Below are positions 1 to 32,383 of a stretch of 32,383 nucleotides of DNA, piece by piece. The notes under the pieces are model-generated. The model was not told the DNA's origin and searched no databases. It saw nothing but the letters and a program-made list of their open reading frames with translations. Origin of the DNA: an archaeon (lineage in GTDB: Archaea > Nanobdellota > Nanobdellia > SCGC-AAA011-G17 > GW2011-AR17). The position numbers and the translations under genes are program-made. The DNA lies in NCBI GenBank assembly GCA_018656555.1, contig JABHZQ010000018.1:1-32383 (forward strand). Direction: 5' to 3'. Position 1 is the stretch's first letter; each line of letters opens with the position of its first letter.

Positions 1-123
1 GAAGATCAGCAATTAACAATGCTGTTTTCTGCAAATAAACCAATTAGAGAAATTTCATTAGTTTTAAACAGAACTCCTAGTGCTGTTAGAGAAAGACTAA
101 GAATGCATAGGCTAATTTACTAA
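1..123 (+). CDS. C-terminal fragment of a helix-turn-helix protein (partial)
   Basis: The window opens inside this gene; 40 residues and a TAA stop are visible. The fragment reads as two helices and a turn of the kind seen in small Myb/SANT-like or sigma-region-4-like HTH proteins: an acidic-Q start, an LTMLFSANKPIREISLVLNR stretch, then a TPSAVRERLRMHRL-type recognition helix. This arrangement (helix, turn with IREIS, helix with SAVRERL) normally binds DNA. Most of the protein lies outside the window, so neither its length nor its target can be given. It is followed by 50 bases holding the promoter of the next gene. Confidence 0.55.
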   Translation, partial: EDQQLTMLFSANKPIREISLVLNRTPSAVRERLRMHRLIY

Positions 124-145
124 CTACTTATCATTCAAAAAGTAT

Positions 146-153
146 TATAAATA
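146..153 (+). promoter_or_regulatory. TATA box of the zinc-ribbon gene at 174
   Basis: The element TATAAATA is centred about 25 bases before the ATG at 174. Archaeal transcription starts about 26 bases downstream of the TATA centre, so the transcript probably begins at or next to the start codon (leaderless). Confidence 0.6.
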
Positions 154-173
154 CCTTTTAATTACTAATAAAC

Positions 174-305
174 ATGAAATGTTCAATATGTGGTGCAGAA
201 GCTAATTATATGGTGGCTGTAGATAATAGGTTTAGTAGAATTCTTAAACATGTTGTGGATAAGTACGCTGCAAGATGCAAACAATGCCAAGATAAGAAGG
301 AATAA
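174..305 (+). CDS. Small zinc-ribbon-like protein, 43 aa
   Basis: A 43-residue basic protein with two CxxC knuckles: C3-x2-C6 at the very N-terminus (KCSICGA) and C35-x2-C38 near the C-terminus (RCKQCQ). Four cysteines in this spacing form a zinc-ribbon or rubredoxin-type knuckle that would bind one zinc ion. The middle (residues 10-33) could form an alpha helix. A TATA box sits at the right distance for a leaderless start at this ATG, which supports the gene despite its size. No family is recognised; nucleic-acid binding or a structural zinc role are both possible. It is followed by an independently promoted ferredoxin gene. Confidence 0.6.
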   Translation: MKCSICGAEANYMVAVDNRFSRILKHVVDKYAARCKQCQDKKE

Positions 306-318
306 CTAATCCAAAACC

Positions 319-326
319 TTTAAAAA
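319..326 (+). promoter_or_regulatory. TATA box of the ferredoxin operon at 350
   Basis: A TTTAAAAA element is centred about 27 bases before the ATG at 350, consistent with a leaderless transcript covering the ferredoxin, second ferredoxin and DUF1858 genes. Confidence 0.55.
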
Positions 327-349
327 CAAAACATCATTATTCTAGCCTT

Positions 350-616
350 ATGGTACGATACAAGATAGTATTCGAAAAAAAGGACTGTATTGGTTGTGGT
401 GCTTGTACTTCACAATGCCCAGAAAACTGGGAGTTAATAGAAGGTGAAGATGGTTTTAAAGCAAAACCAAAAAAATCTGAAATTAATGATGATGAATACT
501 CAAGTAACCAAGAAGCAGCAGATATTTGTCCTGTAGATTGTATCAAAATTGAGAAAGTAAAAGCTCGGAAGAAAATTGTAGAAGATTTTGATCAAGATCT
601 ATATGAAGAAGCTTAA
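350..616 (+). CDS. Small ferredoxin (single Fe-S cluster), 88 aa
   Basis: A soluble one-cluster ferredoxin, an electron carrier for oxidoreductases such as POR, KOR and hydrogenase encoded further on. Cluster ligands are seen in the motif CIGCGACTSQCP (C13, C16, C19) with the distal ligand C60 followed by proline. C23 is the fourth cysteine of the motif; in Pyrococcus-type ferredoxins the equivalent residue pairs in a disulfide with a distal cysteine, but here that partner position is N53, so C23 is unpaired. Unlike the Pyrococcus protein, where an Asp is the second ligand, all four ligands are cysteines. Acidic composition is typical. A 20-residue charged C-terminal tail is an extra. First gene of a three-gene run. 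Confidence 0.9.
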   Translation: MVRYKIVFEKKDCIGCGACTSQCPENWELIEGEDGFKAKPKKSEINDDEYSSNQEAADICPVDCIKIEKVKARKKIVEDFDQDLYEEA

Positions 617-628
617 AGAGGTGTAAAA

Positions 629-829
629 ATGTACAAAGTGAAACAAGATAGGGAAAAATGTATTGGTTGTGGTGGTTGTGTTGCTGTTTGTGGAGAAAAT
701 TGGGAAATGGGTTCTGACAACAAAAGTAAACCTAAAAAAACTGATTTAGAAGAAATTGGTTGTAACCAAAAAGCTGCTGATGCATGTCCTGTAGGTATAA
801 TCATAATTGAAGAAGTTGAATCAGAATGA
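629..829 (+). CDS. Small ferredoxin (single Fe-S cluster), 66 aa
   Basis: Second one-cluster ferredoxin, related to the gene just upstream. Ligands C11, C14, C17 (CIGCGGCVAVC) and C53-Pro; C21 and C45 are placed as the disulfide pair known from Pyrococcus ferredoxin. It therefore has the complete six-cysteine pattern that its upstream neighbour lacks. Length and acidic character are normal for the family. A GAGGTG Shine-Dalgarno sequence lies at 619-624, five bases before the ATG, as expected for an internal operon gene. The last codons overlap the next gene by four bases (ATGA), so translation of the two is probably coupled. Confidence 0.9.
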   Translation: MYKVKQDREKCIGCGGCVAVCGENWEMGSDNKSKPKKTDLEEIGCNQKAADACPVGIIIIEEVESE

Positions 830-1032
830 AAATAACAAAAGATATGACTATTGGGGAAGTTATAAAGACTTATCCTCAAACAATGCCAGTATTTATGAAA
901 TTCCAAATGATGTGTTTTGGTTGTGGAATGGCTCAAATGGAAACATTAGAGCAAGGTTGTACTGCACATGGAATTGATGTAGATAAATTTCTAGAAGCAT
1001 TAAATAAAGCAGCTGAAGAAGAATCAGAGTAA
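826..1032 (+). CDS. DUF1858 (redox-disulfide) domain protein, 68 aa
   Basis: A stand-alone DUF1858 domain: an N-terminal MTIGEVIKTYP segment, then MPVFMKFQMMCFGCGM with the CxxC pair C30/C33, then a helical C-terminus (VDKFLEALNKA). The family is related to the N-terminal domain of ScdA/RIC-type iron-cluster repair proteins and is found fused to or beside hybrid-cluster proteins; the cysteines are thought to be redox active or to bind metal. Its start overlaps the ferredoxin stop by four bases, so ferredoxin and DUF1858 are probably made together. A redox partnership between the two is inferred from this coupling only. Its 3' end overlaps the convergent membrane-protein gene by nine bases. 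Confidence 0.85.
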   Translation: MKITKDMTIGEVIKTYPQTMPVFMKFQMMCFGCGMAQMETLEQGCTAHGIDVDKFLEALNKAAEEESE

Positions 1033-1212
1033 TCTTTCTAAACCATCTTTAGCAGTTAATATTATTCCAGTAATAGATAGACCTAAACCTGCAACTTCAA
1101 TTGGTAAAGTAAATGCAGCTGCAAGATTAGCAGGAGTATATCTAATAGTTTGTGCAAAGCCATAAGCTGTTGCCATATATACTGGAAGTAAATAGTAATC
1201 AGTTAGTTCCAT
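1024..1212 (-). CDS. Small membrane protein, last gene of the FHA locus
   Basis: 62 residues with two likely membrane-spanning segments (about 8-23 and 31-54, the latter ending in GLGLSITGIILTA) joined by a short loop containing Arg, and a charged C-terminus (KDGLERLL). No domain is recognised. Its ATG shares one base with the stop of the upstream gene, so it is translationally coupled to it and belongs to the minus-strand operon that starts at 3981. It could anchor the FHA or unknown proteins of this operon at the membrane, but that is only suggested by position. Confidence 0.6.
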   Translation of the reverse strand: MELTDYYLLPVYMATAYGFAQTIRYTPANLAAAFTLPIEVAGLGLSITGIILTAKDGLERLL

Positions 1213-1679
1213 TATAATCTCTCAAAAGGATGTAATTTGTAACCTCTAGATACCATCTTATCTGCCATTCTTGTTAATTTTTCTTCAAGTTGAGCAGGAT
1301 TTGTTCCTCTGTATACAACTTGGGGAGTACTAATCGCAATATTAGATTCTATAACTATTGGCACAGTATCTACAACCCTCTCTTCAATAACAGTATTAAT
1401 TTCATTTTCAGTTGTTCTTCTCCAAGACTCAATTGCACCAATTAAATAATCAAGAATCCCCCCTTCCCAATCCATGGGTCGAAGTAAAGAAAAACCCATT
1501 TCAACTTGAGCTTCTCCATTTTCCGGATCTCTAACAGTTGCATCAAATTGAACAGAGTATCCTCTTACTTCAACTAGCTTTTTAAATTTATCATGATCTT
1601 CAGCACAGACAGAGTAAGTATAACCCTTGGTCAAAAGATCACTGGAAAGATCTCTAACATTATCATCTCTCCATCTCAT
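1212..1679 (-). CDS. Unknown protein in the FHA locus (155 aa)
   Basis: No family is recognised. The protein is soluble, rich in charged residues, and has a C-terminal helical segment NPAQLEEKLTRMADKMVSRG followed by YKL. The same layout (segment with Trp-Arg, a long charged helix, an NP-start helix ending in SRGYKL or SKGYLI) occurs in the next upstream gene, so the two look like distant paralogues. Start and stop codons of the three genes 1024-2248 touch or overlap, which points to coordinated synthesis. Arginine is unusually frequent relative to lysine compared with the flanking metabolic genes. Confidence 0.7.
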   Translation of the reverse strand: MRWRDDNVRDLSSDLLTKGYTYSVCAEDHDKFKKLVEVRGYSVQFDATVRDPENGEAQVEMGFSLLRPMDWEGGILDYLIGAIESWRRTTENEINTVIEERVVDTVPIVIESNIAISTPQVVYRGTNPAQLEEKLTRMADKMVSRGYKLHPFERL

Positions 1680-2218
1680 TATGCTGTACTCCTAAATCCT
1701 TCTAATAACTCTAAAATTCCTTGTTTGGTTCCACCTTCTTGAATCAAATATCCCTTACTAATCAAAGCACCAACTCCTTCTCTTGCTCTTCTCATATTCT
1801 CATAAGGGTTGTCTCCTCCAAAGTGCAAAGTTCGACCTTCAACATTTAAGTCATAAGATAAACCAAGATCAACTTCCATATCAATATCTGCACCTAATCT
1901 ATCACTCAACTCCTGTTCTTTTCTCACTTGCCAAGCATTAAGTTTCTCTCTTATCAAATCAAGTTCTGGATCTTCAACCTCCAAATCTTCAGTCATACTT
2001 ACTGAAATATCAGAGTACGGACATTGTTGTGCAACCTCTGGTTTATCAATGAGAACATACATATCAACTTGTTGACCATCAATTTCCATTTCACCAGACA
2101 TTTCAAGTCTATCTTTTCCTACAAATTCTGTTTCAAAACCAAGAGAGCCATAAGCAGCAATTGCTCTGCTTACAGCACCATCAGTTATCCAAGGTTTTGA
2201 ATATTCTTGTGTTACCAT
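1679..2218 (-). CDS. Unknown protein in the FHA locus (179-189 aa)
   Basis: No family is recognised. It is acidic, with alternating strand-like segments in the first half and a helical C-terminus (NPYENMRRAREGVGALISKG). It resembles the downstream 155-residue protein in its C-terminal half. Two starts are possible: ATG at 2218, one base after the stop of the preceding FHA gene, or ATG at 2248, which would overlap that gene by 29 bases. I chose 2218 because most junctions in this operon are tight rather than long overlaps; neither start has a convincing Shine-Dalgarno sequence. Its position directly after three FHA genes suggests a role in the same process, but its activity is unknown. Confidence 0.7.
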   Translation of the reverse strand: MVTQEYSKPWITDGAVSRAIAAYGSLGFETEFVGKDRLEMSGEMEIDGQQVDMYVLIDKPEVAQQCPYSDISVSMTEDLEVEDPELDLIREKLNAWQVRKEQELSDRLGADIDMEVDLGLSYDLNVEGRTLHFGGDNPYENMRRAREGVGALISKGYLIQEGGTKQGILELLEGFRSTA

Positions 2219-2219
2219 T

Positions 2220-2708
2220 TTATCTCTGAGGTCCAAGGACACTGACATATCCTCTTCCCATTTTTATTTTTGATCCAAAGTCAACAGTTCTTTCACCATG
2301 GTATACTCTTCCTCTGTCAACCATTGTCCCATTACTACTTCCTAAATCTCTTACAACAAGTCTATCCATAGATTTATCATAAGATAGTCTTGCATGTAAC
2401 TTAGACATTTGGGAATCACCTATTTGGATGTCAGCACCTGCATTTCCTCTACCAAATACAATACCTTCTTGATCTATTGGTAAATACAAACCACCTTCTT
2501 GTAGTTGATACATTCCATCTTCAGAAGGAACCATAACTTTTGTTCCTAAGGGATATACAAATTCTAAATTTGCGCCTTTTGCATCTGGTCTACCTCTAAC
2601 TGGTTGCCCAATAATAAGGATTTCCAGCTCAGGCCGATCACCTAACCTCTCAACATCAAAAGCCCTTGCAATTAATTCTTCATCTCCTAAAATAAATCTT
2701 CTTCTCAT
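2220..2708 (-). CDS. FHA-domain protein (third of three)
   Basis: 162 residues with an FHA domain at about 80-160. Key residues are present: the GR of the first loop (IVFGRGNAGADIQI), S-K-x-H in the second (QMSKLHAR) and the SSNGT loop (DLGSSNGTMVD). These residues contact phosphothreonine in known FHA domains, so phosphopeptide binding is likely. The first 75 residues contain no recognised domain and repeat the style of the neighbouring FHA proteins. It differs from its siblings in having Lys instead of Arg in the S-R-x-H motif. An AGGAGG Shine-Dalgarno sequence precedes the ATG. It belongs to the minus-strand operon starting at 3981. Confidence 0.9.
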   Translation of the reverse strand: MRRRFILGDEELIARAFDVERLGDRPELEILIIGQPVRGRPDAKGANLEFVYPLGTKVMVPSEDGMYQLQEGGLYLPIDQEGIVFGRGNAGADIQIGDSQMSKLHARLSYDKSMDRLVVRDLGSSNGTMVDRGRVYHGERTVDFGSKIKMGRGYVSVLGPQR

Positions 2709-2717
2709 TTTTTCCTC

Positions 2718-3239
2718 CTAATAAGATAACCTCAAAGTACTAGCTCCACCAGTTCCAATTTCCAATCTTGAGTGAGTACCTACTAAAGTTGGTCTTCCTC
2801 GAACCTCTCTACCATTTAGATAGGTTCCATTTGTACTTGCCAAATCTTCAACTCTCAAAATTCCATTGTTATAAGTTAACTTTGCATGAAGTCTAGAAAC
2901 CAATGCATCTCCAGGTATCTGTATATCTGCATCTGAACCTCTACCAATAGTTACTCCTCTTCTATCAATTGGAATTGTAACTTCATCAGCAGCAATAACA
3001 ACAGCACCTAAATCTCCAATAACAACTGGGTAAGTGTGTCTTATCTTAAGATCTAAAACTCTCTGTCTTATTGGGCCAATATTTGCACATCTTCCTGGAG
3101 CTTTTCTTCTATATCTTCCTATTGGATCTGCAACAGTTGCATGTTCGGCTCTATCATATGGAACTAAAGCCCTATCATCTAATACTGTTTGATGTTCGTC
3201 TTGTCCACCACCTCTCATTCTTCTAAACCATTCTACCAT
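2718..3239 (-). CDS. FHA-domain protein (second of three)
   Basis: 173 residues. A basic, Arg-rich N-terminal half (about 1-90, including RYRRKAPGR) precedes a C-terminal FHA domain (about 95-170) with all signature loops: TIGRGSDADIQI, LVSRLHAKL and DLASTNGTYLNG. Arg, Ser, and Asn residues that bind phosphothreonine are intact. Such single-FHA adaptors bind phosphorylated partners; none of the three in this operon carries a fused enzyme domain. The gene ends in TAT-TAG where the TAG is part of the Shine-Dalgarno sequence of the next gene, so termination and re-initiation are closely linked. The natural ligand is unknown. Confidence 0.92.
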   Translation of the reverse strand: MVEWFRRMRGGGQDEHQTVLDDRALVPYDRAEHATVADPIGRYRRKAPGRCANIGPIRQRVLDLKIRHTYPVVIGDLGAVVIAADEVTIPIDRRGVTIGRGSDADIQIPGDALVSRLHAKLTYNNGILRVEDLASTNGTYLNGREVRGRPTLVGTHSRLEIGTGGASTLRLSY

Positions 3240-3252
3240 TTTATTTTGCCTC

Positions 3253-3693
3253 CTAATATCTTACCTCAAATATTGTGTCTCCGATTTGAATTCGATCATG
3301 ATCATATAATGGAGAAGGAACCTGTCCTATGTTTTCACCATTAACATATGTCCCATTAGAACTATTCAAATCCGTAATTGAAATCCCCTCACTATTAGAT
3401 TCAAACCTAGCATGAACTCTAGATACTTTATCATCTGAAGAGTATATGTGTGTATGGAGAGATCTACCAATAGTTGCAGTAGGAAACCTATCAAAACCTA
3501 AAACTTCTTCAAAAGGTCCAACCATTTCACTTATAGTAAGACTTCTTCTAAGCCTCCCACCAAAATCTCTCTGTCCATGTATCTTAGGTCTCACTTCTCC
3601 CCTTCTAATTCCTTCATAAGGTACTACATCAATATCTCCCCCAACAGTATCTTGTTTTCCTTTTCTCCAGGCTCTGTATAATTTTATTACCAT
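3253..3693 (-). CDS. FHA-domain protein (first of three)
   Basis: 146 residues with a C-terminal FHA domain at about 65-146: ATIGRSLHTHIYS, KVSRVHARF and DLNSSNGTYVNG carry the canonical Gly-Arg, Ser-Arg-x-His and Ser-Ser-Asn-Gly motifs. This is the closest of the three to a textbook FHA. The N-terminal 60 residues are basic and have no recognised fold. It ends in RY followed by TAG within TAGGAGG, the same junction as its neighbours. Upstream is a 92-residue protein whose stop uses the same TATTAGGAG sequence. Gene duplication within the locus is the simplest explanation for three adjacent FHA genes of similar size. Confidence 0.92.
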   Translation of the reverse strand: MVIKLYRAWRKGKQDTVGGDIDVVPYEGIRRGEVRPKIHGQRDFGGRLRRSLTISEMVGPFEEVLGFDRFPTATIGRSLHTHIYSSDDKVSRVHARFESNSEGISITDLNSSNGTYVNGENIGQVPSPLYDHDRIQIGDTIFEVRY

Positions 3694-3702
3694 TTTTTTC
3701 TC

Positions 3703-3981
3703 CTAATATTCTGTAGGTACTCTCACATAGGAAAGACTATTTCCTGATCTCAAAGCATCATAGATATCTCTAGCACTTTCATAACCAGTAACTGCCTTAA
3801 GCCAAGGAACAACTGTTCTTCTAGCATGTGTAGAACGATCTATTGGGCAACATCTTGGATGCCCTTCCATTAATGCTATGATATTCTTATTAGTTCCAGA
3901 TCTAATTGAAACTCCTGGAATACTCTCTAGTGTCCTAACGACTTGTGAAAGTCTTAACCCATCTCTTGTTTTACCTACCAT
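3703..3981 (-). CDS. Small Arg-rich protein, possibly HicA-like fold, first gene of the FHA operon
   Basis: 92 residues. The core (about 12-68) runs helix, strand, strand, then STHARRTVVPWLKAVTGY, which resembles in layout the HicA/dsRBD-like fold (strand with GTNKNII, a Pro-rich strand, helix). There is no clear HicA catalytic histidine context, so this similarity is weak and the function is not known. Two adjacent cysteines (RCCPID) could bind metal. A TATA element at 4003-4012 lies about 27 bases upstream of the ATG, so this is the first, leaderless gene of the seven-gene minus-strand operon. No HicB-like antitoxin gene is adjacent. Confidence 0.6.
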   Translation of the reverse strand: MVGKTRDGLRLSQVVRTLESIPGVSIRSGTNKNIIALMEGHPRCCPIDRSTHARRTVVPWLKAVTGYESARDIYDALRSGNSLSYVRVPTEY

Positions 3982-4002
3982 ACTACCTATAAACAGGAAG
4001 TT

Positions 4003-4037
4003 TTAAATAAGAAGTTTGTATATACATATATATGGAG
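4003..4037. promoter_or_regulatory. Divergent promoter between the FHA operon and the PhoU-like gene
   Basis: TTTTAAATAA at 4003-4012 fits a TATA box for the minus-strand gene starting at 3981 (about 27 bases away). On the plus strand the same AT-rich element or the tata repeats at 4018-4032 could drive the PhoU-like gene. GGAG at 4034-4037 is a Shine-Dalgarno sequence eight bases before the ATG at 4046. The two transcripts therefore share one small control region. Confidence 0.5.
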
Positions 4038-4045
4038 ATATATAC

Positions 4046-4978
4046 ATGAAAAGAAAGCTAGTAAAACAAGGTCCACAAACCTTGGTAGTAAGTATGCCCT
4101 CTCAGTGGATAAAAAAGAACAAACTAGAGAAGGGAAATGAGGTAGAAATAGCAGAAATCTCCAATAATTTAGTTATTTCAGGTAAGGAAATAGTAGAACC
4201 AAAAACAAAAGAACCCTTTGTTCTAAACATTGATGATAAAGAAGATTACCTAACAAAGAGATACCTAACAATGTTATACAGGTTAGGCTATGAAGAGATA
4301 ATTCTAACTTTCAACAAATCAAAAATAAAGAAATTAAAAACACGAGAATCAGTCCCCTTAGAAAAGTACATATCAAATCTAACTAACAGATTCATAGGCA
4401 TGGAGATCATAAGCTCAGAAAAAAACAAAATAATCTTAAAATGCTTTACAACTATAAGTCCAGAAGAATTAAAATCCCTACAAAGAAGAATTTTTTTATT
4501 AATGCTTGAGTTTATGAACAATCTCCTAAACAAGAACTACAACAGCAATAGGGCCCATGATAGCATTGCAAAATTCATCAACTACTTCTTCAGAATACTC
4601 AACGCCTCACCTGAAGCCTCCCTGGAAGATAAAGAATTCTTTTATGGATTCTTTTCTGTCCAGGATAAACTAGCAGATTTCTTGAGACATATACATTTTG
4701 AAATAAAAAGAGCAAAGAGATTATCCAAATCAACACAAACTCTACTAAAAGAAATATTCTCACTTTATGATGATCTCTACCATCTCTATTACAAATTCAA
4801 AGATGAAAAGAGCAAAGAAATAGTTCTAAAAAGATATGAACTTGTAAGAAAAGTACACAAAGCAAGGTTTACAGTACCAGAAGCAAAAATAATCTATGAT
4901 GCTGATTTTATTCTATTAATGATAAATGATTTTTATGAATGTTTAATCGGAAGAAGTCTATCTATAAACTCCAACTAA
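4046..4978 (+). CDS. AbrB-PhoU type regulator
   Basis: 310 residues. Residues 1-45 form a SpoVT/AbrB-type swapped-hairpin DNA-binding domain (KLVKQGPQTLVVSMPSQWIK then LEKGNEVEI), and about 80-305 are all-helical with the acidic-helix pattern of PhoU domains. This two-domain form is the archaeal phosphate uptake regulator family, which binds DNA or metal and controls phosphate transport genes, though no phosphate transporter is in this window. An upstream in-frame ATG at 4016 is rejected because GGAG at 4034-4037 is correctly spaced for the ATG at 4046. It sits between the FHA operon and the kinase-like gene and ends with a 21-base convergent overlap with the latter. Confidence 0.8.
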   Translation: MKRKLVKQGPQTLVVSMPSQWIKKNKLEKGNEVEIAEISNNLVISGKEIVEPKTKEPFVLNIDDKEDYLTKRYLTMLYRLGYEEIILTFNKSKIKKLKTRESVPLEKYISNLTNRFIGMEIISSEKNKIILKCFTTISPEELKSLQRRIFLLMLEFMNNLLNKNYNSNRAHDSIAKFINYFFRILNASPEASLEDKEFFYGFFSVQDKLADFLRHIHFEIKRAKRLSKSTQTLLKEIFSLYDDLYHLYYKFKDEKSKEIVLKRYELVRKVHKARFTVPEAKIIYDADFILLMINDFYECLIGRSLSINSN

Positions 4979-6232
4979 CCATTCTAACTTTTCAATATAA
5001 TTACGATTAGCTTCTAGTTCATTAGGTCCAATTTTACCACTCAATACATTATGAGATAATAACCTTGTACAATCAACAACCCCAGCAAGTAAGCCCCTAT
5101 TTGTTTCTTCTTTGACTTTGGTACTATCAATTCTATACTTCAATTCAGATGGTAATATTCCTACTTCCTCTTCCAAAGCACCACCAACCCAATCAGGAAT
5201 ATCTTCTTCTCTACCCTTTGCTTGTAAATCCAGCATTGATCTAGCATAATCATGATATTTTAAATCAACTTTTGCTCTTTCCCAATCAAGTAAATTCAAT
5301 ACAATCCAATTCTCATCTTTTGGATCCATATGTGCAAAATACATATTTCTTGGATCTTTTCTTAGACCTTCAAATATTCCAACAACCTGAGGATATAATT
5401 TTCTTAGATAGTGACTAGTAATTGTACTAAATGGATTACGTTCACCTGCTCTCAAAGCAGCAACCTGTGTTGCCATTAAAATTTCATCAATATTACCATA
5501 ATCTTTCCTACCCAAATCAATTCCATGTTCACTTAACAATTCTTTAATTTGTGGTGAGTGCCCATGCAATCTTCCTAAGAACTTCATCCTCTCTTCAATA
5601 AGTAAACTAGGATCAAGAACAGTAGGCTTAGAAACTCTTGTAACTAAAAAAGAATACTCTCCTAAATTAATTGGATCTTCATGAACTAAAGGAGTATGTC
5701 TTCCAATTTCTGATAAACATTCCTCTTGATGAAACATATCTAAAATTCCAGCCTCTCTTTGAACATCCCCATTCTTTGCATATTTAATACAAATCAAATA
5801 ACCATCTGAATCTTCAGCTAAAAAAACATCATTGCTAGAAATTCTTGCCATTGGTCTTATGTTTTTTAAATCTGGAAAATGTGATTCTAATTTCATAGCA
5901 ATAAAAGGATCAACACCTCTTTGAACCAAACCTTGAACTCTTCTATTCCCAACAACTCCTGCGCCTGAAGAAGAAACTCTTGGTCCAGGTAAAGGATCAC
6001 TCCAATCAGTAGGTGTACCCATTTCTCTAAGAGTTTCATCCATGGCCGAATTAGCACCCGGTCTAGCCAAATACCTACCTGCTACCTGTCTGGCTCTCCT
6101 ACCTAATCTACCCAAACCGCTTCCACCCGTAGGAGTATCTGGAGCTCCACCTATAACCGTTCTATTTCTATCTTCACCACCACTAGTGGTAGTATGCTCG
6201 TCAGGATATTTCCTTCTACGCCTTTTTGCCAT
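4958..6232 (-). CDS. APH-fold kinase-like protein with Thr/Arg-rich N-terminal tail
   Basis: 424 residues. The first 80 or so are low-complexity (RRRR near the start, then Thr, Ser, Gly and Arg with TTTSGG and DTPTGG). Residues about 115-380 look like an aminoglycoside-phosphotransferase-type kinase fold: an N-lobe strand with ICIKYA (ATP-binding Lys) and QREAGIL (helix-C Glu), the Brenner motif HMDPKDEN (catalytic Asp and Asn) and LLDWERA in place of DFG (metal Asp). APH-type enzymes phosphorylate small molecules or proteins; the substrate here is not known. A TATA box at 6255-6263 indicates a leaderless transcript. The nearby FHA genes suggest it may phosphorylate threonines read by them. 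Confidence 0.75.
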   Translation of the reverse strand: MAKRRRRKYPDEHTTTSGGEDRNRTVIGGAPDTPTGGSGLGRLGRRARQVAGRYLARPGANSAMDETLREMGTPTDWSDPLPGPRVSSSGAGVVGNRRVQGLVQRGVDPFIAMKLESHFPDLKNIRPMARISSNDVFLAEDSDGYLICIKYAKNGDVQREAGILDMFHQEECLSEIGRHTPLVHEDPINLGEYSFLVTRVSKPTVLDPSLLIEERMKFLGRLHGHSPQIKELLSEHGIDLGRKDYGNIDEILMATQVAALRAGERNPFSTITSHYLRKLYPQVVGIFEGLRKDPRNMYFAHMDPKDENWIVLNLLDWERAKVDLKYHDYARSMLDLQAKGREEDIPDWVGGALEEEVGILPSELKYRIDSTKVKEETNRGLLAGVVDCTRLLSHNVLSGKIGPNELEANRNYIEKLEWLVGVYR

Positions 6233-6254
6233 ACATTATATTACCTCAGAAATG

Positions 6255-6263
6255 CTATATAAA
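6255..6263 (-). promoter_or_regulatory. TATA box of the kinase-like gene
   Basis: The element TTTATATAG on the minus strand is centred 27 bases before the ATG at 6232, consistent with a leaderless mRNA. Confidence 0.55.
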
Positions 6264-6302
6264 CCTTTCGATTCTGTCATCATTATAAAGTAGTTATTAT
6301 AT

Positions 6303-7388
6303 TTAATTATTAAATAATTTCTTTATATTAAAAGAGTATCTAGAATTCTCCATAATTACCTCTCTTTTACTGCCTTCATAGACAAGAGTTATCCTTTTTA
6401 CCTTAAGTTTAGCATCAGTTGTGTAAATAATGTCCATATGAACAGCATTCAATGGATCCTTAAAATCTGCAACATCAATAGAACCACCCATATATCGATT
6501 ATAACCATAGGCCCAATGCATTCCTTCTATTTTTTCATCCTGAAGAATATTATTAATAAAAGTTGCTTTATCATTACAACCAAGACCCAACTCTGCAATA
6601 TTACCTCTAACTGGATCTTCTTTAAAATATCGTTGCATCTCTCTGGATTTAGGAGAATCAGTAATCACATCAATAATTTTATTTTCTTGAACTTCATAAA
6701 CAACAAGATGTTTATCATAATAAACTGGTAAAAAACCAATAGTCTTACTTCCTGGTTTATCATTTGGAGTTATATAGGCCTCTCCTGAAGGTAGATTAAT
6801 TCCTTGTCCAGATTCTTGACAAACTCCATCATCAGCATGAGCATCATATCCTCTTAAATCAAAATAGATTTCATGTCCAGTAGAGAAAGTTACAATAGCT
6901 GCCTTAGCATCAGTTAATTTCTGAGATAATATTTTAGCCTTTTTAGCAACAAGTTTGTAATCAGCAGAAAAAGCACTCATGTCCATATGAGCTCCAGGCA
7001 AAGTAGCTGACCTAAACTTTTGTTTTTTCAATCTAGAATGAATTGGACCTGTTGAAGAAAATTTAGTAATAGCAATAACAACATCTTTTTTTCCAAAAGA
7101 ATCTAATTTATTTGTAAGATCTATATTTTCTTTATTTTGTAAACCCTCTTCAGGTAAAGGCCCAGAATGTGCTTTTGTAGGTTCATAATAGATAATTGGC
7201 TCAACAGTAAATCCCATTTTTTCTGATAGTTTTTCTAAAGCTTTATGCCACTGTTTTACCATATCCTTTCTTTCTAGATATTCAGCAGTAAAATCTACTT
7301 CCTTTAATGGAAAATCATTCAAAAGAATAAAATTCTCTCCCTTTACAGGAGCAAATACATCAATTAGCAGCTTCTCAATATCAAACAT
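6303..7388 (-). CDS. M29-like metallo-aminopeptidase
   Basis: 361 residues, the usual length for the leucyl aminopeptidase/NicX-like superfamily that includes peptidase family M29. The family's metal-ligand region is visible: E203 in NLPSGEAYITP, E266 in NIAELGLG, H291 in MHWAYG, and H317/D319 in AVHMDI. These would hold a dinuclear metal centre that activates water to remove N-terminal residues from peptides. Some relatives are ring-cleaving dioxygenases with one iron, so peptidase activity is probable but not proven. No signal peptide: cytoplasmic. In this peptide-fermenting setting it would supply amino acids to the aminotransferase and 2-oxoacid oxidoreductases. Leaderless start supported by the TATA box at 7411-7418. 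Confidence 0.8.
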   Translation of the reverse strand: MFDIEKLLIDVFAPVKGENFILLNDFPLKEVDFTAEYLERKDMVKQWHKALEKLSEKMGFTVEPIIYYEPTKAHSGPLPEEGLQNKENIDLTNKLDSFGKKDVVIAITKFSSTGPIHSRLKKQKFRSATLPGAHMDMSAFSADYKLVAKKAKILSQKLTDAKAAIVTFSTGHEIYFDLRGYDAHADDGVCQESGQGINLPSGEAYITPNDKPGSKTIGFLPVYYDKHLVVYEVQENKIIDVITDSPKSREMQRYFKEDPVRGNIAELGLGCNDKATFINNILQDEKIEGMHWAYGYNRYMGGSIDVADFKDPLNAVHMDIIYTTDAKLKVKRITLVYEGSKREVIMENSRYSFNIKKLFNN

Positions 7389-7410
7389 ATACTATATTAT
7401 GTTTTACAAT

Positions 7411-7448
7411 TATATAAAGATTTATGAAATATGAGTAAGATTTATATA
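7411..7448. promoter_or_regulatory. Divergent promoters of the M29-like and VKOR genes
   Basis: TATATAAA at 7411-7418 lies about 26 bases from the minus-strand ATG at 7388. TTTATATA at 7441-7448 lies about 26 bases from the plus-strand ATG at 7471 rather than from the alternative ATG at 7459, which helps to choose the VKOR start. Confidence 0.55.
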
Positions 7449-7470
7449 GTGTTAATGGATGATAAGGTTG

Positions 7471-7863
7471 ATGAACAGGAAAAAATGGGTAATTATTCTT
7501 TGTGTGCTAGGAATTCTAGTAGCTGGCTATCTTTCTTACATGTTTTATTCTGATAATCATAGTATTTGTGACATTAATGAGACATTTGATTGTACATCAG
7601 TTCATCAAAGTGATTATGCATTATTCCTAGGAATACCTGTTGCTATCTTAGGATTAGTAGGGTATATTTTAATTCTAGTATTTGCAATGTGGAAATTTGA
7701 TTTAGTTAAATGGATTTCTTTATTTGGAACTTTATTTTCCTTAAGATTAACTTGGGCAGAATTCTTTGTTATCAATAAGTTTTGTATTTTCTGTATAATT
7801 TCACAAGTGATCATAATGGCAATATTCTTAATAAGTGTTAAATGGAAGAAATACTTAAGGTAA
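7471..7863 (+). CDS. VKOR-family disulfide-forming membrane protein
   Basis: 130 residues from this start (134 from ATG 7459). Four hydrophobic segments surround a periplasmic-side loop with the sequence CDINETFDCTSVHQS and the family's conserved LFLGIPVAILGLVGY. The active-site CxxC is in NKFCIFCIIS (C105, C108), with loop cysteines C33 and C41 completing the four-cysteine relay typical of prokaryotic VKOR. It oxidises thiols of extracytoplasmic partner proteins and passes electrons to quinone. No thioredoxin domain is fused. The Cys-rich lipoprotein at 14289 is a plausible client type. Start 7471 is preferred because its TATA box distance is 26 bases. Confidence 0.88.
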   Translation: MNRKKWVIILCVLGILVAGYLSYMFYSDNHSICDINETFDCTSVHQSDYALFLGIPVAILGLVGYILILVFAMWKFDLVKWISLFGTLFSLRLTWAEFFVINKFCIFCIISQVIIMAIFLISVKWKKYLR

Positions 7864-8283
7864 TTTTTTTGCAAAATTAGCATATTCTTGATCCATAGTT
7901 AAAATATGGTTAATCAACCAATCTCCAAGAAACTTTTTTGCTTTTTCACCAAGATTTTTTAAATCAGTTGAGAGAACTCCAGATTTGGGGTCTAAATTAT
8001 CAACTTCCTCCTTAATATTGTCCATAAATCCAATAAACTTAGCATGAATTTTCTTATGTTCTTCTAAACTTGGAAAATTTATTTTCTCCATATACTCTTC
8101 TTCATAAGAAAGATGTTCATCAATATACTCACCAAGAAATTTAACAACATCTCTGACTGCAGAAAGCTCTTGATTAGAATTTAATGTAGTGATTAGTTTA
8201 TTAATCTAGTCTAAAAGTTTTTTATGTTGGTTATCAATATTCTCTTCACCAACAGACATCTCAGGTTTCCATTCAATTGTCAT
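7855..8283 (-). pseudogene. Bacteriohemerythrin gene interrupted by an in-frame amber codon
   Basis: Reading from ATG 8283, the frame gives MTIEWKPEMSVGEENIDNQH then KKLLD, a TAG at codon 26 (8206-8208), and continues in the same frame with INKLIT... through EYIDEHLSYEEEYM to a stop at 7855. The complete frame of 142 codons has the hemerythrin iron ligands: H20 of DNQH, the H-x3-E of DEHLSYEEE, the two histidines of EEHKKIHAKF, and the C-terminal H-x4-D of NHILTMD. A TATA element at 8304-8312 fits a leaderless start at 8283. The last 78 codons could be translated alone from ATG 8091 but would lack helix A and its iron ligand. TAG serves as a normal stop elsewhere here, so a disabling mutation is likelier than recoding. 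Family role: O2 or NO binding. Confidence 0.75.
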
Positions 8284-8303
8284 AATATATTCCTAATTTT
8301 AAT

Positions 8304-8339
8304 GTTTTTAAGTTTTTCTCTAATAAAAAGATATTTAAA
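8304..8339. promoter_or_regulatory. Divergent promoters of hemerythrin and aminotransferase genes
   Basis: A minus-strand CTTAAAAAC element (8304-8312) lies 25 bases from ATG 8283; a plus-strand ATTTAAA (8333-8339) lies 26 bases from ATG 8362. The second distance rules out the much longer N-terminal extension that an upstream ATG at 8224 would give. Confidence 0.5.
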
Positions 8340-8361
8340 CAAACCCATCCTAGAAAAAAAT

Positions 8362-9537
8362 ATGAAAGAGGTTTCGCATAGGGAAAGAAGTTTACCTCAT
8401 GGTGTTATTCAAAAACTATTAAGAATTGCAGAAGAGGAAAAAAACATTATTTCTCTTGGTCCAGGGGAACCTGATTTTGAAATGCCTGCCCCATTATTGA
8501 GAAAAGCTCATCAAATTCTAAATAATCATAAAAAAAATAAAGTTACTCATTATGCCGCAACTCAGGGTGTTCCAGAGTTAAGACAAGAATTAGTTAAAAA
8601 ACTAAAAAAAAGAAATAAAATAACTGCAAGAGATAATGAAGTTTTAGTTACAACTGGAAGTCAAAGTGGACTATTTGCTTCTTTACTAAGTGCTCTAGAC
8701 CCCGGAGATCAAATAATAATACCTAACCCTGGTTACATGGCTTACTTACCAGAAACAAACCTTGTTAGTGGGGTTCCAGTATTTGCCAAATGTACAGAAA
8801 AAGAAGATTTTTGTATTCATGCGGAATCAATAAAAAATAATGTTACAAAAAAAACAAGAGCTATTTTAATTAATACTCCATCTAATCCAACTGGTGCTGT
8901 CTTAAGTAAAAAACAATTAGAAGAGATTGCTGATGTTGCAGTCGAAAAAGATCTCTATGTTTTTTCTGACGAAGCATATGAAGATATTATTTATGATGAT
9001 AAAAAACATATTTCTATGAGATCCTTGAATGGGATGAAAGATTATGCAGCTAGTTTCTACACTTTTTCAAAAAGCTATGCAATGTGTGGATTTAGGTTAG
9101 GTTACTGTTGTGGCCCAAAGGAAATAATAGAAGCAATGGGACATTCCTTGCATTATATGACTATAAGCGCCCCCCACATATCTCAATTACTAGCAATTGA
9201 AGCACTAAAAATGAAAAGAAAATATATTAATAATATGGTTAAAGAATATGATAGAAGAAGAAAGTTAATTGTTCCTAGGTTAAATGAAATGGGATTAACA
9301 ACCGCTATGCCTAGTGGTGCCTTTTATGCATTTGCAAATATACAAAACTTTTCAAAAAATAGTGCCAAGTTTGCAGCTAAATTATTAAGAAAATCAAAAG
9401 TTGCAGTTGTTCCTGGAACCGAGTTTGGTAAACATGGTGAAGGTTATTTAAGATTCAGTTTTGCAACAGATTATAGGTTAATTAAACAAGCAATGAATAG
9501 ACTAGAAAAATTTATCAAGAAAAAACAATATCGTTAA
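8362..9537 (+). CDS. Class I PLP-dependent aminotransferase
   Basis: 391 residues, normal for fold-type I aspartate/alanine/aromatic aminotransferases. Visible landmarks: the N-terminal SLGPGEPDF substrate segment, TTGSQSG cofactor loop, N175 in NTPSNPTG, D203 and Y206 in SDEAYED, Schiff-base lysine K237 in TFSKSYAM, and R245 in CGFRLGY, with a substrate-carboxylate Arg in YLRFSFA near the C-terminus. It moves amino groups between amino acids and 2-oxoglutarate, yielding 2-oxoacids that POR and KOR can oxidise. Substrate preference cannot be read reliably. The start at 8362 is chosen because a TATA box is 26 bases upstream. The 3' end overlaps the next, convergent gene by four bases. Confidence 0.92.
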   Translation: MKEVSHRERSLPHGVIQKLLRIAEEEKNIISLGPGEPDFEMPAPLLRKAHQILNNHKKNKVTHYAATQGVPELRQELVKKLKKRNKITARDNEVLVTTGSQSGLFASLLSALDPGDQIIIPNPGYMAYLPETNLVSGVPVFAKCTEKEDFCIHAESIKNNVTKKTRAILINTPSNPTGAVLSKKQLEEIADVAVEKDLYVFSDEAYEDIIYDDKKHISMRSLNGMKDYAASFYTFSKSYAMCGFRLGYCCGPKEIIEAMGHSLHYMTISAPHISQLLAIEALKMKRKYINNMVKEYDRRRKLIVPRLNEMGLTTAMPSGAFYAFANIQNFSKNSAKFAAKLLRKSKVAVVPGTEFGKHGEGYLRFSFATDYRLIKQAMNRLEKFIKKKQYR

Positions 9538-9962
9538 TATTTATACTTCTTCTTATACCCATCCCAAACTCCATTAAATAAAGCCCCAATTTTAGGTTTA
9601 CTATAACCCGTAATATCTTGAATTCCACCCTTGCCAAACTTTTCTGGAAAATGGTCTCTTAACAATCCTCTCTTTGCAGCTGTATCCTTCCATACTGCTT
9701 CTTTTAACCTTCCACCCAATCTTAAGAATCTGATAATATTATTTGATTTCAACCTGGCTGCTTCCAATTCTTCACCTACGGATCTATCAGCCAATTCTCT
9801 CTCTAATAAACCCACTTCATAAAGGAATTTATCCTCAATAATTCCATCTCTTTCACATAATTTAACATAAGTCAAGGCATCCCTAGAACCAAGAGCATCA
9901 GCTCTATCAAAACCATTATCATAAATATCCTGGGGTCCAAACCTTATACTCATTTGATCCAT
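9534..9962 (-). CDS. Unknown helical protein, 142 aa
   Basis: No family is recognised. The protein is predicted to be mostly helical and charged, with a long helix around 45-80 (LLERELADRSVGEELEAARL), an Arg-rich middle, and a basic C-terminal end KKKYKY. No membrane segment, signal peptide or cysteine pair is visible; one cysteine (C34) only. A TATA element at 9985-9992 lies 26 bases from the ATG, which supports expression as a leaderless single gene. It is convergent with the aminotransferase, with stop codons overlapping by four bases. The basic C-terminal half (GYSKPKIGALFNGVWDGYKK) could bind nucleic acid, but nothing direct shows it. Confidence 0.6.
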   Translation of the reverse strand: MDQMSIRFGPQDIYDNGFDRADALGSRDALTYVKLCERDGIIEDKFLYEVGLLERELADRSVGEELEAARLKSNNIIRFLRLGGRLKEAVWKDTAAKRGLLRDHFPEKFGKGGIQDITGYSKPKIGALFNGVWDGYKKKYKY

Positions 9963-9984
9963 AATATTCAGCGAAAACTCACTC

Positions 9985-10022
9985 TTTTTAAGTCTTGTCT
10001 TTATAAATTAAATATATTTATA
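9985..10022. promoter_or_regulatory. Divergent promoters of the unknown gene and the hyp operon
   Basis: Minus-strand CTTAAAAA (9985-9992) is 26 bases from ATG 9962. Plus-strand ATATTTATA (about 10014-10022) is 26 bases from the hypA ATG at 10046. Both fit leaderless transcripts. Confidence 0.5.
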
Positions 10023-10045
10023 ACCTTCATAATTATATAATTCTC

Positions 10046-10351
10046 ATGCATCACGAAAGCAAAGTTGTAGAAAACATCCTAAAAGAAGTAGGAAATGCAA
10101 AAAAAGTTAAAATTCTAGTTGGAGAACTATCTGGCTACACAGTAAATGAAATAAAAAGAGCACTAGAACCAAGAATTGAGTGTGAAGTTGAAGAAGAAAA
10201 AGGAATTGTAAAATGTGAATGTGGATTTGAAGGAAATCCAAAGATTTTAGAAAAAGAACATGATTTTGTTTTCTTTGAATGCCCAAAGTGTAGTAGAATA
10301 CCAGAAATTTTAAAAGGAAAAGACATCATAATAAAAGATATATGTGTTTAG
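10046..10351 (+). CDS. hypA: Hydrogenase nickel-insertion protein HypA
   Basis: 101 residues, close to the family's usual 110-130. HypA delivers nickel to the NiFe-hydrogenase large subunit together with HypB. H2 of the N-terminal nickel site is present, though the start reads MHHE instead of the standard MHE, so the exact nickel ligand geometry is uncertain. The zinc site uses C57-x-C59 (CEC) and C79-x2-C82 (CPKC); CxxC is commoner in the first pair. The last ten bases overlap hypC, with TTAG serving both genes. The position in front of hypC and near the hydrogenase subunits supports the call. HypB, D, E and F are not in the window. Confidence 0.88.
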   Translation: MHHESKVVENILKEVGNAKKVKILVGELSGYTVNEIKRALEPRIECEVEEEKGIVKCECGFEGNPKILEKEHDFVFFECPKCSRIPEILKGKDIIIKDICV

Positions 10352-10536
10352 CATATCCAATAAAAGTGGTGGAAGTTAACAAAGACGAGGCTATTGTAGA
10401 TTATGGTGGGGAATTTAGAAAAGTAATGGCCTTAGATAATGTCAGTCCTGGAGACTTTGTTCTAGTACAAAATGGGATTATCATAGAGGTTGTTAACAAG
10501 GAGGCTAAGGAATTTTTAAAAGAACATGGATGTTGA
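10342..10536 (+). CDS. hypC: Hydrogenase maturation chaperone HypC
   Basis: 64 residues with the diagnostic N-terminus MCLAYPIKV: C2 carries the Fe(CN)2CO unit with HypD before transfer to the large subunit. The rest is the small beta-barrel seen in the family, with YGGEFRKVMALDNVSPGDFVLVQNG (conserved GD-V-V) and a short C-terminal helix. Length is slightly short of the usual 75-90. It overlaps hypA by ten bases and the downstream gene by eleven, so the three are translated from one transcript. It would act on the large subunit encoded at 12187-13452. Confidence 0.93.
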   Translation: MCLAYPIKVVEVNKDEAIVDYGGEFRKVMALDNVSPGDFVLVQNGIIIEVVNKEAKEFLKEHGC

Positions 10537-10993
10537 ACATTATTTTTTAAGATACTCATTCCCTTGCTCATTCATTATCAAAGGCATGGGAGAGATTGAT
10601 GAAAGCACTTTTGAAAAGCTTAGAGACTGTGCTGTAAACTTAAAGCCTATTTCTAGAGAAGAACTTGAAAAAATATTTCATAGGGCATTTGAAAAGATAA
10701 AAAAATACTATGACGATCCTTGGAAAATAGAGATTATATCTGATTATTTCAAAAATAAGCATAATGGTGAGATTGATAGGGGTGAAGGCTACTACCATGA
10801 TGCACCCATAATGATTAGAAAACTATCCAAAGTTCACAAGGCAAGAATTCTTGATAAAAAATTAAACACTTTCTTAGTAGAATATCCTGAAGGTAATAGA
10901 AGAGTCTTTAATGACTTTGTACCTGAAGCAAAAATAGGAGATCATGTCTTTATACACTTTGGATATGCAGTTGAAATGGCTTCTGAGAAGTAA
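10526..10993 (+). CDS. Unknown N-terminal domain fused to a HypC-like barrel
   Basis: 155 residues. The C-terminal 55 (HKARILDKKLNTFLVEYPEG through KIGDHVFIHFGYAVEMASE) match the HypC/HupF barrel pattern: the FVP-x5-GDHVFIHFGYA block corresponds to the conserved VP-x5-GD-V-VH-G-A of HypC. The first 95 residues are not recognised; they contain two cysteines (C14, C34) and a helical REELEKIFHRAFEKIKKYY segment. The N-terminal Met-Cys needed for iron-ligand transfer in true HypC is absent, so it is not a second ordinary HypC. Overlap with hypC by eleven bases ties it to hydrogenase maturation. A chaperone or adaptor role is inferred. Confidence 0.75.
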   Translation: MDVEHYFLRYSFPCSFIIKGMGEIDESTFEKLRDCAVNLKPISREELEKIFHRAFEKIKKYYDDPWKIEIISDYFKNKHNGEIDRGEGYYHDAPIMIRKLSKVHKARILDKKLNTFLVEYPEGNRRVFNDFVPEAKIGDHVFIHFGYAVEMASEK

Positions 10994-11844
10994 ACTATTA
11001 AAAACACACCTAAGGAAATAAAAGAAACTCCTAGAACTTGTGTAAAAGAAACAACAGCATCTAAAAACACAATTGATAACAAGGTTGTAATTGGAGATCC
11101 TAATAACAAAATACTAGTCGCTGTACTCACTTTAACATGCTTCAAACCACCATACCAAGTCAATACATAGAATAATAAAAATATTGAAGTAACTAAAACC
11201 CATCCAAATTGAGCCAAACTAATAGAACCTATTGCACTAACCTCTCCAGTTATTCCTAAAAAAGCTAAAATAAACAAAGAGCCAAAAAACATTCTTCCAA
11301 AAGCCACAACATTACTAGGCAATTCTTTCAAAACATGCTTAGAGAGTGTAAACTCCCCTGCCCAGAATACTGTTGCCAATAAGATCAACCCTTCACCCAC
11401 TCCAAAACTAAAGGAAGTTAAATTCAATAATAAGAAATTACCAATCAAAAGTAAAACAGCTGCAATAATAACTGTCTTGTTCAATTTTTCCTTCAAAAAA
11501 GTTAAAGCTAGAATAGCTGCAAAGATAAACATTGTTTTATGAACAAAAGCTCCAGTAGCACCAGAGGTCAATTGCAACCCTTTAAAGAATAATAAAAAAG
11601 GAATACTCCCTCCCAACAAACCAATTAATCCTAACTTAAACCAATCATTCCTCTTCAACTTCTTAAAATGTTTAAACTGGAAAGCTAAAACTATAATAGA
11701 GACTAATAAAACAGCAACAACACTGTTCTTTAGAAAGGTAAATACATAAGGATTCATTCCAGAAACTCCAAACTTATTGATAAATATTGAAAACCCACTA
11801 ATTATAGCAGTTAATAGCACTAGAACAATACCTCTCTTTTTCAT
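10942..11844 (-). CDS. EamA/DMT-family transporter
   Basis: 300 residues with about ten hydrophobic segments arranged as two five-helix halves, as in the drug/metabolite transporter superfamily. Typical markers include an early FLKNSVVA stretch after helix 1-2, the charged Phe-Leu-Lys-Glu-Lys cap between repeats (LTFLKEKLNK), and SPITTLLSIVFL in the second half. Substrates of this family range from amino acids to nucleotide sugars and cannot be predicted here. It is encoded against the hyp genes and its 3' end overlaps the HypC-fusion gene by 52 bases. A TATA element at 11867-11874 fits a leaderless start at 11844. Confidence 0.88.
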   Translation of the reverse strand: MKKRGIVLVLLTAIISGFSIFINKFGVSGMNPYVFTFLKNSVVAVLLVSIIVLAFQFKHFKKLKRNDWFKLGLIGLLGGSIPFLLFFKGLQLTSGATGAFVHKTMFIFAAILALTFLKEKLNKTVIIAAVLLLIGNFLLLNLTSFSFGVGEGLILLATVFWAGEFTLSKHVLKELPSNVVAFGRMFFGSLFILAFLGITGEVSAIGSISLAQFGWVLVTSIFLLFYVLTWYGGLKHVKVSTATSILLLGSPITTLLSIVFLDAVVSFTQVLGVSFISLGVFLIVYFSEAISTAYPKCIKT

Positions 11845-11848
11845 ACTA

Positions 11849-11874
11849 ATTTAAAAATCTCAGAGGTATAAAAA
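11849..11874. promoter_or_regulatory. Face-to-face promoters of the EamA and hydrogenase protease genes
   Basis: ATTTAAAAA (11849-11857) is 26 bases before the plus-strand ATG at 11879, and TATAAAAA (11867-11874) is 26 bases from the minus-strand ATG at 11844. The promoters interleave within 35 bases, so use of one may hinder the other. Confidence 0.5.
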
Positions 11875-11878
11875 GATT

Positions 11879-12247
11879 ATGGTAAATGTTTACTGTTTGG
11901 GGAACAAATATGTTTCTGAAGATAATCTCGCCCTAAGGTTTGTAGACCAGAAAATAAACAATTTAGAGTTTAAGGAATACAATCCAGATATTCAAGGAGA
12001 TATCCTAATAATGGATGTATGTAAGAATCTAGATGAAATGAAATTATTAGACCTTAACAACTTCCTAGCAAGACACCCAGTAACCACTCATGATTTTGAC
12101 ATAGGAACAGAACTAAAACTTTTACAAGCAATAGGTCAAGTAAGCAAAGTAAGTGTAATTGCAATACCTATGGACTACACTTATGATCAAGTTCTTTCTA
12201 ATTTAAAATCCAAGAAATGGGTAGAACAAGATATACAAGGATCATAA
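11879..12247 (+). CDS. NiFe-hydrogenase maturation protease (HycI/HyaD family)
   Basis: 122 residues, shorter than the usual 140-160. This protease removes the C-terminal tail of the hydrogenase large subunit after nickel insertion. The nickel-sensing ligands fit: D15 after GNKYVSED (family GN-x4-[DE]D), D46 in DILIMDVC, and H71 in VTTHDFD. VSVIAIP matches the family strand before the active-site loop. Only one hydrogenase large subunit is encoded nearby, and it has a cleavable tail. Its last 61 bases are antisense to the end of that subunit's gene, covering the DPCISCSTH cleavage motif. Leaderless start supported by the TATA box at 11849. Confidence 0.85.
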   Translation: MVNVYCLGNKYVSEDNLALRFVDQKINNLEFKEYNPDIQGDILIMDVCKNLDEMKLLDLNNFLARHPVTTHDFDIGTELKLLQAIGQVSKVSVIAIPMDYTYDQVLSNLKSKKWVEQDIQGS

Positions 12248-13452
12248 GCCCTAATCAACTTCTCAATCTGTAGTTTAATCTCTTCCTCACTCTTATCCAA
12301 AATACAAGGCAAGTACTCCTTAATTGCCTGCTCTAAGTGAGGTAAATTCTGAGTCGTGGGAGTTGTAATATTTGCAAACTTACAAATCCCCTTACTATTA
12401 AACTTATACTTATGAAATAAAATACCTCTTGGAGCTTCAAGAGCACCAATTCCTTCACAAGCTTTTACTTTAACCTCTTTCATTTTCTCATTTTTCAACT
12501 TAAGATTCTCTAAAATCCTAATAGCTTGCATTATTCCCTCGTAAAGCTCAATAGCCTGTGCAATATTATTGTGGAAGGGGTTATCTGGATCTAAATCATT
12601 TATTATTTTCTTTGAATATTCAGAAAGAACACTCTTGTTAACTGTTAACCTAGCTAAAGCACCAACTGCATAACTTTTTCCTTTTCTCCAAGCGAATTCA
12701 GCAGTAGAACCAGACTTAAAATACTCTTTAAAATGCTTATCATACTCATTAGTCTGAATACATAAATTACCCTTACAAGAAATAACTTTATCCGAATAAA
12801 AATAAGAGTTTCCAGTCAATGCAAACTTATCAGATTCTTTCTTAAAATCAGGATAATCCAACCCTTTAAACAATTTAATAGTCTGTTCAGCATCTGATTT
12901 AATTAATCTTAAGTCTTTAATCAAACCATTTAATTTAGATTGTTCTGGCAACCTAGTAAATCCACCAATAACAGCTGAAATTGGATGAACATCTCTTGCA
13001 GCAATAGTAGAAACCATATTGTTTGCAGTTCTTTTAATCAATAAAGCCCTTTTTACCAAAGAAGCATCCTTTTTTGCTAATTCAATAGCACTAGAACACC
13101 CATAATAATCCGGCAAAACTAAAAAGTATAAATGTAAAACATGACTTTGCAATACTCCACCAATAATCAACAACTCTCTCAATAATTGTGTTTGTTCAGA
13201 AACTTTCAAACCAAAAGCATTCTCAATAGCTTTTATGGATGCAACAGTATGAGAAACAGAACACACTCCACAAATCCTAGAAGTAATATCTGGCAGATCA
13301 GAATAATGTTTTCCTTTAACAATCCCTTCAAAGTATCTTGAACCCTCAAATATTTTTAGACTACACTTTTTCACAGCCCCATCCTTAATCTTAACAAATA
13401 GCCTAGCATGGCCTTCGATTTTAGTAATATGATCAAGAGTTATTTTTTTCAT
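12187..13452 (-). CDS. NiFe-hydrogenase large (catalytic) subunit
   Basis: 421 residues, the compact size of group 3-type (sulfhydrogenase/F420-nonreducing-like) large subunits. The active site is complete: C61-x2-C64 in RICGVCSVSH and C406-x2-C409 in DPCISCSTH. Cleavage after H412 would remove a nine-residue tail, FLDFKLERT, which shows a maturation protease is needed. KIEGHARL at the N-terminus includes the conserved Glu of the proton path. It catalyses reversible H2 formation. Its start overlaps the small-subunit gene by 20 bases, indicating coupled translation. No diaphorase, F420 or membrane subunits follow. The exact subgroup cannot be set by eye; 3b/3c-like is my best reading. Confidence 0.93.
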   Translation of the reverse strand: MKKITLDHITKIEGHARLFVKIKDGAVKKCSLKIFEGSRYFEGIVKGKHYSDLPDITSRICGVCSVSHTVASIKAIENAFGLKVSEQTQLLRELLIIGGVLQSHVLHLYFLVLPDYYGCSSAIELAKKDASLVKRALLIKRTANNMVSTIAARDVHPISAVIGGFTRLPEQSKLNGLIKDLRLIKSDAEQTIKLFKGLDYPDFKKESDKFALTGNSYFYSDKVISCKGNLCIQTNEYDKHFKEYFKSGSTAEFAWRKGKSYAVGALARLTVNKSVLSEYSKKIINDLDPDNPFHNNIAQAIELYEGIMQAIRILENLKLKNEKMKEVKVKACEGIGALEAPRGILFHKYKFNSKGICKFANITTPTTQNLPHLEQAIKEYLPCILDKSEEEIKLQIEKLIRAYDPCISCSTHFLDFKLERT

Positions 13453-14215
13453 CTTTTTTCAACCTCTTCAATACTCTTTTGTGCCATTTAACATGTTCTT
13501 TAGGATAAAACTTTGCTATCTTACTTTTAATTTGATCTTCTGAATAGCCAAACTTTGAAAACAACTCAATCTCAACACCAAAATTAGCATTTTTTATTGG
13601 GCCTCGACAAAGTATACATGGATGGTTATCTTTTAGACACAAAGCTTTACAACCACCATGAGTAACCGCCCCTAAACAAATAGTTTTCTTATTCAAATAA
13701 CAATCTTTACCTCTTTTAGGGCACTCCATACAAACAGAAGTCTCACATTCCTTTATCTCTTTCTTTTTCAAAAAAGCATTAGTCAAAGCAATAAATTCTT
13801 CTTTTATAATAGGACAACCATACATAAAGTAATCCACTTCAACAAAATCACTAACTGGAGCAGCCTCAATAGAGTCCTTTAACATCTTTTGATTATAAAC
13901 ATGAGTCAATAACTCTTTATTCTCTAAGAAATTCCTCATAGCAGGAATTCCACCATGCGTTGCACAAGCACCAAGAGCAACCAAAAACTTTGTCTTTGCT
14001 CTTATCCTCTTAAGCTTTTCAACCTCTCTTTTTGAAGTAATTGCCCCTTCAACAAAAACAATATCAAAATTAGTCTCTCTATTCTTCTCACGCATTAGAT
14101 GAAAGTATTGAACATCAAACTTATTCAAATATTTCATAATATCATTGATAAAAAGAATAGTAAACTGACAGCCTTGACAGCCAGTAAAGGAAACAATCCC
14201 CAATTTAGGTTTCAT
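13433..14215 (-). CDS. NiFe-hydrogenase small (Fe-S) subunit
   Basis: 260 residues, lacking a Tat signal, so cytoplasmic. Ligands for the proximal [4Fe-4S] cluster are seen at C13/C16 (FTGCQGCQF), in GACATHGG and in MYGCPI. A C-terminal ferredoxin-like region carries many more cysteines (CMECPKRGKDC, ICLGAVTHGGCKALC, HPCILCRG), as in the delta subunit of Pyrococcus sulfhydrogenase and MvhG-like proteins. It relays electrons between the large-subunit active site and an external carrier, most likely ferredoxin. The TATA element at 14238-14246 lies 27 bases upstream, so the small-large pair forms a two-gene, leaderless operon. Confidence 0.92.
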   Translation of the reverse strand: MKPKLGIVSFTGCQGCQFTILFINDIMKYLNKFDVQYFHLMREKNRETNFDIVFVEGAITSKREVEKLKRIRAKTKFLVALGACATHGGIPAMRNFLENKELLTHVYNQKMLKDSIEAAPVSDFVEVDYFMYGCPIIKEEFIALTNAFLKKKEIKECETSVCMECPKRGKDCYLNKKTICLGAVTHGGCKALCLKDNHPCILCRGPIKNANFGVEIELFSKFGYSEDQIKSKIAKFYPKEHVKWHKRVLKRLKKDEKNNS

Positions 14216-14237
14216 AAGACTTCTAAGAGATTAATAG

Positions 14238-14267
14238 TTTATATTAATTTGGGTAAAGTTTATATAA
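14238..14267. promoter_or_regulatory. Divergent promoters of the hydrogenase and lipoprotein genes
   Basis: GTTTATATT (14238-14246) is 27 bases from the minus-strand ATG at 14215; GTTTATATAA (14258-14267) is 26 bases from the plus-strand ATG at 14289. Both predict leaderless mRNAs. Confidence 0.5.
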
Positions 14268-14288
14268 TATTTCGCCTTAAACTACAAT

Positions 14289-15815
14289 ATGAAAAGAGTG
14301 ATTCTATTATTATTCATACTTTGCCTTTTAGTTGGATGTTCTCCTAGTACAATTTGTGGAGATGGTAGATTAGATAAAGGAGAAACAGCTGAAACTTGTT
14401 GTATAGATGCTGGCTGTGATGAAGAAGGTAAAGTTTGTGAAAGGGGTGAGTGTGTAGATCCTACTTGTGGAGAATGCCAATATTTAGAAGATGATGTTTG
14501 TTATGATTATATGTGTTGTTCTAATGAAGATTGTTTAGATCATGAAATATGTGTAGATAATGTTTGTGAGTTTTTCTCCTGTGATGGAGATTGTGAATAC
14601 AAAGGAGTTCATGGTTGTTTTTCATATATTTGTTGCTCTGATGAAGATTGTAATTATGGAAATACAAATACAGAAGACACTTGTTTAAACCCTCAAACAG
14701 AAGATGCTGAATGTTCCTATATTGAAAGTGAAGATACAGAAAATACAGAAAATACAGAAGATGCTGAAGAAACAACTACTGAAACCACAACAAATGACAC
14801 AACAGAAACAACATTAGAGATTATAAATGACTTAGAAGTAGATGTTATTAAAGAGTATTGTACTGAAAGTGCACCCACTCTTCTAATTGATAATAATGAA
14901 GATGTAGGATCTGATTATTTCGGCTTTAACCATTTTAATGATGATAAAATAGTTTTTTCTGCATATGATTACTATATTGCAGATTTCCCTCCCACTCTTT
15001 TTGTATATGATATTCAATCTGACCAAATAGACACGATTTTTACAGATCAAAGTGGGGGCTTTAATTCAGTCAATGGATTAGTATCTGGAGATTATGTTTT
15101 ATTTTTTGATAGCTATGAAGATAGTTTAAACAAATATGATATAAACACTGGAACATCAAATACCCTAATTGATAATAATCCAGATAATCCTGGTAGTTTA
15201 GATATAGATGGAAATTATCTTGTTTGGCATGCAGATCCAGAAGGGGGAATAGCTGAGGAAGTTTTTCTTCTAGACATAGATTCAGAAGAAGTAATTCAAT
15301 TAACTTCAGATACTACCAAGACTTGCGTAGGTAATGGTTGTGTCATATCCAATGCTAAAGATGATACAGAAATAAGTGGAAACTATATTATTTGGGAAAG
15401 AAATTCAAAAGAACTGTACTTATATGATATTAGTGCAGGCATAACAGAATATTTACCTATAAATTCATATTATGGTATAAGTAACCCAGAAATTTATGGA
15501 GATTATATTATTTTTAAATCTTTTTTTGATATGTATATATACCAAATTTCTACAGGAGAAATAAAGAAACTATCAAACCACGATGAGGATAGGATTGAAG
15601 GAATCCCTAGGGTTTATGGTGATTATGCAGCTTGGACAAATTATGAAGATAGGAACTTTGTCTATAAATTTTCTACAAATACTCTCCAAGAAATGACTGT
15701 AAATGGATTGGTTAATTTTTCAATTAGTGCAATTTATGATGATAAGCTTCTCTTATCTACAAATGATGATTCAAATGTTATGCTTTACTTACTAGAATTA
15801 AGTGGATGTAAATAA
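14289..15815 (+). CDS. Secreted lipoprotein: Cys-rich domain, Thr/Glu linker, propeller-like domain
   Basis: 508 residues. A signal peptide ends in a lipobox (LLVGC, lipidated C17). Residues about 20-150 hold over twenty cysteines in repeats of the form CCSNEDC...C-x-x-x-x-C, suggesting several disulfide-bonded knots. Residues 150-175 are a low-complexity Glu/Thr/Asn linker (DTENTENTEDAEE, then Thr-rich). From about 195 on, a unit of the type GNYIIW-x-n-LYLYDI-x-TG recurs about every 45-50 residues, as in TolB/YncE-like beta-propellers. Function is not known; surface binding of protein or polymer is probable. The VKOR at 7471 could form the disulfides. No operon partner. Confidence 0.8.
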   Translation: MKRVILLLFILCLLVGCSPSTICGDGRLDKGETAETCCIDAGCDEEGKVCERGECVDPTCGECQYLEDDVCYDYMCCSNEDCLDHEICVDNVCEFFSCDGDCEYKGVHGCFSYICCSDEDCNYGNTNTEDTCLNPQTEDAECSYIESEDTENTENTEDAEETTTETTTNDTTETTLEIINDLEVDVIKEYCTESAPTLLIDNNEDVGSDYFGFNHFNDDKIVFSAYDYYIADFPPTLFVYDIQSDQIDTIFTDQSGGFNSVNGLVSGDYVLFFDSYEDSLNKYDINTGTSNTLIDNNPDNPGSLDIDGNYLVWHADPEGGIAEEVFLLDIDSEEVIQLTSDTTKTCVGNGCVISNAKDDTEISGNYIIWERNSKELYLYDISAGITEYLPINSYYGISNPEIYGDYIIFKSFFDMYIYQISTGEIKKLSNHDEDRIEGIPRVYGDYAAWTNYEDRNFVYKFSTNTLQEMTVNGLVNFSISAIYDDKLLLSTNDDSNVMLYLLELSGCK

Positions 15816-15820
15816 AAACA

Positions 15821-15828
15821 TATATAAA
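15821..15828 (+). promoter_or_regulatory. TATA box of the por operon
   Basis: TATATAAA is centred 33 bases before the porG ATG at 15858, giving a short leader of roughly eight bases, unlike the strictly leaderless genes. Confidence 0.45.
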
Positions 15829-15857
15829 CAAATATAGTTCTTATTATATAAAAGAGA

Positions 15858-16379
15858 ATGATAGAAATAAGAATCCACGGAAGAGGTGGACAAGGTGTTA
15901 AGAAGTCTGCAATGCTAATTGCAAGAGCTGCATTTCTAAATGGTTATAAAACTCAGGATTTTGCATTATACGGGGCAGAAAGAAGAGGAGCTCCAGTAAC
16001 TTCTTTTGTAAGATTAGATAAAAATAAAATAAACACAAGAGGTTACATCTTTGAACCAGATTATATAATAATTCTAGATGAAAGTATTGATCATGAAATG
16101 ATGTTAAAAGGTATTAAAAAATCAACAAAGATTATTGCAAACACTAAATCTCATCTAAAAAATGAATGTTCAGTAGATGCAACAAATATCGCAATGAAAA
16201 TAGTTGGAAGACCAGTTCCAAACATTGCAACATTAGGAGCTTTCATAAAAGTATCAAATTTATTCAGTCTAACTGATCTAAAAAAAGCAGTTGACATTGA
16301 ATTACATGGAAAAAAACTAGAAATTCTAAAGAAAAACATCCAAGCAGCTAAGAAATGTTATGAGGAAGTAAAATGTTAA
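15858..16379 (+). CDS. porG: Pyruvate:ferredoxin oxidoreductase, gamma subunit
   Basis: 173 residues, matching the gamma subunit of four-subunit archaeal 2-oxoacid oxidoreductases. The family signature is at the N-terminus (IHGRGGQGVKKSAMLIARA), followed by YGAERRGAPVTSFVR, which lies at the subunit interface. POR converts pyruvate and CoA to acetyl-CoA and CO2 while reducing ferredoxin. It is the first gene of the porGDAB operon; its last seven bases overlap porD (ATG within AAATGTTAATAG). The related gamma subunit of KOR at 30009 is clearly diverged from it, consistent with different 2-oxoacid substrates. Confidence 0.93.
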   Translation: MIEIRIHGRGGQGVKKSAMLIARAAFLNGYKTQDFALYGAERRGAPVTSFVRLDKNKINTRGYIFEPDYIIILDESIDHEMMLKGIKKSTKIIANTKSHLKNECSVDATNIAMKIVGRPVPNIATLGAFIKVSNLFSLTDLKKAVDIELHGKKLEILKKNIQAAKKCYEEVKC

Positions 16380-16669
16380 TAGAAGAGGAAAAAATAAAGA
16401 ACAAAAAAGAAAAGGGGATTCCCTATGGTGTAGCTGGTATTGAAACAAAAGATATGAGCTCCTGGAGAGCCTTAAAACCTATTATTGACTATTCAAAATG
16501 TATCAAATGCCTAACCTGTTGGTTTAGCTGTCCGGATTTTGCTTTTGAAGTAAACAAAGAAGGATTTCCAAAAGTTAGATCCAAAAACTGCAAAGGTTGT
16601 GGCATATGTGCAGAACATTGCCCTGTAAAATGTATAAAAATGTTGAGGGATTTTCATGACAAAAAATAA
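16373..16669 (+). CDS. porD: Pyruvate:ferredoxin oxidoreductase, delta (ferredoxin) subunit
   Basis: 98 residues with two [4Fe-4S] motifs: CIKCLTCWFSCP and CKGCGICAEHCP. These carry electrons from the TPP site of the beta subunit to soluble ferredoxin. The N-terminal 35 residues (ending in SSWRALKPIIDYSKC) match the usual delta-subunit extension. The gene overlaps porG by seven bases and porA by fourteen, so the stoichiometry is probably set by coupled translation. Start choice: the ATG inside the porG stop region; no alternative ATG precedes the first cluster. Confidence 0.95.
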   Translation: MLIEEEKIKNKKEKGIPYGVAGIETKDMSSWRALKPIIDYSKCIKCLTCWFSCPDFAFEVNKEGFPKVRSKNCKGCGICAEHCPVKCIKMLRDFHDKK

Positions 16670-17843
16670 TTATAATATCAAATACAAACTGGAAAGTGGA
16701 ACTAAAAAGAAAATAGAAATCCTAGATGGTAATCAAAGCGCCGCATGGGGTGCAAGACTTGCAAGAGTAGAATATGTTCCTTGTTTTCCAATCACTCCCC
16801 AAACTGAATTAATAGAAACAATTGCTCAATGGAAAGCAGATGGAGATTTTCCTGGAATATTTGAACAAGTTGATTCAGAGCATTCTGTTATGAGTGCAGC
16901 CCTAGGATCAGCAGCAACAGGGGCAAGAACCTTTACAGCATCATCTTCACAAGGTCTACTTTTAATGCATGAGATACTTCCAAATGTTTCAGGCTGTAGA
17001 CTTCCAATGGTATTTGTTAATGTATCAAGAGCAATTTCAGCTCCAATTTCATTATGGCCAGATCACAATGATATGTTTGCAGTAAAAGATTCTGGTTGGA
17101 TCATGGTAGTTTCAGAAACCAATCAAGAAGTTTTAGATTCCGTAATTATGGGATTTGATATATCTGAACATGAGGACATTCTTCTACCTGTGTTTGTAAA
17201 CATGGATGGATTCGTACACTCATTTACAAGAGAGGAAGTAGAAATTCCAGATCAATCAGTGGTAGACGTTTTTATACCAAAAAAAGAATTGAAAGTAAAG
17301 TTAGATGTAGACAAACCCAAATCATTAGGAATTCCTGCACTCAATGAGTATATGGATTTCAGATCTCAACATCACAAAGCAATGTTAGATTCAATTAAAG
17401 TTATAGAAAAATGTCATGAAAAATGGGCAGCCCTAACTGGAAGAAAATATGATTTCTTTGAAGAATACAAAACAAAAGATGCAGAAGATATTATAATCAT
17501 GCTTGGTGCTAATTCAACAATTGGAAAATCAGCAGTCGACAAACTAAGAAAAAAAGGAAAAAAGGTAGGTTTACTAAGAGTAAGAGTACTAAGACCCTTA
17601 CATGAATCATTGTTAAGAAAAAAATTAGAAAAAGCAAAAAGAATTGGAATAGTAGATCAAAACATTTCTCCTGGTTCTTCAGGGGCTTTATTTCAAGAAG
17701 TAAGATCTGCTTTATATGGAATGAAACCAAAGATCTCAAACTACATTGTAGGTTTAGGTGGAAAACCAGTTCAAGATAAAGATTTTATGGATATATTTGA
17801 TGATATTAAGAAAGGAAAAGAGGTAAGGAAATGGTTAATGTAA
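16656..17843 (+). CDS. porA: Pyruvate:ferredoxin oxidoreductase, alpha subunit
   Basis: 395 residues, standard length. The N-terminal domain I has the conserved YVPCFPITPQTELIE segment (2-oxoacid binding Thr) and EQVDSEHSVMSAALGSAATG with the Glu that activates TPP in transketolase-type enzymes; FTASSSQG follows. SRAISAPISLWPDHND is typical of POR/VOR alpha chains and distinguishes it from KorA, which has GPSTGMPT at this place. The C-terminal domain has the transketolase-C fold, with GLLRVRVLRPL. Fourteen-base overlap with porD and thirteen with porB. Pyruvate as the main substrate is inferred from similarity; isovalerate cannot be excluded. Confidence 0.95.
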   Translation: MTKNNYNIKYKLESGTKKKIEILDGNQSAAWGARLARVEYVPCFPITPQTELIETIAQWKADGDFPGIFEQVDSEHSVMSAALGSAATGARTFTASSSQGLLLMHEILPNVSGCRLPMVFVNVSRAISAPISLWPDHNDMFAVKDSGWIMVVSETNQEVLDSVIMGFDISEHEDILLPVFVNMDGFVHSFTREEVEIPDQSVVDVFIPKKELKVKLDVDKPKSLGIPALNEYMDFRSQHHKAMLDSIKVIEKCHEKWAALTGRKYDFFEEYKTKDAEDIIIMLGANSTIGKSAVDKLRKKGKKVGLLRVRVLRPLHESLLRKKLEKAKRIGIVDQNISPGSSGALFQEVRSALYGMKPKISNYIVGLGGKPVQDKDFMDIFDDIKKGKEVRKWLM

Positions 17844-18736
17844 AAGAACTTGCAAAACAAGAGGAACATATGACTGGAGGAACATTTGCTTGTAGTGGCT
17901 GTCAAGCAGTCTATGGTTTAAGATTACTTCAAATGGCTCTTGGTAAGAAAATGATAATAGTTAATTCAGCAGGTTGTATGACTCTAACTGCAACATATCC
18001 TTACACTTGTTACAAAACACCTTGGTTATTCAATGCAATTGAGAATGCAGCACCAACTGCAACAGGAATAGAAAAGGGATTAAAAGCCCAAGGAAAAGAT
18101 GATGTTACTGTAGTCTGTTATGCTGGAGATGGAGCATCTTATGAAATTGGATTTGGCCCACTTTCTGGAGCAGCATACAGAAATGATAATATTCTTTACA
18201 TCTGTTATAATAATTTTAACTATGCTAACACTGGACACCAAGTATCTCCAGCTACTCAAGAGTTTGCTAGAACAAAAACAACTCCAATTGGAACAAAAAA
18301 CAAACTAGGAAATATTATCCCAAGGAAAAACCTAGCAAAACTAATGGCTTTACATGATATTCCTTATGCTGCAACAGCATCAACTGGTTATCAGCATGAT
18401 TTTATTGATAAAGTAAGAAAGGCATCAAAGATTAAGGGATTTAAATTCATTGATCTATTGTGTGCATGCGAACCTGGATGGTTAGTTAAAACACATGAGA
18501 TGAATAAAGTTTCTAAATTAATGGTAGACACTGGAATGTGGCCAATGTATGAGATTGAAAAGAAAAAAGTAACAATCAATATGAAACCACTTATGACCCC
18601 AGTAGAAACAGCCCTAAAAATGCAGGGAAGATACGCACACCTAACTCCTGAACTAATACAAAAGGTTCAAAAACTAGTAAACAAAGAGTGGGAAATGATT
18701 AATGCTGGAAAATTCTGGGAGGCTGATGAATACTAA
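17831..18736 (+). CDS. porB: Pyruvate:ferredoxin oxidoreductase, beta (TPP) subunit
   Basis: 301 residues. Cysteines for the catalytic-site [4Fe-4S] cluster are at FACSGC, in NSAGCMT and in LLCACEPGW. The TPP/Mg-binding motif is GDGASYEIGF...YNNFNYANTG. It carries out decarboxylation of pyruvate and transfer of electrons to the delta subunit. The ATG at 17831 lies within the end of porA and follows a GAGGT Shine-Dalgarno sequence at 17820-17824. It is the last gene of the operon; its stop codon overlaps that of a very small convergent ORF. Operon order G-D-A-B is the common archaeal arrangement. Confidence 0.95.
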   Translation: MVNVKELAKQEEHMTGGTFACSGCQAVYGLRLLQMALGKKMIIVNSAGCMTLTATYPYTCYKTPWLFNAIENAAPTATGIEKGLKAQGKDDVTVVCYAGDGASYEIGFGPLSGAAYRNDNILYICYNNFNYANTGHQVSPATQEFARTKTTPIGTKNKLGNIIPRKNLAKLMALHDIPYAATASTGYQHDFIDKVRKASKIKGFKFIDLLCACEPGWLVKTHEMNKVSKLMVDTGMWPMYEIEKKKVTINMKPLMTPVETALKMQGRYAHLTPELIQKVQKLVNKEWEMINAGKFWEADEY

Positions 18737-18855
18737 GGCCAAAATATTTTCCAAATCAACATAAAACTTAAGATAATCCCCAAAATCCAAGAAAAAACAA
18801 TAAAGATATCTCCCATTTTATTAACAAATGAATATTCTTTACAGTTAAATTTCAT
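18733..18855 (-). CDS. Possible small single-span membrane protein, 40 aa
   Basis: An open frame from ATG 18855 to TAG encodes 40 residues: a polar start (MKFNCKEYSFVNKMGD) followed by one hydrophobic segment, about 17-39 (IFIVFSWILGIILSFMLIWK). It lies 21 bases after the stop of the 80-residue membrane protein on the same strand and could share its transcript. No Shine-Dalgarno sequence is evident before the ATG, so the call is tentative. No family is recognised. It may be a chance frame in AT-rich DNA, although the placement of one charged end and one span is typical of real microproteins. Confidence 0.35.
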   Translation of the reverse strand: MKFNCKEYSFVNKMGDIFIVFSWILGIILSFMLIWKIFWP

Positions 18856-18876
18856 AAAATTATTAGTTATTTAGAA

Positions 18877-19119
18877 TTATTTAAAATTTTCTTTTAATTT
18901 ATATTTTACTTTTTCCTCTAATCTACCTAATCTATAATAAATATTTGAAAATTGTACGAGTATTACAGCTATTGTTGATCCGACTAATATTAAAAAAGTA
19001 TTTTGAAATTGATCTACAGTCGGACTATGATTTGTAATCTTAAGAATTAACATATAAGCAAGTATAAATCCAATAGCCCAAATAATTAAGATAATTAAAT
19101 TCTCTATGATTTTGTTCAT
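18877..19119 (-). CDS. Small membrane protein with two spans, 80 aa
   Basis: 80 residues. Two hydrophobic segments (about 7-27, LIILIIWAIGFILAYMLIL, and 41-58, TFLILVGSTIAVILVQF) flank a polar loop, followed by a charged amphipathic tail with LGRLEEKVKYKL. A strong GGAGG Shine-Dalgarno sequence lies eight bases before the ATG. The ATG also overlaps the stop codon of a 28-codon upstream frame (ATGA). No family is recognised. The tail could form a short coiled coil, so self-association is possible. Confidence 0.65.
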   Translation of the reverse strand: MNKIIENLIILIIWAIGFILAYMLILKITNHSPTVDQFQNTFLILVGSTIAVILVQFSNIYYRLGRLEEKVKYKLKENFK

Positions 19120-19202
19120 AAAAGGGCCTCCTTTATCATAAATATAATCAACAAAAAGGTAACTATAGCTAAAATTATTGATGTTATTGTAAATTTATTC
19201 AT
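19116..19202 (-). CDS. Putative 28-aa membrane microprotein coupled to the next gene
   Basis: The frame MNKFTITSIILAIVTFLLII then FMIKEALL is a single likely membrane span with one charged flank on each side. A TATA-type element at 19221-19234 on the minus strand lies about 25-27 bases upstream, as for other leaderless genes here. The stop TGA overlaps the ATG of the 80-residue gene by four bases (ATGA). Either it is a real microprotein or a leader peptide that controls translation of the next gene; both would need the overlap. Confidence 0.5.
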   Translation of the reverse strand: MNKFTITSIILAIVTFLLIIFMIKEALL

Positions 19203-19220
19203 AATAAGCATATAGTTTTA

Positions 19221-19276
19221 ATTTTTTATATTTATTTCCTAAAAAATATTGAAAGATTTTCAGGAAAGTTTATAAT
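19221..19276. promoter_or_regulatory. Divergent promoters between two micro-gene units
   Basis: The AT-rich element at 19221-19234 reads as a TATA box for the minus-strand ATG at 19202. TTTATAAT at 19269-19276 is centred 26 bases before the plus-strand ATG at 19299. Both distances match the leaderless rule seen in the rest of the window. Confidence 0.45.
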
Positions 19277-19298
19277 CATAGGAAACAACATTGTAAGT

Positions 19299-19406
19299 AT
19301 GGGAGAGTATACAGCTGAACATAGGAAAACAAAGAAAGAAGGAAAACTTAAGAGAACTTTTAGAGTTTACAAAAAAGGCGGAGACACTAGGTCTTCCAGG
19401 AAATAA
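19299..19406 (+). CDS. Putative 35-aa basic protein
   Basis: An open frame of 35 codons encodes MGEYTAEHRKTKKEGKLKRT followed by FRVYKKGGDTRSSRK, with about 13 Lys/Arg and no hydrophobic segment. A TATA box sits 26 bases ahead of the ATG, and no other gene needs this promoter: the next gene downstream is convergent and overlaps this frame by 20 bases. Size and charge suggest RNA or ribosome binding, but no family is recognised. If it is not translated, the promoter would produce a short RNA antisense to the end of the acdA gene. Confidence 0.5.
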   Translation: MGEYTAEHRKTKKEGKLKRTFRVYKKGGDTRSSRK

Positions 19407-20718
19407 ACTTCTTCATTGCCCTTACAGCTTCTGATGGATATTGAAATACAGGAAAACCATTTTTTTCCATTTCTCTAACAAAAGGTAATGTTTTTTGTCC
19501 ACCAGTTACTACAAAAGCCATTGGTTTTTTACCTTGGTATTTTTTTAATTCATATATTATCTTCTTAGTAATCAAAGGGGTCTGAGGTAATAATATTACT
19601 AACAAAGCATCAATATTTCTATCTCTCATACAAGCATCAATAGCAATACTATATCTTTCATCAGTTGCATCACCTACTAAATCCATAGGATTATGAATAG
19701 CACATATTTTTGGGAATAAAGCCACCAACCTCTTCCTTGTTTTCTCACTCAATTCAGCTAATTCAACATTATTTTCTTCTAAAGCATCAGTTGTAACAAT
19801 ACCATAACCTCCACCATTAGTAATAACTTGAACTCTTTTTCCCTTTTTGTAAGTTAACTTATCAAACATCTTTGCAATGTGAAATAATTCAGCTAGAGAA
19901 TCAGCAATAACAATATTAGACTGCTTAAACGCACCCTTGTAAACTTCAAAAGATCCAGCTAATGAACCAGTATGAGACATAGTAGCTTTAGAACCTCTCT
20001 CGGTCTTACCACCTTTAATAACAATAATGGGTTTCTTAATATTCTTAGCAACTCTCATGAACTTTTTCCCATCCTTAATCCCTTCAACATACAAACAAAT
20101 AATCTTAGTCTTAGGATCCTTACCTAGATATTCTAAATAATCACTCTCATTAAGATTAGTAGCATTACCATAAGAGATAAACTTAGCAAATCCAAATTCC
20201 TCATAAGCAGCTAAGTCTACTAAAGCAGAACCTAAAGCTCCAGACTGAGATATAAAAGAAATTCCGCCTTTCTTAGGTCTCTTCATCTGAGCAATTGGTA
20301 AAAATAATGAATCAAATCCTGAATGAGCATCATAAATACCTAAACAGTTTGGACCAACACATTTTATCTTATATTTTTCTAAAGTTTTGTACAACTCATG
20401 ATCTAATCTATCATTTCCAATCTCCTTAAACCCAGAAGTGACTATAATAACATGCTTTATTCCCTTTCTCCCACACTGATCAACAACTTTAATTGCAAAC
20501 TGTGCAGGAACTGAGATAATAGCTAAGTCTATACTTCCCTTTACATCCAAAACAGAAGCATAAGCCTTAACTCCTTGAATCTTCTTCTCATTAGGATTAA
20601 TAGGTATTACTTTCTTAGAATAACTTTTCAAATTAGTAAAAATAACAGAACCAACTTTCTTTGGATTCTTAGAAACTCCAATAACAGCCACTGAATTTGG
20701 AGTGAAAAACTTTTGCAT
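19387..20718 (-). CDS. acdA: ADP-forming acetyl-CoA synthetase, alpha subunit
   Basis: 443 residues, typical alpha-subunit length (about 450-460). Domain 1 is a CoA-binding Rossmann fold (VAVIGVSKNPKKVGSVIF), followed by succinyl-CoA-ligase-like domains with IDLAIISVPAQF, SFISQSGALGSALVD, and the phosphohistidine segment TMSHTGSLAG (H249). It converts acetyl-CoA, ADP and phosphate to acetate, CoA and ATP, the main ATP-yielding step of archaeal fermentation. Its beta subunit (ATP-grasp) is encoded at 26811, 6 kb away and on the other strand, rather than beside it. TATA element at 20739-20747; the start at 20718 is leaderless. The 3' end overlaps the 35-aa ORF. Confidence 0.93.
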   Translation of the reverse strand: MQKFFTPNSVAVIGVSKNPKKVGSVIFTNLKSYSKKVIPINPNEKKIQGVKAYASVLDVKGSIDLAIISVPAQFAIKVVDQCGRKGIKHVIIVTSGFKEIGNDRLDHELYKTLEKYKIKCVGPNCLGIYDAHSGFDSLFLPIAQMKRPKKGGISFISQSGALGSALVDLAAYEEFGFAKFISYGNATNLNESDYLEYLGKDPKTKIICLYVEGIKDGKKFMRVAKNIKKPIIVIKGGKTERGSKATMSHTGSLAGSFEVYKGAFKQSNIVIADSLAELFHIAKMFDKLTYKKGKRVQVITNGGGYGIVTTDALEENNVELAELSEKTRKRLVALFPKICAIHNPMDLVGDATDERYSIAIDACMRDRNIDALLVILLPQTPLITKKIIYELKKYQGKKPMAFVVTGGQKTLPFVREMEKNGFPVFQYPSEAVRAMKKFISWKT

Positions 20719-20738
20719 AATAATCTAGAAGAAAATAA

Positions 20739-20747
20739 GTTTAAAAA
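20739..20747 (-). promoter_or_regulatory. TATA box of acdA
   Basis: The TTTTTAAAC element on the minus strand lies about 25 bases from the ATG at 20718. Confidence 0.45.
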
Positions 20748-20756
20748 AGTTGTTAT

Positions 20757-21542
20757 TTACAAAACCTTACCATCTCTAGTTATGATTTCTTTTATCAAAG
20801 GTATTTGATTTCCAGATTTTTTAATTGCTTCTTCTACAGCATGATACAGCCCAGAACAACAAGGTACTTCCATTATTGCCACAGTAACACTCTTAATTTT
20901 ATTATGTTTAAAAATTTCAGTTAATTTTTCTTCATATGCATCAATATCATCAAGCTTTGGGCAACCAATCACTAGAGATTTTCCATTTAGTAAATCCTTA
21001 TGGAAATTTGCATTTGCAAATGGAACACAATCTGCACAAACAAGCAAGTGTGAATTTTCAAAAAATGGTGCTTGAGGTGGTAAAAGATTTAATTGTACTG
21101 GCCATTGCCTTAAAGTTGATGTTTGTTCTACATTGTTTGTGTCTTCTTGATTTATTTCTTGAATTTGTGCTCCTGGGCACCCACATTTTTCCATTTTTAC
21201 CTCAATTCCTTTTTCTTTTAGATATTCCTTAGCTTCATTAAGAAATTTAGTCTCATTATGTTCTTCTAAGTGTTCTAGATGAGCTCGGATTGTATTCTCT
21301 CCAAACTTTACAATATTTGCCATAACCTTTCTCTCTTCATAGGGTTCAGCATCTCTTTCTTCTATTTCTATTGCTCCCTCTGGACAATGCCCAATACAAG
21401 CACCTAACCCATCACAAAACAAATCACTGATTAATCTTACTTTACCATCAATTATTTGTAGGGCACCTTCTGGACAGTTAGGGATACAGACCCCACAACC
21501 ATTACACCTTTCCTCGTCGATTTTTATTATTTTTCTTTTCAT
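20757..21542 (-). CDS. Two-cluster ferredoxin-domain protein with Cys-rich C-terminal domain
   Basis: 261 residues. The N-terminus (about 10-60) is a ferredoxin domain: the first motif CNGCGVCIPNCPEGA is complete, the second, CDGLGACIGHCPEGA, lacks the second cysteine (L46), so its cluster may be [3Fe-4S] or use another ligand; this form recurs in the family. The rest has further cysteines in KCGCPGAQ, LVCADCVPFA, VIGCPKLDD and EVPCCSGLYHA. Proteins of this type occur in many anaerobes, often near hybrid-cluster or reductase genes; the reaction is not known. The promoter at 21570-21576 leaves a leader of about five bases. Confidence 0.8.
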   Translation of the reverse strand: MKRKIIKIDEERCNGCGVCIPNCPEGALQIIDGKVRLISDLFCDGLGACIGHCPEGAIEIEERDAEPYEERKVMANIVKFGENTIRAHLEHLEEHNETKFLNEAKEYLKEKGIEVKMEKCGCPGAQIQEINQEDTNNVEQTSTLRQWPVQLNLLPPQAPFFENSHLLVCADCVPFANANFHKDLLNGKSLVIGCPKLDDIDAYEEKLTEIFKHNKIKSVTVAIMEVPCCSGLYHAVEEAIKKSGNQIPLIKEIITRDGKVL

Positions 21543-21569
21543 TTTGTATGATATCCTTTGTATATCTGG

Positions 21570-21594
21570 TATAAAAGAGATACTTATTTAAATA
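21570..21594. promoter_or_regulatory. Divergent promoters of the ferredoxin-domain and HxlR genes
   Basis: TATAAAA (21570-21576) serves the minus-strand gene starting at 21542. TATTTAAATA (21585-21594) serves the HxlR gene; its centre is 29 bases from ATG 21619 and only 20 from ATG 21610, which favours the later start. Confidence 0.45.
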
Positions 21595-21618
21595 GTGAAG
21601 AGTTTCTAAATGTATACC

Positions 21619-21972
21619 ATGGATAAGAATTGCACAATTTACAAAACAGTAGACTTCATAGGTAAGAAATGGACATTATTAATTCTATTAGAATTGCACA
21701 AAAAAGGTTGGAAAAGGTATTCTGAATTAAAAAAATCAATACCTGAAATAACTCCAAAAATTCTTTCCTCCAGATTAAAAGAATTAGAAGAAGAAAAATT
21801 AGTCATTAAGGAAGTAGATGCTAGGAACTTCCCAGTTAAATGTGAGTATTCTTTAACAAAACAAGGAAGAGAGTTTATCACAGTTATTCAATCTATGAAA
21901 ACCTGGGCATTAAAATGGAAAGTAAAAAATAATATTTGTGAAGCAAGAGATTGTTCACAATGTAAGTTATAG
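21619..21972 (+). CDS. HxlR-family winged-helix regulator with Cys cluster
   Basis: 117 residues (120 if ATG 21610 is used). The HxlR core is clear: [20 protein letters not shown], then the recognition helix in [19 protein letters not shown] and the wing [17 protein letters not shown]. The C-terminal end carries [11 protein letters not shown], three cysteines that with C5 and the wing cysteine could bind metal or sense redox. It is convergent with copA, overlapping by six bases, and divergent from the ferredoxin-domain gene. It may control one of these neighbours; copper or redox sensing is inferred from position and cysteines, not shown. Confidence 0.88.
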
Positions 21973-24138
21973 CTTCTTAGATTTTAGTAACAAAGAATTT
22001 GTTACAACAGATACTGAACTCATTGCCATTGCAGCTCCAGCAATTATTGGAGACAATAACCAACCAGTAAAAGGATATAAGATTCCTGCTGCAATTGGGA
22101 TTCCCATTGAGTTGTAAAACAAAGCCCAGAACATATTCTGTTTTATCTTAGACATGGTCTGTTTACTTAACCTAATTGATTTAGGCACATCTAACAGATC
22201 ATTCTTCATTAACACTATGTTTCCTGTTTCCATTGCAACATCAGTTCCAGATCCCATTGCAATCCCTATGTCTGCTTGAGCTAATGCAGGAGCATCATTA
22301 ATACCGTCTCCTACCATTGCAACAATTCCTTTCTTCTGTAGTTTCTTAACATAATCTGCTTTATCTTTAGGTAAAACTTCAGAGAAGACATGTTGAATAC
22401 CTGCTTTCTTAGCTATTGCTTTAGCAGTTCTTTCATTATCTCCTGTGATCATGTAAACCTCTAAATCTAGATCTTGTAATTCCTTAACAGCTTTTTCAGA
22501 AGTATCTCTAATCCTATCTGCAACACCAATTAGTCCAATAATATTTTTATCAGCAAGGACCATAACAGTTTTACCTTCAGTTTCTAATTCAGCTATTTTA
22601 TCCTTATAACTCTCTAAAGAAATATTCTTTTTCTTCATAAGTTTGGGATTACCTAAGTAATAAGTATTATTTTCAATCTTACCAGTAACACCATAACCTG
22701 GAATAGCCTTAAATCCCACAGTTTTTTTATTTGGAAGTTTTGTAGCCTTTTTCAAAATTGCTTCAGCTAGAGGATGTTCAGAGTTCCTTTCCAATAAACC
22801 AGAAAGTTGCAATATCTCTTTTTTATCCTTTCCAATAACATCAGTAACTTCTGGACTTCCTTTAGTTATTGTTCCAGTTTTATCAAAAATTATATAATTT
22901 AACTTATGAGCTGTTTCCAATGCATCTCCACCCTTAATTAAAATCCCATTTCTAGCACCCTTACCTGAACCTACCATTATAGCAGTAGGCGTAGCTAAAC
23001 CTAGAGCACAAGGACAAGCTATAACTAAAACAGCTACCGCAGTTATAAGAGCAAAAGATACAGACTGTACAAAACTCCACACTAAAAAGGTAACAAAAGC
23101 AATACCTATAACCACTGGAACAAAATAAGCAGCAACCACATCTGCAAACCTTTGAATTGGTGCTTTCTTACCTTGAGCCTCATCTATTAACTTAATTATC
23201 TGTGAAAGAGTTGTATTAGCTCCAACCTTGGTTGCCTTGTAAGTAAAAGATCCATTTTTGTTTATAGTAGCAGAGATAATTCCATCTCCTTTATTTTTCT
23301 CAATAGGTATACTCTCTCCAGTAATCATTGATTCATCAACAGAAGAATGACCATCTATAATTATTCCATCAACTGGAATCTTTTCTCCTGGTTTTACTAG
23401 AATAATATCTCCAACTTTTACATCATCAGTTGGAATTTTTATGAATTTTCCATTTCTTTCCACCATTGCAATTTTTGGACTCATTTGCATTAATTTCTTG
23501 ATTGCATCTGAAGTTTTACCTTTTGCAATAGATTCAAACCATCTACCCATTACTACTAAAGTAATCAATATTGCAGAAGTTTCAAAGTATTGGCCTAAAG
23601 AAGGTTGAAATAGAATTGCATATATGCTAAAGAAATAAGCCGCACTAGTACCTAAGGCAATCAAAGAATCCATATTTGCAGTTTTATTCTTCAATGCATT
23701 CCATGTTCCAGTATAGAATTGCCAGCCAACAAAAAACTGAATTGGTGTAGCTAAAGCCCAAAGAATATAACCTTCATAAGGAAGATCTATATTGAACCAC
23801 ATAAAGATCATACCAATAATAAAAGCAGGAACAGCAAAAATTAAGCTAAAAAGAAAAAGATTTCTATAATGTTGCCTTTCTTTCTTCTGTAACTTTGCTT
23901 GTTTCTTAAAAGAATTTTCTCCCTCTTGAATTAAAGTAGCATCCCACCCCCCATTTTTAATCTTTTTGATTAAATCTTTAACTTTAACATCATCATCATG
24001 AGATATAGTTGCTTTAGTTGTAGAAAAGTTAACATTCGCCTCTTCAACACCCTTTGTTTTATTCAATAATTTATTGATGTTAGCAGCACAACTAGCACAG
24101 TGCATACCGCTGATTTGGAGATTGGTTTTCTTCATCAT
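21967..24138 (-). CDS. copA: Copper-exporting P1B-type ATPase CopA
   Basis: 723 residues. One N-terminal HMA domain (GMHCASC, C14 and C17) is followed by eight membrane helices. The membrane metal site is CPC ([13 protein letters not shown]), with the Tyr-Asn (ALFYNSMG) and Met-Ser-Ser ([10 protein letters not shown]) of helices 7 and 8, the combination specific for Cu(I). Catalytic motifs: TGES in the actuator domain, DKTGT with the phosphorylated Asp, SEHPLAEAI, and [14 protein letters not shown]. It pumps Cu(I) (or Ag(I)) out of the cytoplasm. It is the last gene of a four-gene copper operon on the minus strand. Two adjacent ATGs (24138 and 24135) are equally possible starts. Confidence 0.96.
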
Positions 24139-24161
24139 TTTTCTTAAGTTTTATTAATTTA

Positions 24162-24446
24162 TTAAACTAATGTAGCTGGATAGCTATTAAATACGTCTAA
24201 ATTAAGTATATCTTGTTCTGTAGTTATACTTGGATTATAAGTTACATCAAAATAATGACCAGTTCTATAATCCACATTAGTGACTCCTGGCAATTTATAT
24301 AATTCTCCAGTAATCAATGAAGCATGACCTGAACAAGGTATGGAAACCTTAAGAGTTAATTCATCACCACTTCCAACAACATTTCCAGTTGGAGAACAGG
24401 CAGTCAATAGTAGTAATCCAATTAGTAATAAAATTATTTTTTTCAT
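24162..24446 (-). CDS. Lipoprotein with an HMA-like domain
   Basis: 94 residues. Signal peptide with lipobox LLTAC (C17), then a domain of about 65 residues with HMA-type layout: LTLKVSIPCSGHASLI (metal loop), helix, LPGVTNVDYRTGHYFDVTYNP (strands), C-terminal helix. The usual CxxC of HMA domains is C38-S-G-H41, so the site would be Cys-His. It would sit on the outside of the membrane and bind Cu or another soft metal delivered by CopA or the cupredoxin-like protein. The gene follows the TRASH-like gene by two bases and shares its GGAGG signal. Its relationship to HMA is inferred by layout, not by a database match. Confidence 0.72.
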   Translation of the reverse strand: MKKIILLLIGLLLLTACSPTGNVVGSGDELTLKVSIPCSGHASLITGELYKLPGVTNVDYRTGHYFDVTYNPSITTEQDILNLDVFNSYPATLV

Positions 24447-24448
24447 TT

Positions 24449-24592
24449 TTACCTCCCAATTACTTTAGCATAGTCTTTTCTACAAGGTTTACAACAAAAT
24501 TCTTGGCTTTTATCTTTCAAAGGCATTGCACAAAGTTTACAACCTTTACCCACAGAACTATATAGTTCTTTATGACAAATATTACATTTCAT
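24449..24592 (-). CDS. TRASH/YHS-like Cys-rich mini-protein, 47 aa
   Basis: 47 residues with seven cysteines: C3-x2-C6, C18-x2-C21, and the pair plus one in EFCCKPCRKDY (C33, C34, C37). An FCC-x2-C end after an upstream CxxC recalls the TRASH domain, a metal-binding unit in copper resistance proteins. Position inside the copper operon supports a Cu chaperone or sensor role. A GGAGG Shine-Dalgarno sequence overlaps the end of the upstream SafE gene, and the stop codon is two bases before the next ATG. Zinc-ribbon binding is the alternative reading. Confidence 0.75.
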   Translation of the reverse strand: MKCNICHKELYSSVGKGCKLCAMPLKDKSQEFCCKPCRKDYAKVIGR

Positions 24593-24594
24593 TT

Positions 24595-26001
24595 TTATCC
24601 TCCGCAACCACAACCCCCACCACATGAACCACCTTGTAGTTCAACTGCATCTAGGGTTTCTTGTAGTTCTTCTTCATTTATTTCTAAGTCTTCTGTAACA
24701 ATGAAAGTACCAGGAATCATACCCATCCAACAGCTCCAAGAGATAACACCTTCCTCTGTTGGTGTAAACTCAATAATCTGCTCACCATATTCTATATCAA
24801 AGTCTAAACCTAGTTTAGGGACTTGAATTGCATTATTACAACCATTAATCTCATTTCCTTGAATAATCCATTTGACTGGAACATCTTTTTGTAAAACAAA
24901 CTTGGCCGGTTCCCAACCATTGCTATTAACTTCCATGTTAATCTCTTGATAGCCATTAACAATATCAGGTAAACTTTCAGAACTAGTATCAATTCCTGCA
25001 TTTGCACTAACTGAAGTTACAAGAGAATTTATATCATAGCCAGAACCAGTCAAAGCTAATCCATTGTTTATCATAATTAAACCTAATATAATTACAATCA
25101 CTCCTGAGGCTTTTAGAATCTTATGAGTTAGCTTACTTGAAACAAATGTTGCAAACAATCCAAAGCCCAACATAACTGGAAGAGTTCCTAGGGCAAAGAA
25201 AAATAGAAGGGTTGCCCCTTCTATTATACTTCCCGTACCCGCAGCCATAATATAGATAGCCTGGAGTGGGCCACAAGCTATCATAAGGCCATTTAACAAT
25301 CCAATGACTAATGGACTAGAATTTTGTTTCTCACCAACAAATTTACTAATAAATTTAGGAGTTGTAAATTGAATCTTTCTTAATGCTGGAATAATATTTA
25401 ACATCTTTAATCCAAACAATATCAGGAATAAACCTGCAAGCAAACCAGCAACACCTCTCATTAAAGGAGTAAATGCAATTATTGAACCAATCAAACCAAA
25501 AATTGCACCTATTAATGTATATGAAACAGTTTTTCCCAATCCATACATAAAATGTGACTTATATGATTTCTTTCCTTCTTTTGCATCTTTAGTTGTATAA
25601 GAAAGAATAAAACCCCCACACATACTAATACAATGAAATCCAGTAAGTAGACCTACTAAGAATAATAAACCATAACTCATCCCAGCACTTATCTCTGGCA
25701 GAGCTATTACATCAGATAATTGAATTAAAAAATAAAAAGCAATTACAATTCCTATAATACCAAAAGTCCAACCCATCCAACCTTTAGATTTTTTTGTAGA
25801 ACAAGAATAGCCTTTTTCTTCTATCTTATTAAATATCTCATTTTGATTTGTCTTTTTAGGATCAAAAGTGACTTTAGCTTTTTGAGAAGCATAATCAACA
25901 CTATAAGTTTTAACTCCTTTAATCTCTTTAATCTGATCCTTAATTATTTGTTCACAACTCTTGCAAGTTATGCCCTCCACATTGAAAGTTATTGTTTCCA
26001 T
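24595..26001 (-). CDS. HMA - SafE-like membrane - cupredoxin fusion with CG-rich tail
   Basis: 468 residues in four parts. Residues 1-65 form an HMA domain (EGITCKSC, C13/C16). About 75-325 have eight or so membrane spans with the CISMCGGF motif of the SafE/DsbD-like family. About 345-440 match a cupredoxin-like domain with a Cys/Met-rich copper loop (ISWSCWMGMIPGTF). The last ten residues (GGSCGGGCGCGG) hold three cysteines. Such fusions belong to cytochrome-oxidase-assembly-type or copper-handling SafE proteins. It likely moves copper or electrons across the membrane. First gene of the copper operon; the TATA element at 26024-26031 is 26 bases upstream. Confidence 0.88.
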   Translation of the reverse strand: METITFNVEGITCKSCEQIIKDQIKEIKGVKTYSVDYASQKAKVTFDPKKTNQNEIFNKIEEKGYSCSTKKSKGWMGWTFGIIGIVIAFYFLIQLSDVIALPEISAGMSYGLLFLVGLLTGFHCISMCGGFILSYTTKDAKEGKKSYKSHFMYGLGKTVSYTLIGAIFGLIGSIIAFTPLMRGVAGLLAGLFLILFGLKMLNIIPALRKIQFTTPKFISKFVGEKQNSSPLVIGLLNGLMIACGPLQAIYIMAAGTGSIIEGATLLFFFALGTLPVMLGFGLFATFVSSKLTHKILKASGVIVIILGLIMINNGLALTGSGYDINSLVTSVSANAGIDTSSESLPDIVNGYQEINMEVNSNGWEPAKFVLQKDVPVKWIIQGNEINGCNNAIQVPKLGLDFDIEYGEQIIEFTPTEEGVISWSCWMGMIPGTFIVTEDLEINEEELQETLDAVELQGGSCGGGCGCGG

Positions 26002-26023
26002 CCCAATTTAGTAATTGAAACTC

Positions 26024-26070
26024 TTTATAAATGATATCGTGAAACTAGTTTCAGAGCATAATATTTATAA
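26024..26070. promoter_or_regulatory. Divergent promoters of the copper operon and Cys-rich ferredoxin
   Basis: TTTATAAA (26024-26031) is 26 bases from the minus-strand ATG at 26001; ATATTTATAA (26061-26070) is about 27 bases from the plus-strand ATG at 26094. The perfect palindrome GAAACTAGTTTC lies between them. Confidence 0.55.
26041..26052. promoter_or_regulatory. Candidate operator: perfect 12-bp palindrome
   Basis: GAAACTAGTTTC is a perfect inverted repeat between the two TATA boxes. The half-site GAAACT occurs again at 26017-26022, inside the copper operon promoter. Dimeric winged-helix regulators such as the HxlR protein at 21619 or the wHTH at 26736 bind sites of this kind; which one binds here is not known. 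Confidence 0.5.
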
Positions 26071-26093
26071 ACCCTTGAAAAAGGATTATTAAA

Positions 26094-26303
26094 ATGATAA
26101 AAATTGATTATGAAAAATGTTGTTGGAAAGATGGCAAATGTACTGCATGCACCTGTAAGGGTGCTTGTGAAGGATGTGTTGAAGCTTGTCCAGTAGATGC
26201 TCTTAAAAGAGGAAAAACAATTGAAATAAACCAAGAAGAGTGCATTTCTTGTGGTGCTTGTGTTGAAGCCTGTAAGCATGATGCAATCACTTTAGAATTA
26301 TAA
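26094..26303 (+). CDS. Cys-rich two-cluster ferredoxin, 69 aa
   Basis: 69 residues with twelve cysteines. The second cluster motif CISCGACVEACK is standard. The first is unusual: C25-x2-C28-x3-C32-Pro has its first cysteine at C21 or C19 in CTACTCKGACEGCVEACP, and further cysteines precede it (C9, C10, C16). This is more cysteine than two [4Fe-4S] clusters need, so extra metal or a third site is possible. The gene shares a control region with the copper operon. It may serve redox or metal handling; it overlaps the convergent wHTH gene by 17 bases. Confidence 0.85.
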   Translation: MIKIDYEKCCWKDGKCTACTCKGACEGCVEACPVDALKRGKTIEINQEECISCGACVEACKHDAITLEL

Positions 26304-26736
26304 TATTGGTCATTCCTCTTCTTCTTCTATCTATAACTTTCTTAGCCTCAAGCCTATCTAAAACCCTAGTCATTTGAACCTTTGATTTACCAGTTTCTTT
26401 AATTAAGTCAGATTGATATAAAGAATTGTCATTGGATTTTAAAAGAGATACAATCTGTCTCTCTTCACTATCCAGATTAACATTTCTCTTCTTATCTTTA
26501 ACTATATCTCTTATTTTTTTATTAAAAATAAAATACAATCCAATTATGAATATTACTCCTAAAAGAACAAAACTTATTCCTCTTTGTAATCTCAAAGAAG
26601 CATACATGGCACACTCTGTACCATGGGAACAAGAAGTGTTAACAATTTGGGAAAGAGTCATATCATAAGATATGATTATAAACAAAAAGGCTAGACAAAA
26701 ACCCAATACAAGATATCCTACTTTTCTTTCTTTCAT
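26287..26736 (-). CDS. Membrane-anchored winged-helix regulator
   Basis: 149 residues. Two N-terminal membrane spans (about 8-25 and 50-70) enclose an outside loop with two cysteines (NTSCSHGTECAMY). Residues 85-149 are a MarR-like winged helix (LDSEERQIVSLL, then the recognition helix SKVQMTRVLDRLEAKKVIDR and a basic wing RRRRGMTN). This architecture is common in archaea; the outside loop may sense metal or redox state. The ATG at 26736 is chosen over a TTG one codon earlier because the TATA-type element at 26758-26767 is then 26 bases away. It is divergent from acdB. Confidence 0.82.
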   Translation of the reverse strand: MKERKVGYLVLGFCLAFLFIIISYDMTLSQIVNTSCSHGTECAMYASLRLQRGISFVLLGVIFIIGLYFIFNKKIRDIVKDKKRNVNLDSEERQIVSLLKSNDNSLYQSDLIKETGKSKVQMTRVLDRLEAKKVIDRRRRGMTNIIILK

Positions 26737-26757
26737 CAAGTCTAATAAAGCTGGTTC

Positions 26758-26788
26758 TTTAATAAAACTTATGCAAAAGTATTATAAA
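26758..26788. promoter_or_regulatory. Divergent promoters of the membrane wHTH and acdB
   Basis: TTTAATAAAA (26758-26767) is 26 bases from the minus-strand ATG 26736; TTATAAA (26782-26788) is 26 bases from the plus-strand ATG 26811. Confidence 0.45.
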
Positions 26789-26810
26789 TCTATAACTCTC
26801 ATTTAAGTTT

Positions 26811-27449
26811 ATGAAAAAAGGGGACTATACTGAAGCAGAAACAGAGAAATTCTTAAAAAAATATCTCCCAGTAGCAAAGAATAAATTTTGTACTACTTCT
26901 GATGATGTAATTAAAGTCTCTAGAAAAATAGGTTTCCCTCTAGTTTTGAAACTAATATCCAAAGAAGCCTTGCACAAGAGTGATATTGGTGGTGTGAGAT
27001 TTGTAAACAAACATGGTGACCTAGAAAACGAATTAGAATCTTTAAAAAAAATAGCCCAACATTACAAACTCAAATTAGAAGGAATTCTTGTTCAAGAGTA
27101 TATTGAAGGAGAATATGCTATTATAGGGTTAAAAAAAGATAATGTCTTTGGGCATGTAGTTGCATTTGGAATTGGGGGAATATATACTGAGTACCTAAAA
27201 GATGTAGTCTTTAGAGTCTGTCCAATAACAAAAAAAGATGCACAAGAAATGATAGATGAATTAAAAATGAAACAAATATTCCTTGGTGCTAGAGGAAAAA
27301 AACCAGTTAACTTAGAATTTCTAAAAGAAATAATTGTAAAAGTATCCAAAATACCTCAAAAACATAAGGAAATCCAAGAGATGGATATTAATCCTTTTGT
27401 GATTAATCATAAAACTGGTATGGTTGTAGATGCTAGAATGAGAATATGA
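26811..27449 (+). CDS. acdB: ADP-forming acetyl-CoA synthetase, beta subunit
   Basis: 212 residues, a little short of the usual 230. An ATP-grasp domain: FPLVLKLISKEALHKSDIGG holds the conserved Lys and the His-Lys-Ser-Asp segment; ILVQEYIEGEYAIIGL and FGIGGIYTEYLKDVVFR follow; EMDINPF supplies metal ligands. It phosphorylates ADP using the phosphohistidine of the alpha subunit (acdA, 19387-20718). Separation of alpha and beta genes is common in some archaea. Its ATG is leaderless; the stop overlaps the next gene by four bases. Confidence 0.93.
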   Translation: MKKGDYTEAETEKFLKKYLPVAKNKFCTTSDDVIKVSRKIGFPLVLKLISKEALHKSDIGGVRFVNKHGDLENELESLKKIAQHYKLKLEGILVQEYIEGEYAIIGLKKDNVFGHVVAFGIGGIYTEYLKDVVFRVCPITKKDAQEMIDELKMKQIFLGARGKKPVNLEFLKEIIVKVSKIPQKHKEIQEMDINPFVINHKTGMVVDARMRI

Positions 27450-28117
27450 GAAAAATAGTTGCTCATAGGGGACTGAGAGAAAAGGGAGTTAAAGAGAATA
27501 GTCTTGAATCTATTAAACTTGCCTTGGAACATGGTGTTAGTTGTATTGAGATAGATATTCAAAAGACAAAAGATTGTTTAATTCTAAGACATGATACAAG
27601 TAAATTTGGAATTAAAATCAAAAGAATGAGATTTAATCCTAAAAAGTTTGTAAGTTTTGATGAAGCAATTAAAATAATACCAAAAAATATAACAATTATT
27701 GCAGATATAAAAATAGCAGGAATAGAAGAAGAAATTGTTAGAAAATTAAGGAATAGAAAAGTCATATACTTCTCTCATATTAAAAAAGTCCTAGCTAAGG
27801 TAAAAGAATTAAATCCAAGGGCACTAACCGGTATTTACTATGTTCCAAAAGCCAATCTTGCTGCTTTTGTTAAAAGAATAAGATTTGTAAATAGATTCCT
27901 TAAAAGTGCAAGAAAACATTCTGCAGATATAATTGCAATTCCTGGTCCTTATGTAACAAAGAAATTCATAGTTGCAGCAAACAAACAAGGATTTAAGATA
28001 TATGTCTATGGCTTATTCAGGAAAAAGTACATAAAAAAAGCATTTGACCTAAAGGCTTATGCATTAGAGATAGACAAAGTAAAAGATTTAGAATATATTA
28101 AGAAATTAAAAGCATAA
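27446..28117 (+). CDS. Glycerophosphodiester phosphodiesterase family protein
   Basis: 223 residues with the GDPD TIM-barrel markers: H7-R8-G9 (VAHRG), E17-N18, E35-x-D37 (CIEIDIQ), and H49-D50 (LRHD). H7 and H49 are the catalytic acid-base pair and E35/D37 hold the metal. It hydrolyses glycerophosphodiesters to glycerol phosphate and an alcohol, probably in lipid turnover. No signal peptide, so cytoplasmic. Its start overlaps the acdB stop by four bases (ATGA), so the two share a transcript though no metabolic link is evident. The protein is a little shorter than the usual 240-250. Confidence 0.9.
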   Translation: MRKIVAHRGLREKGVKENSLESIKLALEHGVSCIEIDIQKTKDCLILRHDTSKFGIKIKRMRFNPKKFVSFDEAIKIIPKNITIIADIKIAGIEEEIVRKLRNRKVIYFSHIKKVLAKVKELNPRALTGIYYVPKANLAAFVKRIRFVNRFLKSARKHSADIIAIPGPYVTKKFIVAANKQGFKIYVYGLFRKKYIKKAFDLKAYALEIDKVKDLEYIKKLKA

Positions 28118-28120
28118 TCT

Positions 28121-28127
28121 ATTTAAA
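28121..28127 (+). promoter_or_regulatory. TATA box of the kor operon
   Basis: ATTTAAA is centred 27 bases before the korD ATG at 28151, giving a leaderless operon transcript. Confidence 0.5.
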
Positions 28128-28150
28128 CCCCTATTTTAAATGAATTCTAG

Positions 28151-28321
28151 ATGGTAAAGGTAACAAAAGAATATTGTAAACAATGTAATTTATGTATTAA
28201 ATTGTGCCCTTTTAATAATATGGAAATGAAAGATAATATTCCAGTTCTAAAAGATCCAGAGAAATGTAAAAAATGCAAGATCTGTGAAAAATATTGCCCA
28301 GAATGGGGGTTAGAAGTATGA
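28151..28321 (+). CDS. korD: 2-oxoacid:ferredoxin oxidoreductase, delta (ferredoxin) subunit
   Basis: 56 residues, two [4Fe-4S] motifs: CKQCNLCIKLCPF and CKKCKICEKYCPEW. It is a short version of the KorD subunit and carries electrons out of the enzyme. The gene begins the korDABG operon and its stop overlaps the korA ATG by four bases (ATGA). A TATA box 27 bases ahead of ATG 28151 supports a leaderless start. Compared with porD it lacks the 35-residue N-terminal extension. Confidence 0.92.
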   Translation: MVKVTKEYCKQCNLCIKLCPFNNMEMKDNIPVLKDPEKCKKCKICEKYCPEWGLEV

Positions 28322-29310
28322 AACTATTGATGGGAAATGAAGCTGTTGCTCTTGGAGCACTAAAAGCAGGCATGGGATTCTATTCAGGTTATCCAATAAC
28401 TCCTGCTTCAGAAATAATGCATTTCCTAGCAAAAGTAAAAGATCTTAGTTTTGTACACTGTGAAGATGAGATTGCTGCTATTAATATGATCATTGGAGCT
28501 TCTTTAGCTGGAAGAAAAACAATGACTGCAACTTCAGGCCCAGGATTTTCATTAATGCAAGAAGGTCTAGGTCTTGGTTACATGGCAGAAATTCCTTTTG
28601 TTATTGTAAACACAATGAGGGTTGGCCCTTCAACAGGAATGCCTACTCTGCCTTCACAAGGAGATGTTTCCTTTGCATGCCACAATAGTCATGGAGATAC
28701 ATATCCAATTATTTTCTATCCTAATTCAGTAGAAGAATGTTATAAGATAACAATAGAAGCATTTAACTGTGCAGAAGAAGCAAAACAACCAGTAATTTTA
28801 CTTATGGATGCTTTTCTAAGCCACATGTATGAACCTGTAGATGTAGAATCTATTAATGTTGATATAAAAAATAGAGATAAGAAAAAACTAGGTGAAGGCC
28901 TAGGTCACACAACCGGTCTAATCTCTGAAAATGGTGATCCAAAAACAAAAGATCCAGAAGCATACAAAAGATGGCTAAAGAGAGTTAAGGAAAAAAGAGA
29001 TAATATTGTTAAGAATTACAATCAATATGAATATACTAAAGCTGGAGATAAATTAATAATTGCTTATGGGGTTACATCTAGAGTTGTTTCAGATCTAAAA
29101 GATTATAGCATATTTAGACCAATAAGATTATTTCCAGTTCTTGATGAATTAAAAGAGATAGCAAAAGAGCATAGTGAAATAATTGTAGTTGAAATGAATG
29201 ATGGCCAGTATGCAGATATTCTTGAAAAAGAATTAAAAAGAGAAATTAAAAGAGTACCAATTTTAGGAGGAGATATTACCTTAGAAGATGTCAGAAAAGG
29301 ATTGGATTAA
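28318..29310 (+). CDS. korA: 2-oxoacid:ferredoxin oxidoreductase, alpha subunit (KOR type)
   Basis: 330 residues. LLMGNEAVALGALKAGMGFY starts the alpha domain, followed by SGYPITPASEIMHFL (2-oxoacid binding), HCEDEIAAINMIIGASLAG (TPP-activating Glu), and VGPSTGMPTLPSQGD, the signature of KorA-type rather than PorA-type chains. 2-Oxoglutarate is the usual substrate, giving succinyl-CoA, though broader 2-oxoacid specificity is known in archaea. The ATG at 28318 follows GGGGGT at 28306-28310, a Shine-Dalgarno match; an earlier in-frame ATG at 28294 is rejected because it lies inside korD. Overlap with korB is 23 bases. Confidence 0.93.
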   Translation: MKLLMGNEAVALGALKAGMGFYSGYPITPASEIMHFLAKVKDLSFVHCEDEIAAINMIIGASLAGRKTMTATSGPGFSLMQEGLGLGYMAEIPFVIVNTMRVGPSTGMPTLPSQGDVSFACHNSHGDTYPIIFYPNSVEECYKITIEAFNCAEEAKQPVILLMDAFLSHMYEPVDVESINVDIKNRDKKKLGEGLGHTTGLISENGDPKTKDPEAYKRWLKRVKEKRDNIVKNYNQYEYTKAGDKLIIAYGVTSRVVSDLKDYSIFRPIRLFPVLDELKEIAKEHSEIIVVEMNDGQYADILEKELKREIKRVPILGGDITLEDVRKGLD

Positions 29311-30016
29311 GTGGGATAGATATCCATCACTCTGGTGTGGGGGATGTGGTATAGGAATAATGGCAAAGTACATAGCCAAGGCTTTTGAAGAGTTAGGCTA
29401 CTCTAAAGATGAAGTTGTTGTTGTTTCTGGAATTGGTTGTACTGGAAGAATTGCAGGATATTTAAATGTAGATTCTGTTCATGGATTACATGGAAGAGCT
29501 GTTCCTTTAGCTGAAGGTATCAAAGAAGGGAATAAGAAACTAAAAGTAGTAGTTATCTCTGGTGATGGCGATTTACTTGGAATTGGTGGAAATCATTTAC
29601 TACACACTGCAAGAAGAAATGTAGACATCACAGTTATTTGTTATAATAATGAAATTTATGGTATGACTGGTGGTCAAATGGCACCAACCACAAGATTAGA
29701 ATCATTTACTGTTACAAGTCCTTTTGGATGTGAGTACAACCCAATTAATGCTCATAAATTGATAAGTTCAAATAGAAACTATTTCTATGCAAGGAGTTCT
29801 GTCTGGCACGTAGATCACATGAAAAATGTTGTTAAAGAAGCATTAAGTCATGATGGCTTTAGTTTTGTAGAAGTTATTGCTTATTGTATTACTAATAATG
29901 GATTAAGAACTGGTTTCAAAGATGCATATGAGATGATCACAACTATTAAGAAAATGTACAAACCTTCTGAAGAAGTTAAAGAAGAAACAGATCTGGGGGT
30001 TGATAAGAGTGATTAA
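29288..30016 (+). CDS. korB: 2-oxoacid:ferredoxin oxidoreductase, beta (TPP) subunit
   Basis: 242 residues. The N-terminal WCGGCGIGI has the CxxC pair of the KOR beta cluster (usually CPGCG). The TPP/Mg motif is ISGDGDLLGIGG...CYNNEIYGMTGGQMAPT. It decarboxylates the 2-oxoacid and passes electrons to KorD. Shorter than PorB because it lacks the C-terminal extension. The gene overlaps korA by 23 bases and the gamma gene by eight. Confidence 0.94.
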   Translation: MSEKDWIKWDRYPSLWCGGCGIGIMAKYIAKAFEELGYSKDEVVVVSGIGCTGRIAGYLNVDSVHGLHGRAVPLAEGIKEGNKKLKVVVISGDGDLLGIGGNHLLHTARRNVDITVICYNNEIYGMTGGQMAPTTRLESFTVTSPFGCEYNPINAHKLISSNRNYFYARSSVWHVDHMKNVVKEALSHDGFSFVEVIAYCITNNGLRTGFKDAYEMITTIKKMYKPSEEVKEETDLGVDKSD

Positions 30017-30491
30017 AAGAATAATTTTAGCAGGAACTGGAGGGTATGGAGTTAAGTTCTTAGGAACATTATTAGGAAAGGTTCTAATGTTAAAAGGCTT
30101 CCAAGTTACTGTTACTTTTGACTATGATGCTGCTTCAAGAGGGGGAGATATTGTTAGTTATCTTGTCTATTCTGATTCAAAGATCGGCAATCCAACAATT
30201 GATGAGGCAGATATCCTACTTAGATTTACAAAAACCAATAAACACTTCAAATGTATTAAAAGAATAATAGATACTCAAATAGCAAATGAGTTCGAAGGTA
30301 TTAGTTTCCCTTTCAGCAAAGATGCAGTTGAAAAGTTCCAAGATAGAAGAGTCACTAATATGATCGCTTTAGGTAAGCTACTAAAAGAATTAGAAATCAA
30401 TGCTTCGGGGGATGAATTAAAACAAATAATTCCTCCACAATTCTTTGTAAAAAACCTAGAAGCTATTAGATATGGATTTGATAAGAGTTAG
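30009..30491 (+). CDS. korG: 2-oxoacid:ferredoxin oxidoreductase, gamma subunit
   Basis: 160 residues from GTG 30009 (163 from TTG 30000). ILAGTGGYGVKFLGTLLG is the family's glycine-rich N-terminus, and DYDAASRGGDIVSYLVYSD the interface segment, corresponding to RRGAPVTSF in PorG. The GTG start is preferred because GGGGGT at 29995-30000 is then spaced by eight bases; TTG 30000 would be within that signal. The gamma chain completes the KorDABG complex. It is the last gene of the operon. Confidence 0.9.
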   Translation: MIKRIILAGTGGYGVKFLGTLLGKVLMLKGFQVTVTFDYDAASRGGDIVSYLVYSDSKIGNPTIDEADILLRFTKTNKHFKCIKRIIDTQIANEFEGISFPFSKDAVEKFQDRRVTNMIALGKLLKELEINASGDELKQIIPPQFFVKNLEAIRYGFDKS

Positions 30492-30493
30492 AA

Positions 30494-30503
30494 ATATTTA
30501 AAA
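30494..30503 (+). promoter_or_regulatory. TATA box of the Pycsar-effector-like gene
   Basis: ATATTTAAAA is centred about 28 bases before ATG 30527, so the gene has its own, leaderless transcript separate from the kor operon. Confidence 0.5.
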
Positions 30504-30526
30504 ATACAAAAGTTCTTAAAATATTT

Positions 30527-31048
30527 ATGAAAAAAGGGGAAGGGTTCTTTGATCCAAGAGTATGGTCCAAAATTTTAGACTTCAATGTTAATATAGATAC
30601 TCAACTTACAACAAAAGCTAATTTCATATTTGCAGCAAGTACAATAATTTTGATGTATATTATTAATAGGGTCTATTCCATGGAATTTTCTACTTTATTA
30701 TTTAGAGAACAAATGCCTTGGATACTATTGATTGTTGGGGCATTTATATCTTCATTACTAGCTCTAATGGTAGTTTTACCCAAATTAAGAATATTTTCAA
30801 AAAAAGAAAGGATAAAGACAGATATTTTTTACTACAAAAACATTAAAAAACATTATAATAGAAAACAGTACGCTAGATATTTAGATAATCTTTCTTCAGA
30901 TCCTAAAAAAATAAGTGCAGCATATAGCAACCAAATCTATTCTTTGGCTACAAATATTATACCTTACAAGTTTAGAATGCTAAAGATATCTGGATGGGTA
31001 CTAATAATCTCTTTATTTGCTAGTATACTATTCTTTGCTATTTTTTGA
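30527..31048 (+). CDS. Pycsar-effector-like (DUF5706) membrane protein
   Basis: 173 residues. The layout matches the Pycsar effector (PycTM) transmembrane family: an N-terminal helix ending in DTQLTTKANFIFAASTIIL, two membrane spans (about 30-47 and 65-85), a cytoplasmic middle (DIFYYKNIKKHYNRKQYARY, with SNQIYSLATNIIPYKFRML) and a C-terminal span (about 155-172). In Pycsar phage defence such proteins disrupt the membrane after binding cyclic UMP or CMP. No pyrimidine cyclase gene is next to it, so a solitary or housekeeping role is also possible. Its 3' end overlaps the convergent TrmB gene by eleven bases. Confidence 0.68.
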   Translation: MKKGEGFFDPRVWSKILDFNVNIDTQLTTKANFIFAASTIILMYIINRVYSMEFSTLLFREQMPWILLIVGAFISSLLALMVVLPKLRIFSKKERIKTDIFYYKNIKKHYNRKQYARYLDNLSSDPKKISAAYSNQIYSLATNIIPYKFRMLKISGWVLIISLFASILFFAIF

Positions 31049-32207
31049 ACTTCTTACTTAATTTCCAAAATGCTTCAAAATAGGATTTAAAAGATTCTGC
31101 AACTTCTTTGTTTTTAATTTCAATTACAATTGGTTCTTTTTTAGGGATTGCCATTGTAACTCGGTCTTTGTATACAAAAGTATAACTTGGAGTTTTTATA
31201 TCAATAGGCATATATCTTGAATCACAGCCCTCATAGCTGTTTCTATTTTTTAAGGTTGATTTGGCTGTATCATTATTAAATAAAAGTCTACATTTTATTC
31301 CTGATTTAATTCTTCTTTTATGATCTCTTTGCCAGTATTCATGATGTTCTTCTGGTTGGTACTTAGGAATTCCTAAACATACATATTCTTCACCTTTTTT
31401 TAATACATCATAGGTCTTTTCATGTGTTTTTGTTAAAGCTTTCATTCCATGAGAAACAAAAACATCTTGTTTCCAGATATATTCAAATTGTTGTCTAAAT
31501 GAATCTGCAACATCATTATTTTTTATTAAAACTGTAATGTTATCTCCTTCTCCTGTTGTTGCAATTATTGTATTTTCTCCATAAACGCAAACTTCAGCAG
31601 GAGATTTTTGTTCTCTAGAAATTCCAATTCTTGCTTGGAGGTGGGGTAATTTTTTTATATTCTCATATTCAGGGCAATGCTCATTGAATAACATATGATT
31701 TTTTATTTTTTTTCTTGAAAGAGTTCTTGCAAGATTGTTGTAAAAAGGGATTAAAGATTTCTGTACTGGTGGAAGATACATAGCATAAACTTTTTCTCCT
31801 TTTTTCAAGTCTTTTGTTGCTATTGTAAATGCAGTCCTTATTCCTTTAAGGCCTTTAAACATTGATGCTGTTGTTTCTTCTTTTTTTGTTTTTGAAAGGT
31901 CTTCTAGTTTGTTAATTAGATCTTTTGCTGATTTTTTTTGTTCTTGAATTTCATCCTCTTTCTTATCTAAGTAAGATAGAATTGTATTTGGTGGATTTGC
32001 CGTGTAAAATGTCTTTTTCCCTTCTTTGATGTAAGAGACTAATCCTTTTTCTATTAATCTATCTAGAATGGGGTAGACCTTTGAAGAGTGGACTTGTGAC
32101 TCTTTAACTAATGGGCCGGTTGTTGTAGAACCGAGTAAGAAAAGAGAGGTATAGACTTTGATCTCTCCATCAGTTAATCCTATTTCTTTTAGCAGGGAGG
32201 TGTCCAT
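31038..32207 (-). CDS. TrmB-family regulator with duplicated sensor domain
   Basis: 389 residues, against about 250-340 for typical TrmB proteins. Residues 1-75 are the winged helix (LTDGEIKVYTSLFLLGSTTT, then SSKVYPILDRLIEKGLVSY), followed by a coiled-coil linker at 75-105. Then the same sensor unit occurs twice: about 110-250 and 253-385. Both copies have a start with LKKGE-x-V/Y, a conserved RRKI/RRIKSGIK strand, an LFN element, a Y-E-N/NTI-type strand and an end in VA-SF-x-FE-x-WK. It probably binds a small ligand (sugars in known TrmB). A TATA box at 32228-32235 lies about 24 bases from the start. It may control the secreted-protein gene that starts at 32323. Confidence 0.85.
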   Translation of the reverse strand: MDTSLLKEIGLTDGEIKVYTSLFLLGSTTTGPLVKESQVHSSKVYPILDRLIEKGLVSYIKEGKKTFYTANPPNTILSYLDKKEDEIQEQKKSAKDLINKLEDLSKTKKEETTASMFKGLKGIRTAFTIATKDLKKGEKVYAMYLPPVQKSLIPFYNNLARTLSRKKIKNHMLFNEHCPEYENIKKLPHLQARIGISREQKSPAEVCVYGENTIIATTGEGDNITVLIKNNDVADSFRQQFEYIWKQDVFVSHGMKALTKTHEKTYDVLKKGEEYVCLGIPKYQPEEHHEYWQRDHKRRIKSGIKCRLLFNNDTAKSTLKNRNSYEGCDSRYMPIDIKTPSYTFVYKDRVTMAIPKKEPIVIEIKNKEVAESFKSYFEAFWKLSKKFKK

Positions 32208-32227
32208 AGGGATTGAGTATCTTAAAC

Positions 32228-32314
32228 ATATAAAAAACTATCTTTTTTCGCCCCCTCAAGGGGAGATTAGATTTAAATAGCTAAAACCATTCTATAGTAG
32301 TAACAAAGGAGGAG
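32228..32314. promoter_or_regulatory. Intergenic control region of TrmB and the last gene
   Basis: On the minus strand TTTTATAT (32228-32235) is the TATA box of the TrmB gene. CCCCT-CA-AGGGG at 32252-32263 is a short perfect inverted repeat and a candidate operator. ATTTAAATA (32271-32279) is a plus-strand TATA box and GGAGG at 32308-32312 the Shine-Dalgarno sequence of the gene at 32323; unlike most first genes here, this one has a leader. Confidence 0.5.
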
Positions 32315-32322
32315 TAAAGAAA

Positions 32323-32383
32323 ATGAAAAAAACAATAATTGCTGCTGGAGTATTAGCTGCTATGTTAAGCGCGGGTACTGTAA
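32323..32383 (+). CDS. Start of a secreted protein (partial)
   Basis: Only the first 20 residues are in the window: two lysines then a hydrophobic stretch (TIIAAGVLAAMLSAGTV), typical of a Sec signal peptide. The strong GGAGG Shine-Dalgarno sequence ten bases ahead and a TATA box farther upstream suggest a well-expressed, regulated gene. Nothing of the mature protein is seen, so the product is not known. Confidence 0.6.
   Translation, partial: MKKTIIAAGVLAAMLSAGTV

Follow-up and report, generated by a model that had tools for sequence, protein, structure and literature searches.

The locus considered here raises the question of whether several FHA genes packed beside a kinase-like gene in a very small archaeal genome make up a dedicated phosphorylation-dependent system. 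How small DPANN-type archaea transmit signals has received little study, and our literature search on FHA systems in these organisms returned nothing relevant. The window, i.e. the whole stretch of 32,383 nucleotides that was analysed, is contig C23 of a genome of 1.08 Mb in 26 contigs (hereafter G000). The original prediction, made from the letters alone, described a phospho-signalling locus with three FHA genes and an adjacent kinase-like gene, the link between them being drawn from proximity and from a Thr-rich kinase tail.

All seven packed minus-strand genes of that prediction (1024–3981) were recovered as ORFs, with intergenic gaps of 9–13 bp or with overlaps, and GGAG-type ribosome sites precede the FHA genes. 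From the upstream end, the run encodes a small Arg-rich protein with a HicA-like domain (3703..3981), FHA protein 1 of 146 aa (3253..3693), FHA protein 2 of 173 aa (2718..3239), FHA protein 3 of 162 aa (2220..2708), the proteins U189 (1679..2248) and U155 (1212..1679), and a protein of 62 aa (1024..1212). The start of U189 may lie at 2218 instead of 2248, directly behind the FHA protein 3 stop. The 424-aa ORF of the APH-like kinase was likewise present where it had been placed (4958..6232, minus strand). The kinase gene cannot share one operon with this run: a plus-strand gene of an AbrB–PhoU family regulator (4046..4978), which the original prediction passed over, is situated between the run and the kinase, and the kinase and FHA genes are therefore separate transcription units. 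The regulator gene is divergent from the FHA operon and convergent with the kinase gene, which it overlaps by 21 bp at the 3' end. Most of the block has a G+C content of 33–41%, somewhat above the 28–33% found past the kinase-side flank; the AbrB–PhoU gene has 29–31%.

A second genus of the same family, represented by the MAG SI047_bin70 (JABHYY010000005.1, contig C14; hereafter G004), carries the cassette in the order M29-like peptidase, kinase, AbrB–PhoU, HicA-like protein, two FHA proteins and ferredoxins, with the same neighbours as in the window; U189, U155 and the 62-aa protein have no counterpart in the G004 cassette. Identities between the two copies amount to 28% for the kinase (312 aligned residues), 39–45% for the FHA proteins, 43% for the HicA-like protein and 61% for AbrB–PhoU, and to 53–82% for the flanking genes. 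In a third genus (g6) the site is empty, with the M29-like peptidase and ferredoxin genes abutting at a 4 bp overlap (L106, L108); in L107, also of g6, the automatic ORF call gives only an antisense frame of ferredoxin. Since the flanking genes abut in g6, gain or loss affected the kinase, regulator, HicA-like and FHA genes jointly. Two genera thus keep FHA readers, an APH-like kinase core and AbrB–PhoU side by side, and the third lacks the whole set at this site. The original prediction was open to refutation by genes that are not neighbours in related genomes; the order is kept in G004, the only related genome with the block. That this block, gained or lost as one cassette, serves phospho-signalling has in our estimate about even chances. 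FHA genes of three further genomes (G006, G015 and G017) lie in other contexts, unrelated to the cassette, and were set aside as not belonging to the same system.

The three FHA proteins of the window matched PF00498 above its curated cut-off (E 6.9e-18, 9.6e-17 and 1.3e-12 for FHA proteins 1, 2 and 3, respectively), and the positions of phosphothreonine contact (GR, S, H and N-G-T), which had been described as intact, are invariant in all five cassette FHA proteins of the window and G004. These domains are accordingly predicted, from sequence, to bind phosphopeptides. Three of the five proteins have TVxD motifs in their N-terminal tails, five copies in all; in FHA protein 2 the motif reads TVLDD at residue 18 and TVADP at residue 35, the tail of FHA protein 1 contains DTVGGD, which is not TVxD, and FHA protein 3 is devoid of it. 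When the tails were shuffled, about 1 trial in 10,000 gave three proteins with TVxD (P 1e-4), a value to be read with the shared descent of the tails, which are not independent. FHA domains are known to contact an Asp at pT+3 (PMC5041073). The expectation that the FHA ligand resides mainly in the kinase tail has to be modified, as it is the N-terminal tails of the FHA proteins that hold the clearest FHA-type motifs.

The kinase matched PF01636 (APH) over most of the profile, with E 0.16 and 12.1 bits, i.e. below the curated cut-off of 23.2, and had no match to PF00069 (Hanks-type Ser/Thr kinase). Its core motifs follow in the order SxN-VF, K150, E160, LGRLHG, HMD303xxxxN308 and D316-W-E, and so agree with the APH catalytic order K/E/HxDxxxxN/D. 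In the G004 ortholog (L016:546-1805), the only relative of this kinase in the genomes searched, the residues K, E, D, N and D are kept, the histidine of HxD is replaced by serine and DWE reads DLE. The protein therefore resembles APH/choline-kinase-like enzymes (PF01636) in its succession of SxN, K, E, RLH, HxDxxxxN and DWE, and differs from them in its sub-threshold score, its long N-terminal extension and its occurrence in two genomes only. The extension comprises about 107 residues before the kinase core, has a basic start, contains T25-V-I-G-G and was predicted with low structural confidence. Motifs of the T-x-IGG type are present in the extensions of both kinases, as RTVIGG in the window and CTEIGG in G004. 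The Thr-rich tail of the original prediction is hence found to bear Thr, although it is N-terminal and only mildly Thr-rich (9 T per 110 residues). The AlphaFold2 model, based on two sequences, was poor (pLDDT 42). A profile of the kinase had no match among PDB sequences, it aligned in register, without significance, with the other AbrB–PhoU-linked APH kinases, and no relatives were found in plasmids or viral contigs. From its motifs and its setting we infer that the cassette kinase may act as a protein Thr kinase.

The small Arg-rich protein, the presence of which was also confirmed, belongs to a family found in 11 of 371 genomes of the phylum, mostly as proteins of 80–100 aa. Its predicted structure (pLDDT 85) has an alpha-beta3-alpha2 arrangement, for which Foldseek against the PDB returned two HicA chains among the nine best hits, at non-significant E values of 1.9–2.6. 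The similarity to HicA is in the alpha-beta3-alpha topology; a histidine at or beside GxxH occurs in 10 of 12 aligned family members but in neither of the two cassette copies, no HicA Pfam match was obtained and no HicB partner was recognised. In another genome (G029), three tandem related genes directly follow a member of this family (L029:1034-2507). U155 and U189 are indeed related to each other, weakly (BLASTP E 6e-4 in a single comparison); neither has a family match or a relative in viral contigs, and profile searches against PDB sequences yielded chance matches only. The predicted small membrane protein corresponds to the 62-aa ORF, whose C-terminal half includes one clearly hydrophobic stretch, and a membrane role is retained for it as that of a candidate anchor.

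The AbrB–PhoU protein of the window scored 22.0 bits against the MazE/AbrB cut-off of 24.7, which is passed by the G004 ortholog (25.7) and by paralogs; the PhoU cut-off is passed by the paralog in L079 only. It appears to share an AbrB N-terminal domain and a PhoU-like C-terminal region with AbrB–PhoU regulators such as TK2245, which is chromosome-associated in Thermococcus (PMC7325993), and is distinguished here by the convergent kinase. We surveyed AbrB–PhoU genes in the family, obtaining 34 matches at E below 1e-10 from 14 of the 18 genomes, and read their neighbourhoods. In 15 of the 34 loci (e.g. L061, L062, L063, L068, L079 and L080) a kinase gene directly faces AbrB–PhoU, convergent with it and with a slight overlap: three are Hanks kinases, ten are APH-fold and two are the cassette kinases, with those of L068, L074 and L090 scoring just below the PF01636 cut-off and possessing the catalytic motif. 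Two further loci have Hanks-type neighbour fragments cut by contig ends. Among the other ORFs of the same loci, a count by motif and profile puts the share of kinases at about 1.7%. The loci are not independent, with partners that form about five or six groups; by a simple binomial estimate this number of groups still exceeds expectation (P ~2e-5 for 6 of 33). In the tree, the cassette AbrB–PhoU pair is sister to an AbrB–PhoU protein paired with a Hanks Ser/Thr kinase (support 100/99). The occupancy of this slot is consistent with a protein-directed cassette kinase, as guilt by association and not as proof. Together with the gene order in G004 and the empty site in g6, the recurrence of kinases beside AbrB–PhoU strengthens the proposed connection between kinase and FHA proteins, and the overall interpretation is in part supported. 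The AbrB–PhoU/kinase pairing, of which a search of an open paper library gave no report, is possibly a more general finding than the cassette itself.

Just before the AbrB–PhoU start lies a palindrome, TATATAT-4-ATATATA (4027..4044), in the upstream region common to this gene and the FHA operon, which makes it a candidate operator or promoter element. G004 has a palindrome at nearly the same position and with the same spacer, in which a T:A pair is changed to C:G. Upstream of the AbrB–PhoU genes, palindromes with arms of 7 were observed in 9 of 34 cases against 3.9 expected; they are not general among these loci, and the operator idea thus rests on the two cassettes. Such an AT-rich palindrome could partly be due to chance.

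The gene content of the genome bears on the need for a writer. G000 has seven FHA genes, and a search with the Pkinase model detected no Hanks kinase in it, the only matches being partial ones in frames of 203 and 288 aa, which we read, from size and position in the model, as Bud32- and Rio-type. For the window genome this makes the cassette kinase the obvious candidate for the writer, although a kinase of another family may also act there. G004 has ten Pkinase-model matches, several of which are clearly Hanks kinases, and another kinase could therefore be the writer there. No match to the PP2C_2 phosphatase was found in the 18 family genomes.

The closest known arrangement is PknG–OdhI/GarA, in which the autophosphorylated N-terminal extension of PknG recruits the FHA substrate, whose N-terminal Thr is then phosphorylated (PMC8546545). 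The likeness consists in a Thr-bearing kinase N-terminal extension and in small FHA proteins, with a Thr motif in the tail of the PknG substrates (PMC8546545) and candidate motifs of this kind in three of the five cassette FHA proteins. PknG is, however, a Hanks kinase with a TPR domain, no match to which was found in the window, and its substrates carry the motif ETTS, absent from the cassette FHA proteins; the cassette instead combines an AbrB–PhoU gene with an APH-like kinase and with two or three FHA proteins, and its motifs are of the TVxD type. Archaeal FHA signalling is also known from ArnA–ArnB with ArnC/ArnD of Sulfolobales, a system with an FHA protein, its phosphorylated partner and Ser/Thr kinases (PMC6509490). 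The gene set here is different, the block has no vWA partner beside the FHA genes and, as stated above, Hanks kinases were not detected in G000.

By analogy, we propose, with about equal confidence for and against, a writer–reader module similar to PknG–OdhI/GarA in which a divergent APH-fold kinase is the writer and AbrB–PhoU the transcriptional arm. The kinase would autophosphorylate its N-terminal extension, the phosphorylated extension would dock the FHA proteins, and the kinase would then phosphorylate the TVxD threonines of their N-terminal tails. FHA domains, acting in cis or in trans, could bind the resulting pThr-x-x-Asp tails and so produce a switch or an assembly as in PknG–OdhI/GarA. 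AbrB–PhoU, divergent from the FHA operon over the shared palindrome, would tune the operon and would probably be tied to the kinase output, while the 62-aa protein may keep part of the assembly at the membrane. Weighing against this reading are the sub-threshold APH score, the serine in the HxD motif of the ortholog, the non-significant profile comparison with the other AbrB–PhoU-linked APH kinases, the poor kinase model, the shared descent of the TVxD tails, the lack of TVxD in FHA proteins 1 and 3, and the occurrence of the cassette in two genomes only.

The main rival to this proposal is that the APH-like protein is a small-molecule kinase under AbrB–PhoU control and that the FHA operon, a signalling or scaffold set of its own, shares the cassette by coincidence and is served by another kinase. 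APH-fold enzymes usually phosphorylate small molecules, the majority of the AbrB–PhoU-linked kinases in our survey are APH-fold, and the kinase and FHA genes are not co-transcribed. We nonetheless consider this explanation rather unlikely, given that true Hanks kinases are among the AbrB–PhoU partners, that gain or loss took in the kinase and FHA genes as one block, that both kinases have Thr-bearing N-terminal extensions, and that G000 offers no detectable Hanks kinase to take the place of the writer.

It is improbable, in our estimate, that the FHA proteins assemble with U155/U189 and the membrane protein into a phosphorylation-independent structural complex, with the kinase-like protein as a pseudoenzyme. 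Phospho-independent FHA contacts are known from Rad53–Dbf4 (PMC5041073) and the HxD histidine is replaced in the ortholog; against this, the phosphothreonine-contact positions do not vary among the five FHA proteins, and the catalytic K, E, D, N and D persist at an overall identity of only 28%. Slightly less probable still is a defence or toxin–antitoxin type island, combining a HicA-like domain with FHA/kinase signalling at a fast-evolving gain/loss site between core genes. The presence/absence pattern of the cassette, its rapid divergence, the weakly HicA-like fold and FHA–caspase proteins elsewhere in the genome and family would fit such an island, but PADLOC gave one weak, chance-like match only, phage families gave nothing convincing, the kinase has no relatives in viral contigs or plasmids, and the HicA-like protein has neither the conserved His of its family nor a recognised HicB-like partner.

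Returning to the writer–reader proposal, the cassette looks like a home-made version of the bacterial kinase–FHA switch, and would represent a near-minimal writer–reader–regulator set, rebuildable in vitro, from a 1.08-Mb genome without a detectable Hanks kinase. Its wider form, namely a stand-alone Thr-phosphorylation system with an APH-fold writer, FHA substrates/readers and AbrB–PhoU output, and more generally a signalling pair, recurrent in archaea, of AbrB–PhoU and a convergent Hanks or APH-fold kinase, is put forward tentatively, at somewhat less than even chances. The recurrent pairing would point towards a function for a class of regulators in archaea and would raise the question of whether archaeal APH-fold enzymes phosphorylate proteins.

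Several other loci deserve mention. FHA–caspase (Peptidase_C14) fusions occur in two genera of the family, in the window genome (L018:9599-10651, contig C7) and in G006 (L022:5547-6740), the former close to a PALP enzyme, whose EF-hand match is below threshold, and to small proteins that look hydrophobic. In L020, a long run of masked bases (N) at about 11.1–18.4 kb was read as a spurious ORF of 2500 aa. Two genes (L064:7681-9453 and L065:2031-4070) join a lactate/malate-dehydrogenase-type NAD-binding N-terminus to a Hanks kinase C-terminus, with a TrmB-like gene (by eye) and AbrB–PhoU downstream. Furthermore, contig C7 of the window genome encodes a protein of 604 aa (L069:6512-8326) with an LRR-like region and a P-loop nucleotide-kinase-like C-terminus, the gene of which is convergent by 23 bp with another AbrB–PhoU gene.
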